DNA from: Haloferula luteola
GTDB taxonomy: Bacteria > Verrucomicrobiota > Verrucomicrobiia > Verrucomicrobiales > Akkermansiaceae
Reading direction: 5' to 3'
Assembly: GCF_014201715.1 (NCBI RefSeq)
Contig: NZ_JACHFD010000018.1
Span: forward strand, 1 to 64,000
DNA: 64,000 bases
Shown here: positions 1-64,000 of the stretch, in pieces
How positions within the stretch are numbered: the stretch's first letter is position 1
Layout: each line of letters begins with the position of its first letter
Program-made: the position numbers and the translations under genes
Notes under the pieces: generated by a model
Told to the model about the DNA's origin: nothing
Database searches by the model: none
What the model saw: only the letters and a program-made list of their open reading frames with translations

Positions 1-4
1 TCAC

Positions 5-64
5 GGTGGTTGGTTGGTTTTCGTTTAGCAACGCCACGCTGACGCGTGGCACCAACCAGCCACC
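5..64. repeat. Nested inverted repeat, two-stem hairpin
   Basis: The 14-base arm at 5-18 (GGTGGTTGGTTGGT) pairs with 51-64 with a single mismatch. Inside it, 33-39 (GCCACGC) pairs perfectly with 44-50 around the tetraloop TGAC, directly abutting the outer arm. No T-run follows on either strand, so it is not a classical intrinsic terminator. It lies downstream of the giant RCC1 gene on the minus strand and could act as a transcript end or be a REP-like repeat. Bases 65-215 show no other recognisable feature. Confidence 0.55.
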
Positions 65-215
65 ACCTCATTCTAACGATTCATGGGACGCTTCCAAAAC
101 ACCGCCCGTGAACGGCTTCGGGGAGTGCCACATTTGGTCGAACTGACACCGGGATCTCATCCCAGCGTTAAACCCGTAAAATCAACATCCCGAAACCATC
201 TGTTTCTGGACATTC

Positions 216-3200
216 TCACTGTTCGACAAGCACTCTCAAGTAGAGCTGGTTAGCTGTAGTTTGGGGTTCCAGCTCAAGCTCCCATATTCCATCGTCCAGT
301 TGCCTGGATGAGCGAAGTTCAAGGTCCGAATTGGATTCAAGAGCCCATTGAGAACTTTCCACTTCAAAGCTAAGGGAGTGATTTCGCCAGACAGTCAGAT
401 TGTTCCCAACCGAGGTAAAATACCCCAAAGAGGAGTCATCCGATCGAAGTCGAATTCTCACCCTGATCTGATCGGCTCCAGTGGTTTCCACGGACGTGAC
501 CGTTCGTGAGACGGGATCGACTGGGCTATTCCCTGAAACATACTCAAGGAAATTGGAAAGTCCATCGTGGTCGGGATCATCGTCACGCCCCGCATCCGCC
601 AGGTTTAAGCCACTCGAAGTGAAGCCCAGAATCCATCGTTCAAAGTCGTTAGAGGCTGCTGGATCGTAATATTCGATGGTCACCATCTGGTAGTCGAAGA
701 GTTCCCCAGCAGTTGCTCTGATTTCGAAGTTCGCCGAGCCCGGTGAATTGGGCGTGACCCAGACAAATTGTCCCGTCGCGGGATTGAAGCCCGCACCTGA
801 AGGAAGATTGAGTGCGCTCAACACTGGAGTTCCGGTATCACCAGATTGTGCGCTGACAACAAACGAAACGATTTCCCCCATGGGCACGCGTTGGTTTTGA
901 ATCGGTGAGAGAACAGGTGCACGCTCGATGGTAGGAAAAATCGAGTAGGTTCCCTCGTCTTCCAGATACCAGCTCTGGAATCTGACGTAGTAGTCCCCAT
1001 CAGCTATGGAGACAAACTTGAGGGTTCCCGAAGTCGTATTGGTCAAGGAATGAGGAGTCGCGACACCTTGCGTCCACGCCTGAAGGCTCACCCTAATGCC
1101 CGTGCCAACAGCGTTCAAACTCAGCCTGTCTCCGCGATTGGCAGGAATCGTCCACGTATCAATATCCCCCCTCACAATCGACCCGGCTTGAGAAACTCCA
1201 AAATTCAGCGCGCCTCCTTCATCCCCCGGGTTCAAGTGGATCAAGCCTCCGAAGTGTGAGAGCTCCACCCGGTAGAGCTGACTCGTTTGCTCCAAATAAT
1301 ACGTGGCGATTCGAACCGAGTAGGTGCCGCTTTCGGGGGCTTCGAAACCCGCGCTCTGGTCCCAGTAACCTGTGGACTCTTCGGAAATCAGGCTACCGGA
1401 TGGACTATACACTCTCACTTGGAGATCCTCAGACGAGCCTTGCTGGGACGCTGCTCGCAAGGCGATTTGGTCACCTTCGCCAGCTTGGAAATACCACATA
1501 TCGTAGTCACCACGAACCAAGCTCCCAAGAACTGCGACCCCATTCGAAAGCGAGCCTCCTTCATCACCAGTTTCAGGAATTGCACCGGGACGTCCATTAG
1601 CGAGTTCGATGCGGTAGGTTGCAGAGGTACGCTCTAGGTAAAACATCCCCACCCTAGCTATGTAGGTTCCGCTCTCCGGTGCTTGAAATGCGGCGTTCTG
1701 ATCCCAGTAGTTGGTGGATTCCTCGGACAGCAACTCCCCGGAAGGGCTGTATATCCTCAATTGAAGGTCGTCGGAAGAGCCCTGCTGAGAGGCAACACGA
1801 AGAGCGACTGGATCGCCTGCTTGTGCCTCGAAATACCAGAGATCCAAATCACCCCGCTCAAGTTCACCAAGGGCAGCTACACCATTGGTGAGAGGTCCTC
1901 CTTCATCCTCGGCTCGCGGTACGGCTCCTGTGCGCGCCGAGGACAATTCGATCCGGTAAGCGGCACTTGAACGTTCGAGGTAATACATCTGCAATCGAGC
2001 CACGTAGCGTCCGGGCTCATCTGCACGGAAACCGACCCACTGGTCCCAATAATTCGAACTGGAACCAACAACCTCCTCACCAGACGGTGAATAGACTTTG
2101 AGCCAAAGGTCATCAGAAGAATTCTGCAGCGAGGCGACCCGCAGCTGGACTTGCTCGCCTTCATCCACATCAAAACTCCAGAGATCCACATCGCCCACTG
2201 GCAGTGAACCGGTCTCGTAGACGCCATTTGTCAGTGGTCCACCATCTCCCTCTGATCCCACTACAATGGGGGCAGATACGTTGGTGTAGCTCACAGCGAT
2301 CCCTCCGGTTCTTCCTGCCGCAATGCTCCGAACGCGAACTCCATAGGCTCCTGCACTCGGCAGGGCGAATGTCAGCACTTGATCGAAATAGGACTGCTCA
2401 GTCGCCGCAATGACGGTACCGTCCGGCCCTAAGACTTCGAAGTAGAGATCGACCCGATCGTCAGGACTGGCGACGCGAATACTAACCGGGTCGCCAGCGG
2501 CACCCTGAAACGCGAAGACCTCGTATTTATCATTCGCAATCGCTCCGCCGACCAGAGAACCGTTGGAAAGCTGGACTGGCGCGACGACGCGAATCAACAC
2601 TTCCTCCGTCGCCTGCCCGTCTTCGTTGGTGAAGGTAAACTCAGAGGTGTAATTACCGCTTGTGCCGGCCGTTGGATTACCCGAAATGGTCCCGCCGCTT
2701 GTGACGATCAGCCCACTCGGCAACGAAGTCGAGGTGACGGTGGGACTGTTGAAGACAGGCAGCGAATACTGGAAGGCCAAGCCTTCGTAGGCGAGCAATT
2801 GTGGCACCGAACCCATCGTCGGCGGTGCAGCATGAATCGCGATTTTCAATGCTTGCGATGTCGTGCCGTTTGAGTTCGTGGCAGACACCGTGATCGGAAA
2901 GAGCCCAGCTGACTGAGTTTTCCCCGAAATCCGGCCGGTAGATGGGTTCATCGCAAGACCAGCAGGAAGCCCTGTAGCCGTGAAGCTGGTTGCGACATTG
3001 CGAGTCAGAATTTGGTAGGAGAAGTCCTTCCCCCTGCCTCCGATTGCAAATCCCCGACTGATAATGGAGGGGGCCGATAGTCCGGGATTGGAACTCGGTA
3101 GCGAAAGGCTGTGCCATCCACCCGCCGAGATTTGGACCGAGGGTTCGGTGTAATCCGGAACCGGGATCTGGCCGTAGGTATCACCTCCCCAAGTGACGAT

Positions 3201-5969
3201 TTCTCCGGAAGCGAGAAGTGCCATGCTATGGTCATCGCCTGCACTGATGGCAACGACATTGGCGAGGTCTTGTGGGACTGTCGCCTTCCCATCTCGGTTT
3301 GAGCCCCATGCCTTGACCGTTCCGTCACGGAGGAGCGCCAACACATGATAGCGACCGCAATCAATTGCCACGACGTCCTCAAGACCGACAGGAATCGTCA
3401 CCTGCCCTTCTAGATTCTCACCCCAACCCATGACGGTTCCATCGGACTTCAGTGCGATTCCGAAATGTTCGCCAGCCGAAATCGCGACGACACCGTTGAG
3501 CGATGCCGGGACTTCACGTTCACCGTAGTCATTGCTACCCCAAGCCAGAACGGTTCCATCCACCTTCAGGCCAAGGCTGAAATACCCGCCAGCAGCGATG
3601 GCAATGAATCCGCCACTCCCGCTGTCGGGTGTGTTGATCTGCCCATAGGTATTGGATCCCCAGCCCACAATAGTCCCGTCCGACCGGAGCGCCAGACTAT
3701 GGAGGGCTCCTGCATCAAGTGCCACGACGTCACCCAAGCCATCGGGAACCGCCAACGATCCAGCGAAATTCCTTCCCCAGGTTCGGACGCTCCCATCGGC
3801 AAGAAGAGCGAGTGAATGATTGTAGCCGCCGACGAGCGAAATGGAGTTGGAAAAATCGACCGGAAAATCCGACTGCCCATAATCATTCGCTCCCCACGCA
3901 CTCCCATCGCGAACCTCGATCTGTACTCGCTCCGTCTCGGTCCCGTAAGGGTTGGTGCTGGATATCTCGAATTCGTAGCTTCCGGGTAAGGACGGGAAGC
4001 CAGAAATGATCCCGGTGCCGGGATTGATGGAGAGTCCGGCTGGAAGACCCGAGGCACCGAAACTTGAGGGAGAATGCTCGGCCTCAATCTGATACCGGAA
4101 TTCGCTTCCGATCCAAGCGCTGGCGGCCAGAGGGCTCGTAATGAGGGGCAGCGGTGGATTGACGATGATCTCGTAAGTTCGCTGGGTGCTGCCCGCTGCA
4201 TTGCTGGCGGTCACAGTCACCGGAAAGGCTCCGCTATTTGCTGGGCTTCCAGAAATCAGCCCCGACACCGGATGAATCGACAGCCCGGTAGGTAACCCCG
4301 TCGCTGAGAAACTCGTCGGAGAATTCCGAGACGAGATCCGGTGATGAAACGGCGTGTCCTCGGCCCCCAGCAAGGTGGGAATCCCCATAAACACCGGCAA
4401 ATCCGTCGAAACCTCCAAATCACCAATCGCGACACCAAAATCTGTCCCCGTGTCGACAACCTCGACGACTGGAAGCCCTGCAAGGAACCCCACGGTATTG
4501 AAATCATCGCGCCCCCAACCCGCCACTGAACCATCTTCCCTGAGCGCGAGACTCAAGTAGGAACTCGCACCCAGACCGACTACCTGCCCGAGGCCCTCAG
4601 GCACCTCACATTGTCTCTCGACGTTTCGGCCCCACGCAAGGACAGTGCCGTCTTCCAGAAGGGCGAGCGAGTGATCCTCCCCCGCACAGATATCGACAAT
4701 CCGGCTCGAATGGGCGGGAACTTCGAGTTGATTGACCGAGTTGTCGCCCCACGCGAAGAGCTTACCGTCCGCACGAAGGGCAAGGCTGTGATTATCCCCG
4801 GCCGAAATTTGAGTCACCGTATTGAGCCCCACCGGAACGAGGGTGCGCCCATCTGTAGAATTTCCCCATGCCGCTACCGTCCCGTCACGGAAGAGCACAA
4901 GGTTGTGCGCCTCCCCGCAATCAACGTCAGCCACGGCAGACAGCCCAGATGGAATCGTCGATAGCCCGTTGGACGTGGTGCCCCAGGCATGGAGACTCCC
5001 GTCCTCATGGAGCGCGAGGTTGTGACGGTATCCTGCGGAGGCTTTAACAAACCCAGTCTCTGAAGGAATTCCCGAGACAATGCTGCTGGCATCGGAACCC
5101 CAACCCACTATTGAGCCATTCGCTTCAAGAGCAAGGACGTGATCGTAACCCGCATCAACGGCCACGACGTTACGCAGCGAAGAAGGAACTCCGATCTCAC
5201 CAGAATCATTTCGTCCCCATGGTACCACCCCGTGGTAATTAAAATTTGCGCTGACCCACTTGTTGCCGTCCATCAGGATGGTGTGCGGACTGCCGGGTGC
5301 AGGGTTGATATTGCCGAGCCAACCATAAAAGCCACGACCATCAAAAGGATGCGCCTCAAGGACGACACTTCCATTCAGGCTGTAACTGTCCTGAACCGGG
5401 TCCTGTAAGATCATGCCGCCTTCGGCCGAAAGGAACAGGCGTGGCCGAAAATCAGCATTGTTATTGGGATCGGTCTTGTCCCGCCACTCCTGCACATTCG
5501 AAACGCCGTCCCCATCGGAGTCAGCAGCTCCGGTGGTCACAATGATCGAGCCGAAAACCACTATTTCGAAATCGTCCGGCAATCCATCAAGATCCGAATC
5601 AAGACCTACCTCTATCGACTTCGAAAGGGTCGATCCATCGGAAAAAGTAACAGTAACGGTGTAAGTCCCCACATCGTCCGGACCGATTTCCGAAACGGTG
5701 AGCGTATCCGAAATCGCGAAAGGAAGAGAGGTATCCCCGCGGGACCATTTGACCGAGTAATACACTCCTGATTTTACGACAACCGATAGCCGTAACTTGC
5801 CACCAGCAGGTCCGTTCTCCATCGTTCTGGCAAGTTCGATGCCAGACGAAGTTTCATCGGGGACAGTTCTGGCGAGATTCCCGTTTTGATCGAACTCTAA
5901 CCCGAACCCAAAAGCGAAACTCGTAGCAAGAAAAAACAAGGCCAGAAATCGAAACGAATGAGACTTCAT
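216..5969 (-). CDS. Giant secreted protein with two RCC1 beta-propellers, putative Ig domains and PPC-like repeats
   Basis: The start chosen is the ATG that opens a signal peptide (MKSHSFRFLALFFLATSFAF), giving 1917 residues. A GTG at 6044 in the same frame would overlap the upstream stop as GTGA. Two blocks of RCC1-type repeats, each ending in a WG motif, lie at about residues 245-515 and 690-960. I count seven WG blades in each, so two complete seven-bladed propellers. Putative Ig (He_PIG-like) domains with 'ATGLPxGLxxNPxTGxISG' motifs follow each block. Five pre-peptidase C-terminal-like modules with GDxDxWxF cores occupy about 1130-1650. The C-terminus holds a 'DPDHDGLSNFLEY' calcium-binding-like motif common in verrucomicrobial exoproteins. 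A surface or secreted binding role is inferred; no catalytic motif is visible. Confidence 0.85.
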   Translation of the reverse strand: MKSHSFRFLALFFLATSFAFGFGLEFDQNGNLARTVPDETSSGIELARTMENGPAGGKLRLSVVVKSGVYYSVKWSRGDTSLPFAISDTLTVSEIGPDDVGTYTVTVTFSDGSTLSKSIEVGLDSDLDGLPDDFEIVVFGSIIVTTGAADSDGDGVSNVQEWRDKTDPNNNADFRPRLFLSAEGGMILQDPVQDSYSLNGSVVLEAHPFDGRGFYGWLGNINPAPGSPHTILMDGNKWVSANFNYHGVVPWGRNDSGEIGVPSSLRNVVAVDAGYDHVLALEANGSIVGWGSDASSIVSGIPSETGFVKASAGYRHNLALHEDGSLHAWGTTSNGLSTIPSGLSAVADVDCGEAHNLVLFRDGTVAAWGNSTDGRTLVPVGLNTVTQISAGDNHSLALRADGKLFAWGDNSVNQLEVPAHSSRIVDICAGEDHSLALLEDGTVLAWGRNVERQCEVPEGLGQVVGLGASSYLSLALREDGSVAGWGRDDFNTVGFLAGLPVVEVVDTGTDFGVAIGDLEVSTDLPVFMGIPTLLGAEDTPFHHRISSRNSPTSFSATGLPTGLSIHPVSGLISGSPANSGAFPVTVTASNAAGSTQRTYEIIVNPPLPLITSPLAASAWIGSEFRYQIEAEHSPSSFGASGLPAGLSINPGTGIISGFPSLPGSYEFEISSTNPYGTETERVQIEVRDGSAWGANDYGQSDFPVDFSNSISLVGGYNHSLALLADGSVRTWGRNFAGSLAVPDGLGDVVALDAGALHSLALRSDGTIVGWGSNTYGQINTPDSGSGGFIAIAAGGYFSLGLKVDGTVLAWGSNDYGEREVPASLNGVVAISAGEHFGIALKSDGTVMGWGENLEGQVTIPVGLEDVVAIDCGRYHVLALLRDGTVKAWGSNRDGKATVPQDLANVVAISAGDDHSMALLASGEIVTWGGDTYGQIPVPDYTEPSVQISAGGWHSLSLPSSNPGLSAPSIISRGFAIGGRGKDFSYQILTRNVATSFTATGLPAGLAMNPSTGRISGKTQSAGLFPITVSATNSNGTTSQALKIAIHAAPPTMGSVPQLLAYEGLAFQYSLPVFNSPTVTSTSLPSGLIVTSGGTISGNPTAGTSGNYTSEFTFTNEDGQATEEVLIRVVAPVQLSNGSLVGGAIANDKYEVFAFQGAAGDPVSIRVASPDDRVDLYFEVLGPDGTVIAATEQSYFDQVLTFALPSAGAYGVRVRSIAAGRTGGIAVSYTNVSAPIVVGSEGDGGPLTNGVYETGSLPVGDVDLWSFDVDEGEQVQLRVASLQNSSDDLWLKVYSPSGEEVVGSSSNYWDQWVGFRADEPGRYVARLQMYYLERSSAAYRIELSSARTGAVPRAEDEGGPLTNGVAALGELERGDLDLWYFEAQAGDPVALRVASQQGSSDDLQLRIYSPSGELLSEESTNYWDQNAAFQAPESGTYIARVGMFYLERTSATYRIELANGRPGAIPETGDEGGSLSNGVAVLGSLVRGDYDMWYFQAGEGDQIALRAASQQGSSEDLQVRVYSPSGSLISEESTGYWDQSAGFEAPESGTYSVRIATYYLEQTSQLYRVELSHFGGLIHLNPGDEGGALNFGVSQAGSIVRGDIDTWTIPANRGDRLSLNAVGTGIRVSLQAWTQGVATPHSLTNTTSGTLKFVSIADGDYYVRFQSWYLEDEGTYSIFPTIERAPVLSPIQNQRVPMGEIVSFVVSAQSGDTGTPVLSALNLPSGAGFNPATGQFVWVTPNSPGSANFEIRATAGELFDYQMVTIEYYDPAASNDFERWILGFTSSGLNLADAGRDDDPDHDGLSNFLEYVSGNSPVDPVSRTVTSVETTGADQIRVRIRLRSDDSSLGYFTSVGNNLTVWRNHSLSFEVESSQWALESNSDLELRSSRQLDDGIWELELEPQTTANQLYLRVLVEQ
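1220..2260. repeat. Internal DNA repeats encoding PPC-like modules
   Basis: Four consecutive modules of about 260-270 bp inside the giant RCC1 gene encode closely similar protein segments with the pattern TNGV..G.L..GD.D.W.F followed by RVASQQGSSDDL. Long stretches are alike at the DNA level, for instance around the segments encoding 'YSPSGELLSEES' and its neighbours. Such near-identical tandem modules can gain or lose copies by recombination. They are part of the coding sequence and not a separate element. Confidence 0.6.
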
Positions 5970-6040
5970 AAAAAGCATGAGCAGACCGTAAAACGGCACA
6001 GGAATCAGCCCCAGGGGGCTTGAGTAGCGAATCAAGGATG

Positions 6041-6436
6041 TCACGGCTTCGATTTACGGCGGAGCCAGTTCATTTCGGGCACTCGGGAAATAGCCTCATT
6101 GAGAAGGCGGAAAGCATAAGCGACTTCCGCTTCGATTCGCTGCTTTCCTTCGAGGTCTGCTCGATTTGCCTTCATCCATTCCCGAACATTTGGTAGTGCA
6201 ATCAGTTCGCTCAAAGTCCGACGATTTTCTCCCGTATCGTCGTGCACGAATAGCTCCAAATGATACTCGGCTGGCCCGCAACGGAGCTCCACTTTACCAC
6301 TATAGGCAGACATGAAAGCCGTTGTGATAAAACCATCATCCTCGAATACCGGCGAGCAAAGGGAGAGCAACTCGGTGTACGCGGATTGCTGAGCGATCAC
6401 ACACCTTTTAAACAATTCTTTGGTGACCAACGACAT
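6041..6436 (-). CDS. Small protein directly after RHS gene, candidate immunity protein
   Basis: A 131-residue soluble protein with no signal peptide or recognised domain; it is mildly acidic with a basic tail (WLRRKSKP). Its ATG lies five bases after the stop of the large RHS gene and there is no clear Shine-Dalgarno sequence, which suggests translational coupling. In polymorphic toxin systems the gene immediately after the variable C-terminal tip normally encodes the cognate immunity protein, so position is the main evidence. Its own stop overlaps an in-frame GTG of the downstream giant gene. No sequence family was recognised, so immunity is an inference. Confidence 0.6.
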   Translation of the reverse strand: MSLVTKELFKRCVIAQQSAYTELLSLCSPVFEDDGFITTAFMSAYSGKVELRCGPAEYHLELFVHDDTGENRRTLSELIALPNVREWMKANRADLEGKQRIEAEVAYAFRLLNEAISRVPEMNWLRRKSKP

Positions 6437-6441
6437 GACAA

Positions 6442-9400
6442 CTACTTGGAAAGATAGGATCCACTTGGGCTAAGCCTGAGCCCTTTATTACCCAAGATAA
6501 GGCGCTCTGCGCCTAAGAAGGTCTGACCCACGGTTCTATCCGGCCGCAGGAGCGTAGAAGCTAGTTCTGAGTTCAGCCGAAACGCCGAAGCATCCCTAAT
6601 CTCGTAGCCATCACGAACGGCTTTCCGAAGAATGGATGAGTTCTGGTAATAGTTTGCTCTTGGACTGCCCAAATCGGGAAGATCGTCGAGCAGTGTCTGA
6701 TTACGCGGTATTCCCTTCAAGTCGTCCAGCCTCCCGATGTATTTAACCTTCGGTGCATTTCTTGCGGCGGCCCCGTATCCACCACCTGGGGCGATCGCAC
6801 CAACCAACAACCCCGTTGCAGATATTACCTTATCTAGGTAAGAAGCACAAGGATCCAGAAATGTCGATGCAGCATCGTATATATCATATGCCGAAGTGGC
6901 GACTTCGAAGATCATCCAGGCGATGATCAACGGATGCTCGCCCGTGGGATCAACCAGCTGACAGGGTGTATTCCAAGCATAGGCGTAAAGATTGATTCCT
7001 CCTCCCTCACCAATGGGATCTCTTGAAATCCATCTTGCTGCTCTCGGGTCGTAGGCACGGTACGGAGCCAGATGGAGGCCGCTTGGTTGGTGAGTAAAAT
7101 GCCCCGTGTAGGAAAAATGCGAAATCGGCTGGGCATTGGAAAACTCAACATTTCCCCAAGCATCGTAGGACAAACGTTCTTGCAAGCCACCGGTGGGACT
7201 CAAGAGTTCCCGAATGCTGCCCAGATGATCGAAGGTGTAGAGGTAGGCCTGGGTAGAGCTTCCAGTAAGGTCTTGCATTCCTTGCGCAAGGTAACGGCGC
7301 TGAACCGCCTCCCCGCTACCGTCCCGTTCTTCACAGATTTCCAATCCACACCACAAAAGCGTTCGATTCGAGATCTCAACGCCATTCGACAATTCACGGA
7401 TGCGAACCCGCCGCCCGAGGCCATCATATTCAAACTCGGAACGCCCCGTTCCTTGGTTGATGGCGACGAGCCGGTCTTCCGCGTCCCATTCGTAGCTGGT
7501 TTCTGGGAGGTTGAGGCTGGTTGAGTCCAGCTGGTTGAGTGCGTTGTATCGAAAGTCCTGGGTCGCCCCATCTTCGGTTTCGGTGAGGCGGTTGGCTGCC
7601 GGATCGTAGATCCAGTTGTAGCCCTTGGTCGGCGTGCCGCCTGTCGTGATGGAAGCGGAGGTCAACTGGTCGGCTCCGTCATAGCCAAGGGCCCACACAT
7701 CGGCGGTCGCGCTGCTGGCTCCCGCTTGCTGCGTCCACTGCGTGATTCTCCCGATGGCATCGTAATTGTAGGAAAATTTGGAAACGATGCTGTTGGACGG
7801 GGTGCGGTTGGTGATGGATTGCAGGCGATTGTCCTGACTGTTTCCGTAGTAGTTGAACTGGGCCTTCACTCCGCCGCCATGAGAGACTTGGGAAAGGCGC
7901 GAGGTTGCACCCTCATAGGTGTAGGTGAAGGTGCCCAAGGAGTTGGTCAGCGAAATGAGCCTGCTTGCGGCATCATAGGAAGGAGATTGCGAGATTCCAT
8001 TGATGGCGCGGCTGGTCACTCGGCCCAAGGCATCGTAAGCGTAAGCGATCTCATCGTTGCTCCAAGGACCGTCGATGGTGGCAACCTCATTGGCTCCCAG
8101 GCTGCCAACCGGATGGTAGCTGGTCGTGGTCTCACCAAGACCATCGGTCATTGAGGTTACCCTCTTGAAGAAGGGATCGTAACCGAAGGTGACGGTGGGT
8201 GTGGCGATCTCAGCGTTGGGGAAGAGCTTCGCATGCAGGGTGCCGTCAATATTGTAGCGAAACCGGGTGATTTGCCCCTTTTCATCAATCCGCTGAGACA
8301 ACCGACCGCTCCCGGGTTCGTAGGCAAAGCGAATTCGGGAGCCATCAACATATTCCTTATAATCAACTCGCCCTTGGACGTCCCGGTGCCAACGTGTGGC
8401 CCGTCCCATGGGATCAATCAGGGTTCTCAAGTCGCCGCACTTGCACCACTCGTAGCCGACCGTGCGGTTCTCTGGATCGGTGACGCCGACGAGTTGCCTA
8501 ATCTCATCATATGAGAAGGTGGTCACCCGTCCCAGGCGGTCTCGGGACGAGACGAGGTCAAGATTCTCGTAGGTATTCTCCTCGTAGGTGCCGTCCGGGT
8601 AGTCCACCCTAGTAAGTCGGTCGATGTCGTCGTAGGAGTAGGTGACTGTATAGCCATCGAAATCCGTGATGGTCTGTGTCCGGCCGGCCGAATCGTAGGT
8701 GAAGGTGATCGTGTCTGCCGCTCCGGCCAACGGACCATTGATTGAGACCAAATATCCGTTGGTATCGTAGGAGTAGGCAGTCGTGTCCCTTTCCGGGTCG
8801 GTGGTTGAGGTTAGCTGCCCCCTTGCGTTGTAAGCGAAGGTCGTCGTCTCCCCGGCCGCATTGGTCGCCGCAGTCGGAAGGTGATCGGAATAACCGGAGA
8901 ACGCGGCAAGCGTCTCAAATCCCACAGCCGTTCTGACCTTGATTGCCGTGAGATCGATTCCCTCGACGGCGCCCGTTTGGCTGGAGTCATCATTGTATTC
9001 GAAGACCAGCTCCCTACCCAATGGGTCGATCGTACCCGTGATTTTCCCAGTAACGGGGTGGTAGGAGGCTCTGCCCATGGACCACTGGAGGACACCATCT
9101 TTGTCCTCAACCGCCTTTACCGTCTTCGAAGGCATAGCACTGGTTCCTCCGCCTTCTGCTGATGTCTGACCCGGGTAATTGAACCAAACCCGGTTCTCCA
9201 AAGGAGCTTTGAAACTCGCTAGGACTGAGGTGATCGTATCGTCGTTCGCAGTCCAATTGTAGAGGGTCGCTTTGGAGAAATCTCCAGGAGCCTCGCGCAT
9301 CTGTTTCCGATCCCAGTAGAATGTGTTCCGGTAGCCCAGATTGGTGACCTTCGGCATGAAGCCAATACTTTCGTCGTTAACCGAAATAGTTGTCGGTGCG

Positions 9401-11430
9401 GGGAGTGGCGAGACTCCATCAGCCGGATATCCCGAATAGTCGTTGGCTTCGGCACGCTCGCGATCTCCTTGCGGATTGGTGGCTTCGATGAAGCGCCCCG
9501 GTTCTTCGTTAATACCTGGAAGGTCCCCCCATTTGAAGGTAGTCGTACCGTAGGGTGTGGTTAGCTCAGCGACGTAGTCGGTGTCAGCCGCGTATGAGAA
9601 TTGTGAAACAATGCCTACCGGATCGGTAATGCTCAGCAGCTGCCCGACCGAGGTGTAGGAGAACGTGGAGCGCCGTCCAAACGGATCGGTAATTGAGCGG
9701 ATCTTCGTCGAATCGCCTGGAACTGCAGCACCGGCACCGGGCGTATATGAGAGCGTGGTCTGCTGGCCAATGGCATCGGTGATGGAGATCAGGCGGTTGT
9801 TCCCGTCATACCCCAGGGAAACTGCGTTCCCTTGTGCATCGACAATCTTCGTCAGAAAATACCTTGTCGGAGCTGGTGAATTTGGATGCCCATAGACGAA
9901 CTTGCTACCGTCGGGATTGCTGAACGTGAACTCGGATTCAGTGGGGGACCATGCCAGACGGGGTCTTTCAATGTAGCGTGACAGAAAACGCCCGCTTCCA
10001 GTTTCAAAATTGTAGGTGTAGAATTGGCCATTACCCCAGATAATGTTGGCCGAGGTCGCTGGGACCTCGCCAATTGGAGTTCCCGTTAGCTCCAAGTAGC
10101 TGGAATAACGATGGGTCCATCTGGGCCCGAAGTTTCCCTGCGGTGGCGCGTCTTCAATGACCGAACTCCGCTGATCATACTCAAGGCGAAACGCCACAGG
10201 CGGGCCGACGGGAGGTGCGTAAGAAATGGGAGTGTCAAAGATTTCCAAGCCGGGGTTGAGCAGCCGAAAAGTGTAGTCCGCCATTGGCTGCCCCTGATCT
10301 TGGTTTTTGTTACAAGGATTCTGCTCATCGCCCTCCGCCTCGCGGCCGTGAACACAGTGACTGCCGAAAACGGTCTTTGCCTCCTCGTCTCCGACCAGCT
10401 CGAAGCCATCCGGGATCTCGACCTTCGAGAATGCCAGCAAATACCCTGAGAATTGTTCCTCGAAGGCCTCTGGGTCCATCATCGTATCGACCCGAAGGTG
10501 AACGTCTTTGACCCTCAGTCTGCCTTCCTTTTCCTCGGTCACCGCAGAGTAGTGGTCGAATCTCCAATGCACGATGGAGGGAACCGGGATCGACGCTTGT
10601 GGATCGACGCGCCGATAGATTTGAAGATCCCCATCGCCTTCGAGACTGTGTGCCCGCAATTCGAACAATGAGAGTCCATTAGCAATGAATTCCTTTCCCT
10701 CTTCGGGGTCATGGACATCCGGATGGATCGCCCTGTAACCTTGAGGAACGCAGACCGTATTCGCTGCTGTGAATCCGCAGAAAACGTTCTGCTCTGCTTG
10801 ATTCTCGTGAAACCAGAGTGCGGATTTCGCTTGAATCAGGGCTTCCGAAGCAGCTCCGCCGAGCTTGCGATCCGCTAGTGAAGACACCAGTTCGCGAAGC
10901 TTTTCCCTCTCTCCGAGCCGGGCAAGCTTTTGCAAATAGAGTGCGAGAGCCTTCTCGGCCGTCTGTTTCCCTTCAAGATCGGAAAGAGGCTGGCCCGTGG
11001 TCCAGGCTCGTTCCAGTGTCTTCACCGCGCCGACGAAGTAGCCGTGCCGCCATTCAAGCTCAGCCAGTTCCAATGCCGCCGCGATTTCAACGCGCGCATC
11101 GCTGGTGGCTGCCGCCAGTTTTTGCAAAAGAACTCGATTTTTGGCATTAAACTGACCACCGGATAAAAGGTATTCTTCGATCAGAGGCGAAGTATTTGGA
11201 GGAAAATAGCAGCCCTGTAGAGTGACCTTCGAATCGCGTATCGACGAGCCCGCAGGGGCACGTTCCTCCGTTACAATTTCATTTTCAGTTTGAAATGAAT
11301 CTTCGACCAGGGGTGAAGGGAAGGTTTTTGATATCGATTTCTCAGCTGGAGGTTTGGCTACCCAAAGGGCGGCAACCACTGCCGCCACAAACACAAGAAC
11401 GATAATCGCGGTCTTTGAATGAAACTTCAT
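6442..11430 (-). CDS. RHS/YD-repeat protein with toxin-like C-terminal tip
   Basis: This 1662-residue protein begins with an N-terminal hydrophobic segment (about residues 8-26) that could be a signal anchor. An alpha-helical N-terminal region leads into a long array of YD repeats (for example 'YDxxGRxTxxxxxDG') that in RHS proteins fold into a hollow shell. The RHS core ends with 'DPRAARWISRDPIGEGGG' and 'LVDPTGE' near residue 1490. After this conserved boundary comes a tip of about 165 residues: a hydrophobic pre-toxin stretch, then a domain containing 'RNQTLLDDLPDLGSPRAN' and 'YQNSSILRKAV'. Tips of this kind are the variable toxin part of RHS proteins. I cannot name the toxin activity. A candidate immunity gene follows directly. 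No VgrG or other secretion genes are nearby. Confidence 0.85.
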   Translation of the reverse strand: MKFHSKTAIIVLVFVAAVVAALWVAKPPAEKSISKTFPSPLVEDSFQTENEIVTEERAPAGSSIRDSKVTLQGCYFPPNTSPLIEEYLLSGGQFNAKNRVLLQKLAAATSDARVEIAAALELAELEWRHGYFVGAVKTLERAWTTGQPLSDLEGKQTAEKALALYLQKLARLGEREKLRELVSSLADRKLGGAASEALIQAKSALWFHENQAEQNVFCGFTAANTVCVPQGYRAIHPDVHDPEEGKEFIANGLSLFELRAHSLEGDGDLQIYRRVDPQASIPVPSIVHWRFDHYSAVTEEKEGRLRVKDVHLRVDTMMDPEAFEEQFSGYLLAFSKVEIPDGFELVGDEEAKTVFGSHCVHGREAEGDEQNPCNKNQDQGQPMADYTFRLLNPGLEIFDTPISYAPPVGPPVAFRLEYDQRSSVIEDAPPQGNFGPRWTHRYSSYLELTGTPIGEVPATSANIIWGNGQFYTYNFETGSGRFLSRYIERPRLAWSPTESEFTFSNPDGSKFVYGHPNSPAPTRYFLTKIVDAQGNAVSLGYDGNNRLISITDAIGQQTTLSYTPGAGAAVPGDSTKIRSITDPFGRRSTFSYTSVGQLLSITDPVGIVSQFSYAADTDYVAELTTPYGTTTFKWGDLPGINEEPGRFIEATNPQGDRERAEANDYSGYPADGVSPLPAPTTISVNDESIGFMPKVTNLGYRNTFYWDRKQMREAPGDFSKATLYNWTANDDTITSVLASFKAPLENRVWFNYPGQTSAEGGGTSAMPSKTVKAVEDKDGVLQWSMGRASYHPVTGKITGTIDPLGRELVFEYNDDSSQTGAVEGIDLTAIKVRTAVGFETLAAFSGYSDHLPTAATNAAGETTTFAYNARGQLTSTTDPERDTTAYSYDTNGYLVSINGPLAGAADTITFTYDSAGRTQTITDFDGYTVTYSYDDIDRLTRVDYPDGTYEENTYENLDLVSSRDRLGRVTTFSYDEIRQLVGVTDPENRTVGYEWCKCGDLRTLIDPMGRATRWHRDVQGRVDYKEYVDGSRIRFAYEPGSGRLSQRIDEKGQITRFRYNIDGTLHAKLFPNAEIATPTVTFGYDPFFKRVTSMTDGLGETTTSYHPVGSLGANEVATIDGPWSNDEIAYAYDALGRVTSRAINGISQSPSYDAASRLISLTNSLGTFTYTYEGATSRLSQVSHGGGVKAQFNYYGNSQDNRLQSITNRTPSNSIVSKFSYNYDAIGRITQWTQQAGASSATADVWALGYDGADQLTSASITTGGTPTKGYNWIYDPAANRLTETEDGATQDFRYNALNQLDSTSLNLPETSYEWDAEDRLVAINQGTGRSEFEYDGLGRRVRIRELSNGVEISNRTLLWCGLEICEERDGSGEAVQRRYLAQGMQDLTGSSTQAYLYTFDHLGSIRELLSPTGGLQERLSYDAWGNVEFSNAQPISHFSYTGHFTHQPSGLHLAPYRAYDPRAARWISRDPIGEGGGINLYAYAWNTPCQLVDPTGEHPLIIAWMIFEVATSAYDIYDAASTFLDPCASYLDKVISATGLLVGAIAPGGGYGAAARNAPKVKYIGRLDDLKGIPRNQTLLDDLPDLGSPRANYYQNSSILRKAVRDGYEIRDASAFRLNSELASTLLRPDRTVGQTFLGAERLILGNKGLRLSPSGSYLSK

Positions 11431-11856
11431 GCCATCTGGATTGCGCCGAGATTAGCGCGGTCAGGGGTAACCAAACGCGTAGCACACTTGGTGCCTCCTT
11501 AGCGAACTGCATGCCTGTTGGGCAAGCTTTATTGGGTTTCAATCACGGTGCTCGCTACTCCGTGAAGCGAACGTTCGGGCCATCATTTCGATGGGGCGAT
11601 CCGAATGTAGAAAGGCGTCCCGGAAGGAATCTCGGTTGGAGGGATCGTCGGAGCTTCTTCCTTTTTGTTCCAAGAGATTCTCCATCCCCTCCTCGATCAA
11701 ATCCAATACACGATTCGCAACGGGATAGCTTCAGCGCTTACACCACAACCGGCTTAAGGGGGCAGAGCGTATCGACATTGAGGATCCTCTCATCATGCGC
11801 GATTTCCGCGAAACGCGGATGAACAACCCAGCCCCCTCAAGAAAACAGTTTCAACC
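11431..11856. other. Intergenic region without a recognised gene
   Basis: No convincing coding sequence was found here; the open frame crossing it on the plus strand is antisense to the RHS gene start and looks spurious. An imperfect inverted repeat (about 11/13 bases) pairs CTTAAGGGGGCAG near 11750 with CAGCCCCCTCAAG near 11830. It lies just downstream of the glycoside hydrolase stop on the minus strand and might form part of its transcript end. The promoter of the RHS gene should lie between this region and 11430, but no clear -35/-10 pair is visible. Confidence 0.4.
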
Positions 11857-14292
11857 TCAAATCGACGGCAAAACGATGTAATTATCGACCCAAACTTCAG
11901 TAAACTGTTCAGCCCAAACGCCTGAGGTGCCGGACAGGGACACTGGCGAATCATCGGTAAAGTCAATTAGCAGCTGATTATTCAGATAAACTTTAATCTC
12001 AACCGCATCGCCCCATTGAGTTACCACCTCTTCCCCGTTTACAATCTCGGTCTCTAAAGCGACCTCAACATTTTTCGTCCTAATCCTAAGGTCTTGCAAA
12101 ACACCCATGTAAACATCGCTGGAAAGCGCAACATAATCTAATGTAGCTGACGATACACCGGATTCCTTAAGCTCGATTGATTTGAGCATATTCTTTTTGT
12201 ATCCAGAACCATCAATCCGATCCTCCGTCACCAACATCACCTCATAGTGATAACCAGAGGAGTCATTAAGAAACAGAACACCATAGCCTTTATTGTTCGA
12301 ATTAGAAGCAACCTGGAGTGCGACCGTGTAGTCGCCATCCGTCACATTTCCGACATTGGATATCTTATTTCCAGACGTATTTGAGGCATTCAGCTGAGTG
12401 CGAGCGGGTGTCCAGCCACCAAGGGTAAATCCATCTGCATCGCCGTCGTCAAAGTTTTCTTGATAAAACCAAGAGGTTTTAACGGACTCTGACGGAAGAC
12501 GTGATCCATTCGAGGTCTGACCATTGTAAGTCTGGCCATTGCTTCCCGTCAGACTTGTTGAGTCACTGTATTCGCCGACCACATCTGACCCAAAAATCAT
12601 TTTGATACGCTTTCCTGAGCTGGGTTCATTCGTAATCACCATGCTCATTTCCTCTGATTCCGTCGTCCATCCGCCACCATTCTCAACGATAGTGCTAACC
12701 ACGGGAATCACCTCAGAAGTCCAAACCTGCGTGCCGTTCTTCAACAGTCGCCATACCGGACCTGTGAAGCTCCCGCCCACAGGAGATTGCGAAGGCATTC
12801 CCGAAGCGCCACAATAACCCTCGAACACATAACCCGACTGACTTGATGTGCCCATCGCTGCAATCCCCGCCCAATCTCCGGTCGAAGCCGTAACATCGGC
12901 CTTCACCACACAGGGCGCGAAAGCAAAATAAACTGGATTTGATCCGATGGTCGTCTGAAACAACCAATCATTTCCCATATAAGGAATCTCCAATCCTCCG
13001 ACATACTTGCGTGGAGACGGCACCAAATCGGACAGTGGAGTGGTATCGCCCAAAACCTTCAGAAGTGCCGCGCTGGAACGCGGGTGAGGCGTATTCTCAG
13101 GATAGATGGGATTATCATCTATTCCAAGTTGCCAATAGTCTGGGAGGAGAGCATGATCCACCACAAAAGGCATCGCATCATGGTTAGTATTGTAACGGCA
13201 TACCGCGTATTCAAAGTAGATAACTCCGTATATATCTTGGTTTTCCGCCCAATCATAGAGGCGACAAATAAATGATGGGTTATCATTTCCACCGGTTCCA
13301 CCATCCTTCAAACCAGAGTTTAAGTTATAGGAAGGAATGGTTCGTCGCTCTTCAACGATTCCAGCCTCGCTAATGATGAATTCTTTGCCGTGGTCGTCGG
13401 CAAAATTCTTGTATTCGTCGAGACCTGCCCCATAGAACCATATATTTCCAGTCGAATTTGTGTCTCTAAACACACCGCTTTTTATTTCCTCCCATGTTCT
13501 CTCCCTTATCTCGTGTTCACTGAGCTGGTCGCTCCAGCTTTGACTTAGGTCCTGCCATATATGTTTGTAGTACCCCGCAATTCCGCTCGAATCGTAGACA
13601 TCAACGCTGATAAAGTCGACATACGAATCTCCGGGATAAGCATTCGCTGTCAATGTGGCAAATTCCGTGAGATCCTCAAGACCGAGCAGAACCGACCATG
13701 ACCACTTGAAGTCGGCTCCGGCTACGCCCATCATAACACCGTGGATTCTTTGCCAATAGGATGCAAAATCTTGCATCTGTGAAGCTGTTCCCCCACCGAC
13801 CGCCCAACTCACAGAGCCGAGATCCTGATTGAACTCCCATCCGAGCCGAATGTGAACGTCATCTAACCCCATTGCCACCAGATTTTGCGCAAGCGTCTGC
13901 CAATAACTGTCGAAGTTTCCGCTTATGCCTTGCGAGAACCGGTTTCCGATCAGCGCATAGCTAACACCGCTGTTGTCGACTTCTGGAAACATCGGCATTG
14001 CAAGTTCCAAAACGTAATCCTCGGCATAGGGATTGGATGGCATCCCAGCACCCGGTTTGTGCTTCTCAAGTGTGTATGCAAATCCAGATCCTGAGGTGGA
14101 GCCGGAAAGATCGGCCCAAGTGTGAGCAAAGCAAGTGTCCCCAAGGATCTCCGGATCATAACCTGTGTAGTCTGCCCACTCAACGGCACGGTTGAGCTGA
14201 GCAGTGCTAACACTTACCCCTTTAAGGGGCGAAGCTTGAAGTTCAGATGCACACACGAGGACAATCAGTCCGAAGAAGGCTGTCAGTTTCAT
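11857..14292 (-). CDS. Secreted GH26-like glycoside hydrolase with C-terminal beta-sandwich domain
   Basis: This 811-residue protein has a signal peptide (MKLTAFFGLIVLVCASELQA). Residues of about 25-400 resemble the GH26/beta-mannanase barrel: 'IRLGWEFN' near residue 150 would carry the acid/base glutamate and 'FIISEAG' near residue 310 the nucleophile. The middle part (about 430-590) is a beta-rich region of unknown type. Residues of about 605-811 look like a LamG/3-keto-disaccharide hydrolase-like jelly roll that may bind carbohydrate. The gene starts nine bases after the FkbM-like gene, so the two are probably co-transcribed. DNA here is clearly more AT-rich than most of the window, consistent with transfer. 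The exact substrate cannot be told. Confidence 0.7.
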   Translation of the reverse strand: MKLTAFFGLIVLVCASELQASPLKGVSVSTAQLNRAVEWADYTGYDPEILGDTCFAHTWADLSGSTSGSGFAYTLEKHKPGAGMPSNPYAEDYVLELAMPMFPEVDNSGVSYALIGNRFSQGISGNFDSYWQTLAQNLVAMGLDDVHIRLGWEFNQDLGSVSWAVGGGTASQMQDFASYWQRIHGVMMGVAGADFKWSWSVLLGLEDLTEFATLTANAYPGDSYVDFISVDVYDSSGIAGYYKHIWQDLSQSWSDQLSEHEIRERTWEEIKSGVFRDTNSTGNIWFYGAGLDEYKNFADDHGKEFIISEAGIVEERRTIPSYNLNSGLKDGGTGGNDNPSFICRLYDWAENQDIYGVIYFEYAVCRYNTNHDAMPFVVDHALLPDYWQLGIDDNPIYPENTPHPRSSAALLKVLGDTTPLSDLVPSPRKYVGGLEIPYMGNDWLFQTTIGSNPVYFAFAPCVVKADVTASTGDWAGIAAMGTSSQSGYVFEGYCGASGMPSQSPVGGSFTGPVWRLLKNGTQVWTSEVIPVVSTIVENGGGWTTESEEMSMVITNEPSSGKRIKMIFGSDVVGEYSDSTSLTGSNGQTYNGQTSNGSRLPSESVKTSWFYQENFDDGDADGFTLGGWTPARTQLNASNTSGNKISNVGNVTDGDYTVALQVASNSNNKGYGVLFLNDSSGYHYEVMLVTEDRIDGSGYKKNMLKSIELKESGVSSATLDYVALSSDVYMGVLQDLRIRTKNVEVALETEIVNGEEVVTQWGDAVEIKVYLNNQLLIDFTDDSPVSLSGTSGVWAEQFTEVWVDNYIVLPSI

Positions 14293-14301
14293 TTTTATTA
14301 A

Positions 14302-15096
14302 TCATTCATTCTTAAACCACACCGAATCGAGAGCGAGGTCGGCGCGACTCGGGTCGCAAGGACAATCTAGTCTGTGAGGAAGGTCGGAGACCCACCCATT
14401 TTCAGTGACGAAATCCTTTCGAAGGAAGGTGAATTCGGCAAACCATGGAATCTCAAACCCATAGCATTTGGTCGAATCCGCGATGTTATTGGGATGAATA
14501 TGAACGCACTGATGAGTTGACAAGATTTTTCTAAACACTCGCTCGATAAATCCGAATCCCAACTCGGAAAACAATGACTCAAGACGATGAAATTCGATCA
14601 CCATAATCCGAAACCGCTTCTGGAATTCTTCAGACATGCTGTAAATGGTTTCATACTCGAAGCCTTCAATGTCCATTTGCAGTAACCAATCACCTCCGAC
14701 GACCTGTTTCGCCTTTTCCTCCAACCATTCGTTGATTGCTATGAATTCATCGGATGAAAATGATCCGATGAATTTCTTATCAAAATGAAATAAATCGTGG
14801 GATTCAGCAGGGCCGCTTACTGAAGCATCAGCCATGAAGACGTTCATCCCAAGTTCTGCACATGCCTTCTCAAACTTGGAGTTCACATCGACCCCAGGCG
14901 AGAAGCAGGCCGTGATACCGTTGAGGTCGTTAGGAACCATGTAGCCTCCATCGGTCGCAGGTCCAAGGCGGATGAGATCAGCCTCAAGCCGTCTAGGACG
15001 TAAGTCTTGAATGAGTTGCCGAAGTCTTTTCTCATTTGTGATCTTTGTGGGGTAAAAGGTGAGAGGTTTAGGTAGCTTGAGTGCGACGCTTTTCAT
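14302..15096 (-). CDS. FkbM-like methyltransferase
   Basis: A 264-residue cytoplasmic protein. 'RLGPATDGGYMVPNDL' near residue 45 and 'LQMDIEGFEYETI' near residue 138 match the pattern of FkbM-type SAM-dependent methyltransferases, where the D.EG.E motif follows the cofactor-binding fold. The length fits that family. Family members methylate sugars, glycans or natural products; nothing here identifies the acceptor. It sits just upstream of the GH26-like gene on AT-rich DNA, and the two may form an acquired pair concerned with a glycan. The start is an ATG with no strong Shine-Dalgarno sequence. Confidence 0.65.
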   Translation of the reverse strand: MKSVALKLPKPLTFYPTKITNEKRLRQLIQDLRPRRLEADLIRLGPATDGGYMVPNDLNGITACFSPGVDVNSKFEKACAELGMNVFMADASVSGPAESHDLFHFDKKFIGSFSSDEFIAINEWLEEKAKQVVGGDWLLQMDIEGFEYETIYSMSEEFQKRFRIMVIEFHRLESLFSELGFGFIERVFRKILSTHQCVHIHPNNIADSTKCYGFEIPWFAEFTFLRKDFVTENGWVSDLPHRLDCPCDPSRADLALDSVWFKNE

Positions 15097-15115
15097 TTTC
15101 TAAAGACTTGAAGAG

Positions 15116-15346
15116 TTGATCCCGAAAGCGGCTCAATTTGTGAATGTTTTTGAAGAATATTCAAAGATTTCTTTGCTGGGTCTGCCTAAAGAGCTGGACA
15201 AGGAATGCGAAGACCGACGAGCGACGGGCAAAAGTCCTCTTTGTGACGAAGTCGGGAATTTTGCCCGGCTGCAATTGGGTCGCATAAACCATTACACATC
15301 AATTCTGTATGACCTACTCGCAGCCACACCAGTTTCAGGCAAATGA
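15116..15346 (+). CDS. Doubtful 76-residue open frame
   Basis: This frame starts with TTG just after the divergent methyltransferase start. The translation (for example 'VFEEYSKISLLGLPKELD') has a protein-like mix of residues, but no motif is recognised. The Shine-Dalgarno spacing is poor and no ATG is present. It could be a remnant of a gene in this accessory region. The rest of 15097-15354 holds nothing else that I can support. Confidence 0.22.
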   Translation: MIPKAAQFVNVFEEYSKISLLGLPKELDKECEDRRATGKSPLCDEVGNFARLQLGRINHYTSILYDLLAATPVSGK

Positions 15347-15354
15347 ACCGATTC

Positions 15355-15492
15355 TCAGTCGGGTGCTTGATAGAGAACCTTAACTATCGAGGTATCATTA
15401 CCGATGCTGAAGGGCTCTTGGGTGTTTTCGAGTAGGCCCCATAAAGCCAGTTCGAGAAAACTCCCACGCGTCTCAATGGCGCGTTCCGTCAA
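15355..15492 (-). CDS. Tiny ORF, 45 residues, overlapping an upstream tiny ORF
   Basis: The frame begins at a TTG (TERAIETRGSFLELALWG...) and ends with KVLYQAPD. It overlaps the end of the 39-residue ORF by 20 bases in another frame, so it could be translationally coupled. Alternatively the two could be halves of one gene broken by a frameshift: the residues on both sides look like real protein. No domain is recognised. Confidence 0.35.
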   Translation of the reverse strand: MTERAIETRGSFLELALWGLLENTQEPFSIGNDTSIVKVLYQAPD

Positions 15493-15592
15493 TCGTCCAG
15501 GCCAAGAGGAGTTCGCTCTGCTCATCCGGGCACTGCTCCAGCCACTCCAGAGCGAGCATCAGCCTGGCCGACGGGATGAATTGATCGGGCAT
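15473..15592 (-). CDS. Tiny ORF, 39 residues, with strong ribosome binding site
   Basis: The ATG at 15590-15592 is preceded by GGAGGAG with a seven-base spacer, the best Shine-Dalgarno sequence in this part of the window. The product (MPDQFIPSARLMLALEWLEQ, then CPDEQSELLLAW) is acidic and probably helical. It lies downstream of the small recombinase and outside its left inverted site. No homologue is known to me. A second small frame overlaps its 3' end. Confidence 0.45.
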   Translation of the reverse strand: MPDQFIPSARLMLALEWLEQCPDEQSELLLAWTIDGTRH

Positions 15593-15701
15593 TCGACTTC
15601 TCCTCCAAAAATCCGGGAACGCAACGGCAACGAAGGTGACGATACATCCGATCTGATCTCCTTCGCGCCATTACGCCCAAAAGGCGGGTCGTGTGTAGGG
15701 G

Positions 15702-15721
15702 GCCGGGGATCGATACCCGGC
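15702..15721. repeat. Perfect stem-loop
   Basis: GCCGGG at 15702-15707 and CCCGGC at 15716-15721 form a perfect six-base stem around GATCGATA. An outer pair GGCGGG (15683-15688) with CCCGCC (15729-15734) can extend it into a larger structure. It lies between the small recombinase and the tiny ORFs, so it could be a leader or processing structure. There is no T-run after it. Confidence 0.35.
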
Positions 15722-15782
15722 TATTTACCCCGCCTAATTCTTTTCCTTTCCACCGTCATCACATGGCGGCGATTTCCTCTTG

Positions 15783-15812
15783 AAAGTGAACGAAATAAGG
15801 ATTCTGTTCACT
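15783..15812. repeat. Left dif-like inverted site flanking the small recombinase
   Basis: Bases 15783-15810 match the reverse complement of 16478-16505 at 27 of 28 positions. The site has recombination-site architecture: an 11-base arm AGTGAACGAAA (15785-15795), a six-base centre TAAGGA, and an 11-base arm TTCTGTTCACT (15802-15812). The two arms are inverted copies of each other at nine of 11 positions. The right arm resembles the XerD-binding half of dif sites, TTATGTTAAAT. It lies downstream of the recombinase stop. Confidence 0.8.
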
Positions 15813-15886
15813 CCTTCAATCATACCCGATTCGCGGCCTCTTCCTCAAGGAAAATGATTCTACGCCTACCATCGTAGGTAGCCCCC

Positions 15887-16465
15887 TCATGACTTTGGGC
15901 AAGGGCCACCTCCGATCCAGATTTTGTGGAATTTGCCGCGAATGTCCTCGGTGATGTGGGTGGTGTAGATCGCGGTGGTTTCAGGTCGTTTGTGACCAAG
16001 CAGGCCCTGAATGTCCCCCTGGAACAGACCAATGGACACGCAGCCGATTGCGTAGCCGTGGCGCAAACCCTTGGGCGTTGCTTTGATGCCGCTTATCCCC
16101 GCTGAGTCCATACACCATTTCACGAGCTTCCATCCCGTTGTCCGGCCAAAGTCAAAAAGACGGCCATCCTCTAAGGTGGGTAGCACCATGAGAGCCTCGA
16201 TCAGAGAGTCTTGCACCGGGACAGGGCGATAGTTGACCTCTCCCCGCTGCTTGAGCGTCAGGAAGACAAGAGCACCACCGCCAACATCCACGTGAGAGCG
16301 CCGCAGAGAAAGGGCTTCGGAGATCCTGCAACCCGTGTTGAGCAGCACCAAGCAAAAGAGCTGATGCTTCAAATTGGGCAATTTTGAGGCCGCCTCACCA
16401 AAGGCCAACCTCTCGGCAAACGAGACATATTTTCGATCACCTCTGCCGTCATATAACGACCTCAT
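15887..16465 (-). CDS. Small tyrosine recombinase, catalytic domain only
   Basis: The start chosen is the second ATG: the Shine-Dalgarno AGGAGG sits seven bases before it but only one base before the first ATG at 16471. The 192-residue product has a tyrosine recombinase catalytic domain: arginine in 'NTGCRISEAL', lysine in 'TLKQRG', 'TPKGLRHG' for the second arginine, histidine in 'LLGHKRPETT', and tyrosine in 'AIYTTH'. The first histidine of the usual HxxR box is lysine (KGLR), as I recall for one subgroup of bacterial recombinases. It lacks the N-terminal core-binding domain, like the FimB/FimE invertases of similar length. It is framed by near-perfect inverted dif-like sites and may invert or mobilise itself. 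Confidence 0.85.
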   Translation of the reverse strand: MRSLYDGRGDRKYVSFAERLAFGEAASKLPNLKHQLFCLVLLNTGCRISEALSLRRSHVDVGGGALVFLTLKQRGEVNYRPVPVQDSLIEALMVLPTLEDGRLFDFGRTTGWKLVKWCMDSAGISGIKATPKGLRHGYAIGCVSIGLFQGDIQGLLGHKRPETTAIYTTHITEDIRGKFHKIWIGGGPCPKS

Positions 16466-16475
16466 TTTCATCCCT

Positions 16476-16505
16476 CCTGAACAGAATCCTTATTCCGTTC
16501 ACTTT
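16476..16505. repeat. Right dif-like inverted site, overlapping recombinase leader
   Basis: This is the inverted partner of the site at 15783-15812. Read on the minus strand it gives arm AGTGAACGGAA, centre TAAGGA and arm TTCTGTTCAGG. The final bases run into the recombinase Shine-Dalgarno sequence (AGGAGG). Recombination between the two sites would therefore invert about 0.7 kb carrying the recombinase and its ribosome binding site, and would separate the gene from any promoter outside. Confidence 0.8.
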
Positions 16506-16563
16506 ATCGCATACAAAGCACAAAATCATCAAATCACTTATAATCATTACCATACAGAAGATT

Positions 16564-16770
16564 CTGGGAGAAAACGGACCGCTATCAGAGCTTTGCAGCG
16601 GAGGCCAGTGCCCCGCAGTGATCCTGACTGATGGAGAAAATGCTTACGTTCAAGGCAACCGGCTCAACTCCGAAGAGCGGGCCCGATTATCCGCGCCAGA
16701 AGGAGAAGACTTCGTTGCAATTCCCCTCACCACTTTAAAGAGGATTGCGCTTCAAGTCGGGGAGAGCTGA
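16564..16770 (+). CDS. Small cysteine-containing protein with non-canonical start
   Basis: The frame contains a compact domain: 'CSGGQCPAVILTDGENAYVQG' without the last residue, then 'EGEDFVAIPLTTLKRIAL'. This recalls small conserved proteins with a CxxxxCP motif, a 'VQG' strand and a C-terminal 'IP' helix that sit beside regulators in other bacteria; the match is from memory. No ATG, GTG or TTG lies close upstream. CTG at 16564 is a guess, giving 68 residues. The only in-frame ATG (16384) is inside the recombinase gene. A TATAAT box is visible at 16539-16544. Its stop overlaps the convergent gene by 19 bases. Confidence 0.45.
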   Translation: MGENGPLSELCSGGQCPAVILTDGENAYVQGNRLNSEERARLSAPEGEDFVAIPLTTLKRIALQVGES

Positions 16771-17231
16771 TCACTTTCCTCGTCAGCCGAGGGAGGCTCC
16801 TTCACGGAGTCTCCCTTTTTCTCTCCATAGATTTCTCGGTTGAGGAAGTCGCGGAAATCAGGCGCGTAAAATTCCTCGTGTTGAGTCCAATGTCTCCGGA
16901 TTTCTGGATTGCTCATGAAATCCCTGATGTCATCGACAGTGCTCGCCCACTCAGATCGAGTGAAAAGGCGCCTTTGATCGAAGATGACCATCGTGTGATT
17001 GATCCAGATTTGCCGGAAGCGTCTTTGACGCTGATCTTCACCCGAATTGCCGCTGATTGCTTCAAGAAGATCGGGGTTGTCGATAGCCTTGAATAGGAGG
17101 CTTGTCGTGCGGTCGTATTGCTTCGCTCTCGCATCGGTCTTTGCCTGCTGGCGCGTCCAGTGCTGTTGAACGGCGAGCGACAGTAAAGCCACCACCACCG
17201 AAATCACCGCTATCCACTCTGGAATTCCCAA
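16752..17231 (-). CDS. Membrane-anchored protein of unknown function
   Basis: A 159-residue protein with one N-terminal transmembrane helix (about residues 5-22, 'WIAVISVVVALLSLAVQQHW') followed by a charged cytoplasmic or periplasmic domain with many arginines and tryptophans. The start is TTG, supported by GAGGGAG about seven bases upstream. The layout resembles DUF-type anchored helical proteins found in accessory regions, but no family can be named with confidence. It runs opposite to the excisionase-integrase pair and converges with the small cysteine protein. Confidence 0.6.
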   Translation of the reverse strand: MGIPEWIAVISVVVALLSLAVQQHWTRQQAKTDARAKQYDRTTSLLFKAIDNPDLLEAISGNSGEDQRQRRFRQIWINHTMVIFDQRRLFTRSEWASTVDDIRDFMSNPEIRRHWTQHEEFYAPDFRDFLNREIYGEKKGDSVKEPPSADEESDQLSPT

Positions 17232-17399
17232 ATCTCATCTCCCTCATTTGATTCCAATATCGAATCAAATTTAACTGACTTGCGTGGCTGAAGCAAGACG
17301 GTCCAGGGAAGCAAATCCTCGGCGGCTCCGGCCATGAAGCATTTCTGTGCGTATTTCTCATTGATGCCACCCATCAGGAACATCGAACCGCAGAATACC

Positions 17400-17591
17400 A
17401 TGGAACACACGGAAGACCGTTTGATCTCATTGGCGCAAGCCGGGGAGCGCCTGTCCCTCTCCAAGCGCGCCATTTACCGGCTCATTGCCAAAGGCGATTT
17501 GCCACGTCCTGTCAAAGTTGGCGGTGCCACGCGGCTCTACGCCAGCGACATCACCCACTATCTCGTCAATCTAAAATCCGCGCGGAAATGA
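17400..17591 (+). CDS. AlpA/excisionase-like helix-turn-helix protein
   Basis: A 63-residue DNA-binding protein starting at the ATG of MEHTEDRLISL. The winged helix-turn-helix 'SLAQAGERLSLSKRAIYRLI' followed by 'GDLPRPVKVGGATRLY' is typical of AlpA/MerR-like excisionases. Its stop overlaps the integrase start as ATGA, so the two are translationally coupled. It probably controls excision of the element or integrase expression. Confidence 0.8.
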   Translation: MEHTEDRLISLAQAGERLSLSKRAIYRLIAKGDLPRPVKVGGATRLYASDITHYLVNLKSARK

Positions 17592-18958
17592 TCTTTCACG
17601 TCTACAAAAAGAAGCGCACCCGCAAGGGCAAGACAGCAGTCGACCGGTTGTATCGCGGTCGCTACCGACTCGAAGGTGATCTCGCAGTTTCAGAGGTTCC
17701 TCTGGATACCCCTGACAAACAGGTGGCCGAGCAGAAGCTTCGCGAGATTGTCAGAGAGAAAGAAAGAGAACGCGCAGGGCTCATAGCACCGAAGCTTGAG
17801 AGGGAGTCGGCCAAGCGTCCTTTGTCCGAGCATCTGGAGGAATTCATCGCGGACCTCGCGGTTAAAGGGCGGGCAGAGCACTACTACAGGCTGATCCGTA
17901 GCCGCGTGTCCATTCTCCTCAAGTCCTGCGGCTGGAGGGTCGCTAGCGACATCTCACCGGATGGTTTCGTTCGGTGGCGCTCAAAACAGCAGGCGGCTCC
18001 CAAAACGCTGAACGAGTATTTGAACGCGATGCACACCTTTCTTGGCTGGATGGTGAAGCAGCGCCGCATCCAGGACAATCCGCTCCGATTGGTCGAGAAG
18101 GTCGACATTCGGGGGCGCCAACAAAAGCGCCGGGCGATTTCCGATGCCGAGTTCGACCGGCTGCTGGCCGTGTCTGAGGACTACCGTCTGCTCTACATCA
18201 TGGCAATCTACACCGGGCTGCGCCTTGGTGAGCTTCTCGGCATCGTCTGGTCGGAGGTCCATCTCGGCGAGGATGAGCGCCCACGCATCGTCATTCCCGC
18301 TGAACGCACCAAGAACCGTAGGGAAGCCGTCGTGCCTCTCCACCCGAAGTTACGAGATTGCTTGCAGATCACTGCAAATGGAGCACGAAACTCCGATCTC
18401 ATTTTTCCTCAGTATGCCCATCCGGACCGTCGGTTCAGGCGACATCTCAAGGAAGCAGGGATTCCCGCCATCGATGGCACCGGCCGGAAGCTCGACTTCC
18501 ACTCCTTTCGCTACACATTCGCGACCCGCCTGGCCCGCAAAGGAGTTTCACAGCGGCTTGCTCAGGAATTGATGCGCCACAGTGATCCTCGATTGACGGC
18601 AAACCTCTACACCGACGTCAACCAGCTTCCAACCTTCGAAGCGGTGAATTCGCTGGACTGGTTTGAGGACGGGAAACCGTCTCGACGTGGTCCACAAATA
18701 GGTCCACAAAACCGAGTCTCTGCGGGGCAAAATCTGTCTCAGATCGGCACAGAAAACCTCATCAAAATCCCTCTATCAGTCACTGGCAATGAGACGATTA
18801 CTCTCAATTTGTCACCTTGTGACACGAAACGAATGATGGTCGGGGTGGCGGGATTCGAACCCACGGCCTCTTCGTCCCGAACGAAGCGCGCTACCAGGCT
18901 GCGCCACACCCCGAAAAAAATGGCGCACCCGCAGGGATTCGAACCCCAAACCTTCTGA
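17588..18958 (+). CDS. Tyrosine-type site-specific integrase
   Basis: A 456-residue integrase: an N-terminal basic region, a core-binding domain (about 75-170), and a catalytic domain (about 180-355). The catalytic domain carries 'YTGLRLGEL', '[13 protein letters not shown]', '[13 protein letters not shown]', '[10 protein letters not shown]' and 'ANLYTDV', so the R-K-H-R-H-Y set is complete. About 80 extra residues follow. The last 40 or so, including '[20 protein letters not shown]', are simply the antisense translation of the tRNA-Pro gene and the start of the tRNA-Arg gene. The genuine element-encoded end is therefore probably near the tRNA. The arrangement suggests that the element integrated into the 3' end of tRNA-Pro and the reading frame now ends in host sequence. 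Confidence 0.9.
18837..18913 (-). tRNA. tRNA-Pro (CGG)
   Basis: The minus strand begins CGGGGTGTGGCGCAGCCTGG and forms a full cloverleaf. The seven-base acceptor stem CGGGGTG pairs with CACCCCG, and the anticodon stem CTTCG/CGAAG encloses the loop TTCGGGA with anticodon CGG. The T-loop is GGTTCGAATCC. The discriminator A and a CCA end are encoded at 18837-18840. The anticodon arm matches the E. coli proK pattern. Its 3' end faces the integrase, making it the likely attachment site. Confidence 0.95.
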
Positions 18959-18997
18959 TCCGTAGTCAGATGCTCTATCCAATTGAGCTACGGGTGC
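18921..18997 (-). tRNA. tRNA-Arg (ACG)
   Basis: The minus strand begins GCACCCGTAGCTCAATTGGA and forms a full cloverleaf. Acceptor stem GCACCCG pairs with CGGGTGC, anticodon stem TCTGA/TCAGA encloses CTACGGA with anticodon ACG, and the T-loop is TTCGAAT. Discriminator G and an encoded CCA lie at 18921-18924. Only seven bases separate it from the tRNA-Pro gene, so both are probably one transcript. Confidence 0.95.
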
Positions 18998-19096
18998 TTT
19001 GACTTTCGTCGGTGCCCTGCTTCAGCGGGGCGGGCGGAAGAAAGCGTCTGACCCGGGTCGGTGTCAAGACACTTCGATGAAGTTTTTCGAAATCTT

Positions 19097-19804
19097 TCAC
19101 CTGCGCTTCCACTGAAGATTCCGTCCGTTCCGAGGTTTCTGGTGGGATTGAAGGGCCGATAGTTTCTGCAGGGTTTCCAAGGGAATCCCCAGGATCTCAT
19201 ACCATCCCCCGTCTTCATGGCGACAGAGCATGCGAGGGCTCCATCCTCTGAGAATCCAACTCACTCCCCAAGCTCCAACCAGCCAGCCTCCGATCGCAGC
19301 CCACCCACTGCCCGTTCCGTAGCCCATCAGCCCCATCCCCAACCCAGCACCCCCGAATTCCATGGCCATTCGCAGGGATCTCCGACGCGAAGCTCCCGAA
19401 GGTTGATACCAAGTCAGAGTCGCCTTGGGTCCGAGGGTCTTCCCCAACAGGTCGGTGACAACGACCGCCAACCCACAGAAGACCGGGAACCCATAGTGCG
19501 GAATGATCCACGGCCGCAAAACATCCACCAATTGAGCTCCTCCTGCGAAAAGCATGGCCTGCACCAGGATGAAAGGCATCGATCTGCGGCGACTGAGAGA
19601 AGAGAAGGACTCCTTTCTCCATTCCCCCTCCTCGGATTCTGAAGGGCTTTGCGGTCTCGATCCCGTCACGAGGAGTTTTGGGAAGACGGCTCCGTCCTGA
19701 AACCAAAGCGATTTCCCGCTCACAATCCAATGTCCCTGGCTCTCTCCCGGATCCAGCTCGAGACCTATGGGCGGAGCATACGGGTTTTCTTCGGTCTCAG
19801 TCAT
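19097..19804 (-). CDS. NPYAPP membrane protein, shorter paralogue
   Basis: The start chosen is the ATG of MTETEENPYAPP, which overlaps the upstream stop as ATGA; the product is 235 residues. The N-terminal NPYAPP motif is frequent in planctomycetal and verrucomicrobial membrane proteins. After a soluble stretch containing 'WFQDGAVFPKLLV' come about four hydrophobic segments (roughly 85-185) and a short C-terminal domain. The order of motifs matches the first half of the upstream 470-residue protein ('YIRDGAVLPEIDVFG'), so the two are paralogues. Function is unknown. Confidence 0.65.
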   Translation of the reverse strand: MTETEENPYAPPIGLELDPGESQGHWIVSGKSLWFQDGAVFPKLLVTGSRPQSPSESEEGEWRKESFSSLSRRRSMPFILVQAMLFAGGAQLVDVLRPWIIPHYGFPVFCGLAVVVTDLLGKTLGPKATLTWYQPSGASRRRSLRMAMEFGGAGLGMGLMGYGTGSGWAAIGGWLVGAWGVSWILRGWSPRMLCRHEDGGWYEILGIPLETLQKLSALQSHQKPRNGRNLQWKRR

Positions 19805-21213
19805 CGCGGCCAGTCGATCCATTCCCGCTCTTCGTAGTCGCTGCACAACTTCGCACGCATCCAGCATTGGTGGAGAGCCTCTTTGAGTTCACGATCCCGG
19901 GCCTTCGCGACCTCTGGATTCTCCATGCTAAGTGCATCTCCCTCGCCCACCCGGGAAAGGTGATGAGCGACTTGCTTTGAGAGGTCGCCGCGAACTCGGT
20001 GAACCTCGATGTTAGAAGGAAATTTCCCCACCGCAGGAGACCGGGTGGTCCACACGACGTTTCCCGTTTTCCGCCACGTGATCAGAGTCGACTCATCGGC
20101 CTCGAAAACGTTGACCCCGCTCACTTGACGATGGAGGGAGACCACCAGGGAATGCTTTCTTTCAGGATCGGATAGAGCGAACCACTGATTGCGTTGATCG
20201 CCCGCCACAGAATCCAACTCCCGGGCCTCGATGAGGAACCATCCCTTGAGGACGGGCTCGGACTGCAGTTCATGCCAACGCTCGCGAAGATGGGGGTCCC
20301 AACGCGACGGTTTCAGGTCCACTGCCTCGTCGGGATCAAATACTTCCCTTACCAGTGCAGGAGAACGTGACAGCTTCATGAAGCCCAAGACCAGCATCAC
20401 CGAAGGGTTCCACCATTGCTTTCCTGCCAACCCTCTCAGCGGAAACCGATAGAGGTAGATGCTGCGCACACGACGCATTCTCCGCCCAAGTTCGGCAGGC
20501 TTTTCCGCCTGCTCGTGCTGGATTTCAGCCAAGCGCATCAGAGCTTCCGGCGCGAACCCTCGCAGCTCGAACCAGCCGTCGCTTTCTCCCCGACACTGAA
20601 GAATCTTCCGATGTTTGCTCAAATGGCGAACGAGAAACGAGTAACCAAAGACGCATAAGAGCCCGAATGCGCGGAAGCCTTCAAGATCCGTCCAGAACGA
20701 ACCGCCCCATAGTAGACTCACTCCTATCCATGGCATTGCCGATAGCCATTGGAGGCGGCGGGTGATCGCTGCGTTGGCATTTGCATCGGCAACGGTCATC
20801 GACCATCTCAGACGAGCCGGACCACCCGTCCTGCCCTTCGACTTCCTTACCAGGCGATTGCCCAAAAGCCCCCCGAGAAGCATCACCATCACGATCACCA
20901 TCAAAGGGGCGGGGTCGATGCCAGCATGAACTCCCCCGATGATCCCCAAGACCATCGCGGCTCCTCCCAGCAGGGCAAAAACCAAAATCCTTCCCACCCG
21001 GATCCCGCCACTCTGGAGCATGCTGAAGGAGCCCGCTGCCGGCGTGAGGGGAAGATCATCACTGCCACCAAAAACATCGATCTCTGGCAATACCGCACCA
21101 TCGCGGATGTAAAGACAGCCATTCCCCACCTGCCACGGTTGGCCGGCGGAACGATCAGTCCGCTCGGAACTATCGTCTGCCAGGGGCGGTGCGTAAGGAT
21201 TGGAGTCGTCCAT
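19801..21213 (-). CDS. NPYAPP membrane protein with C-terminal soluble domain
   Basis: A 470-residue protein starting MDDSNPYAPP. It has a short soluble N-terminus ('CLYIRDGAVLPEIDVFGG'), hydrophobic segments at about 75-120 and 155-195, and a C-terminal soluble part of about 270 residues with 'GWFLIEARELDSVAGDQ' and several lysine/tryptophan-rich strands. No enzyme motif is recognised. It is translationally coupled to the shorter downstream paralogue and divergently transcribed from the GH25-like gene 83 bases away. Confidence 0.65.
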   Translation of the reverse strand: MDDSNPYAPPLADDSSERTDRSAGQPWQVGNGCLYIRDGAVLPEIDVFGGSDDLPLTPAAGSFSMLQSGGIRVGRILVFALLGGAAMVLGIIGGVHAGIDPAPLMVIVMVMLLGGLLGNRLVRKSKGRTGGPARLRWSMTVADANANAAITRRLQWLSAMPWIGVSLLWGGSFWTDLEGFRAFGLLCVFGYSFLVRHLSKHRKILQCRGESDGWFELRGFAPEALMRLAEIQHEQAEKPAELGRRMRRVRSIYLYRFPLRGLAGKQWWNPSVMLVLGFMKLSRSPALVREVFDPDEAVDLKPSRWDPHLRERWHELQSEPVLKGWFLIEARELDSVAGDQRNQWFALSDPERKHSLVVSLHRQVSGVNVFEADESTLITWRKTGNVVWTTRSPAVGKFPSNIEVHRVRGDLSKQVAHHLSRVGEGDALSMENPEVAKARDRELKEALHQCWMRAKLCSDYEEREWIDWPR

Positions 21214-21296
21214 TCGCCAATCAAATCATCAGGTCCCTCCAGATGGCGCAAGTCGCCAGCTTGCGAAGATTGCAGGACCATGCTGGACTCCACGGG

Positions 21297-22151
21297 ATGA
21301 AATGGCTCGCGCTCCTCCTTGTCCTTCCCCTGTTATGCCAATGCGGCGGTTTTGGCGGCACCAGTGTCGCGGATTCCCCTGCGGTTCTCAATGTGTCCGG
21401 ATGGGATCCGAAGGAAGTGCAACGCCCCGGCGATCGATACACCCAGCACGATGTCTCCGCCATGCGTCGCAATGGAGCTTTGGGGCTGATCGCCCGCTCC
21501 GCCAAGGGGCCTTTGCTTGATGACAAATTCGCCGACTTCATTCAGTCAGCCGATCGCGCTGGGATGCTCGTGGGAGCCTATCATTTCGTAACCATGAGCC
21601 AGGACCCTGCGGCTCAGGCCGATGCTTTCGTGGATCGTGTGCGTGCGACGGCCCGCAGTCGGGGCCTTTCCTTCCGCCGGATTCTCTTGGTCGGAGATTT
21701 CGATACGGCATCGACGCCTGATCGCTTGGTGCGATTCATTGAGCGGGTCGAACAACGAACGGGGATCACCCCGGTGATCTACCTGGAGAACAGTGACGGT
21801 CTGCGCGCCCGCATGCGAAATGCCAGCCCGGCTCAGAAGCGGGTGATCCGCCGGGCGCCCTACTGGATTGCTCTCTACGGACCAGGAGGCACCGAGCGTG
21901 CAATGGGTGGCGGGCTGACTCCCGATTCTCTGTGCGAACAATATGGCACCTGGAGCTCGTGGCAGATGTGGCAGTATGGTGGGGTCACTTGGGAAAACGG
22001 AGGCTCCCGAGCCAAGCACTACAACACGGGATCCTGGAGCAGCCCGCGCTACTTCGGGAACATGGCCCATCCGATGGAACGCAGCGTTTTCCGGGGCAGC
22101 ACCTCCGACCTCAACGCGTTTTGGAATCGTCATGGCATGGCTTGGTGGTGA
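21297..22151 (+). CDS. GH25-like lysozyme, exported, possibly a lipoprotein
   Basis: The start chosen is the ATG of MKWLALLLVLPLLCQCGG, which begins a signal sequence ending in a cysteine-rich region that may be a lipid attachment site, although the lipobox is imperfect. The 284-residue product follows the GH25 barrel pattern: 'VSGWDP' near the start, 'GMLVGAYHFVTMSQDPAAQA', 'LLVGDFD' where the catalytic acid pair is expected, 'PVIYLENS', and 'WQMWQYGG' near the end. GH25 enzymes cleave peptidoglycan. The D-F-D segment replaces the usual D-x-E, so activity should be viewed with some caution. Confidence 0.75.
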   Translation: MKWLALLLVLPLLCQCGGFGGTSVADSPAVLNVSGWDPKEVQRPGDRYTQHDVSAMRRNGALGLIARSAKGPLLDDKFADFIQSADRAGMLVGAYHFVTMSQDPAAQADAFVDRVRATARSRGLSFRRILLVGDFDTASTPDRLVRFIERVEQRTGITPVIYLENSDGLRARMRNASPAQKRVIRRAPYWIALYGPGGTERAMGGGLTPDSLCEQYGTWSSWQMWQYGGVTWENGGSRAKHYNTGSWSSPRYFGNMAHPMERSVFRGSTSDLNAFWNRHGMAWW

Positions 22152-22307
22152 GTGGTTGGACAGCTTTTGCCTTGCCAAAACCTGCCCCCTCCCCTATCCC
22201 GCGCGTCCCTTCCACCGCCGCCGCACCACAAACGGGAAACCGAAGGGACCCATCAAGCGGCGGGTTTCCCGACAATCGCCCGTCCTGAATCAAGGCGGGA
22301 CAAACAC

Positions 22308-22991
22308 ATGATCAACGAACTCATCAACGAAATGGTGGACGCCGGCGTCCACTACGGTCACCAAACGAAGAAGTGGAACCCGCAAATGAAGCCCTACCTC
22401 ATGAAGGACAAGGGTGGGATCTACATCATCAACCTGGAACAAACCGTTAAGTGCCTCGACAAGGCTTCTGATTTCCTCACCGGCCTCGCTTCCAAGGGCA
22501 AGAAGATCCTCTTCGTCGGGTGCAAGCGCCAAGCTCAGGAAGCCGTCCGCGAAGCAGCGGAAGCGACCAAGCAATACTACGTCAACCACCGTTGGCTCGG
22601 CGGCATGCTCACCAACATGAGCACCGTCAAGAAGTCGATCGAACGCCTCAAGTGGCTCGAAGGCCTCGAGAAGTCCCCTGAGTTCAAGAGCATTTCCAAG
22701 AAGGAATTCGCTGCTTTGACCCGTGAGATGCACAAGTTGCAGCGCAACTTGCAAGGCATCCGCTCCATGGACGGCCTGCCTGACGCACTCGTCATCGTGG
22801 ACTCGGCCCGTGAGTCGATCGCCGTTGCCGAAGCCCGCCGCCTCAACATCCCGATCGTCGCTCTCGTCGACTCCAACGCCGACCCATCGATCGTCGATTA
22901 CCCGATCCCGGCCAACGACGACTCTGTTCGCTCGATCCGGATCATCCTTCAGAACCTCGTCGACTCCGTCGTCGTCGGCCGCAAGGGCTAA
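22308..22991 (+). CDS. rpsB: 30S ribosomal protein S2
   Basis: The 227-residue product starts MINELINEMVDAGVHYGHQT and contains the family hallmarks: 'HYGHQTKKWNPQMKPY', 'IINLEQTV', 'FVGCKRQAQ', 'YYVNHRWLGGMLTN', 'GLPDALVIVDSARE' and 'VDSNADPSIVDYPIPANDD'. The start is the first ATG directly before the conserved region; frames further upstream lack S2 sequence. The protein is slightly shorter than the E. coli one at both ends. It is followed by tsf, the usual bacterial order, with a strong hairpin between. Confidence 0.98.
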   Translation: MINELINEMVDAGVHYGHQTKKWNPQMKPYLMKDKGGIYIINLEQTVKCLDKASDFLTGLASKGKKILFVGCKRQAQEAVREAAEATKQYYVNHRWLGGMLTNMSTVKKSIERLKWLEGLEKSPEFKSISKKEFAALTREMHKLQRNLQGIRSMDGLPDALVIVDSARESIAVAEARRLNIPIVALVDSNADPSIVDYPIPANDDSVRSIRIILQNLVDSVVVGRKG

Positions 22992-23013
22992 GCTTTATCG
23001 CAAAATCTTCACC

Positions 23014-23069
23014 CGGACGGGGCGGCAGGCTGGCGATCGCTCGACCAAGCTCCGCCCCGTCCGTTTTTT
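23014..23069 (+). terminator. Intrinsic terminator/attenuator between rpsB and tsf
   Basis: CGGACGGGGCGG at 23014-23025 pairs perfectly with 23052-23063 (12 base pairs) around a 26-base loop, and six T residues follow at 23064-23069. tsf begins 16 bases later. It would terminate part of the rpsB transcripts, lowering tsf expression relative to rpsB, or separate the two units. Confidence 0.85.
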
Positions 23070-23085
23070 CCCACCATCCTAAACC

Positions 23086-23952
23086 ATGATCACCGCATCA
23101 CTCGTCAAAGAACTCCGCGATAAGACCAACGCGGGCATGATGGACTGCAAGAAGGCCCTCACCGAAACCAACGGTGACCTGGAGGCCGCCATCGACTACC
23201 TCCGCAAGAAGGGCATCGCTAAAGCTGCCGGCAAGGCCGATCGCGAAGCATCCGAGGGCATCATTGCCGCCCGTCTCTCCGACGACGGCAAATCGGGTAT
23301 CCTCATCGAAGTGAACTGCGAGACCGACTTCGTTTCCCGCAACGACAACTTCGTCGCCTTCGTCGATCAAATCGCCGATGCCCTCGCTGCCAGCGAAGCC
23401 AAGACCCTTGAAGAAGCCCTTCAAGTGAAAACGGGCGACCTGACGGTGGAGGACTATGTGAAGACCAAGGTCATTGAGCTTGGTGAAAACATGCAGCTCC
23501 GCAAATTCGAACGCTTCGAAGTCGCCGGCAATGGCGCCATCGCCCAGTACATCCACATGGGTGGCAAGGTCGGAGTGCTCGTCGAAGTCGGTGCCGAACA
23601 AGGCGAAACCGCAGCGAAGGACGAGTTCCAAAACCTGATCAAGGACGTGACCCTTCACATCGCAGCAGCCAACCCGCAAGGCTTGGCCCGTGAAGACATC
23701 GCCGAAGACGTCGTCGAGAAGGAGAAGGAAATCTTCCGCGTTCAACTCGCCAACGAAGGCAAGCCTGCTGAGATGATCGAAAAGATCATTCTCGGAAAGC
23801 TGGGTCGTTTCTACGCCGAAAACTGCCTTCTTGAGCAGGCTTTCGTGAAGGATCCGGACCAAAAGGTCGGCAAGCTCGTCGAAACCGCCGGCAAGCAAGT
23901 TGGCGATACCTTGGCCATCCGCCGCTTCGTGCGCTTCGGCCTCGGCGAATAA
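23086..23952 (+). CDS. tsf: Elongation factor Ts
   Basis: A 288-residue protein beginning MITASLVKELRDKTNAGMMD, with the conserved N-terminal UBA-like segment 'CKKALTETNGDLEAAIDYLRKKG'. It continues with 'VNCETDFVSRNDNFVAF', the EF-Tu binding region, and the C-terminal 'LLEQAFVKDPDQKVGKLV'. EF-Ts regenerates EF-Tu-GTP during translation. Length and order of motifs are normal. It lies directly after rpsB. Confidence 0.98.
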   Translation: MITASLVKELRDKTNAGMMDCKKALTETNGDLEAAIDYLRKKGIAKAAGKADREASEGIIAARLSDDGKSGILIEVNCETDFVSRNDNFVAFVDQIADALAASEAKTLEEALQVKTGDLTVEDYVKTKVIELGENMQLRKFERFEVAGNGAIAQYIHMGGKVGVLVEVGAEQGETAAKDEFQNLIKDVTLHIAAANPQGLAREDIAEDVVEKEKEIFRVQLANEGKPAEMIEKIILGKLGRFYAENCLLEQAFVKDPDQKVGKLVETAGKQVGDTLAIRRFVRFGLGE

Positions 23953-23976
23953 ATTTCCGCCGCATTCCACGCGAAT

Positions 23977-24009
23977 TCACGCCCGGCTTCCATCGGAGGT
24001 CGGGCGTGA
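23977..24009. terminator. Hairpin between convergent tsf and helical-repeat gene
   Basis: TCACGCCCG at 23977-23985 pairs with CGGGCGTGA at 24001-24009 (nine base pairs, 15-base loop). It lies 25 bases after the tsf stop and before the end of a convergent gene. No T-run follows, so it is either a weak or factor-assisted terminator, possibly acting on both strands. Confidence 0.45.
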
Positions 24010-24044
24010 TGCGTTTGCGGGCGAGCGCATGCGGTTCCCCCGTG

Positions 24045-25304
24045 TCAGGGCCGAGTCCCGACCGCTTGCAAGGCCTCTAGGCTTTCCCAGGTCCGGCGCC
24101 GTTCCTCAGGCCAAGCCTCGAAATCACCCGGCCTCATCGGATGCTTCCAGGCATCGAATGCCTGAACCCGAAAGTTCCAGCGCTCCTCAGGAACCTCTCG
24201 CTCCACTTGATCAAGGGCCGCTCCGGGAGTCTCCGCCACCTGATCTCGAAACCATGTCGCACGGGCCAACGCCCCCTCCCGATCCCCAAGAGTCCGACCC
24301 CACTCCAGCGCGGCATCCGGGTCGATCTGACCCCACTCGCGGAGAAGAGCCCCCACCAGCATCAGCCGCTGCGAATTCTCCACCCCTTCCAGAGCCGCCG
24401 CCCCAGCGGCGACCTTGTCACGGGCCTCCCTCCACTTCGCCAGCTCCTCGGGAAAGAGCCCATCGCTCCGCCGAGACAGCCACTGCGCATTCCCCGATTT
24501 TCCGAAGCTCTCCGGGTCCATTTCCTGCCATCGGCGAAGCAATGCATGAGCGTACATGCCTTTATTCTCCTGTTGGGACTCCCAATCCAAATCCTCCAAC
24601 GGGCCGAATGCACTCAGCGCGTCGATGATCTGCTCCGGTCGAGTCAAAGACCGCCACATGGAGTCGTCCTGGAATTGATACCCCCCACGACCCAGCAAGA
24701 CTTCAAAGGCCAGGCGGGGATGGTCTTCCAGGAGCCATTGGACGGCCTGACTCCAATCCCGCATGACCAAAACCGGAGGACCTGCCGGGTCGATTTCCTC
24801 CTCGGAATCGATGAACCCTCGGGGCTGGGGATGAGCCAAGACCCAACGGGCAAAATGGGACGGATCGGCCCATGCCCATGCCGCCCCCACCTCACGAAAA
24901 GCCAGTTCCCACAGCCTGCTATTCGGCCACTGACTCCAAGCCCAGCTCATCGCCTGCTCGCCGTCCACTTCCGCCCACCGGATCAGCAAATACTTGGCTG
25001 CCAGAGTGAGCTCAGAACCGTTTTCCTGGTGGATGGATGCCAACAAACCCGGCAGTGCCTCCATCGGGGGGCGTGGCAATCTCTCCATCGTTCTGCAGAG
25101 GTCGGCAGGATCCTTATGCGGCTCCAGCGTCGCGAGCTTCGCGAGAAAATCGCGTTCATCCCAGCGTTCGCTACGCACCAGCACCGTCCGCGGAAGCTCC
25201 TCCGGACTCTTCGCCTTCGCACGCCGGATCCATGCTCCCAATGAACTTGCCAAAATCAGTCCGCAGGCAAAGGCGAGAACCTTGTTCCGAGATCGACGAT
25301 TCAT
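24045..25304 (-). CDS. Membrane-anchored helical-repeat protein coupled to ECF sigma fusion
   Basis: A 419-residue protein with an N-terminal signal anchor (about residues 8-26). The rest is helical with repeats of the type 'WAEVDGEQAMSWAWSQ', 'WADPSHFARWVLAHP' and 'WGQIDPDAALEWGRTL', each about 30-45 residues long. Similar WA..DP..A..W motifs occur in the C-terminal half of the upstream sigma fusion and in the protein at 61988-63268. Its ATG overlaps the stop of the sigma gene (ATGA), so translation is coupled and a shared function is likely. A role as sensor or regulator of the sigma factor is inferred only from position. Confidence 0.7.
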   Translation of the reverse strand: MNRRSRNKVLAFACGLILASSLGAWIRRAKAKSPEELPRTVLVRSERWDERDFLAKLATLEPHKDPADLCRTMERLPRPPMEALPGLLASIHQENGSELTLAAKYLLIRWAEVDGEQAMSWAWSQWPNSRLWELAFREVGAAWAWADPSHFARWVLAHPQPRGFIDSEEEIDPAGPPVLVMRDWSQAVQWLLEDHPRLAFEVLLGRGGYQFQDDSMWRSLTRPEQIIDALSAFGPLEDLDWESQQENKGMYAHALLRRWQEMDPESFGKSGNAQWLSRRSDGLFPEELAKWREARDKVAAGAAALEGVENSQRLMLVGALLREWGQIDPDAALEWGRTLGDREGALARATWFRDQVAETPGAALDQVEREVPEERWNFRVQAFDAWKHPMRPGDFEAWPEERRRTWESLEALQAVGTRP

Positions 25305-27355
25305 GGAGTCACGCTGGAAATGAGATGTTCGACCATGGACTTCGACAACGCCCCGCGCTCCTGCAGTGAATCCAGAACTTCCAGCGGAGTCCCTTCAGAA
25401 TCTCGACGCGCCCTCAGCCGGGAGAACGCGGCCTCGGCCAGCAGCTCGCCGCGAGATCGATCCGTGAGGCGATCCGCCAGCCGCAAGAGTTCCTCCTCCG
25501 GACCTTCTCCTCCCACCAAAACTCCCCGAAACACTCCGACCTCCGCCATGCGATTTTCAATCAAGGCATCCAGGCCCGAAAGGTCCGAGTGGTCATCCAG
25601 CCACTTCAGCCCCTCCTCCGGACTGCAATCCGAAAGATAGGCTGCACCGATCCGGTACATCACCTCATCCGTTGGAATCCCTGCAACACGCCCGGCTTCG
25701 ATGATCTCCGGCACCTGCTCCAAGGGATCCACCGACTCAAACGAAACGCGAACCCCACCGCCAGCCATGGGAGTGCGCTGCGTCGCTCGCGAGCGAACTT
25801 TCATCAGAGCCAGCGACGCTTGAAATCGTTCATCTGCCTGCATTTCCCCTGAAACAGCCTCCCAAGCCTGTGGGTGATCCTTCAGATACTCGCTCCACAT
25901 TTCGATGATCACCGTTTCGGAATGAATCTCATCAGGGAACTCACGAAGCGCCCTCTGGAGCTCCAAAATCTTTGCCGGCCCCTCGTTCAGAATCAGCGTG
26001 GAGTAGGGCGATTTCCCCAAGGCCTGCACCAACACCCTTTGTCGAATCTCAGGGTCCGGCCACTCCATCGCCACCGCCATGGCTTGGTCGGTTCCCTCCA
26101 CTCTCAGAGCCTGGTCCACCACCTCCATGGCGAGGTGCTCCTGCAGGGTTCCCTGAAAGGCCGACTCTTGGAGTTCGCCCTCGCCCCAATGAGCTCGCAG
26201 CCATTGGGCCGAGGACGGTCGATCCCTCTGCAACCATTCAGAGAAAAGAATCTGAATCAGATTGGTTCCACGAATGCGGTCCACTTCCTTTCCCAGATTT
26301 TCCGCCAGGACCCGATCCAAGGCTGATTCAGGGTCCTCTTTCATCCAGCGCTTGAGGACCTCCAGGTACGCACCGCTCTTTTCCCCATCTCTCAGCTCGC
26401 TTTGCGCCAAGGTAAAGAATTCCGGCATTTGTTCGATCGACACCGTCGCCAACAACTTGCTCATCTGCAGTTTCCCCAACGAGTGTGCCGGCCCGCGGGA
26501 GATCCGTTGAATCTCGGCCATCACCCATGCCAAATCCGCCTGCTCTGCATTCTCGCCATTAAGTCGCGATCGAGCGGGAATCATTTCGGCAACCGGCATT
26601 CCCTCATTTCGCGCTGCGGAAGCATCCCCATGCTGAGTCGCCACCACTCCCAGCCCGCCTGCGACCATGCCGAGCAAAGCCGCTCTTCCGAGGGCCGCCA
26701 TTCCTGCCATGCCTCCAGAACTTCCCGGACCCAGCGCCGAACGTAAGATACGATCGATTCCCCTCGTCGTTAGGGGCACCGCCACCAGCCCGCTCATCCC
26801 CCCGCCAGCAGCTGCCGACTTGGGCGAAATCCCGCGCTTCAACAGCTCGCTTTCCAATCGCTCCAGTGCCCTCGAAACCCGCTTGCGAGCCGCCTCCTCG
26901 GCCAGACCCAATTCGGCCCCCAAGCTTCGGAAGTCCCGCCCCTCAAAAAATCGCAGCACCACCGCATCCCGATCCTTCACCGGCAAATGGCGGACCGCTT
27001 CATCCACCTCTTCGCGCCAATCGCTCCGGTCTTCGCCACCGCCCAGCTGGGCCACCGCAACCTTCTCCCGGGCCCGCCTTCTCAATTCCGCTCGGGCATG
27101 ATTGGCCGCTCGCCGACAAGCCTGACGATACAACCATCCTGCCACCACCACTCCCTCCAATTGCCCGGCCTTCTTGGCCAGCAAACGAAAAACCTCCTGG
27201 GCCACATCCTGCGCTGCCGCCCCATCTCCCCCAAGCTTCCGACAAGCCACCGCCGTCACCATCGGACCATGCTGTTCGACCAAGCTCCGGAACGCCGTCT
27301 CACTCCCCTCTCGAACATACCGCCGAAGCAGCTCATGGGAATCCTCGCTCATCAT
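25301..27355 (-). CDS. ECF sigma factor fused to transmembrane helix and large C-terminal domain
   Basis: The start is one of two adjacent ATGs (MMSEDSHELL); a GTG two codons upstream is also possible. Sigma region 2 spans about 5-90, including 'AAAQDVAQEVFRLLAKKA', and region 4 spans about 115-175, including 'LPVKDRDAVVLRFFEG' and 'EEAARKRVSRALERL'. A linker with 'ISPKSAAAGG' leads to a hydrophobic helix at about 218-243. About 440 further residues contain helical repeats like those in the downstream coupled protein. If the helix spans the membrane, the sigma domain would be tethered with its sensor-like part outside. Typical ECF factors are about 180-200 residues and use a separate anti-sigma factor, none of which is seen here. 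Confidence 0.85.
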   Translation of the reverse strand: MMSEDSHELLRRYVREGSETAFRSLVEQHGPMVTAVACRKLGGDGAAAQDVAQEVFRLLAKKAGQLEGVVVAGWLYRQACRRAANHARAELRRRAREKVAVAQLGGGEDRSDWREEVDEAVRHLPVKDRDAVVLRFFEGRDFRSLGAELGLAEEAARKRVSRALERLESELLKRGISPKSAAAGGGMSGLVAVPLTTRGIDRILRSALGPGSSGGMAGMAALGRAALLGMVAGGLGVVATQHGDASAARNEGMPVAEMIPARSRLNGENAEQADLAWVMAEIQRISRGPAHSLGKLQMSKLLATVSIEQMPEFFTLAQSELRDGEKSGAYLEVLKRWMKEDPESALDRVLAENLGKEVDRIRGTNLIQILFSEWLQRDRPSSAQWLRAHWGEGELQESAFQGTLQEHLAMEVVDQALRVEGTDQAMAVAMEWPDPEIRQRVLVQALGKSPYSTLILNEGPAKILELQRALREFPDEIHSETVIIEMWSEYLKDHPQAWEAVSGEMQADERFQASLALMKVRSRATQRTPMAGGGVRVSFESVDPLEQVPEIIEAGRVAGIPTDEVMYRIGAAYLSDCSPEEGLKWLDDHSDLSGLDALIENRMAEVGVFRGVLVGGEGPEEELLRLADRLTDRSRGELLAEAAFSRLRARRDSEGTPLEVLDSLQERGALSKSMVEHLISSVTP

Positions 27356-27505
27356 GCCCACAAGACACCACCGACCGCCTGAAAGCGGACAAAAAAATCC
27401 TGTGCATGCAGATCGTGCGTGCCCCTACGCTCCCCTTGCTCGTGGGAGGAACCTACCGCTCACCGTCTCTGCCTCACCATCCACGGCGCTTCCAGAGAAA
27501 CGACA

Positions 27506-28696
27506 TCACGCCCTAACCCGCCTCAGGGTGAGATACAGAATTTCGGCAGGCGCGGCAGTTCGCAGCGGAAACCAATTTCCCGCACCATTGCTGATCACCG
27601 CAGCTTCACCGCCCGGCTTTTGATAGAGTCCCGACCAGTAGCGATACAGCATCGGACCGGGACCGATTTCCGGGGTGATCATGAGCTGCCCGCCATGGGT
27701 GTGCCCCCCCAAGGTCAGTGGAATTCCCGCCCTCGCCGCGGCATCAAAAGCATGCGGATGGTGCGCCAGAAGGATCGGAAAGGCGTCCTGCCGACGGAGC
27801 CTCGCGACCGTTGCGATGTCTTGCTCCATCCGAGCTTCGGCATGCGCCCACGGGATCCCAAGCACATCGATCGGATGTCCCCGCACCTCCAACGAAGCGG
27901 AATCGTTCGCCAGCAGCGTCAAGCCGGCCTCGCGAACCCCGCTCCGAAAGGCCTCGCGACCTTCGAACAAATCGTGATTCCCTTCCACCAAAAAGAGGCC
28001 GCTTCTCGGATCGAAACGACTCACCATGTCCAGCGCCTCCGGCAAATCCGCCAGCGCGTGATCGATCAAATCGCCCGTCAGCGCCACCACATCGGCTTTC
28101 AACTGATTGGTCGCTTCGGCGAGGTCCGTGAGCAATCGCCCGTGGGTGAATTTGCCGACATGAACATCCGACACGTGGGCGATCGTCATTCCATCGAGAT
28201 CTTTGGGGAGACCGGCCAGCGGAACGTCGATGCGCCGGATGCGAAAATGTTTCGTCTGCGGAATCGCGACGCCCGTCGCCCCATAGGTCGCGAGCACCGG
28301 CAACGCGACCGCTGCGGTTTCTAAAAAGCGCCGGCGACCTGGATCGGGAAGCGCCACCGGATGATCCCCTTTTCGCGAGCGAAGGTGGTTCTTCAATCGG
28401 CTCACCGCTTGAAGACCTCCACCCAGAATCAAGGTCGGTAATGCAACCAGTGGAAGGAACACCAATCCCCACAATAAGACTGCCGCTTGCACCACGGCGG
28501 GCGGCTCGGAGGTGACTCGCCCCATCCGCTGGAGAACGATCCACACAAAACCGCCGAGAAGAAGCGACGTCGCCAACGAGAAACTGATCCTCGTCGTTCG
28601 ACCAGCCTGGCGAAAGGCAGAGGTTCGCATCGCCCAGAAAAACCACAGGAGTGAGAGGACGGGAATTCCGAGGAGGATCAGCAGGAACATGGACAT
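27506..28696 (-). CDS. Membrane-bound calcineurin-like metallophosphoesterase
   Basis: A 396-residue protein with three or four N-terminal transmembrane helices (about 1-105) followed by a loop containing 'RRRFLETAAVALPVLA' and then the phosphoesterase domain. The metal-binding motifs 'AHVSDVHVG', 'ALTGDLIDH', 'VEGNHDLF', 'LLAHHP' and 'LGGHTHGGQ' are all intact. The order and topology match the YkuE/YaeI-type enzymes, some of which act on lipid-linked or UDP-sugar pyrophosphates; the substrate here is not known. The gene begins just downstream of the palindromic repeat array, which would lie in its leader if it is read from the upstream gene. Confidence 0.85.
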   Translation of the reverse strand: MSMFLLILLGIPVLSLLWFFWAMRTSAFRQAGRTTRISFSLATSLLLGGFVWIVLQRMGRVTSEPPAVVQAAVLLWGLVFLPLVALPTLILGGGLQAVSRLKNHLRSRKGDHPVALPDPGRRRFLETAAVALPVLATYGATGVAIPQTKHFRIRRIDVPLAGLPKDLDGMTIAHVSDVHVGKFTHGRLLTDLAEATNQLKADVVALTGDLIDHALADLPEALDMVSRFDPRSGLFLVEGNHDLFEGREAFRSGVREAGLTLLANDSASLEVRGHPIDVLGIPWAHAEARMEQDIATVARLRRQDAFPILLAHHPHAFDAAARAGIPLTLGGHTHGGQLMITPEIGPGPMLYRYWSGLYQKPGGEAAVISNGAGNWFPLRTAAPAEILYLTLRRVRA

Positions 28697-28765
28697 TGCG
28701 GCCCGCGAACATGCCCGCGATCCGTGAACCGTCCATGAAAAGTGCCTCGGCAGCGCGAAATCCTA

Positions 28766-29428
28766 GAGAAGCTCGAGAGTGCGCCGGCACGACGGCGCTT
28801 TTCCCCAGCGCGACATGTCGCGCCCCTCCCCACAGCGGCGACGTGTCGCCGCACTCCGAAAGGAAAGCTTGAGAGTGCGCCGGCATGACGGCGCTTTTCT
28901 CCAGCGCGAAAGGTCGCGCCCTTCCCCACAGCGGCAACGTGTCGCCGCACTCCGAAAGGAAAGCTTGAGAGTGCGCCGGCACGACGGCGCTTTTCCCCGC
29001 GCGACATGTCGCGCCCCTCCCCACAGCGGCGACATGTCGCCGCACTCCGAAAGGAAAGCTCAAGAGTGCGCCGGCATGACGGCGCTTTTCCCCGCGCGAC
29101 ATGTCGCGCCCCTCCCCACAGCGGCGACATGTCGCCGCACTCCGATAAGGAAAGCTCGAGAGTGCGCCGGCATGACGGCGCTTTTCCCGGCGCGACAGGT
29201 CGCGCCCCCCCCACAGCGGCGACGTGTCGCCGCACTCCGATAAGGAAAGCTTGAGAGTGCGCCGGCATGACGGCGCTTTTTCCCCGCGCGACATGTCGCG
29301 CCCTTCCCCACAGCGGCGACGTGTCGCCGCACTCCGATAAGGAAAGCTTGAGAGTGCGCCGGCACGACGGCGCTTTTCCCCGCGCGACATGTCGCGCCCC
29401 TCCCCCCAGCGGCGACATGTCGCCGCAC
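28766..29428. repeat. Seven tandem copies of a ~96-bp palindrome-rich repeat
   Basis: Copies begin (at GAGAGTGCGCCGG or its variant) near 28775, 28871, 28967, 29062, 29158, 29253 and 29350, a period of 95-97 bp. Every unit carries three inverted repeats in the same order: GCGCCG/CGGCGC around GGCATGA-type loops, the palindrome GCGCGACATGTCGCGC, and GCGGCGACATGTCGCCGC or its ACGTGT variant. On the plus strand the first is followed by TTTTCC, resembling a terminator. Copies differ by point changes and one- or two-base indels (for instance CCGAAAGG versus CCGATAAGG). The array fills the gap between the transglutaminase gene and the metallophosphoesterase. Long frames crossing it are spurious. 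Confidence 0.95.
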
Positions 29429-29438
29429 TTCTCACCCC

Positions 29439-32400
29439 TTACCCTCGCAGATCGAGCGTAAGCGGGAAATCGTGTGAGGGATCTTCTGGACGAACTTCGG
29501 TGTAGCTGACAGCTGGGCCTCCTTCGCGAGCTTCCATCCGACGGCGCCCTGCCCGCCCAACAGCGCCCGTTTCGATAACTCCCGGCGTGTGGCCATGTTG
29601 CCAAAAACGACTCACCCGTCGAGCTTCTGCCTCAAAGGCATTCACCGGGAAAGCATCGTAGTTCCGTCCACCAGGATGGGCGACATGATAGACGCAGCCC
29701 CCTAGGGATTTCCGGGTCCACGTGTCCACCACATCAAATGTGAGCGGTGTGTGGACCGGAATCGTGGGATGCATCGCCGACCACGGTGCCCATGCCTTGT
29801 AGCGAACTCCCGCGACGTATTCACCGCGACGGCCCGTCGGATGCAGCGGAATGCGCCTTCCATTGCAGACGAGAACGTGGCGTTCATCGACCATGCCGCG
29901 GATCCGGACTTGGACGCGCTCGACCGAGGAATCGACGTAACGGGCAGTCCCACTTCCAGTGGCCTCCTCGCCGAGGACATGCCACGGCTCCAAAGCCATG
30001 CGAACTTCGATTTCCACCCCATCGTGGCACACTCGCCCATACACCGGGAACCGGAATTCATTGAAGGGCTCGAGCCACGCCGCCTGGAAAGGAATGCCGG
30101 CAGTTTTTAGCTGATCCGCCACATCAATGAGGTCGGTGCGAACAAAATGCGGCAGCATGAATTTGTCATGCAGCGCTGTGCCCCAGCGAATCAATGGGCG
30201 CTCATAGGGTTGATCCCAAAACCACGCCACCAACGAGCGAACCAGCAACATCTGGACGAGGCTCATGCGAGCATGCGGCGGCATTTCGAAAGCCCGAAGC
30301 TCGACGATTCCCAAGCGACCCGACGACGAGCCTGGAGCAAAAAGCTTATCAATACAGAACTCCGCGCGGTGAGTATTGCCCGTAAGGTCCGTCAGCAGAT
30401 TGCGCAGGACGCGATCAATCATCCACGGGGCATCCCCCGGTCCCGGCAATTGCTGGAAGGCGATGTCCAACTCGAACAACCGATCCTCGCGCCCTTCGTC
30501 GACCCGGGGTGCCTGGCTGGTAGGCCCAAGGAAGAGCCCAGAGAAAAGATAGGAAAGCCCTGGGTGGTTTTGCCAGAAAGTGATGAGGCTACGCAACAGA
30601 TCAGGCCGACGAATGAACGGACTGCGATCCGGAGTTTCACCACCGAGCGTGACGTGATTGCCACCCCCCGTACCGGTATGGCGACCATCGAGCATGAACT
30701 TCTCGGTCCCCAGCCGGGACTGCCGAGCCAGTTCATAGAGCACCGTCGTGTTGTCACAGAGTTGTTCCCAACACGTCGAAGGATGGATATTCACTTCGAT
30801 CACACCAGGGTCTGGCGTGACCTTGATGCTTTCGATCCGTCGATCATAGGGCATGTCGTAGCCTTCGATCACCACAGGTGTGCCGAGACGCTTGGCGGTT
30901 TCCTCGACGGCCTCGAGCAGAATCAGGTAGTGCTCGAGCTGGCTGACAGGTGGGAAAAATACATGAAGGGCCCCTTTTCGAACTTCGAAGCACATCGCGG
31001 TTCGCGGCATGCCCTCCGAGGCATGTCCGGTGGCATCGGTCGACTCCGGCACATCGGCAAAACCCAAAACCTGGCGAGATTCACCGGGCGATCCCTGCAT
31101 GGTGCGGCCCGCGGGAAGGTAACTGCCCGGCCGCGCAAGCGGCGGAACGGGCTCCATCGGGGAGCGTTCCAATTCGGCCCGCCAAGTGGAAGTGTCGTAG
31201 GCTCCAAGCGACTGCAAAGGCAGGCGGAATCCCATGGGTGATCCCCCCGGCAAGAGGAACATTTGCTCGCGACGGAATGTCCATTGGGCACTCCGCCAAC
31301 GTTTCCCCGGGATGTCCCATTCGATCGGTAGCGCATAACCCGTCGGAGTGGTCATTCCCCGATCCAACAAGGCGGCCAAATATTGTCGCTCGAGCGGATC
31401 TTTGAGATCGGCCTTATGTGGATCGACGTCCACAGGCAAGGTCCCTTCCCTCCACAAGTAGTAGAAGGCGTCCTCAAAGCCAGTCACGAGGTGCTCCTTC
31501 AGGCAACGCAGAACGGTGGCAAAGGTCTGGCCAAACCGCAGGGCATCCTCAGGTCCGTAACCGTAGTCGAAATCCGGTTTGCCGAGCAAGGACGGGTCTT
31601 TCCACAAGGGCTGTCCATCCTTCCGCCAAAGGACTGTGAACGCCCAGCGAGGCAAGGGTTCGCCGGGATACCATTTCCCTTCCCCGTGGTGAAGAACGCC
31701 AACCGGCGCAAAGTGCTCTTTGATCCGACCCAACAACTCAAGGGCCAAGCGTCGTTTCTCCGGACTGTCGGCGGTGACGTTCCATTCGTCCCCGTCCATA
31801 TTGTCGATCGAAACGAAGGTCGGCTCACCGCCCATCGTCAGGGCGACATCGCCCTCATGGAGTCGCGCATCCACCTCGTGGCCAAGGGCTTCAATGGTCG
31901 CCCATTCTTCGTCGGAATAAGGCAAAGTGACCCGTGGGTCTTCGTGGACCCGCACCACTTCATTGACCCATGAAAATTCGGTTTCGCACTCGTCCAGAGA
32001 CCCCACCACTGGCGCGGCACTGGCAGGTTCCGGGGTGCAGGAGAGAGGGATGTGCCCCTCCCCGGCAAACAATCCGGAAGTGGGGTCGAGCCCCACCCAG
32101 CCAGCTCCCGGGATGTAAACTTCCGCCCAGGCATGCAAGTCGGTGAAATCGGCTTCCGGTCCGGACGGACCGTCCAACGACTCCACATCCGACTTCAGCT
32201 GCACCAAATACCCAGACACAAACCGCGCTGCCAGACCGAGGTGGCGCATCACCTGCACCAGCAGGAATGCCGAATCCCGACAAGACCCCGTTCCCAATCC
32301 AAGAGTCTCCTCACAAGACTGCACTCCAGGCTCCAGGCGGATCACATAGCCCACCGCGCGGTGCACGCACATGTTGACTTCGACCAAGAAATCCACGGTG

Positions 32401-32819
32401 CCCATCTCCTTCCGCGGCACCGTTTCCAGAAATTCCCGCAGGCCCGCGCCATCCTCGCGAATCTTGAGATACGGTGCCAACTCGTGGGCCAGATGATCGT
32501 CGTATTCAAAAGGAAAGGTCTCCGCCGATTTCTCCAAAAAGAAATCGAAGGGATTGATCACCGTCATGTCGGCGACCAGATCGACCTCGATCTTCAGGTT
32601 CTTCGTCTTGTCCGGAAAAACCAGCCGCGCCACCCAATTGCCGAATGGATCCTGCTGCCAGTTGATGAAGTGGTTCTTCGGCTCAATATTCAGCGAATAA
32701 GCCATCACCGGCGTTCGGGAGTGCACACAGGGCCTCAACCGTATCAGGTGGGGACCCAAATTGATTTCCCGATCGTAATCGTATTCGGTGACGTGATGGA
32801 GGCCGACGCGGATAGACAT
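29439..32819 (-). CDS. Large transglutaminase-like protein with DUF2126 domain
   Basis: The 1126-residue protein has a bacterial transglutaminase N-terminal domain (about 1-85, 'SIRVGLHHVTEYDYDREINLG') and a papain-like transglutaminase core. The core cysteine is in 'GTGSCRDSAFLLVQ' near residue 178, the histidine in 'DLHAWAEVYIPGAGW' near 230 and the aspartate in 'LDPTSG'. Residues from about 310 to the end form the DUF2126 domain, with 'GGEPTFVSIDNMDGDEW' and 'TGGGNHVTLGG'. These proteins co-occur with circularly permuted ATP-grasp/alpha-E proteins, here encoded divergently 102 bases away. They are thought to cleave or form amide bonds in an unknown peptide-like product. Confidence 0.92.
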   Translation of the reverse strand: MSIRVGLHHVTEYDYDREINLGPHLIRLRPCVHSRTPVMAYSLNIEPKNHFINWQQDPFGNWVARLVFPDKTKNLKIEVDLVADMTVINPFDFFLEKSAETFPFEYDDHLAHELAPYLKIREDGAGLREFLETVPRKEMGTVDFLVEVNMCVHRAVGYVIRLEPGVQSCEETLGLGTGSCRDSAFLLVQVMRHLGLAARFVSGYLVQLKSDVESLDGPSGPEADFTDLHAWAEVYIPGAGWVGLDPTSGLFAGEGHIPLSCTPEPASAAPVVGSLDECETEFSWVNEVVRVHEDPRVTLPYSDEEWATIEALGHEVDARLHEGDVALTMGGEPTFVSIDNMDGDEWNVTADSPEKRRLALELLGRIKEHFAPVGVLHHGEGKWYPGEPLPRWAFTVLWRKDGQPLWKDPSLLGKPDFDYGYGPEDALRFGQTFATVLRCLKEHLVTGFEDAFYYLWREGTLPVDVDPHKADLKDPLERQYLAALLDRGMTTPTGYALPIEWDIPGKRWRSAQWTFRREQMFLLPGGSPMGFRLPLQSLGAYDTSTWRAELERSPMEPVPPLARPGSYLPAGRTMQGSPGESRQVLGFADVPESTDATGHASEGMPRTAMCFEVRKGALHVFFPPVSQLEHYLILLEAVEETAKRLGTPVVIEGYDMPYDRRIESIKVTPDPGVIEVNIHPSTCWEQLCDNTTVLYELARQSRLGTEKFMLDGRHTGTGGGNHVTLGGETPDRSPFIRRPDLLRSLITFWQNHPGLSYLFSGLFLGPTSQAPRVDEGREDRLFELDIAFQQLPGPGDAPWMIDRVLRNLLTDLTGNTHRAEFCIDKLFAPGSSSGRLGIVELRAFEMPPHARMSLVQMLLVRSLVAWFWDQPYERPLIRWGTALHDKFMLPHFVRTDLIDVADQLKTAGIPFQAAWLEPFNEFRFPVYGRVCHDGVEIEVRMALEPWHVLGEEATGSGTARYVDSSVERVQVRIRGMVDERHVLVCNGRRIPLHPTGRRGEYVAGVRYKAWAPWSAMHPTIPVHTPLTFDVVDTWTRKSLGGCVYHVAHPGGRNYDAFPVNAFEAEARRVSRFWQHGHTPGVIETGAVGRAGRRRMEAREGGPAVSYTEVRPEDPSHDFPLTLDLRG

Positions 32820-32921
32820 GGAGCTGCCCTTGCGTCAAAGCGGATCGGATGCCAAGTCTGACTTGAAGACATTCATGGCACGCGGGTTGCAAACCACCCC
32901 CAAACGACTCATAGGAAGCCC

Positions 32922-35450
32922 GTGCCTGCGACCGACATCGCCCTTCCCCCCGCCGAATATCCGGCTCGAGATGGAGATGAAATGATTCAGCCCGATGGAG
33001 CCCTCCAGCCCGCCTGGACCCCCGTCGCCCGATGGCTTACCGAAAATGACCCAAGCGTCCGCACCTCCGTCGAAACTCAAATCCGCCGGATGCTGCGCGA
33101 AAATGGCGTCACCTACAGCGTCTATGGCGAAACCACCGACGAACCGCGGCCGTGGCAACTCGATGCCCTCCCCTGGGTGCTAGGGCCCGAAGACTGGAAA
33201 ACCATCGAAGCCGGCCTCATTCAACGGGCTGAGCTGCTCGACGAAATCCTCACCGACCTCTATGGCGACCGCCTGCTCGTTCGTGATGGTTGGATCCCCG
33301 CCAAGCTGGTCGGCGCCCACAGCGGCTACTTTTCCTGCTGCCGCGGCCTGAAATCTCCCACGCCGCGACAGCTCATTCTCGCCGCCATGGATCTGGCCCG
33401 CGGCCCCGATGGCCGAATGTGGGTCGTCAACGACCGCACCCAGGCCCCCTCCGGGTCCGGATACGTCGTCGAGAACCGGGTCGTGATGACGCGCACCCTT
33501 CCGCGGCTCTTCCACCACAGCGGTGTCCGACGCATCGCCAGCTTCTTTCGCACCCTGCGGGAAACCCTCGAGTCTTTTGCCCCGGCCGATGGCAAGGGCA
33601 CACCGCGCATCGTCATCCTCACTCCCGGCCCACAGAACGAAACCTACTACGAACACGCCTTCCTCGCCTCCTACCTGGGCTACACCTTGGTCCAAGGCGA
33701 TGACCTCACCGTCCGCGATGGACACGTCTGGCTAGCCTCCCTTGGTGGATTGGAAAAAGTCGATGTCATCATCCGCCGTGTCGATGCCAGCTTCTGCGAC
33801 CCCCTCGAGCTTCGCGAGGACTCCCAACTCGGCGTCCCAGGTCTCCTCGAAGCAATTCGGCTCGGCCACGTCCTCGTCGTCAATCACCCAGGCAGCGGTG
33901 TCCTCGAAAACCCCGGCCTGATGGCCTTCCTGCCCGGACTCGCCCGGCATCTGCACGGCCAGGACCTCATCCTCCCCTCGGCCGCCACTTGGTGGTGTGG
34001 AGAAAAATCGGCCCTCGAGAAAGTCCTCTCCAATCTGGATCGATTCGTCATCAAATCGATCGAGCGAGCCCCCACCTTCGGCACCGTATTCGGCAGCGAG
34101 CTCACCAAAGCCCAACGCACCGCCCTCAAGGAACGCATTCTTGCTTTCCCTGAAGGCTACGTCGGCCAGGAGCAAGTGACCTACTCCACCGTGCCCTGCT
34201 TGCATGAGGGCCAAATCGAACCTCGCCGGGGCGTCATGCGAGGATTCGTCACCGCCACGGCCCAAGGGGGCTACGCCGTCATGCCCGGAGGCCTCACCCG
34301 CACCTCAGCCTCGCCCGAGGCCGTCGTCGTTTCCAGCCAGCTTGGCGGCGCTTCGAAAGACACTTGGATCATCGCTCCCGATCCCGAACCCTTTGTTTCC
34401 CTCTACGAAAACGGTGCCGATCTCCCCCCAGAGCTCGACGCTCGTAGCGTCCCCAGCCGCGCCGGGGAGAACCTCTACTGGACCGGCCGCTATGCCGAGC
34501 GGTCTGAAGGCACTGCGCGACTCCTCCGCCGCACCTTGTTGGCCCTGATCGATGGCTTCGGTGAGGACTCCAGCTCCGCCACCCGCCACCGAGAGATCCT
34601 CATGCAGGGGCTCACCGGTGTCACCAATGCCGCGCCCATCGATCCCCTCAAGGACTCCGCCGCCGTGCCCGACGAGGATGAAGTGCTTTCCCTGCTCTGT
34701 GACCCGGCACGGGTCGGCTCCTTGCCCCACGTCCTGCGCTCCTTCCGGCATGCCACCTTTGCCGTGCGCGACCTCTGGTCGCCCGACAGCTGGCGCGTCA
34801 TCGACACCATCCTTTCCGAATGGGCGGAAAAACCCCCATCACCCCGCCAGCGGCTCGATAACTTTTCTGAGCCCCTCGACCGCCTCATCATCGATCTCAC
34901 CGCCCTCCTCGGCCTCAACCTTGAGTCGATGACCCGGGATGCCGGCTGGCGACTTCTCGACTCCGGCCGTCGCATCGAGCGCGCCCATTTCCTCATCGGA
35001 GTCCTGCGGCACTTCCTGCTCACACCACGACCCACCTACGAAGAACGGCTGGTGATGGAGTCCGTTCTCGCGGCCAACGACAGCCTCGTCACCTACCGGA
35101 AGCGCTACCGTACCCACCCACGGCTCGACCTCGTTTTGGAGCTTCTGCTTCTCGAGCCCAACAACGCCCGCTCCTTGCTCTATCAGGTCAACCGACTCAG
35201 CGCCAACATCACCGCCCTCCCCCGCCAACCCAACGCAGCCAAACTCACCCCCGAGCGCAAGTTGCTGATCGAAATCGATAGCCGACTTCGGCTCGTCGAG
35301 ATCGATCGCCTCGTCGAAAGCCGTGATTCCACCCGCCGTCGTTTGGAGATCTTCCTCGACCACATGTCGCGTTCCCTCACCCACCTTTCGGACGTCCTCA
35401 CCCTCACCTATTTCCGCCACGCCGAGCGCACCCGTTTGCTACGGGGTTGA
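32922..35450 (+). CDS. Circularly permuted ATP-grasp fused to alpha-E domain
   Basis: The start is GTG at 32922 preceded by AGGAAG. The 842-residue protein begins with the circularly permuted ATP-grasp domain (about 60-490), with 'GVTYSVYGE', 'RPWQLDALPWVLG', 'RDGWIPAKLVGAHSGY', 'VVNDRTQAPSGSGYVVENR' and 'VGQEQVTYSTVPC'. After 'SRAGENLYWTGRYAERSEG' (about 505) comes the all-helical alpha-E domain to the C-terminus. ATP-grasp enzymes form amide bonds using ATP. The fusion of the two domains with adjacent transglutaminases is a conserved theme predicted to make a peptide tag or small conjugate. The next transglutaminase gene starts 19 bases after the stop. Confidence 0.92.
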   Translation: MPATDIALPPAEYPARDGDEMIQPDGALQPAWTPVARWLTENDPSVRTSVETQIRRMLRENGVTYSVYGETTDEPRPWQLDALPWVLGPEDWKTIEAGLIQRAELLDEILTDLYGDRLLVRDGWIPAKLVGAHSGYFSCCRGLKSPTPRQLILAAMDLARGPDGRMWVVNDRTQAPSGSGYVVENRVVMTRTLPRLFHHSGVRRIASFFRTLRETLESFAPADGKGTPRIVILTPGPQNETYYEHAFLASYLGYTLVQGDDLTVRDGHVWLASLGGLEKVDVIIRRVDASFCDPLELREDSQLGVPGLLEAIRLGHVLVVNHPGSGVLENPGLMAFLPGLARHLHGQDLILPSAATWWCGEKSALEKVLSNLDRFVIKSIERAPTFGTVFGSELTKAQRTALKERILAFPEGYVGQEQVTYSTVPCLHEGQIEPRRGVMRGFVTATAQGGYAVMPGGLTRTSASPEAVVVSSQLGGASKDTWIIAPDPEPFVSLYENGADLPPELDARSVPSRAGENLYWTGRYAERSEGTARLLRRTLLALIDGFGEDSSSATRHREILMQGLTGVTNAAPIDPLKDSAAVPDEDEVLSLLCDPARVGSLPHVLRSFRHATFAVRDLWSPDSWRVIDTILSEWAEKPPSPRQRLDNFSEPLDRLIIDLTALLGLNLESMTRDAGWRLLDSGRRIERAHFLIGVLRHFLLTPRPTYEERLVMESVLAANDSLVTYRKRYRTHPRLDLVLELLLLEPNNARSLLYQVNRLSANITALPRQPNAAKLTPERKLLIEIDSRLRLVEIDRLVESRDSTRRRLEIFLDHMSRSLTHLSDVLTLTYFRHAERTRLLRG

Positions 35451-35469
35451 GCGTCAACCCAGCGAAGCC

Positions 35470-36366
35470 ATGGTTTACCGCATCCGCCATCGCACCACCT
35501 ATCTCTACGAGGACCCGGCCAATCTTTGCCACAACCTTGCCCGGCTGCGGCCCCTCGATCTGCCCACTCAGCAGTGCCTCAGCTTTCGGCTCAAGGTCAG
35601 TCCGCAGCCCGACATCTCGTCGTCTCACCTCGATGGGTTCGGCAACCATGTCGATTACTTCGCCATCCAACATCCCCACAGCGAGCTCACGATCGAGGCC
35701 GAAAGTCGCGTCGAGATGCGCCCACAAGCCCAGCTCCTGCTCGAAGCGTCCTGCCCATGGAATGAGGTCTCCGCACGCATCGAGACGCCGGGAGATCCCG
35801 AAACTGCCATGGCCAGAGAATCGACCCTTCCCTCGCGGATGATTCCTCGACTCCCACGCCTCACCGAACTGACCGCCAAAGACTTTCCTCAGGGCCGACC
35901 GCTGGTGGAAGCGGTTTCTGCCCTCAACGAGCGCATCTTTACCGAGTTCGAGTTCAAACCCGGATTCACCAATGTGGCCACTCCCGTCAGCGAGGTCTTC
36001 AAAACCCGTGCAGGGGTTTGCCAGGACTTCGCCCACCTCATGATCGCCGCCCTCCGCAACCTGGGCATCCCAGCGCGCTACGTTTCCGGCTATCTCGAAA
36101 CTCTCCCTCCACCCGGAAAGCCCAAGCTCATCGGCGCCGATGCCTCCCACGCTTGGGTCTCCGTCTTTGTTCCCGACCATGGTTGGATCGAATTCGATCC
36201 CACCAATAACCTTCGCCCCGGCCAACGCCACATCGTCGTCGCCTATGGCAGCGACTATGCCGATGTCAGCCCCATTCGTGGCGTGACCATGGGGGGAAGT
36301 GACCACCGGCTCCGCGTCGCCGTCGACGTCAACCCCGAGCCCTCCCCTCGCCCCCTCCCCCGTTAG
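35470..36366 (+). CDS. Transglutaminase-like cysteine protease family protein
   Basis: The start chosen is the ATG of MVYRIRHRTTYLYEDPANLC, directly at the N-terminal beta domain typical of this family; upstream in-frame sequence belongs to the end of the ATP-grasp/alpha-E gene. The 298-residue protein has the catalytic cysteine in 'TRAGVCQDFAHLMIAAL' near 183, the histidine in 'DASHAWVSVFVPDHGW' near 227 and the aspartate in 'EFDPTNN'. It is co-directional with the ATP-grasp/alpha-E gene and probably in its operon. Its end overlaps the convergent transglutaminase gene by four bases. Confidence 0.92.
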   Translation: MVYRIRHRTTYLYEDPANLCHNLARLRPLDLPTQQCLSFRLKVSPQPDISSSHLDGFGNHVDYFAIQHPHSELTIEAESRVEMRPQAQLLLEASCPWNEVSARIETPGDPETAMARESTLPSRMIPRLPRLTELTAKDFPQGRPLVEAVSALNERIFTEFEFKPGFTNVATPVSEVFKTRAGVCQDFAHLMIAALRNLGIPARYVSGYLETLPPPGKPKLIGADASHAWVSVFVPDHGWIEFDPTNNLRPGQRHIVVAYGSDYADVSPIRGVTMGGSDHRLRVAVDVNPEPSPRPLPR

Positions 36367-37241
36367 GCGATCGATGTTTCCGGCGAACTGAACTCCACCC
36401 CGACCGACATCGAAAGAAAAGCATTGGCCGGGCCCGAATAACGTCCCGACAACGGCATCACTCCGCGCGGATGGTGACTGGTTCCTGTCACAATGTGGCG
36501 ATGATCACACACCCTCCCCGTGGTGGGATCAAATCCCCGCCATCCCAGATGGGGAAAATACACCTCGGTCCATGCATGGGTCGACCCTCTTGCCGCCCGA
36601 GTCGCCGGGCAGTCGAGATACCCACTCGCAAATCGCGCAGCGATCCCCAGGTGACGCAAGGTCTCCATCATCAACGTCGCGGAATCCCGGCAGGACCCGG
36701 ACCCCAACGCCAAGGTCGATCCCGGCGATTGCACCCCCTTGCTCTCACGTCGTTGGTATTTCACGGCATCCTTGATGCACTCGGTCAACCGAACCACGAA
36801 TGCTTCGATGCTCGGAAAATCGGTCGGCTTCGGCAAACTCGTCAACCAACCTTGCAGCGCCTGGGTTTCTTCTGGAAACACCGGAGCCAGATAGGCCGCC
36901 GCCACTCCTTGCTCAATGCCGTCATACTCCGGAGGATAAGCGCTGGGACTGTGGTCAAAAGTCGGCGGCGAAGAAGGATCGAAAAAACGTCGGACCACCA
37001 CCTCTGAAATCACTTCCAGCGTGGTCGACTCCCCTTCCATGCGCGCCCACGCCACCGAATTCCCGAAAATATCACGCGTCCACGTCACCGACGCCTCTGG
37101 GGACACACTCAACTGATGCGACTCCACCCGCAAATCGTGGCCCTCGCGCGGCCGCATCACCAACCGGTGGGTGCCGAATCGCACCGGAAACGCGTAGCGA
37201 TATTCCGTGCGATGCCGAATGTGAAGCAAGTGGTCGTCCAT
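36363..37241 (-). CDS. Transglutaminase-like protein, second of the locus on minus strand
   Basis: The ATG at 37239-37241 overlaps the upstream stop by one base (TGATG), indicating coupling; a TTG one codon earlier is less likely. The 292-residue protein has the N-terminal beta domain ('HLLHIRHRTEYRYAFPVRFG') and the catalytic triad: cysteine in 'GSGSCRDSATLMMETL' near 184, histidine in 'GSTHAWTEVYFPHLGW' near 224 and aspartate in 'GFDPTTG'. The cysteine motif GSCRDSA is closer to that of the DUF2126 protein than to the plus-strand paralogue (AGVCQDFA). Confidence 0.9.
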   Translation of the reverse strand: MDDHLLHIRHRTEYRYAFPVRFGTHRLVMRPREGHDLRVESHQLSVSPEASVTWTRDIFGNSVAWARMEGESTTLEVISEVVVRRFFDPSSPPTFDHSPSAYPPEYDGIEQGVAAAYLAPVFPEETQALQGWLTSLPKPTDFPSIEAFVVRLTECIKDAVKYQRRESKGVQSPGSTLALGSGSCRDSATLMMETLRHLGIAARFASGYLDCPATRAARGSTHAWTEVYFPHLGWRGFDPTTGRVCDHRHIVTGTSHHPRGVMPLSGRYSGPANAFLSMSVGVEFSSPETSIA

Positions 37242-38083
37242 CAAGGTTCCAGGTTCACGGCTCGCCCTTGAAGATCCTCACGGTGCAAAGGTTGAAAATC
37301 CGATGACTCACACGAGACCTTCATCGAAGTCAGATTCATCGCTCCAAAAATCGTCGCCAGTGACGCATCTGCCGCATCCCGTCCGGAAGCAATCCTCACC
37401 AATCCATTGGGGGCAGCAAGCCGGGTCGGATCGAAAACAAACCAATCGCCCCCCACACAGACTTCAAAACACGCATGAAAATCCTGCGGCTTCATTCCAC
37501 AGGCATACCCGGTAAAGTAGCGAGCGGGAATCGATAAAGCGCGGCACAAGGCGATTCCGAGATGCGCGAAATCACGGCACACCCCTGCCCGCTCCACCAG
37601 AGTTTCACAGGCCCCGGTACTCGCGTTGGAGATGCCCGGCACATAACTGACATTCTGGAAAATCCAATCGGAGATCGCCTGCGCCTGAGCGAGCGGATGA
37701 TCGATCTTTCCAAACAACTGCCCCGCCAAACGATAGAGTCGATCCGACTCACAGTAACGACTCGGGAACAAATACGGCAGCGCTACCCGCGGCAAATGAC
37801 CGACCGGAACATCCCGGATGTCGCGAATCCGCTGAGAGTCCGGATGCGTCTCGACCTCCACTTCATAGACCAACTTGAGTTCCTCCTGATCTCCCGTGGC
37901 CACCCGAACATAGCGGTTCTGTCCAATCTCCAATGGGAAAATCTCGCAACGCACTCCCTCATTCACGGAGAACGTCTCCTGAATCAACTGTTGGTTGGGC
38001 GTCGAAAGCGCATGCAGTGAAAGCAGCACCGTACTGGGCTGCAATACCTGATAGATCAACTCAACCTGGATTTGGAACGGCAT
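37241..38083 (-). CDS. Transglutaminase-like protein, first of the locus on minus strand
   Basis: The start is the ATG of MPFQIQVELIYQ; a TTG six codons upstream is unlikely. The 280-residue protein has the beta domain ('VLLSLHALSTPNQQLIQETF') and the catalytic cysteine in 'ERAGVCRDFAHLGIALCRAL' near 168. The histidine region 'DFHACFEVCVGGDWFVFDPT' has HA-C in place of HAW. It forms a coupled pair with the following transglutaminase gene. Together with two further paralogues and the ATP-grasp/alpha-E protein it makes one functional locus. Confidence 0.9.
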   Translation of the reverse strand: MPFQIQVELIYQVLQPSTVLLSLHALSTPNQQLIQETFSVNEGVRCEIFPLEIGQNRYVRVATGDQEELKLVYEVEVETHPDSQRIRDIRDVPVGHLPRVALPYLFPSRYCESDRLYRLAGQLFGKIDHPLAQAQAISDWIFQNVSYVPGISNASTGACETLVERAGVCRDFAHLGIALCRALSIPARYFTGYACGMKPQDFHACFEVCVGGDWFVFDPTRLAAPNGLVRIASGRDAADASLATIFGAMNLTSMKVSCESSDFQPLHREDLQGRAVNLEP

Positions 38084-38155
38084 GGGGGAACTTCCACCCA
38101 ATCCACTCCACGTAAAGAGGCATCCCCGCCCCAGCTTTGCGCACGATTGAGCCGC

Positions 38156-39007
38156 TCAAACCTTCGCAAGAGCCAGAAGCTGGCGAATGCGGTCCGGATC
38201 GACGGCCGTTGATTTCGCCACAAATCCACGTGCGTGCGCGAAATGCACATCCTCCTCCCCATCAATCTGAGTGAAGTCAAATCGCGGATCGTCATTGTGC
38301 CGGGAGAGACCATACCCGGTGCTGCGCCGGTCCGGATACACCAACGCCGCCACCTCCGACTCCAGACCCGCCTCCTCAAGGTAGCGACCGATGCCCGCAG
38401 AGGGCTCCGCCGGCATGGGTTCCGTCCGCGGCAAAAAGAGCACTTTCAAACCCTCAACTTCCCACACCTCCGCATGCTGCCCAACAAACAAAATCCGCTC
38501 CCGGAGAGTATGCAAAAACTCCACCAGATCCGCACCGATCCACCGCATCACCTCATACAGGGGATCACCGGACTCCAGCCGGGAACACTTCGCAAAACGC
38601 CGCAACAACGTGACATCCACTGGTGAAATCAATCGCGCCAGAACATCGCGATCCACCCCCAGCCAAGCCGCCGTCGCATTCGGCCCCGTCACATCGAAGC
38701 GCTCCGCCGTTTCCAGCCAGTCACAGAAACTCCGAGCATCGTCGTAGACCCCCAGATCCATCAGCACCAAGCTCAATGCGCAGCATGGCGGTGCCTCGAC
38801 CGGAAACTGGTGGTGATCAAAATTCCGCTTGGCCGGGACATGCTCACCCCCAACGTCCACGACCGCTGTCTGCGCATCCTCAAGGTCGTCCGCAGTCGGT
38901 TCGCGGCGCACGATGGGCACGCCGTGGAGCCCAGCCAGCACGGCGCAGGCCAGGAATTCGTCCTTATGGGCGCTGCCCGGGTGAGTGAGGATTTGTCGGA
39001 TGGCCAT
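38156..39007 (-). CDS. MYG1/UPF0160 family protein, putative metal-dependent phosphohydrolase
   Basis: A 283-residue protein with the MYG1 family signature: 'THPGSAHKDEFLACAVLAG' at the N-terminus, 'AVVDVGGEHVPAKRNFDHHQ' with the DHH-like metal-binding motif, and 'TGYGLSRHNDDPRF' plus 'HARGFVAKS' at the C-terminus. Eukaryotic MYG1 is a 3'-5' RNA exonuclease, and bacterial members are assumed to be related nucleases. The gene lies 72 bases upstream of the transglutaminase pair on the same strand and may share a transcript, but no functional link is evident. Confidence 0.85.
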   Translation of the reverse strand: MAIRQILTHPGSAHKDEFLACAVLAGLHGVPIVRREPTADDLEDAQTAVVDVGGEHVPAKRNFDHHQFPVEAPPCCALSLVLMDLGVYDDARSFCDWLETAERFDVTGPNATAAWLGVDRDVLARLISPVDVTLLRRFAKCSRLESGDPLYEVMRWIGADLVEFLHTLRERILFVGQHAEVWEVEGLKVLFLPRTEPMPAEPSAGIGRYLEEAGLESEVAALVYPDRRSTGYGLSRHNDDPRFDFTQIDGEEDVHFAHARGFVAKSTAVDPDRIRQLLALAKV

Positions 39008-39054
39008 CGGCCGGCATCCTTTTCACTCGGCTCCCGCTGGCAAGCCCGGATCGA

Positions 39055-39849
39055 TCACTTGAAGGTCATGGTGAAGTGAGCCTCTCCTTTCGGATCCGCT
39101 TCAGGATGGTGGATCCAATTCACGCCAATTCCTTGGTAGAGAGGCTTTTCTCCGCCATTCCAAAGTTCGAAAAGGCCTCCTTTTTCGGTCTCAAACGTCA
39201 CCCGTGCATCATAGGGTTCAAGATCGAGCCGCGCCGCCGTGAACCCCTCACCCGTCACCTCATCCCCGTTCACCGAGTCCCAGCCATCCCACCGAACTTT
39301 CTCCCCATCGGCACGGACAAACTCATACCGATCTCCCTTGGTTCCGTCCTCCAGCTTCTTCTCGTCCTTTTGGTTGTAGTAGAGATTCGGAATCTTCACC
39401 CGCCACCCAAAACGCAGCTCTTTGTTCGCCAGGGAACCCTTTTCCACCAAGCGACCCTTGGCCCGCACACTCGCTCCATCGATTTCCAGAGTCACCTCAA
39501 ACACCGCCCCGCCGGTCACTGTTCCACGATAGGAAATCCTTTCCGCCTGATCGCTCTTTTCCGAAAGCGCCGTCCAGCCATTCAACTCGGTCTTTTTCGT
39601 GACCGGACCACGCCCGGACCGCAATTCCTCAATCACTGGCGTCAGTCGGATCCACTGCTTGTTGTAAATCGTCTCATCCCGATTCTTCATCGGCATCAGA
39701 AACGCCTCACCTTCCCGGTTCACGCCGAAGCGGAACTTTCTCGACTCATACCCTGCGAACCATCCGGTCCAGGGCTTTCCATCAAGTTGGGGGAGCATGT
39801 CGGCCGGAGCCCACTGCGTCAGGAGGAGCAACAAGGGGAGAACTTTCAT
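39055..39849 (-). CDS. Exported protein of unknown function
   Basis: The ATG of MKVLPLLLLLTQWAPADM is preferred because it starts a signal peptide; two codons upstream another ATG-preceded version (MAGMKV) is equally possible. The 264-residue product is beta-rich ('YESRKFRFGVNREGEAFLM', 'GRLVEKGSLANKELRFGWRV') and ends 'EAHFTMTFK'. It resembles no catalytic family that I recognise and may be a beta-sandwich carbohydrate or lipid binding protein. It is divergent from the small conserved gene at 39944. Confidence 0.65.
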   Translation of the reverse strand: MKVLPLLLLLTQWAPADMLPQLDGKPWTGWFAGYESRKFRFGVNREGEAFLMPMKNRDETIYNKQWIRLTPVIEELRSGRGPVTKKTELNGWTALSEKSDQAERISYRGTVTGGAVFEVTLEIDGASVRAKGRLVEKGSLANKELRFGWRVKIPNLYYNQKDEKKLEDGTKGDRYEFVRADGEKVRWDGWDSVNGDEVTGEGFTAARLDLEPYDARVTFETEKGGLFELWNGGEKPLYQGIGVNWIHHPEADPKGEAHFTMTFK

Positions 39850-39943
39850 CCCCGCCATTGGGACATGCAAAATGGCAAAAAAGCCAGTCACGAATCCGAC
39901 ACGGGCCTTGGCCCTCCAGCCCGAATCTGGAAGCGTGAACCTC

Positions 39944-40240
39944 ATGACCACCGAGGAACTCGCCCATTCCGCCCGCCACGACGACTCCCCTCCCGCTGAA
40001 TTGGATGCCATTTCTCGGGCCCTTTGGTGGGCTCGAAACGGCCAGTGGGAAGCCGCGCACGATCTCTGCCAGGAAATTCCCGGACCGTTCGGAGCCTGGA
40101 TTCACGCCTGGCTCCATCGGGAAGAGGGCGACTATGGCAATGCCTGCTACTGGTATGCCCGCGCCAATCGCCCCGCCCCCGCTGTCGACGCTTCGCTGGA
40201 ACACGAGTGGTTCACACTCGCCGAAGCCCGGGAGCCGTAA
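39944..40240 (+). CDS. Small conserved protein of about 98 residues
   Basis: The start is the ATG of MTTEELAHSARHDDSPP; the longer frame upstream runs antisense to the neighbouring gene. The sequence 'ALWWARNGQWEAAHDLCQE' and 'GAWIHAWLHREEGDYGNACYWYARA' match a widespread small uncharacterised protein family that I recall by its 'HxxEGDxxNAxYWYxRA' motif. It is helical, like a short repeat protein, and its function is unknown. A hairpin follows about 45 bases after the stop. Confidence 0.8.
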   Translation: MTTEELAHSARHDDSPPAELDAISRALWWARNGQWEAAHDLCQEIPGPFGAWIHAWLHREEGDYGNACYWYARANRPAPAVDASLEHEWFTLAEAREP

Positions 40241-40285
40241 GACCGGCGTACCCTCTCATCAATTCCGCCCCCTGAAGGAAAGCCA

Positions 40286-40320
40286 AACGACCCCGCCCGC
40301 TCGGCGCAGGCAGGGTCGTT
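40286..40320. terminator. Hairpin between convergent genes
   Basis: AACGACCC at 40286-40293 pairs with GGGTCGTT at 40313-40320, extended by GCC/GGC after one mismatch. It lies between the stop of the small conserved gene and the end of the convergent GH92 gene. The T-run is short on both strands, so a bidirectional terminator is plausible but not certain. Confidence 0.5.
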
Positions 40321-40338
40321 CCCTTAAGCGTTCACCCT

Positions 40339-43300
40339 TTACCGGGCGGCAGGAGGCCGCGCCGCGGACTTCGCCAGCAGCTCGATTTCCGACAACACGA
40401 TCTTCCCATCCGGGCGGGTCATGCTCAGCCGATACTGGCGAAACGCTCCCGGCTTTTGAATCTGCATCGGCAAGGTCTGGCGCCGGTGGGCAAAAACTCG
40501 CCCGCTCCGGGAGTCGATCTCCGACCACAGGTTGCCGTTTTGGCTACCCTCCAATTTCCATGAAACGGGATCGGCCTCTTCGCGCCCTGCCGTCAGCGTG
40601 TAGAACGTCGCCACATGCTCATCCGAAGGGAGCTCAATGGTCACTTCACCCGTTCCTTCGCCAACGGTCACCTCCGTGGCCGAGGAGTTGTCGAACAAGG
40701 CCGCAGCATCCTGACCGTCCCCGATCTGCACCCGCGCTTCGCCCAGATTCAGAATATCCGAGAGGGGACGTGCCACCTCCCCTCCCTCGGTCAATGACGG
40801 CGGAGCTTCCTCCGGTGCTGCACCCCAACGAGAAGGCTTCGCCCCCAACACAAACTCCAACTTTCCTCCCTCTTGGAACATCGAAGAATCGATCGACGTC
40901 GAAGCGTAAGGCTTTCCGTCCACCTTCAGCGACTGAATGTAAACCGTCGATGAGTCATTGCCCGGCGCCGAAATGACCAACTCCTTCCCGTTGCTCAGAT
41001 GCACCGTTGCCTTCTCATACAACGGCGAACCGATCACCAACTGGTCCGAGCCCACCTGCAGAGGATAGAGCCCCAAAGCGTTGAACAAATACCATGCGGA
41101 CATTTCACCATTGTCCTCATCGCCTGCATATCCTTGACCAATCTCCGATCCGGTAAAGGACCGCTGCAAAGCCTCGCGCACGATCTTCTGCGACTTCGCC
41201 GGAGCTCCGGCACCATTGTAAATGAAGGGCACGTGATGGCTCACCTGATTGCTCACCCCCCATTGGCCAAAACGAGCATCGCGGGCCTCCACCTCTTCGT
41301 GAATCGGACCCAGAGACGTTTCGGGTGTCGAGAAAAACACATCCATCTTCTTCTCCAATCCGGCACGGCCGCCATACAAATTGGCCAAACCATTCGGATC
41401 ATGCGGAGCATGATAGGAGAAGTTCCATCCATTCGTCTCCGTGTAGGGACCGAACCATTTCGTCGGATCGTAATTCTCAGGCGAAACAGCGAAGGTGCCG
41501 TCTGCATTGCGGGCTTGGAAGAACCCAATCGCGGGGTCGAACAAGTTCACATAATTCAAGGCACGCTCCAACAGGTAGGCACTTTCCTCACGCAGGATCG
41601 AGCGACGTTCCTCGGGAGTCGCGGGATCCTCTGCCAAGGCCGCCGCCATATTTCCAATGCCAAAATCGTTGATGTAGCCTTCCGTCGCCCACGAAACACT
41701 TTCGTGCTCACGTGCCGACGAATACCCAAGGAACAACGATGTCGTCAGGCCCTTACGACCCACGCTTTGATTGTCCGACGGCACCGTGGCATTCTTCATG
41801 GCGGCGTCGTACGTTGCCAATGGATCCTTCAGCGGCACACCCCGCAGGTAAGCATCGGCAAACGCCACATCCGAGCTCGTACCCGTCATGATGTTGGCGT
41901 ATCCCGGCGATGACCAACGCGCGATCCAACCTCCCGCTCGATATTGATCCACGAAGCCATCGATCAGGTCGGCCGCAATTTCCGGATACAACAATGCGTA
42001 GGCGGGCCACGCCGTCCGGTAAGTATCCCAGAAGCCGTTGTTCACATACATGCGACCCGAGACAATCTCCGCCCCGGTCTTTTCTGCCGTGCTTCGCTCC
42101 ACTGGTCGACTCACCGGACTCGCATAACGAAAATCCGGTTTCTCTTCCGTTCCCACGTTCTCAAAGTGGACGTTCGGATAGACATTGAGGCGATAGAGAC
42201 AGCTATAGAGAGAAACCAATTCGGTCTCCGAGGCCCCCTCCACTTCCACCACCCCCAGACGCTCATTCCATTCCTTGCGAGCCTCCTCACGCACTTCATC
42301 GAACGACTTCTCTCCGACCTCCATGGCGAGGTTCTTTTCCGCCTGCTCGAGGCTGATCAGCGAGGTCGCCACGCGTACCGTAACCACCTTGTCGCCAGTA
42401 GTATCAAACGTGGCGTACTTCGTCAGAGCCCGCCCCCCGGGAGCGAGACCAGTGCTCTTCGGAACGCGATCAAACTTTCCAGCCAGAAACATGCGCGACT
42501 GCCCCACTCGGAATCCCGCACCATGATCGACCCAGCCGGTCACCCGGCCCGTTGCGGGGTCAATGGTCATTTCCCCATCCCCTGTCGGCGTATCCATGAC
42601 CACGCTCCCCGCATCCCCTGGAAAAGTGAAACGGAAGATCATCCCACGGTTCGTCGGCGTCATCTCCGCCTTCACCTGATTCGACAAATCCACTCCGTAG
42701 TAGTCGGGCTGTGCGACCTCATCATCATGGTCGAAAGGCACCGCCCGGGCGTGGTGACCGCCAGGAGGAGTTTCTCCTCCCGCCACCGGCATCATCGAGA
42801 ATTGATTCCGATCCCCCATCCATGGGCTCGGCTGGTGGGACACCGCCAATCCTTCAAGGCGCGTGCGGTTCTGCGCGTCATTGTCCGATTGCCAGGCATA
42901 CTCGCGCGAAGATGCGCCCGCGTTGGTCACTGGCACCAAAAAATTGAAGCCATTCGGAACGCAGGTGATCGCCTCGTTCGATCCACGGGAAAAGGCACCC
43001 GACGAATTCGTCCCGCGACGAGTATCCACATAGTGAGTCAGGCTGGAACCATCGATGCGCGCCGGCTCCTGCTCGATCTTGATGTCATCGATCCAGCCCT
43101 GAAACTCCGTCGTTTCACTGGCACCGCCGTTGTCGTATGAAATCTGGATCGCCTCGATCGTTTTTCCCTCCGCAAGGGATCCCAAATCAATGCGGACGTT
43201 GTTCCACTGGTTTGGATACAGCACCTTGCCGGCACCCTGACCATGTGCGGTCGCCGAAATCTCATACGCATCCACAGGATCGAGACTCGAAAGCTGAGTG

Positions 43301-44214
43301 CCATCCGTGAACCGCAAGTTCAAGGCCGTGAACGTCGAAGGATACTGAAGATCGTTGCCCGTAAGCTCAGGGAAAATCTGGTAGCTCAGACGGGCATTCT
43401 TCCCAACGGGAATCTTCACATCAAAGAGACGGTTCATCGCATATCCCCGCCCTTCTCCCGTATGGCGGCCAGCGTAGCGCATCGCTTTCACCCCATCCCA
43501 GCCCACCATAGGCTTGATGTTGTAGCCGGATGAAGGCCCGCTGCCGATCTCCGTCGTCATCGGCGACGCCTTGGCCATCGACGACTCCTTGGGAATGAGG
43601 TCCCAGCTCGCGAGCTGAAAGCGATCGCCCTCTTGAATCGAATCGATCTTCAACTGATAGAAGCGATACCGCTTTGGCGAACGCAGAGTGAACCGCTTCG
43701 TCTGGCCGCGCTGGCGAGGTCCCCAGCTTTCGCCGCTTCGAGCGTCGAGTTCCTTCCAGTCCTTGCCGTCATCGGATCCCAGCACCTTCCAATCGCGCGG
43801 GTCGCGCTCAGCGTGGTCATTCCCCGAGGTCAGGGTGTAGGCCACCGCCTCGCCCGGCTCGGAAAGTTCATACTGAATCCAGCCATTCGGACGAAAGGCC
43901 AGCCACTTCGAGCCCCCATCATCATCGGCAGCTCTCTCAGCGGTTTCATTCGGTGGATTCTCCGCCGAGGCGGTGACCTTGGCGATCGACTTCATCAGGG
44001 CATTCGGCACGCGGCCTTGCACATTCTTTTGAATCGCTTGTCCGCCGGACGCGTGTTCTGCCTGGTTCTCGAGAGCCTTCGGAGTTTCCCCGTCCTCGAA
44101 AGAGGCTTGGAAATCCACGGCGGCAAGAGGAGCGATCCCTGCAAAAAGCAGGGCAGTCGTCAGCAGCCTTTGTCGGCTGGACGGAAACATCAGGGTTGCT
44201 TGGGTTGGATACAT
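40339..44214 (-). CDS. GH92 alpha-mannosidase, secreted
   Basis: The ATG at 44214 gives 1291 residues; a TTG 11 codons upstream and another ATG eight codons downstream are alternatives. A signal peptide ('RLLTTALLFAGIAPLAA') precedes a carbohydrate-binding F5/8-like region with 'AERAADDDGGSKWLAFRPN'. The GH92 part starts near 'HYVDTRRGTNSSG' and includes 'NNGFWDTYRTAWPAYALLYPE', 'GTSSDVAFADAYLRG' and the catalytic-region motif 'GDEDNGEMSAWYLFNALG', all typical of GH92 exo-alpha-mannosidases that need calcium. A second F5/8-like domain closes the protein. It follows the DUF1552 gene by about 90 bases on the same strand. Confidence 0.92.
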   Translation of the reverse strand: MYPTQATLMFPSSRQRLLTTALLFAGIAPLAAVDFQASFEDGETPKALENQAEHASGGQAIQKNVQGRVPNALMKSIAKVTASAENPPNETAERAADDDGGSKWLAFRPNGWIQYELSEPGEAVAYTLTSGNDHAERDPRDWKVLGSDDGKDWKELDARSGESWGPRQRGQTKRFTLRSPKRYRFYQLKIDSIQEGDRFQLASWDLIPKESSMAKASPMTTEIGSGPSSGYNIKPMVGWDGVKAMRYAGRHTGEGRGYAMNRLFDVKIPVGKNARLSYQIFPELTGNDLQYPSTFTALNLRFTDGTQLSSLDPVDAYEISATAHGQGAGKVLYPNQWNNVRIDLGSLAEGKTIEAIQISYDNGGASETTEFQGWIDDIKIEQEPARIDGSSLTHYVDTRRGTNSSGAFSRGSNEAITCVPNGFNFLVPVTNAGASSREYAWQSDNDAQNRTRLEGLAVSHQPSPWMGDRNQFSMMPVAGGETPPGGHHARAVPFDHDDEVAQPDYYGVDLSNQVKAEMTPTNRGMIFRFTFPGDAGSVVMDTPTGDGEMTIDPATGRVTGWVDHGAGFRVGQSRMFLAGKFDRVPKSTGLAPGGRALTKYATFDTTGDKVVTVRVATSLISLEQAEKNLAMEVGEKSFDEVREEARKEWNERLGVVEVEGASETELVSLYSCLYRLNVYPNVHFENVGTEEKPDFRYASPVSRPVERSTAEKTGAEIVSGRMYVNNGFWDTYRTAWPAYALLYPEIAADLIDGFVDQYRAGGWIARWSSPGYANIMTGTSSDVAFADAYLRGVPLKDPLATYDAAMKNATVPSDNQSVGRKGLTTSLFLGYSSAREHESVSWATEGYINDFGIGNMAAALAEDPATPEERRSILREESAYLLERALNYVNLFDPAIGFFQARNADGTFAVSPENYDPTKWFGPYTETNGWNFSYHAPHDPNGLANLYGGRAGLEKKMDVFFSTPETSLGPIHEEVEARDARFGQWGVSNQVSHHVPFIYNGAGAPAKSQKIVREALQRSFTGSEIGQGYAGDEDNGEMSAWYLFNALGLYPLQVGSDQLVIGSPLYEKATVHLSNGKELVISAPGNDSSTVYIQSLKVDGKPYASTSIDSSMFQEGGKLEFVLGAKPSRWGAAPEEAPPSLTEGGEVARPLSDILNLGEARVQIGDGQDAAALFDNSSATEVTVGEGTGEVTIELPSDEHVATFYTLTAGREEADPVSWKLEGSQNGNLWSEIDSRSGRVFAHRRQTLPMQIQKPGAFRQYRLSMTRPDGKIVLSEIELLAKSAARPPAAR

Positions 44215-44307
44215 GAATCGGAAATTACAAAGAAGATGCGATGCCAATCCCGCCGCGAAGACGACGGCTAGGGAATCTTCGTACTAGAGAAATCGAAGTC
44301 AGAGTCG

Positions 44308-45624
44308 TCACACGAGATCAAGAGGCCCTCCGTCACAGAACGATTCTTGTCCGAAGACCGGGATTCGATGCCCGAAGGCATGAGCCACTGAGAGCCAAAG
44401 ACGATTGTGCGGCACGTTGTCAAATCGCAGGGATCTTCCAGTTTGGAAACCGAGACCGCCCCCCACCATCACGAACGGAATGTTGTCGAGGCTGTGGCTG
44501 TTGCCTTTTCCAAGCTCGTTCGTCCAGACCAGCGTCGTATGATCCAGCATCGAGCCGCCACCACCCGGCTCAGGAGTATCGTCCAGGCGTTGCACCAAAT
44601 AGGCAATCTCTCCGCACAGCCAGGTATTGATGCGGATCAGTTTTTCCTGCGCGTCGGCATTTTCATCCGGCTCGTGGGACAAATGGTGATGATCATCATG
44701 AATATCCAGCCAGCGCATCCGCGCCTGTCCCACGCTGTTGGTGTATTGAAGCGTGGCGACCCGCGCCATGCCGTTGGCAAACGCACTGACCAGCAAATCG
44801 GACTGCATTCGGCTGATTTTAGGGATTCCATCGTTGTCGATCGCCACCCCGGCCTCCAATGCCGGAGGAGGGAATAAGAGCTGCTGGGTGCCAGCACTTT
44901 GCAGATCTCGCTCCATATCCCGAACAAAGCTCGCATGTTGATCGAGTAAGTCCCGCTCTTCTCGGTCAACTCGGGCAGCGATCGTCCTCAAATCCTCACA
45001 CACGGAGTCCAAAACACTGCCCAACGACTCGCGATCTTTCACACTGCCGTAGAGCTTCTCGAACATCGCATAAGGATCACTCAGCGGAGCGAGCGGTTGA
45101 TTCGCCCCAGCGTACGACTCTCGAGTCCAGGGATCCGCACGATTCGGCACGGCCACCCCCATCTCCAAAGAACCGAACCGAGTGGCGGTTTCAGCCCGCG
45201 ATTGGAGGAAATTCCGAATTTCCTGATCGATGGACAGATTGCTGGCCCAACCCGCGGGCTTGTCACTTCCTCCCTGGATGTTCCCTGGCAGCAACTCGTC
45301 GGCGGTGAGCAGGCAACTGATGCCCCGCATGTGCCCATCGCCATCGCCGCGGATTTTGTTGCTCACCCCTCGCAGGGTGAGCAGCCGATCCTTGAAGGGT
45401 GCCAGCGGTTCCAAAATGCGTTTGAGCTGGAAGTTCGCACCCACTTCATCGGGCCAGAATGCTGGCGGAATCGTCCCGTTGGGAGTGAAGATGAAAATGA
45501 TCCGCTGCATCGAAGGATGCGCTGTGGTCTCCTGCGCCAAGGACGGCAACACGGGGAGAAACGGTACGGCAGCGGCAGACAGACCAAGCTGCCGAAGAAA
45601 TTGGCGGCGGGTGGAAAGATTCAT
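44308..45624 (-). CDS. DUF1552 domain protein with Tat-type signal
   Basis: A 438-residue protein whose N-terminus MNLSTRRQFLRQLGLSAAA is a twin-arginine export signal. The rest matches the DUF1552 family: 'IFTPNGTIPPAFWPDE', 'LRGVSNKIRGDGDGHMRG', 'LEMGV', 'HDDHHHLSHE' and 'TTLVWTNELGKGNSHS'. Its ATG overlaps the upstream cytochrome gene stop by one base. DUF1552 proteins are almost always paired with DUF1592-type cytochromes in Planctomycetes and Verrucomicrobia. Their biochemical role is still unknown. Confidence 0.9.
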   Translation of the reverse strand: MNLSTRRQFLRQLGLSAAAVPFLPVLPSLAQETTAHPSMQRIIFIFTPNGTIPPAFWPDEVGANFQLKRILEPLAPFKDRLLTLRGVSNKIRGDGDGHMRGISCLLTADELLPGNIQGGSDKPAGWASNLSIDQEIRNFLQSRAETATRFGSLEMGVAVPNRADPWTRESYAGANQPLAPLSDPYAMFEKLYGSVKDRESLGSVLDSVCEDLRTIAARVDREERDLLDQHASFVRDMERDLQSAGTQQLLFPPPALEAGVAIDNDGIPKISRMQSDLLVSAFANGMARVATLQYTNSVGQARMRWLDIHDDHHHLSHEPDENADAQEKLIRINTWLCGEIAYLVQRLDDTPEPGGGGSMLDHTTLVWTNELGKGNSHSLDNIPFVMVGGGLGFQTGRSLRFDNVPHNRLWLSVAHAFGHRIPVFGQESFCDGGPLDLV

Positions 45625-47930
45625 CAGCGTGCAGATTCGGGGTTCGGTGCTCCCAGCAGAGCAGCCTGAGATTGAAGGGTCACAAGGAGGTTCCGAATGT
45701 GATATCCGGAGGCAGCAAAATGATGGTCCAGTTGATCCAACATCCCCCGCCCGTAGACCGCGGGATTCTGCTTCAGCTGGTATTGGAGAATCTGCCGGAT
45801 GAAACCACGACGGGCCTGATCCGAAGCCACCGCATGTTCCGCGACATCCCGCGGTCCCCGCAGTCGTAAGGTATGGCCCCCAAATGAGGGAAAATCCGAT
45901 TCCGCATCAATCATCCGCTCGCCTTCCGTCGTACGGAAACGACCAACCGCGTCAAAGTTCTCCAATGAAAACCCCAAAGGATTGATCGTTTCATGACACG
46001 TCATGCAGTTCGCGCTGCGAGTCATCTCGGCGACCTTTTCCCGCATGGTCATCCTCGGGTCGAATTGATGATTGTCGAAGGCGATGGCCTCCGGTGGCGG
46101 CTTGAGCAAACCCCCGAGCACATTTCGACTCACAAACACCCCGCGATGGATGGGAGAAGTGCTGTCCGGATGAGCCAATCTCGCCAGCAGATAAGGATGG
46201 GTGAGAATTCCTGCCCGCTGAGCAGGATCGAATGCCACCTCCACAAATCCCCGTCCTTCCGGAATCGGGGCTTCATAGTACTTAGCCAAGCGCGCATTGA
46301 GGGGAATCTCCGAAGACAAGATCAACTCCCGATAGTCGGAAGCATCGCTCCAAACGATGGTGTCGACAAAAATCTCCAGGGAGCGCCGCAAATCGCTAAC
46401 CATCTGTGCATCAAATCCCGGGAACGCCTCAGGATCCTTCTGCAAATCTCCTTCGCCATCCAGCTTCAACCACCGCTGGAAGAACGCGTGCAACTTCGCC
46501 CGAGCCCGCGGATCCTCCATCATTCTCCGCGCTTGTGCTTCGATTGGCTCCGGCGAACGAAGCCGACCCTGCTCTGCTGCTTCGCGCAATTCTCGATCCG
46601 GCAACGAATCCCACATCCCAAGCGCCAGCCGACTGGCAACCGTGAAGTCATCCACGCTGGACTCAATCTCCGGATAGAGAAACCGTGGTGACTTCAAAAT
46701 GAGAATCACCGCCCGCTTCACCGCAGCTTCCGGTGAAGTCAGCCCCTCAAAAGGCGCCACCACATATCGCTGACGCAAATCTTCAGATAGTCCGCGCCGG
46801 AACGCCCGCGCCGCCATCGTCGCCACAAACTCCTTCAGTTTCTCCACGCGTTGCGGGTCGTTTTCCTCCACACCGCTCAGAACCCGAAGGCGGTCCACCA
46901 CTTGATTGGCCACCTCCACCGCCGCCGCCGTCGTGGCATCGTGCCACGCTTGGGTCACCCCCGTTCCCCGCTCATAGCCTTCGCTCGCATCATCCGCAGG
47001 GAATGGGGTCGAACACACGGCCACCCGCGTTGCCGAAGCAGGCGAAAGAAATGGCGCTTCAAGAACCTCCGAAACCCCGTGAGGCGGAGTCCATTCCAGC
47101 CGGAGTCGCCCACTCGGATCCAGGTATTTGAAGTAATCCAAGCGAATCGGATACGCCCGCCCCCCTAACAAAAACATTCGCGCCGTCACCTCACGATCTT
47201 CGGACCCGGAACTCACCCAAGCATCCACGAATGCTGGCTGCCGCTTGGCACCACTATCATCCCGGAAATTTCCATCACCTTCCTGCGAATCTCCATTGAG
47301 GTAGAGGCGCGCCCCATTCGGAGTGATCAGCTTGAACTCATACCACCCGGTCTCGGGGGGCAGCAGCGAACCCTCCCAAGCGATCGAAAACTGATCCTCT
47401 TTCATCCCCTCAGCCGGGGCCCCCGTGCCGAAATCAAACGACATCTGCCGATCCTCCCGCTCCAATGCCTTGCGGGCCTTCTTATTCATCCCATCGGAAT
47501 CGAAATAAACCGCCCGCAAACCCGTTCCCTCGCCCCGCGAATGACTCTGCCCGAAACTCCCCAATAGATCGGCCACCGACTCGCGAAATTGCCGATTCGT
47601 CAACCGCGCAAAAGCTGGCCGCGGCCTCTCCTCCGCCCCCGCCTCCACCGCGTAGAACGCGTGGTAGATGTATTCCGCCACCTTCGACGATTCCTCCGCG
47701 TTCAGCAGATCCGGATCATCCTCTGGCATGCGCCGGTCAATATAGCGCGCCAGCGAATCCAGCGAGCGGTCGCCGCGCAGCGGTTCATCCACTTCATCCG
47801 GAACCCCTTGACCTTCCTCGCCGTGACAGGAAGCGCAGTATTGAGCATAGATCGCCGCCCCCTCCGGCCTTCCATCCTGAGCGGACAAAAGCCCTGCCGA
47901 AACCCACCATAGACAGAGAACCCAGCGCAC
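45624..47930 (-). CDS. Planctomycete-type cytochrome c with PA14 and DUF1592/1588/1585 domains
   Basis: The start is GTG with GGGGAG upstream. The 768-residue exported protein has a signal peptide and a haem-binding 'CASCH' near residue 33, followed by a PA14-like domain (about 155-300). The DUF1595/1592 region has 'AARAFRRGLSEDLRQRY', then DUF1588 with 'RAGILTHPYLLARLAHPDST' and a second haem motif 'CMTCH' in 'ETINPLGFSLENFD'. DUF1585 lies at the C-terminus. It probably acts in the periplasm with the coupled DUF1552 protein. The PA14 domain suggests carbohydrate binding, which fits the downstream GH92 gene. Confidence 0.92.
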   Translation of the reverse strand: MRWVLCLWWVSAGLLSAQDGRPEGAAIYAQYCASCHGEEGQGVPDEVDEPLRGDRSLDSLARYIDRRMPEDDPDLLNAEESSKVAEYIYHAFYAVEAGAEERPRPAFARLTNRQFRESVADLLGSFGQSHSRGEGTGLRAVYFDSDGMNKKARKALEREDRQMSFDFGTGAPAEGMKEDQFSIAWEGSLLPPETGWYEFKLITPNGARLYLNGDSQEGDGNFRDDSGAKRQPAFVDAWVSSGSEDREVTARMFLLGGRAYPIRLDYFKYLDPSGRLRLEWTPPHGVSEVLEAPFLSPASATRVAVCSTPFPADDASEGYERGTGVTQAWHDATTAAAVEVANQVVDRLRVLSGVEENDPQRVEKLKEFVATMAARAFRRGLSEDLRQRYVVAPFEGLTSPEAAVKRAVILILKSPRFLYPEIESSVDDFTVASRLALGMWDSLPDRELREAAEQGRLRSPEPIEAQARRMMEDPRARAKLHAFFQRWLKLDGEGDLQKDPEAFPGFDAQMVSDLRRSLEIFVDTIVWSDASDYRELILSSEIPLNARLAKYYEAPIPEGRGFVEVAFDPAQRAGILTHPYLLARLAHPDSTSPIHRGVFVSRNVLGGLLKPPPEAIAFDNHQFDPRMTMREKVAEMTRSANCMTCHETINPLGFSLENFDAVGRFRTTEGERMIDAESDFPSFGGHTLRLRGPRDVAEHAVASDQARRGFIRQILQYQLKQNPAVYGRGMLDQLDHHFAASGYHIRNLLVTLQSQAALLGAPNPESAR

Positions 47931-47999
47931 GTTCTCCCCATACGAACCGATTCCGGAAATCTTCGCAGCCTTTCTTTCGCGAGGAATCGCAGCACCCGA

Positions 48000-48413
48000 T
48001 TACTCGAAAAAACCGCGTCCCTTCTCCAGTTCACGCCGATTTCTCTTCGTTGGACGTCCCTGGTCGCCCTCCTTCCGCTGCGATCGCTCTTCGCGCCACA
48101 ACCTCCGGCTCTCCTCCACTTCCGGGGGCGTGAGATCCTCACAGGCATCCTTTGCCAGCACCGCACTCACCCGCTGTTCAAGCAAGCCCTTCACCCTCAC
48201 CACCCGCGTCCCTGGCCCCTCGGGATAAGGCAATTCCATCACCTCACCTCCACGCAAAAGACTCGAAGACTTCAGCTCACGTCCCTCGGACTTCACCCGA
48301 CCACTCTGACATGCCTTGGCAGCCAATCCACGGGTCTTAAAGAGCCTCACCGCCCACAACCATTTGTCCAATCGCACGCTTTCCACACTGCGAAACTCCC
48401 TCCAAATCCCCAT
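48000..48413 (-). CDS. S4-domain RNA-binding protein, Hsp15-like
   Basis: The start is the ATG of MGIWREFRSVESVRLDKWLW; upstream sequence lacks S4 features. The 137-residue protein has an S4 domain ('VRLDKWLWAVRLFKTRGLAAK', with the last residue dropped here, and 'GRVKSEGRELKSS') followed by a basic, arginine-rich tail. This layout is that of Hsp15 (HslR), which binds the 50S subunit carrying a stalled nascent chain. The divergent symporter gene starts about 150 bases away. Confidence 0.85.
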   Translation of the reverse strand: MGIWREFRSVESVRLDKWLWAVRLFKTRGLAAKACQSGRVKSEGRELKSSSLLRGGEVMELPYPEGPGTRVVRVKGLLEQRVSAVLAKDACEDLTPPEVEESRRLWREERSQRKEGDQGRPTKRNRRELEKGRGFFE

Positions 48414-48561
48414 AAACTCAAGATTCCACCCCGCTTTTCCCACGGCGTTACAAGAATCCTTTCCTGAATGTCCCGCTGAATACTTGCCGCCTCGCCAGGA
48501 ATCCCATAAATGCCCCTTCACGGCTGATTTCCGCGGCCGTTTGTTTCAGACCCAGAATACC

Positions 48562-50271
48562 ATGTTCGCATTCCTAGCCCAAACCGCGCCCCAACTATCG
48601 GGCATTGATTGGACGGTCATCGGTCTCTACTTCTGCCTGTTGGTGGGGATCGTTTACTGGTCCTCCAAACAACAGAACAGCACCGCTGACTACTTCCTCG
48701 CCGGGCGACACGCCGGTTGGTTCGTCGTCGGATGTTCGATTTTCGCATCGAACATCGGCTCCGAGCACATCGTCGGTCTCGCCGGCTCCGGCGCCAACAA
48801 CGGCCTCGCCCAAGCCCACTGGGAGATGCAAGGATGGGTGCTGCTGCTGCTCGCTTGGTTTTTCATCCCGTTCTACTACAGCTCCGGAGTTTTCACGATG
48901 CCCGAGTTCTTGGAGAAGCGCTTCGATGCTCGCTCCCGCTGGGTCCTCTCGATCGTCTCCCTGATCGCCTACGTGTTCACCAAGGTGGCCGTGACCGTCT
49001 ATGCCGGAGCCATCGTCTTCAAAACGCTCCTGCCAGACACCTTTGGTTCGCCTGACAATGCCTTTTGGGTTGGCGCCTTCACCACCGTTTTCCTCACGGG
49101 CATCTACACCGTTTTCGGTGGCCTGCGCGCCGTCATTTACACGGAGGTCGCTCAAACCATCGTGCTGCTGACTGGGGCGGCCTTCATCACCTATTTCGGC
49201 CTCGATCGCCTCGGCGGTTGGGGGGAACTTGTCGCCTCCGCCAAACCTGAGAAGGTTTCCTTCGCCCTTTGGCGCCCGCTGAGCGACATGAATTTCCCCT
49301 GGCTGGGCGTCATGATCTCCTCCGTCATCATCGGCACCTGGTACTGGTGCACCGACCAATACATCGTCCAACGCTGCCTCGCTGCCAAGAACCTCCAGCA
49401 AGCCCGCCGTGGCGCCATCTGGGGGGGAGCCTTGAAAATGACCCCAGTGTTCATCTTCCTCGTTCCCGGCATGATCGGCTGGGCGCTCCACAAAAAAGGT
49501 CTCATCGAGATCCCGGTGGAAAATGGCAAACTCATCGGAGACCAGGTCTTCCCCACGATGGTGGCCACCCTCCTTCCTCCGGTCATTCGCGGATTGGTCG
49601 TTGCCGGCCTGATGTCCGCCCTCATGTCCTCGCTGGCCTCCCTGTTCAACTCCTGCGCCACCCTCTTCACCGTTGATATCTACGAGAAACTCCGCCCCGG
49701 ACAGAGCGACAAGAAACTCGTCAACGTCGGCCGAATCGCCACCGTCGTGGTCGTCGGCTTCGGCTTCCTTTGGATCCCGATCATGAAGAAGGTCGCGGAA
49801 GAAAGCCAAGGCCTCTACGACTACCTTCAAGGGGTTCAGGGATACATTGCCCCCCCCATCTTCGCCGTCTTTATCCTCGGGATCTTCTGGAAACGGATCA
49901 ATGCCACCGGAGCCTTCGTCGGCCTCACCAGTGGCTTTGTTGCGGGCATGATCAAACTCACCATTCAGACGATCGTCACCACTCGGGAAAATCCACCCAC
50001 GGAGGGGATCTTGGCCGCCATCGGCCACTACAACCAGTACTACGCCCATGGTTGGCTCACCCTGTTCAGCGTGATCGTCGTCATCGCGGCCTCCCTCGCC
50101 ACCCCGGCACCAGCAGCCGAAAAGACCACCAACTTGACCTTCTCCACCATGACTCCCGAAGTGAAGAAGTCCTGGAAGGACTCCATCGGCATCGGCGACT
50201 ACATGGGAACCATTGGTGTCATCATCATCGTCGCCGTGGCTTACCTCTACTTCAGCTTCTGGTTGAACTGA
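48562..50271 (+). CDS. Sodium/solute symporter, SSS family
   Basis: The ATG of MFAFLAQTAPQLSGIDW begins a 569-residue membrane protein with about 14 hydrophobic segments. SSS-type signatures are seen: 'STADYFLAGRHAGWFVVG', 'FASNIGSEHIVGLAG', 'TVFGGLRAVIYTEVAQ', 'WYWCTDQYIVQRCLAAK' and 'GLVVAGLMSALMSSLASLFNS'. The pattern is nearest to SGLT-type sugar symporters, so uptake of a sugar is likely, but the substrate cannot be proved. The surrounding polysaccharide-degrading genes fit this. A strong terminator follows. Confidence 0.92.
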   Translation: MFAFLAQTAPQLSGIDWTVIGLYFCLLVGIVYWSSKQQNSTADYFLAGRHAGWFVVGCSIFASNIGSEHIVGLAGSGANNGLAQAHWEMQGWVLLLLAWFFIPFYYSSGVFTMPEFLEKRFDARSRWVLSIVSLIAYVFTKVAVTVYAGAIVFKTLLPDTFGSPDNAFWVGAFTTVFLTGIYTVFGGLRAVIYTEVAQTIVLLTGAAFITYFGLDRLGGWGELVASAKPEKVSFALWRPLSDMNFPWLGVMISSVIIGTWYWCTDQYIVQRCLAAKNLQQARRGAIWGGALKMTPVFIFLVPGMIGWALHKKGLIEIPVENGKLIGDQVFPTMVATLLPPVIRGLVVAGLMSALMSSLASLFNSCATLFTVDIYEKLRPGQSDKKLVNVGRIATVVVVGFGFLWIPIMKKVAEESQGLYDYLQGVQGYIAPPIFAVFILGIFWKRINATGAFVGLTSGFVAGMIKLTIQTIVTTRENPPTEGILAAIGHYNQYYAHGWLTLFSVIVVIAASLATPAPAAEKTTNLTFSTMTPEVKKSWKDSIGIGDYMGTIGVIIIVAVAYLYFSFWLN

Positions 50272-50303
50272 TCTGCCCCAAGCCATTCGACACGCTTATT
50301 TCC

Positions 50304-50336
50304 AAGACCCGGCCTCATGCAGGCCGGGTCTTTTTT
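50304..50336 (+). terminator. Intrinsic terminator after symporter
   Basis: GACCCGGCCT at 50306-50315 pairs perfectly with 50321-50330 around the loop CATGC, followed by six T residues. The stem is extended by AA/TT. This is a canonical rho-independent terminator 33 bases after the symporter stop. Confidence 0.92.
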
Positions 50337-50389
50337 CTTTCTGCCGTCCCCTGCAAGCCCCGCCCCTGGGCCGGCGTAGCTTTCGCTCG

Positions 50390-51532
50390 ATGAAAACCCT
50401 CACCGCTCTCGCCTTGTCCACCCTCATGCTCCACGCCCAGCCCCTCCTTGAGCCCGCTACCCAAGCCGTAGAAGAAGCCCTTCGCCTTCACGAAGTCGCC
50501 GGAGCCGTCACCCTGGTTTCACAGGAAGGAGAAATCCGCCACCTTTCCAGCCAAGGAGCCGCTCACCTTGAGAACGGCACCCCTATGAGAGAGGATGCGT
50601 TGTTCTGGATCGCCTCCATGTCCAAGCCGATCACCGCAGCCGCCGTGATGCAGCAGGTCGAGGCAGGAAAACTCGATCTCGATGCCTCCATCGACCGATA
50701 TCTCCCTGAATTCAAGGACCTCAAAGGCCCCGATGGCCAGCCAGCGACCATCACTCTCCGCCAATGCCTCACCCACACCAGCGGCATGAAGGATCTCGAA
50801 GCCGGCGAAGGTGCCGACCTCCACACCTTGGCGGAATTGACCGCTCGGATTGGTCCGCGACCCCTCGATTTCACCCCCGGCAGCCAATGGCGCTACTGCC
50901 AAACCAGCATCAATACCGCTGCACGCGCCGTCGAAGTGGCCTCCGGTGAGTCCTTTCCCGACTACCTCGAAAAGCACCTCTTCGGCCCCCTCGGGATGCG
51001 CGACACCACCTTCTACCCCAACGAAGAACAGGCAAGTCGCCTCGCCACCTCCTACGAACGCCAGGAAGACGGATCCCTCCGCGCTGTGCCCCTATCCTTC
51101 CTGTTTGGCAAACCCGTGACCTCCCACGATCGCTACCCCAGAGGCAATGGCGGGTTGTTCTCCACGGCTCGCGACTACCATCGATTTGCTCTGATGCTGC
51201 TTGGTCAAGGAGAACTCGAAGGACACCGTTGCCTCAGCCCAGAAAGTGTCGAAGCCATGTCGAGCGTCCAAACCGCTGACCTTCAAACCGGTTTCACCCC
51301 CGGCAATGGATGGGGCATCGGCTGCTGCGTCATTCAACACCCTCAGGGCATCACCGCCGCCCTTTCTCAAGGCTCCTTCGGTCACGGCGGAGCCTACGGC
51401 ACCCAAGTGTGGATCGATCCCGCGAAACAACGAGTTTTTCTCCTCCTCGTGCAGCGCTCAAATTTTCCAAACTCCGACGGTTCCAACCTCCGCCAAGCCT
51501 TCCAAAACGCCGCCGCCAAGGCCCTTGAGTAA
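50390..51532 (+). CDS. Exported serine hydrolase, class C beta-lactamase/esterase family
   Basis: A 380-residue protein with a signal peptide (MKTLTALALSTLMLHAQP). The catalytic SxxK motif is in 'FWIASMSKPITAAAVMQQ' near 76-79. The second motif, usually YxN, appears as 'YCQ' in 'WRYCQTSINTAAR', and 'GHGGAYGT' replaces KTG. Such proteins are usually esterases or peptidases rather than true beta-lactamases. The gene follows a terminator, so it has its own promoter. Nothing indicates the substrate. Confidence 0.85.
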   Translation: MKTLTALALSTLMLHAQPLLEPATQAVEEALRLHEVAGAVTLVSQEGEIRHLSSQGAAHLENGTPMREDALFWIASMSKPITAAAVMQQVEAGKLDLDASIDRYLPEFKDLKGPDGQPATITLRQCLTHTSGMKDLEAGEGADLHTLAELTARIGPRPLDFTPGSQWRYCQTSINTAARAVEVASGESFPDYLEKHLFGPLGMRDTTFYPNEEQASRLATSYERQEDGSLRAVPLSFLFGKPVTSHDRYPRGNGGLFSTARDYHRFALMLLGQGELEGHRCLSPESVEAMSSVQTADLQTGFTPGNGWGIGCCVIQHPQGITAALSQGSFGHGGAYGTQVWIDPAKQRVFLLLVQRSNFPNSDGSNLRQAFQNAAAKALE

Positions 51533-51763
51533 AGCTCTCTCTCCTTCCATCGTGGCTCAGCTGCCTCGAAACCGTCCATCGCCGTCAACCCGCACTCCAC
51601 CCAGGATCGGTGACCACCAGTGACAACACCGATCACGACGACCTGGCAGACTTCCTCGCCTTCCTCCGCACTCCATCTTCCAGCGACACCACCTGCGCCA
51701 TCCATTCCGCCCTGCCCGCGGGCAAAGTCCATCGTGCCCACGAAATCTCCATCCGTCACTGAC

Positions 51764-52345
51764 ATGTCAATCTACCGCAACCGTCGTACCTTCAAGCCCG
51801 TCACCATGGATCCCGACAAGGAGGTGCCGCGAGAACTCCTCACGGACATCCTCGAAGACGCCCACTGGGCACCCACCCACGGCTTGACCCAACCCTGGCG
51901 TTTCCACGTTTTCACCTCGCCAGAATCACGCCAGCGAATCGCCACGACTCTAGTGGATCTCTACGATCAGCTTACACCCGAGAACCAGCAGGATCCTTCC
52001 AAGCGCAAGAAGCTTGAAGTGGCTCCTCGTCGCGCACCCGTCGTCATTGCCCTGCTCGCTCACGTGGAGCCCCAGGGCAAAATTCCGGAATGGGAAGAAC
52101 TGGCCGCCACCTCGTGCGCCGCCCAAAACCTGATGCTCTCTGCCCACGAAAAGGGCCTCGGCACCTTTTGGAGCACCCCACCCGTGGCCTGTTCCCAAGA
52201 ATGGATCCGATCGCTGGGACACGACGCCAATCACCTCGCACTCGGCCTCATCTATCTCGGTTGGCCCTTGGAGAATGAACCCAATCCTCGATCCGTAAGA
52301 GCCCCCTTGGCAGAGCATCTTTTTTGGCATGATAAAGTCGAATGA
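51764..52345 (+). CDS. Nitroreductase family protein
   Basis: The start is the ATG of MSIYRNRRTFKPV; the longer frame upstream looks like non-coding sequence. The 193-residue protein fits the FMN-binding nitroreductase fold: 'RNRRTFKP' at the N-terminus, 'ILEDAHWAPTHGLTQPWRF', 'SCAAQNLMLSAHEKGLGTFW' and the C-terminal 'LALGLIYLGWP'. Such enzymes reduce nitro compounds, quinones or flavins using NAD(P)H. The preceding 231 bases contain no gene that I can support. Confidence 0.85.
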   Translation: MSIYRNRRTFKPVTMDPDKEVPRELLTDILEDAHWAPTHGLTQPWRFHVFTSPESRQRIATTLVDLYDQLTPENQQDPSKRKKLEVAPRRAPVVIALLAHVEPQGKIPEWEELAATSCAAQNLMLSAHEKGLGTFWSTPPVACSQEWIRSLGHDANHLALGLIYLGWPLENEPNPRSVRAPLAEHLFWHDKVE

Positions 52346-52351
52346 TCGCCA

Positions 52352-53557
52352 TCACGGATGATGCCCAAGTTTCTTGCGCCATTTTTTCGCTGCTTGATCC
52401 ACGACGCTACCAGGGCGCGATGACACATAGTCGTAGCCGACCTTATTGCGTCGCGCCAAGGCATCGAAATCCTTGTAAATCACTCCATCGCGACCGGGAT
52501 AAATCGGACGATCCGTGCCCAACTCATAAAATCGAGCCCACTTCCGGCTCTTCTCGTCATTCGCGGTCAACGCCACTTCTTCCAACCAGCTTAGACCGTT
52601 CTCAATGCACCTCACCAAGGCCGCGTCCGGTTCATCGACGCTCATCAAAACCTTGAGCAAATTGGCACTCTCAACACTGACCAGCGCCGCCGGTTCCATG
52701 GCCCGCGCTGCCACCGGTGCCAGTGAGATCGCATCATGCTGGCCACACCATCCCTTGCCTTCGAACTGCATCCGAACGGCGCAGAGCAAACCTTTTTCGA
52801 AGGCCTCTTGGCAGTCGCGCTTCAGTCCCACTCGCACCAAGCCTGCATCCATCTCCGCCACCGACTTCATCAGCTCCAGCACGTGAGTCATCGCATCGTC
52901 GTTCAGCGTAACGGCATCGTGATACCCTCCTTCCAAAGGAAACACCTGTGGCCAACCACCATGAGGGTTCTGAGCCGCCAAAAGATACTGCAATCCTCGT
53001 TGCACTCCCTCGCGACAATCCGAACGCTTCGTCTTCCGCCACACTTCAACCAGAAATTGAATCTCCGCGGTGGTCGCACGGTTATCGATCGTCCCTAGAT
53101 AATGCGGCCGATGACCCGGATCGTACTGCGAGGACCACTGCATCCCATGCAGCCGCCGCCCTTGAGAGTAACCATTGTGCTTTGACCAGCCTCCCGCCGG
53201 AGTTTGATAGGAAAGCAACACCTCCGCCAGAGCCTGAGCCTCAGAACTCCCATACCACCCATCACCCGGCTGCTTCGGCAACTTGAAATCCGCGCCGTCC
53301 GGAGCTTTCCGAGCACGCTCCAGACCCTCAGATGACAATTCCTCAACCAGTCCCTGCTCATTCAATTCAGCCGCCACCTTCGAACGCTGGAGATACGCCT
53401 CCCAAGCAGCTTGCTCGGACGGAGCCAACTGCTCGACCGCTTCCTCGGTGACTGCAGCCGAGCCGACACAAGAAAACGCCATCGTTGCTCCGGCAATCAT
53501 GCCCAGCCAATGGCTCATCCTCCGCGCATCGTTCCCTTGGCTCCTGATTCGTAACAT
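52352..53557 (-). CDS. pelA: Pectate lyase, PL10 family, secreted
   Basis: The ATG at 53557 preceded by GAGG is chosen; one further in at 53518 with the clearer signal peptide (MSHWLGMIAGATMAFSCVGS) is possible. The protein, about 400 residues, contains PL10 motifs: 'TPAGGWSKHNGYSQGR', 'GTIDNRATTAEIQFLVEVWR', 'NPHGGWPQVFPLEGGYHDAV', 'TLNDDAMTHVLELM' and 'GTDRPIYPGRDGVIYKD'. PL10 enzymes cleave polygalacturonate by beta-elimination with calcium. It converges with the nitroreductase gene only six bases away. Confidence 0.88.
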   Translation of the reverse strand: MLRIRSQGNDARRMSHWLGMIAGATMAFSCVGSAAVTEEAVEQLAPSEQAAWEAYLQRSKVAAELNEQGLVEELSSEGLERARKAPDGADFKLPKQPGDGWYGSSEAQALAEVLLSYQTPAGGWSKHNGYSQGRRLHGMQWSSQYDPGHRPHYLGTIDNRATTAEIQFLVEVWRKTKRSDCREGVQRGLQYLLAAQNPHGGWPQVFPLEGGYHDAVTLNDDAMTHVLELMKSVAEMDAGLVRVGLKRDCQEAFEKGLLCAVRMQFEGKGWCGQHDAISLAPVAARAMEPAALVSVESANLLKVLMSVDEPDAALVRCIENGLSWLEEVALTANDEKSRKWARFYELGTDRPIYPGRDGVIYKDFDALARRNKVGYDYVSSRPGSVVDQAAKKWRKKLGHHP

Positions 53558-53645
53558 CGCCTCACATCCTACAAAACTGCCCCCAGAGGAATCCTCTCTC
53601 CCAATCGGGTGATGCGGACGATTCCCGAGACCGCTGCAAACCCCT

Positions 53646-55157
53646 TCAGATCGTCTTCTTCTCAAGGAGGAAATCAATCAACGCCTCACGAGCGGCAATC
53701 GATGTCATTTCCCGCTTGGATTCCGGCCGTTCGAGGATCTCCAAAGTCCGCATCAGGCTTCGTCCGCCGGATTGCGCATCATAGGAATTCATGGCAATGC
53801 CGTAGCGTCGGCTGGGGTCGAGCGGTTGACCTTCATGCAGAATCGCCACCGGTTTGCGATCGCTTCCCCGCTGGACTTCCAATGGCCAAAGGGCCCGGTC
53901 ACTGCGGAACTCACCCTCCGCTACCACCTCTAAGATCTCCGCGGGCGTCAATTGCGCCGTCACGAGAAGATTCTCGTAGGGCAACCATTCCCAACAATCC
54001 GCCACCGTCTTCATTCCAGGCTCGATTTCACCGGTCCCGAATGAGCCGTGAAAGACCGCGTCGATCGGCTTGCCCGCCTTGGTCAAAGCGTCGGAAAACG
54101 CCATACAAAGCACCGTCACCAACGAACGCTTGCCCGTTTCCGGGAGGGGACTCGTCACCTCGCAAACCTCCCGCGCCAAATGCTCCGCCGATTCCTTCAA
54201 CTCCGGCTGTGCCGTCTCCATCACGGCCGGATCCAGCGCAAATCGAGAATCCATGAGCACCGTGAAGGCCCGCTTGTTCACCAGCTTGTGCGTTTCCAAA
54301 TCAAACGCGAGGTCCACCCGGCCACAATGAATCCCAAAATAATTCGCCTGACTGCACAGCACGTCTCCCACCCGGAAGGAAGGCTCATCGCGATGACTGT
54401 GTCCCGCCAAATACACATCCACTTCAGGCACCGCCTTCAGCATCTCCCGAATCGGATTCGCAAAATCGTCCTCAAATCGCCATCCCATATGCCCCAGAGC
54501 CACCACCGCATCCACCTTCTGGGCCCTCAGTTCCGCAACACTTTGCTTCAACGAAGCCGTCGGATCAGAAACTCCCACCCCATCCAATGTTTCCGGAGCC
54601 AACCAAAAGGGCATGCCGGGCGTCGTCACCCCCACCAATCCAATTCGGAATCCTCCCACTTCCTTGATCAACCACGGCTTCACCTTGCGCCACGGCCCCG
54701 GGGCGTCATCTCCCGACCGACCGTCCGCACTCAAATTCCCCGTCAGTACCGCGGGAGTGGACCGGTCCAACGCACCTTCAATCACTCCCCGGCCCCAATC
54801 CAGATCATGATTTCCAATCACCCAAGCGTCGTAGCCCAAGCGATTGAACAGATCGATCATCACCACTCCGTCGGTTTCCAATCCCACCGCCGTGCCCTGA
54901 TAGACATCGCCAATGTCCACCAACAGCGAATCCGGATTCTGGCGTCTCCACTCGCGAATCTGCGACGCACACCTCGCCAACCCTCCCACGTCCCCGATGT
55001 CATCGTACGTTTGGGTGGGCTCAATGTGCCCGTGGAGGTCCGTGGTGAAGCAAAGAGAGATCGTTTTGACACGACGCGATTCGCCAGCCAACCCAAGCAC
55101 GGTAGAGCCCAGCCAGGCTCCACCGGTCATCATCCAATTCCGCCGGGAGAGATTCAT
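53646..55157 (-). CDS. 5'-nucleotidase/UshA-like metallophosphatase
   Basis: The ATG of MNLSRRNWMMTGGAWLG starts a Tat-like export signal; an earlier ATG five codons upstream is possible. The 503-residue protein has the metallophosphatase motifs 'CFTTDLHGHIEPTQ', 'LVDIGDVYQGT', 'VIGNHDLDWG', 'ALGHMGW' and 'YLAGHSHRDEPS'. A 5'-nucleotidase C-terminal domain follows with 'CMAFSDALTKAG', 'VADCWEWLPYENLLVT' and 'NSYDAQSGGRSLM'. It likely hydrolyses nucleotides or related phosphates in the periplasm. It lies upstream of the pectate lyase on the same strand. Confidence 0.88.
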   Translation of the reverse strand: MNLSRRNWMMTGGAWLGSTVLGLAGESRRVKTISLCFTTDLHGHIEPTQTYDDIGDVGGLARCASQIREWRRQNPDSLLVDIGDVYQGTAVGLETDGVVMIDLFNRLGYDAWVIGNHDLDWGRGVIEGALDRSTPAVLTGNLSADGRSGDDAPGPWRKVKPWLIKEVGGFRIGLVGVTTPGMPFWLAPETLDGVGVSDPTASLKQSVAELRAQKVDAVVALGHMGWRFEDDFANPIREMLKAVPEVDVYLAGHSHRDEPSFRVGDVLCSQANYFGIHCGRVDLAFDLETHKLVNKRAFTVLMDSRFALDPAVMETAQPELKESAEHLAREVCEVTSPLPETGKRSLVTVLCMAFSDALTKAGKPIDAVFHGSFGTGEIEPGMKTVADCWEWLPYENLLVTAQLTPAEILEVVAEGEFRSDRALWPLEVQRGSDRKPVAILHEGQPLDPSRRYGIAMNSYDAQSGGRSLMRTLEILERPESKREMTSIAAREALIDFLLEKKTI

Positions 55158-55220
55158 ACCGCCCGCCAGCATCTCCCGTTCCGATGCAGAATCAAGTGAT
55201 CGATTCGTAGCGATTCAGCC

Positions 55221-58200
55221 TCAAACGGTTTTTCGCGATGCCAACCGACGGATATCCTCCAGCAAAACGTAAACACAGGGGACAAGGAACAGCGTGATCA
55301 CCGTCGCAAACAGGATCCCAAATCCCAGCGAAACCGCCATCGGCACCAAAAATCGCGCCTGCACATCGGTCTCCGTGAGCATCGGCATTAATCCCGCAAA
55401 GGTCGTCAGCGACGTCAGCAGGATCGCCCGGAATCGCCTCGCGCCAGCTTTGCGCGCCGCTTCGACCACCGAGCCCTCTTCATCGCGATGCCGATTCACG
55501 AAATCGACCAACACCAGCGAATCGTTCACCACCACTCCGGCCAAGGCCACCAACCCGCACATCGACATGATCGACAAGTTCATGCCCAACAGCAGGTGCC
55601 CCCCAATGGCCCCAATCAATCCGAAGGGAATCACCGACATGATGATCAACGGTTGCCAATAGGATTTCAGCGGCACCGCAATCAACACATACATCATCAC
55701 CAGGGCTCCCAAGAACCCGATGCCCATTTCCCGCACGCTGTCGGACTGATCCTTCTGCTCCCCTTCCTGCTGGTAGCGGACTCCAGGAAACTTTTGCGGC
55801 AGCGCATCCAAAACCTTCGGCAAAAACGTGCTCATCACCTCGTTCGCATTCGTCGCCCCTTCCACATCGGCCGTCACCTTGATCGATCGCTGTCGGTCCG
55901 TGCGATTGATCACCGCAGGCCCTCGCCCGAATTCGTAGTCCACGACCTGCGGCAAAGGAATCTCCGCGCCGCTCGCCGTGCGGATCCGCATCGTTTCGAG
56001 CGACTCCAGACGCCGCCGGTCATCCTGCGGGTATCGGACCATCACCTTCACCTCATCGCGGCCACGCTGGAGCCTCTGAACCTCATTGCCATAAAACGCA
56101 TCCCGGACCTGAGAAGCCACATCGTCCAGCCGCAGCCCCAATGCCTTGCCCTGGGGAGTCAAGCGGATCAGCCGCAGCTCATCCTTGCCCGCCCGGTTGG
56201 AGTCGGAGATATCGATCACCCCGGCGTACTCATCCAACTCCTTCTTCACCCAATCCGTCGCCTCGCGGAGCCGCTGCAGATCCGGTCCCACCAAATTGAA
56301 ATCAAAAGCCTCCCCACCGCCTGCTGTCTCCGCCTTGAACGAGATCTCCTCCAACCCCGGAAGGTCGCCGGCCTTTTTCCGCCAGGCATCAATGAAGTCC
56401 TGGCCCGTCACCGATCGTCCGGCCGCTGGCGACATCTCCAAAGTCACCTCTCCAAGGTGGGTCGCTTTGGGGGGGCCATTCGGGTTGAACCCTGTTTGGA
56501 ACGGCTGCGTTCCAGAGGAGGCAAGAAGGTGACGCAACACCGGTTCCCCCGCATTGTTCCTCAGCTCCTGTCCCACCTCGATCGCCGCCTGCTCCAGTTT
56601 CTTCGCAATCTCCTGAGTCGCAGAAAACGGAGCCCCTTGCGGCAGTTCAAACTTTGCGGAAAGAATGTCTCCTTCGACTTCCGGGAAGAAAATGAACTTC
56701 ACGTGCCCACCCGCCACAAATCCGATGGAAGCCACCAACAAACCGATGAAAGCCGAGGCGGTCACAATGCGCCACCGCAAACACAGCTCCAGCGCCGGCG
56801 TGTAGACTCGAACCACAAACTTCTCCAGGCCCCCGGCCACCCAACGTTGGAGCCGGAAAATCGGATTGCGTGGGCGCTCCTTTTGATGAGGCGCCAAGAG
56901 CGCAAGGTGCGCCGGCAAAACAAACTTCGATTGCAAGAGGGAGAACGCCAGCGTCGGGATGACCACCAGCGGGATGTTCGGCCAAATCTTCCCCGACACC
57001 CCGCTCAACCCAAGCATAGGGGTGAACGCCGCCATCGTCGTCAACACGCCGAAAATCACCACCGTGCTCACCTCATGCGTGCCTTCATACGCTGCCAGTC
57101 GGGGGTGCTCACCGGCTTGAATCCGCGAATACACATTCTCCCCCGTCACAATGGCGTCATCGACCACAATCCCCAGCACCAGAATGAAGGAGAACAGGGA
57201 GATCATGTTGATCGAAATCCCGAAAATCGGCATCATCCAGATACCCCCTGCAAACGACACCGGGATTCCCAGCGCCACCAAAAGCGCCAAAGAAGGACGC
57301 AAAAACAGGGCGAGCACCAGCAAGACCAAGCAAAGGCCATTCACCGCATTGCGCTGCAACAGCTCAAGACGCCCGCGCAGGTAGGAGCTTTGATCATTCC
57401 ACACCGCGACCTTGACCCCTTCCGGCACCCGCGAGCTCGAGTGCTCAACATAGTCCCGCACCAACCGCGCCAGCGCCAGCGTGTCCTCCTCTCCGACACG
57501 GTAAACATTCACCAATACCGCCGGCTTGCCGTCGAACTGCGCGGACAAGTCCACATCCTCGAAACCATCCCGCACCACCGCCACGTCTTCCAACAGCACT
57601 TCCGAACCATCCGGTCGGGTCGCCACGGGAATCGTCCGAAATTCGTTCGCCGTGTATCGCTTGCCCAGAGCTCGCACAATCAACTCCCCACCTTCCGTCC
57701 GGATCGATCCCCCGGGCAAATCGACAGACGTCCTTCTTACCGCCGCCGCGATTTGCTGGTGCGATAAACCCAACTCGCGCAGTCGATCCTCCGAAACCTC
57801 GATCGACAGCTCATAGTCACGAGTTCCTGCAATCGACACCTGCGAAATTCTCGGAGCTCCCCGCAAAAAACTCGCCACCACATCGCTCACACTCCGCATG
57901 CCCGCACCCTCATACGTGAGCAAATCATCACGAATGCCCTCGGCCAAACGCGTCAACGTCATCTCATCCACATCGCGATCGGTGGTGATCGCCAAGCTCA
58001 TCACCGGGTTCTTGATGAGAATTTCCTCCAAAACGGGCTTCTCCGCCTCTTCCGGGAAATTGTCGATCGCATCCACCCGGCTCTTCACATCGTCCATCAC
58101 CTCGCGGACGTCGTATCCCGTCTCCACCTCGATCGTGACCACCCCCATGTTCTGAGTGGCCGTCGATCGCAGCTTCTTGATCCCCGTCAGGTCCGCCACG

Positions 58201-58412
58201 GCTTCCTCCACCGGCACACACACCCCCCGCTCCACCTCTTCCGGCGTCGCATTCGGATAGGGCACTTGAACCGCGATCGCATCGATCGAGGTCTCCGGGA
58301 AAATCTCCTTCCTCAGCTTGAACCAGGTCGACATGCCGACCAGCACCAGCGCGAGCATCAGGAAATTGCCCGCGACATGGTTCTCACTGAACCATTTGAT
58401 GGCGTTTTTCAT
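55221..58412 (-). CDS. RND efflux permease
   Basis: A 1063-residue inner membrane transporter with the RND layout: one N-terminal helix, a large periplasmic loop ('VQVPYPNATPEEVERGVCVP', 'RSTATQNMGVVTIEVE'), a block of six helices including 'VLGIVVDDAIVTGENVY', a second loop, and a second block with 'GLVALAGVVVNDSLVLVDF'. The charged residues in the fourth helix that carry protons (DD) are present. It is of the hydrophobe/amphiphile type. Its ATG overlaps the adaptor stop (ATGA). It is the last gene of the tetR-outer membrane factor-adaptor-permease operon. Confidence 0.95.
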   Translation of the reverse strand: MKNAIKWFSENHVAGNFLMLALVLVGMSTWFKLRKEIFPETSIDAIAVQVPYPNATPEEVERGVCVPVEEAVADLTGIKKLRSTATQNMGVVTIEVETGYDVREVMDDVKSRVDAIDNFPEEAEKPVLEEILIKNPVMSLAITTDRDVDEMTLTRLAEGIRDDLLTYEGAGMRSVSDVVASFLRGAPRISQVSIAGTRDYELSIEVSEDRLRELGLSHQQIAAAVRRTSVDLPGGSIRTEGGELIVRALGKRYTANEFRTIPVATRPDGSEVLLEDVAVVRDGFEDVDLSAQFDGKPAVLVNVYRVGEEDTLALARLVRDYVEHSSSRVPEGVKVAVWNDQSSYLRGRLELLQRNAVNGLCLVLLVLALFLRPSLALLVALGIPVSFAGGIWMMPIFGISINMISLFSFILVLGIVVDDAIVTGENVYSRIQAGEHPRLAAYEGTHEVSTVVIFGVLTTMAAFTPMLGLSGVSGKIWPNIPLVVIPTLAFSLLQSKFVLPAHLALLAPHQKERPRNPIFRLQRWVAGGLEKFVVRVYTPALELCLRWRIVTASAFIGLLVASIGFVAGGHVKFIFFPEVEGDILSAKFELPQGAPFSATQEIAKKLEQAAIEVGQELRNNAGEPVLRHLLASSGTQPFQTGFNPNGPPKATHLGEVTLEMSPAAGRSVTGQDFIDAWRKKAGDLPGLEEISFKAETAGGGEAFDFNLVGPDLQRLREATDWVKKELDEYAGVIDISDSNRAGKDELRLIRLTPQGKALGLRLDDVASQVRDAFYGNEVQRLQRGRDEVKVMVRYPQDDRRRLESLETMRIRTASGAEIPLPQVVDYEFGRGPAVINRTDRQRSIKVTADVEGATNANEVMSTFLPKVLDALPQKFPGVRYQQEGEQKDQSDSVREMGIGFLGALVMMYVLIAVPLKSYWQPLIIMSVIPFGLIGAIGGHLLLGMNLSIMSMCGLVALAGVVVNDSLVLVDFVNRHRDEEGSVVEAARKAGARRFRAILLTSLTTFAGLMPMLTETDVQARFLVPMAVSLGFGILFATVITLFLVPCVYVLLEDIRRLASRKTV

Positions 58413-59584
58413 TCTCCAGCCTCCTCCGCTTCTCGAACCTCGGTCCCTTCCACCGGAGTGCTCATCCGGGTCAACAGCAGCCGATCTCCGGGTTCAAAAT
58501 CCGCCCGTACCACCACGGTATCCCGCGTCGTCCAGAGTTCTTCAACTCTCAGCCGGGCCAAGCGGCCTTCCCGCACGACCCAGATTTCATCCAGGCCACG
58601 AATCGTCGAGCGCGGCACCTCCACGGCGCCCTCGATCGGCTTCCCAGGGAACTTCGCGTCCACAAACAACCCCACCGGTGGATACCCTCCCTCGTTGGCC
58701 TCCACCTTCGCCACCGCCTGCCCCGTCAAAGTGGTCCGGTCCACCTCACCGGACACCCGCACCAGCTGCGCAGGCCATGTTTGGCGATCCCCGCCCAACA
58801 TCGAGCTCACCTCAAATTTGGGATGCTCACCCGATTCAATGAACCCGAAATCTCGCAATGGAAATGCCAGAGTGACCTCCAGATCCGCATCCGCATAGAG
58901 CTCAGCCACGGCGGATCCCGGCGACAAAATTGCCCCCACTTCCGCGGATCCACTGCGCACCCGCCCCCCAAAAGGCGCTCGGATTTCCGTCCGCTCGACA
59001 TCCCGACCCGCCCGCTCCACTTCCGCCGTCGCCGATGCCACCTTCTCCCGAGCACTGGCAATCTGCGGCTCCCGGAGCGTCAACGCCGACGGCTCTCCCC
59101 GACCCAGCTTCTCCCAATCCCGCCGCGCTTGCTCGCCGCGGGCTTGCTCCGTTTCCAGCGAGAGACCCGCGTCCGCCAGGGCCGACTCCGCAGCAGCCAA
59201 TCGCGCCCGCAAATCCTCCGATTCAATTCTCACCAACACCTCACCTTCCGCAACCCGGCCCCCCGCAATCAGCTGATCCGATATCCATTCCACCCGGCCG
59301 CTCACTTGCGCTGCCAATTTCACCTCTCGACGGCTCTCGATCACCCCCTCGCTTTCCAGCTCTGGAATGACCTGGCGAACCTCGATCGCCTGGGTCCGCA
59401 CTGCCGGAATCGGCCGCTCCGTCACCACCGTCTCCGGCTTCTCCCGGTTCAGGAACATCATCACCCCAAACAGGAAGCACAGCACTATCACGACCAGCGC
59501 GATCAGGAAGGAAAACACAGCACGGATCGCCTCCCGGCGGTGCCGTTCCTCTCCAACAACATCTTCATCAGAAAACTCAGTCAT
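58409..59584 (-). CDS. RND periplasmic adaptor (membrane fusion protein)
   Basis: The ATG of MTEFSDEDVVGEER gives 391 residues; the longer TTG version would overlap the upstream gene. One membrane helix at about 23-42 ('FSFLIALVVIVLCFLFGVMM') is followed by the HlyD/AcrA pattern: 'VKLAAQVSGRVEWISDQLIAG', given here to its glycine, the coiled-coil hairpin rich in 'LAAAESALADAG', and 'IRAPFGGRVRSGSAEVGAIL' returning to the lipoyl half. It links the permease to the outer membrane factor. Confidence 0.92.
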   Translation of the reverse strand: MTEFSDEDVVGEERHRREAIRAVFSFLIALVVIVLCFLFGVMMFLNREKPETVVTERPIPAVRTQAIEVRQVIPELESEGVIESRREVKLAAQVSGRVEWISDQLIAGGRVAEGEVLVRIESEDLRARLAAAESALADAGLSLETEQARGEQARRDWEKLGRGEPSALTLREPQIASAREKVASATAEVERAGRDVERTEIRAPFGGRVRSGSAEVGAILSPGSAVAELYADADLEVTLAFPLRDFGFIESGEHPKFEVSSMLGGDRQTWPAQLVRVSGEVDRTTLTGQAVAKVEANEGGYPPVGLFVDAKFPGKPIEGAVEVPRSTIRGLDEIWVVREGRLARLRVEELWTTRDTVVVRADFEPGDRLLLTRMSTPVEGTEVREAEEAGE

Positions 59585-59588
59585 GGCA

Positions 59589-61013
59589 TCAAAGTCGATA
59601 ATCGCCTCCAAGGGCAAGGTGCAGGGTCACCCGGTTGTCGAGCCGGAGGCGGCGAAGCGTCAAATGCTGGGAAGCCAGCTCAATGCGGCGACTTTGGGCC
59701 TGCAAAAGCGTCAGCACATCACCCGCCCCTCCAGCGAAATCTTGTTGCGCGGAGTCGGCCCCTTCGATCGCCAGCTTCAGGGCCTCGCCGACCGAACCTT
59801 CCCGCTCAGCCAAAAACTGGTCGGCCGCCAGGGCCATCTCCACCTCGCCAAATGCATTCAGCACCACCTGCTGAAGATTCGCCAAGGCCTCTTTCTCCTC
59901 CGCCGTGCGGATCTCCTCCTGCGCCCGCAATTGCCCTCCCGCCAAAATAGGCTGCGCCAAACGCCCTCCCAACGACCACACCCCAAAATCACTGTCGAAG
60001 ATATTCCGCAGCTCGTTGGTCGTGGTCCCTGCCGAAGCCGTGAGCGGGAAACTGGGATAATAGGCCAACTTCGCCTCCGTTCGACGCTTCCCCGCTGCGG
60101 CCAGTTGCCGCTCCGCAGCCAACAGATCCGGACGTCGCATCAACAGCTCCGAGGGCAATCCCGCCGGAGGGTGGGCAGGCACCTCCGGAAGCTTGGCAGA
60201 TCCACTCAGCTCCGCAGAGGGATAGCGCCCCAGTAAAATCTCCAGCTGCCTCCGTGCTTGATCCGCCTCGCCCTTTCGCTGCTGCAGGGTCGCTTCCGCC
60301 GTCGCCACATCCGTCTGCGCCAAGCGAACCTGAGAACCACTCGCACCCGTGTCTGAATCGGCCGTTTGAAACCTTCCAAAGATCAACTCGGCATTGTCTT
60401 TGCGGATTTTCACCGCCTGCTCTGCCAGCACGATCTGCTCGTTGGACTCTGCGAGAGCCAGCCAAGCCCGGCTCACCTGCGCTGCCAGCGACGCACGCGC
60501 CGCTCGATAAAGTTCACCCTGCGCCTGCAAATCCGCCAATGCCGCCTGCTCTCCAGCGCGCACCTTGCCCCACAGATCAATCTCCCAGCTCAACGAAAGC
60601 GAGGCCCCATAGCTCTCAGAAATCGAAGACAGCACTCCGCTGCTCCCAGTCCCACTGATCGGGAGCCCAATGAAATTCTGTTTCTGCCGATTCCCCTGCA
60701 GCGCGGCATTCAACTGAGGGCGAGCGGCAGCCCCCGCTCCCCGCGCCGCGGCCACCGCACGATCCACCCGCGCCGCGGAAGCCTTCAGGTCCGGATTGGC
60801 ACCGTAGGCCTCCGCCACCAATCGGTGCAAACTCCGTCCACCCAGCCGATCCACCCAGCGGTCATCAATGCCCGCCTTACCCTGCCGCTGATTCGACCAA
60901 CTCCCAGGAGCTGCTCCTGCTTCGCCCATGCGATTCGGAGCCGGAAGGACCGAACAGCCCACCAACATCCCCGAACCAGCACTCACAAGGCCAAACGCCA
61001 AAAATCGATTCAT
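59589..61013 (-). CDS. Outer membrane efflux lipoprotein, OprM/NodT type
   Basis: A 474-residue TolC-family protein with a lipoprotein signal (MNRFLAFGLVSAGSGMLVGC). It includes 'LGGRSLHRLVAEAYGANPDL' and 'LSLSWEIDLWGKVR', two long helical stretches, and 'PAGLPSELLMRRPDLLAAER', a typical NodT-family motif. The second half repeats the first with 'GVWSLGGRLAQPILAGGQL'. It forms the outer membrane channel of the tripartite pump. The adaptor gene starts four bases after its stop. Confidence 0.93.
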   Translation of the reverse strand: MNRFLAFGLVSAGSGMLVGCSVLPAPNRMGEAGAAPGSWSNQRQGKAGIDDRWVDRLGGRSLHRLVAEAYGANPDLKASAARVDRAVAAARGAGAAARPQLNAALQGNRQKQNFIGLPISGTGSSGVLSSISESYGASLSLSWEIDLWGKVRAGEQAALADLQAQGELYRAARASLAAQVSRAWLALAESNEQIVLAEQAVKIRKDNAELIFGRFQTADSDTGASGSQVRLAQTDVATAEATLQQRKGEADQARRQLEILLGRYPSAELSGSAKLPEVPAHPPAGLPSELLMRRPDLLAAERQLAAAGKRRTEAKLAYYPSFPLTASAGTTTNELRNIFDSDFGVWSLGGRLAQPILAGGQLRAQEEIRTAEEKEALANLQQVVLNAFGEVEMALAADQFLAEREGSVGEALKLAIEGADSAQQDFAGGAGDVLTLLQAQSRRIELASQHLTLRRLRLDNRVTLHLALGGDYRL

Positions 61014-61019
61014 TCGAAA

Positions 61020-61760
61020 TCAGAAAAGAAATTCACTCTGAGGAATTTCCGGATTTTTTTCCGAATCTTCCAAATCTGAAACATCCATTTCAATCGGAGC
61101 TTGAGGAACCCACTGGCGCATCCCGGCCGCCGCAAACTTCACAAATCGTGAAAGCGTCAATTCCATCGAAGGAGCGCCCGAAACACCGCCAGTGAGTCGA
61201 TGCAACATCTCCCCGTTCGCCATCGCATGAACCATGCTCCCTGCCATGAAGTGGCCTCTCCACACCAAATCATCTTCCGCAACCCCTGGAAGAACCCTTT
61301 CAAAGGCCCGCTTGAAACGCTGACTCACCAATTGAAACTGCAGTTCCAGGCTCTTGGGCATTTGCCCGTAATGATCTCCCATCAATCGACCAATCAATCG
61401 CAGACACAGCTTTTCCGAGAGCTCACTCCGCCTCACCTGCGTCAAAAAGGGGCGCACAAAGGCCTCAATCACATCCTCCAGCGGCACCATCTTCCCCGGC
61501 ACTCGCCGCTCCAGTTCATCCAGCCGCGCCAGGCGCTCTTCATTGATCGGCGTGATATATCGCTCAATCACCTTCTCCACCAATCCTTCGCGACTTCCAA
61601 AGTGATAGTTCACCGCAGCGACGTTCGCCCCCGCTTTCTCCGTCACGTCTCGCACCGCTACCCGATCGAATCCGTTTAAAGCAAACAGTTCCTGGGCTGC
61701 TTCCAACAAACGTTGGCGCGTAGCAATGCCACTTTCAATTTTGGTCACGGCCGCCTTCAC
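61020..61760 (-). CDS. TetR-family repressor of the efflux operon
   Basis: The 246-residue protein starts with GTG. Its N-terminal helix-turn-helix ('TRQRLLEAAQELFALNGFDR', 'VRDVTEKAGANVAAVNYHFG') is typical of the TetR family, and the C-terminal helical domain should bind an inducer. Being the first gene of the pump operon and only six bases from the outer membrane factor gene, it probably represses its own operon. Palindromic sequences upstream could be its operator. Confidence 0.92.
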   Translation of the reverse strand: MKAAVTKIESGIATRQRLLEAAQELFALNGFDRVAVRDVTEKAGANVAAVNYHFGSREGLVEKVIERYITPINEERLARLDELERRVPGKMVPLEDVIEAFVRPFLTQVRRSELSEKLCLRLIGRLMGDHYGQMPKSLELQFQLVSQRFKRAFERVLPGVAEDDLVWRGHFMAGSMVHAMANGEMLHRLTGGVSGAPSMELTLSRFVKFAAAGMRQWVPQAPIEMDVSDLEDSEKNPEIPQSEFLF

Positions 61761-61770
61761 GCCGCGAAAC

Positions 61771-61802
61771 TGACAACCCCAACAAAAGTGTCAAACATTT
61801 GA
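61771..61802 (-). promoter_or_regulatory. Candidate TetR operator and -35 element upstream of efflux operon
   Basis: TGACA at 61771-61775 and TGTCA at 61789-61793 form an inverted repeat with a 13-base spacer, and TCAAACATTTGA at 61791-61802 contains TCAAA/TTTGA. On the minus strand 61794-61789 reads TTGACA, a perfect -35 hexamer, but no matching -10 is evident. The short arms could occur by chance. Confidence 0.35.
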
Positions 61803-61987
61803 TTTAACCCATCCCTTGATTCAAATATCCTCTCGAGGAGCATCAGAGGCAGTGCCCACCCAACCTGATGGGATGAATGCCCGCAAGGACTTTGCTTGAT
61901 CGAATGCGGAAGAAATCGACGTTTTGGGAATACTTCTGCGTTTGCGCACTCATAAGACCGTTTCTCTCCACCTTTCCCATCCCATCG

Positions 61988-63268
61988 ATGAAACCGAATG
62001 CTCCTTGGATTGCCTCTGTCGTTGTCGCTGGCGGTGTCGCCTTCTTCGCAGGTCGCGCCACTTCGCCCTCCTCTCCCGCCCAAGGTGCTGAACAAGGATC
62101 CGCGGCCGGCACCCTTGAGTCCTCTCGCTCGGGGCGACTCGACAGCTCCGGATTGGCAGGAGGCACCGATTCCAAACGCAGTGATCGCGGAGCCACCGAT
62201 GATCCGGAGACCTGGGACGTGCTCACCGATGAAATGGACCGGATCATCCGCAATGGAGACCCACTCGCCCGGGTGCAGGCATGGCTCGATTTCGTGAATA
62301 CGCTCGACCGCGACCAGTTTGAAAATGTCGTCGCTCAGTTTCGCGAAAAGGGTTTCACCCGTGAAAACATGGCGGAGTATGAAATGCTCCTGACCGCGTG
62401 GGCCAAGGTCGATCCCATCACCGCTCTGAACTACGCCACCGCGAACATTGAGAACCCCTACGCTCGCAACACCATCCTCTCGACCTGGGCAACGAGCGAT
62501 CCTCAAGGGGCGATTGCCTGGGCACGCGCGAGCCACGAAGGCGACGGCGTCAATCCATTCATGGTGGGAGTGATTCGCGGTATCGCCTCCAACGACCCCA
62601 CGCTGGCGAGCCAGCTTATGGCCGAAATGCCCTACTCCAGAGAACGCGGAGAAGCCCTGGCATCCATCCTTCCTCACATGCTTTCTCAAGGCACCGATGT
62701 GGCCAAGGCCTGGGTCGAAACGATCGGCGACGAGCGCCTGCGCGATGGCGCAGTGCGCCGCCTGGCCGATGAGATGATGCGGAGCAATCCCTCCGAAGCC
62801 GCCCAATGGTTGGCCGATCATCCCGGTAATGAATCCGGCCGCGGCATCGACGACGCCCTCACCGCCTGGGCGAACACCAATCGCGACGAGGCCGTGCGCT
62901 TTTACGAAACGCTCCCCACCGGAGAGATGCGCAGCAATGCCCTCCGCGGGTTGACCAATCAGCTCGCCTCAGAAGACCCGGCGGCCGCCGCTCAGTTCCT
63001 CGACCAGCACGCAGCCGACGCCGATGACCGGGTGTATCAACAATTCGTCTGGAACTCGTTCCGCAGCGCTCCCGAACTATCCGCGAACTACATTTCGCGA
63101 ATGACAGACGCCCGCCAACAGGACCGCATGTATCGCCGCATGCTGGAAGGTTGGATGCGCCGTGATTTCAATGCCGCTACCCAGTGGATGACGTCCAATG
63201 ATCTCCCCTCCGGCGTGGTCGATCACATGAACGAGCGAATTCGCGAATTTCAGGAAAACCAGCAATGA
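61988..63268 (+). CDS. Exported helical-repeat protein
   Basis: The ATG of MKPNAPWIASVVVAGGVAFF begins a 426-residue product with an N-terminal signal anchor, then a low-complexity linker, then about eight helical repeats with the theme 'WAKVDPITALNYA', 'WATSDPQGAIAWAR', 'SNPSEAAQWLADHPG' and 'RDFNAATQWMTSND'. These match the repeats in the ECF sigma fusion and its coupled partner at 24-27 kb. It is divergent from the tetR gene. The repeats recall TPR/HEAT-like solenoids, and function is unknown. Confidence 0.7.
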   Translation: MKPNAPWIASVVVAGGVAFFAGRATSPSSPAQGAEQGSAAGTLESSRSGRLDSSGLAGGTDSKRSDRGATDDPETWDVLTDEMDRIIRNGDPLARVQAWLDFVNTLDRDQFENVVAQFREKGFTRENMAEYEMLLTAWAKVDPITALNYATANIENPYARNTILSTWATSDPQGAIAWARASHEGDGVNPFMVGVIRGIASNDPTLASQLMAEMPYSRERGEALASILPHMLSQGTDVAKAWVETIGDERLRDGAVRRLADEMMRSNPSEAAQWLADHPGNESGRGIDDALTAWANTNRDEAVRFYETLPTGEMRSNALRGLTNQLASEDPAAAAQFLDQHAADADDRVYQQFVWNSFRSAPELSANYISRMTDARQQDRMYRRMLEGWMRRDFNAATQWMTSNDLPSGVVDHMNERIREFQENQQ

Positions 63269-63283
63269 TTCCACCTCGGGCGC

Positions 63284-64000
63284 TCACAAGGGATGAGCGC
63301 CCGTCAGCACCATTCGCACATCGCCGATGAACGCATCGGCCCGCATCTCTAGGAGCAGGCGATCCGGATCATCTGCCAGCCAGAGCGTCGCCGATTTCAA
63401 CTTCTCATACCTTTCGAGTGCCAGCTCATGGCCGATTTTGCGCAGTTGGAGATCGATCCGGATCGCCGGCTTTCCAAAATGCAGCTCTCTCCCGATCACT
63501 CGCGTTTCGACGAGATATGCCGCGGTCTGCGGATACACGACAAAACGGTGAATTTCTCCCTTCGCGAGCGGCTGACTGCGCACGTGGAGAATCCCGGCAA
63601 ACAGGTCCTTGCAGCCCGAAAAGGAAAATTCATGATCCCGGCGATAATGTTCGTCGCGGCCATGTGGCGTGATTTTCTCAATCACCGAGAGTTCCTGGCG
63701 CCTCCAACGGGTTTTGAGTTGAATCGTGTCCTTTCGATCACTTTCCCACCCCGATGATTGGAGCGGGCGCAGATCTTCCGCATCCAGCCGACTGCGGTAC
63801 TCGAATGCAAATGGGAACATTTTCGCGGCCCATCCGAGACTCCGCCCACCGGCCACGGCTTCAATGGCTCCACGATCCCGGCGAAACTCCATCGTGACCT
63901 TCCCGGCATCAACCATCCCTTTCCACGAAAGCCGATACTCCGCCGTCATCGATCGCATGTTCGGATGGGGCCCTGGTTGAAGAGAATCGACCGTCTCCAC
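63284..64000 (-). CDS. DUF3108 domain protein, partial at the window edge
   Basis: The open frame reaches the last base of the window, so the N-terminus is missing or starts at the GTG at the edge. The visible 238 residues include 'TAEYRLSWKGMVDAGKVTME' and 'HEFSFSGCKDLFAGILHVRS', with a C-terminal 'LWLADDPDRLLLEMRADAFI', typical of DUF3108, a beta-barrel-like periplasmic family of about 230-270 residues. It converges with the helical-repeat gene 15 bases away. Confidence 0.75.
   Translation of the reverse strand: METVDSLQPGPHPNMRSMTAEYRLSWKGMVDAGKVTMEFRRDRGAIEAVAGGRSLGWAAKMFPFAFEYRSRLDAEDLRPLQSSGWESDRKDTIQLKTRWRRQELSVIEKITPHGRDEHYRRDHEFSFSGCKDLFAGILHVRSQPLAKGEIHRFVVYPQTAAYLVETRVIGRELHFGKPAIRIDLQLRKIGHELALERYEKLKSATLWLADDPDRLLLEMRADAFIGDVRMVLTGAHPL

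Follow-up and report, generated by a model that had tools for sequence, protein, structure and literature searches.

A Tyrosine Recombinase Gene Bracketed by Inverted loxP/dif-like Sites in Haloferula luteola: Comparative Evidence for a Probable Self-Encoded Invertible Module

The window analyzed here is a 64,000-nucleotide stretch of DNA from the verrucomicrobial bacterium Haloferula luteola (contig NZ_JACHFD010000018.1, positions 1 to 64,000). It contains two 28-nt sequences facing each other as an inverted repeat: a distal, or downstream, putative recombination site on the plus strand (15783–15810) and an upstream site on the minus strand (16478–16505), separated by 667 nt and matching at 27 of 28 positions (96% complementary). 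Flanks with shuffled letters reached the score of this repeat in 0 of 100 trials. Between the two arms lies one clear gene, which encodes a tyrosine recombinase of 194 amino acids on the minus strand (15887–16471), and the upstream site sits 6 bp before its start, next to the ribosome binding site. The initial annotation, made from the letters alone, had described two near-identical inverted sites around a single tyrosine recombinase reduced to its catalytic domain, and this was confirmed, as was the layout of each site, in which the inverted arms GTGAACGGAA and TTCTGTTCAC flank the core TAAGGA. The suggested link between the window site and the dif site of the species fared less well, since an E. 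coli-like dif pattern matched nothing in the H. luteola genome at up to three mismatches. A promoter scan of 15400–17000 returned one site, with 0.8 expected.

The recombinase matches the Pfam family PF00589 (Phage_integrase) over residues 33–172, with an E-value of 4e-12. This is its only Pfam match at an E-value of 0.01, and hence the protein has no serine recombinase domain; membership of the Hin family of serine invertases was rejected on these grounds. Profile searches retrieved XerC-like, XerA, XerD, and XerH chains, and the PHROGs matches were to general integrase families only. Five residues, R49, K74, R137, H160, and Y169, are invariant across 20 recombinase sequences, and we take them to be the catalytic R-K-R-H-Y residues of tyrosine recombinases. 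The first box-II residue is a lysine (KGLRH), a position occupied by histidine in Xer proteins. A structure modeled with AlphaFold2 on the basis of 20 relatives (pLDDT 87.4, pTM 0.86) found its best structural match in XerH bound to difH (Z 18.3 over 160 residues, rmsd 2.4), followed by XerA, HP1 integrase, and IntI4, with Cre at Z 13.5; this fold listing was not used for excluding any family. By its Pfam family, catalytic residues, and fold match, the window protein is a member of the tyrosine recombinase superfamily with an Xer-like fold.

The genes surrounding the inverted pair differ between two sub-groups of the recombinase family. Just beyond the upstream site, and outside the pair, the window, like its sub-group, carries a plus-strand gene for a small partner protein of ~74 amino acids with a CNGGxCP motif (16546–16767). 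This small protein occurs at 10 places in 336 genomes of the order (E ≤ 1e-6), all 10 of them beside these recombinases, and it may regulate the recombinase. At its usual start codon, the window gene reads ATT, in contrast to the ATG of the second copy in the same genome (described below) and of the aligned relatives, and its start may have been lost or moved. The outer flank in the window's sub-group is a minus-strand gene for a DUF6082 protein (16752–17231), and past the distal site a short, outward-reading open reading frame on the minus strand (15473–15592, beginning MPDQFIPSARLMLALEWLEQ), similar in the second copy, represents a putative gene. In the other sub-group, the flank is a gene of 281 amino acids to which Pfam assigns no family. 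A virB5-like label for one flank gene is not adopted, Pfam having given that gene no family. It was found at 17 places, 14 of them beside a recombinase, and one further place lies at a contig end that shows a site and the start of a recombinase. The 281-aa genes of genomes G519 and G468 have no repeat in the preceding 330 bp and no family member nearby (best score 57 bits in 19 kb). At loci L220 and L224, the reading frame of the 281-aa gene begins within or before the site.

Farther out, at window positions 17334–18997, come an AlpA-like helix-turn-helix gene and a gene for a tyrosine integrase of 456 amino acids; the 3′ end of the latter overlaps genes for tRNA-Pro and tRNA-Arg on the opposite strand. 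The unit thus lies some 1 kb from the integrase-bearing end of what is likely an integrative element; a repeat of the neighboring tRNA genes was not found within the window. A similar integrase lies near the module at L055, and a 1662-aa protein that resembles RHS/YD-repeat proteins by eye is encoded near the module region, at window positions 6442–11430. Neighboring relaxase-, ParA-, and integrase-like genes, recognized by eye, suggest that the modules ride on mobile elements.

The H. luteola assembly (84 contigs, 95.5% complete) contains four such sites at up to three mismatches, namely the window pair and the same pair on contig C3, where it encloses a second recombinase 97% identical to that of the window. 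A third recombinase (46% identity), on contig C38, has its own pair of different sequence, and a fourth tyrosine recombinase is distant (33%, E = 2e-6). The initial annotation had offered, as one option, a single-gene mobile unit, which would resemble an insertion sequence with the 28-bp inverted repeats as its ends. The two copies in this genome, and the two or three recombinases in several others, are what such a unit would produce. However, the window copy and that on C3 are homologous beyond the repeats on both sides (window positions 15417–16659 at 93% and 17100–17334 at 94%), so the duplicated stretch did not end at the repeats, and copies bounded by the repeats in different contexts were not what this genome showed. 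The neighbor genes are, moreover, constant within each sub-group, other family members enclose additional cargo, and inverted tyrosine-recombinase sites do not, by the established mechanism, excise what they enclose. The idea of a transposable single gene is thus largely refuted, and we regard it as very improbable.

A profile search of 384 genomes of the class gave 21 recombinase places in 15 genomes. A flanking inverted pair was detected by automatic score at 16 of these 21 (0 of 60 shuffles in each case); two more, L038 and L039, looked paired by eye and have an identical core, with non-significant automatic p-values of 0.17 and 0.67, and at the last three, the inverted partner is found farther downstream, 0.85, 3.9, and 8.4 kb beyond the gene. 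Searching 336 genomes of the order added 12 further places, for 33 class and order relatives. In this combined set, 29 of 32 places exceed the pair thresholds, defined as a near score of at least 13 or a far score of at least 15. A null in which the upstream side of one locus was scored against the downstream side of another passed these thresholds in 33 of 1190 near and 5 of 359 far comparisons, figures that overestimate chance because the mismatched loci contain related sites. L068, which fell below the profile cut-off in the threshold scoring, has a strong pair in the shuffle test, bringing the total to 30 of 33, or 32 of 33 with L038 and L039 accepted by eye; L221 is then the sole relative in which no pair was found. 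A search of 68 genomes from the family of G502 yielded no new places.

The pair is less regular in more distant recombinases. The 88 recombinases of the outside set came from viral loci (the best 11 of 37) and from the 80 loci retained out of 302 in the genome scan, with the duplicates L089, L092, L108, and L122 removed, as well as L088, which is below the profile cut-off. A pair is present in 19 of these 88 after removal of L096, which scores above threshold with a repeat that is hardly palindromic and was excluded from the 49 pairs. Paired members outside the first set include Alphaproteobacteria, Magnetococcales, and a gammaproteobacterium. None of the best 11 of 37 viral loci (L149–L159) has a pair at threshold, the Acetobacteraceae plasmid relatives have no detectable pair, and eight plasmid stretches from Shewanella, Roseomonas, Desulfosarcina, and Sedimenticola, taken from 37 matching plasmid records, gave no clear bracketing pair. 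Recombinases that lack the flanking repeats, which the initial annotation had named as evidence against a self-inverting unit, therefore exist among distant Acetobacteraceae plasmid relatives, and amount to only 1 of 33 class and order relatives (3 of 33 if the pairs seen by eye are left aside). Mapped onto a FastTree phylogeny of 120 recombinases, the presence or absence of the pair requires 10 changes.

Several loci depart from the common layout. L128 has two sites 175 bp apart, both upstream, and at L144 an inverted pair bounds 6.1 kb of cargo upstream with the recombinase outside, possibly a variant with a stationary recombinase. The Shewanella plasmid pSHE-2, which carries a relative of the recombinase (L188, 3729–10206), has TTTTTGCAATGCAAAA-type repeats in both orientations, which may belong to another module system; one pair of them surrounds toxin–antitoxin genes. 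A second repeated sequence, TTGATTNTGTAACTTNTTCAA-like, was seen on the Shewanella plasmids at L186 (394–2136) and L190 (8711–19677), which also bear a gene annotated as a phage integrase N-terminal domain.

Site sequence varies greatly between loci, while the core is common to both sites of a locus. In 48 pairs from both sets, the arms contained 153 mismatches and the core (within three positions of the center) none. To remove the bias of finding pairs by exact seeds, the count was repeated on the 33 pairs that one arm alone suffices to detect, with the same outcome: no mismatch in the core against 78 in the arms (binomial p ~1e-10, relatedness ignored). Strand exchange by a tyrosine recombinase demands like cores in the two recombining sites, an established feature of the mechanism, and identical cores within pairs are thus what recombination between the two sites of a locus would predict.

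An inversion at such sites can be recognized in two genomes of one genus, G452 (L220) and G502 (L224), which have the locus in common. In a comparison of the two, the DNA from site to site aligns in direct orientation (81.5% over 682 bp), whereas five blocks of the flanks align in reverse (67 to 77%); the breakpoints lie within the 29-bp sites. The outer half-sites, TGAACC and TGAAAC, each keep their own flank in both loci; because these markers stay with the flanks, the exchange must lie farther in, at or beyond the core. The swap at L224 is also seen against L219 and L054, and the half-site comparison uses L220, L219, and L054, the rows for L059, L058, and L229 being partly artifacts. Judged from these alignments, the L224 arrangement is a natural inversion with its junctions in the sites, in a relative of the window unit and in a single draft genome (87% complete, ~370 contigs). 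The flank genes, counted after removal of duplicates, show the same: the 281-aa gene is upstream of the recombinase at 13 loci, with L224 the one locus where it is downstream, and at all 15 loci with the small-protein flank, this flank is upstream (944 bp away at L067). The prevailing orientation thus holds in 28 of 29 orientable loci, L224 alone being flipped, which means that inversion is rare or that one state is favored.

These data bear on a reading without recombination, in which the repeats serve only as operators for transcriptional control by the recombinase or by a different regulator. Such a reading is favored by the upstream site, which directly precedes the start codon in the examined pairs, and is opposed by a second site past the 3′ end of the gene with the same asymmetric core and by cores free of mismatches pair after pair. 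The inversion at L224 refutes purely regulatory repeats for the family, unless it is an assembly error, and we consider this explanation highly improbable.

The self-inverting unit proposed in the initial annotation is supported by the comparison. Across the family, aligned genomes display conserved pair anatomy, the rule of identical cores, and one natural inversion in a relative, as well as cargo between sites, discussed below. We consider it quite probable that the locus represents an invertible module that encodes its own recombinase and has loxP/dif-like sites. In this reading, the recombinase would act on the two 28-bp sites that surround its gene in inverted orientation, each with inverted arms about an asymmetric core of 6 bp; reciprocal exchange of strands within these identical cores would flip the intervening DNA. 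The enclosed recombinase is presumably the acting enzyme, and the window copy may be active. The flip may change how the recombinase or the flank genes facing outward are expressed.

The pair encloses more than the recombinase in 5 of the 33 class and order loci, and the cargo includes anti-phage systems. L053 encloses Lamassu genes (LmuB, 4e-126; LmuA, 2e-46; LmuC, 2e-10) and L056 Gabija genes (GajA, 2e-223; GajB, 3e-203) plus further genes. The cargo is a Ppl-like protein (1.5e-41) at L226, an AAA_14/DUF4143 protein at L223, and, at L061, a PIN protein beside an open reading frame that appears AbrB-like by eye. In the other set, L069, L090, and L116 each enclose a single gene without a Pfam family, and L126 has Gabija genes between weak sites (score 13.0, below threshold, and excluded from the pair count). 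Cargo genes point in either direction. Since defense or toxin genes lie inside the same pair in some relatives, the pair marks the edges of a module with changeable content.

The recombinase and the outer flank also differ in their degree of conservation. The window and L050 share 97% identity in the recombinase and 61% in the DUF6082 protein, while for the window and L051 the values are 46% and 76%; L053 and L056 have 72% and 42%, and L055 and L057 have 88% and 33% (the latter over 88 aa only). Alignment lengths vary in this comparison, and the L055 figures are weaker because its DUF6082 open reading frame is short (55–97 aa aligned). On these identities, the recombinase and outer-flank genes have separate histories. 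A local DNA alignment of L053 and the window reaches no farther than the inner edge of the upstream site, which is suggestive, and only suggestive, of exchange there.

Such observations could mean that exchange of modules is the main function, with the inverted pair serving as an exchange slot for recombinase-mediated cassette exchange (RMCE) via cointegrates and inversion as a by-product. The variable cargo between matching sites, the separate histories, the end of the L053 alignment, and the nearly fixed orientation all point that way. However, near-identical backbones with swapped cargo were not found; the end of an alignment at a site could equally mean different rates of change; and homology crosses the sites between the window and L050 and between L055 and L057, explicable by ordinary homologous recombination, which must therefore contribute. 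We regard exchange as the main function as a tentative alternative, less probable than an invertible module. Within the invertible-module reading, content would change when matching sites on two molecules recombine, a route already proposed for the dif modules of Acinetobacter, and exchange of this kind is plausible and the most likely route of content change.

Known site-specific recombination systems resemble this family in part. XerH/difH and Cre/loxP each employ a single recombinase on palindrome-like sites with a short core; the window model has its best structural match in the XerH–difH complex and matches Cre as well. Unlike XerH and Cre, the window protein has no N-terminal core-binding domain, and unlike in XerH/difH and Cre/loxP, the sites form inverted pairs around the recombinase's own gene. 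Hin belongs to the serine recombinases and works with an enhancer and a promoter switch, whereas the window enzyme is of the Xer-like tyrosine type, with no known promoter switch and with optional defense cargo in its family. The recombinase gene of the Salmonella Hin system is reported to lie within the invertible segment (PMC5903667), and the recombinase genes of the window family likewise lie inside a segment bounded by inverted sites; both orientations, with junctions in the sites, occur in the relatives L220 and L224. A tyrosine recombinase is also encoded within the pneumococcal cod locus, where PsrA recombines inverted repeats of its own locus and inverts between the hsdS genes of one restriction–modification locus via several repeats (PMC7096588). 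We propose a similar arrangement here, with a tyrosine recombinase encoded in the very locus that it rearranges; unlike those at the cod locus, the sites bracket the recombinase itself, and the cores are locus-specific.

A close parallel is with the dif (pdif) modules of Acinetobacter, which have dif-like sites with a 6-bp spacer at their boundaries, in inverse orientation to each other, recombine where spacers are identical or nearly so, carry toxin–antitoxin cargo, and undergo inversions, with replacement through cointegrates proposed (PMC13141974). Host XerC/XerD are taken there to act on two unlike arms, and the modules are stacked, with alternating C and D types, and are called unique to Acinetobacter (PMC13141974). 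Like these, the sites of the window family are inversely oriented, bounding, and alike in core. Unlike the Acinetobacter modules as described there, each encloses its own recombinase, the arms are alike, the pairs stand alone, and they occur in Verrucomicrobiota and Alphaproteobacteria, among others. No array of the Acinetobacter style, with alternating C and D modules on Rep_3/OrfX plasmids, was seen, the four sites of the H. luteola genome forming two separate pairs, and a search of 19 stretches for a third site beside a pair, at up to six mismatches, found none. The enclosed recombinase argues against host XerC/XerD as the enzymes that move the sites. No tyrosine recombinase module with inverted sites enclosing Lamassu or Gabija appeared among the open-access PMC matches listed.

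A broader proposal, which we hold to be doubtful and somewhat less probable even than exchange as the main function, is that widespread, self-mobilizing, inverted-site modules trade anti-phage systems between plasmids and integrative elements through natural RMCE. If true, each module would bring its own Xer-like recombinase, its inverted sites would block self-excision, and matching cores would act as address codes for swappable modules. The movement of dif modules and defense genes as single units is only partly understood, and the module family offers a compact system for direct tests of both inversion and module exchange. Dozens of natural recombinase–site pairs are at hand in the family, and they may serve as recombination tools.
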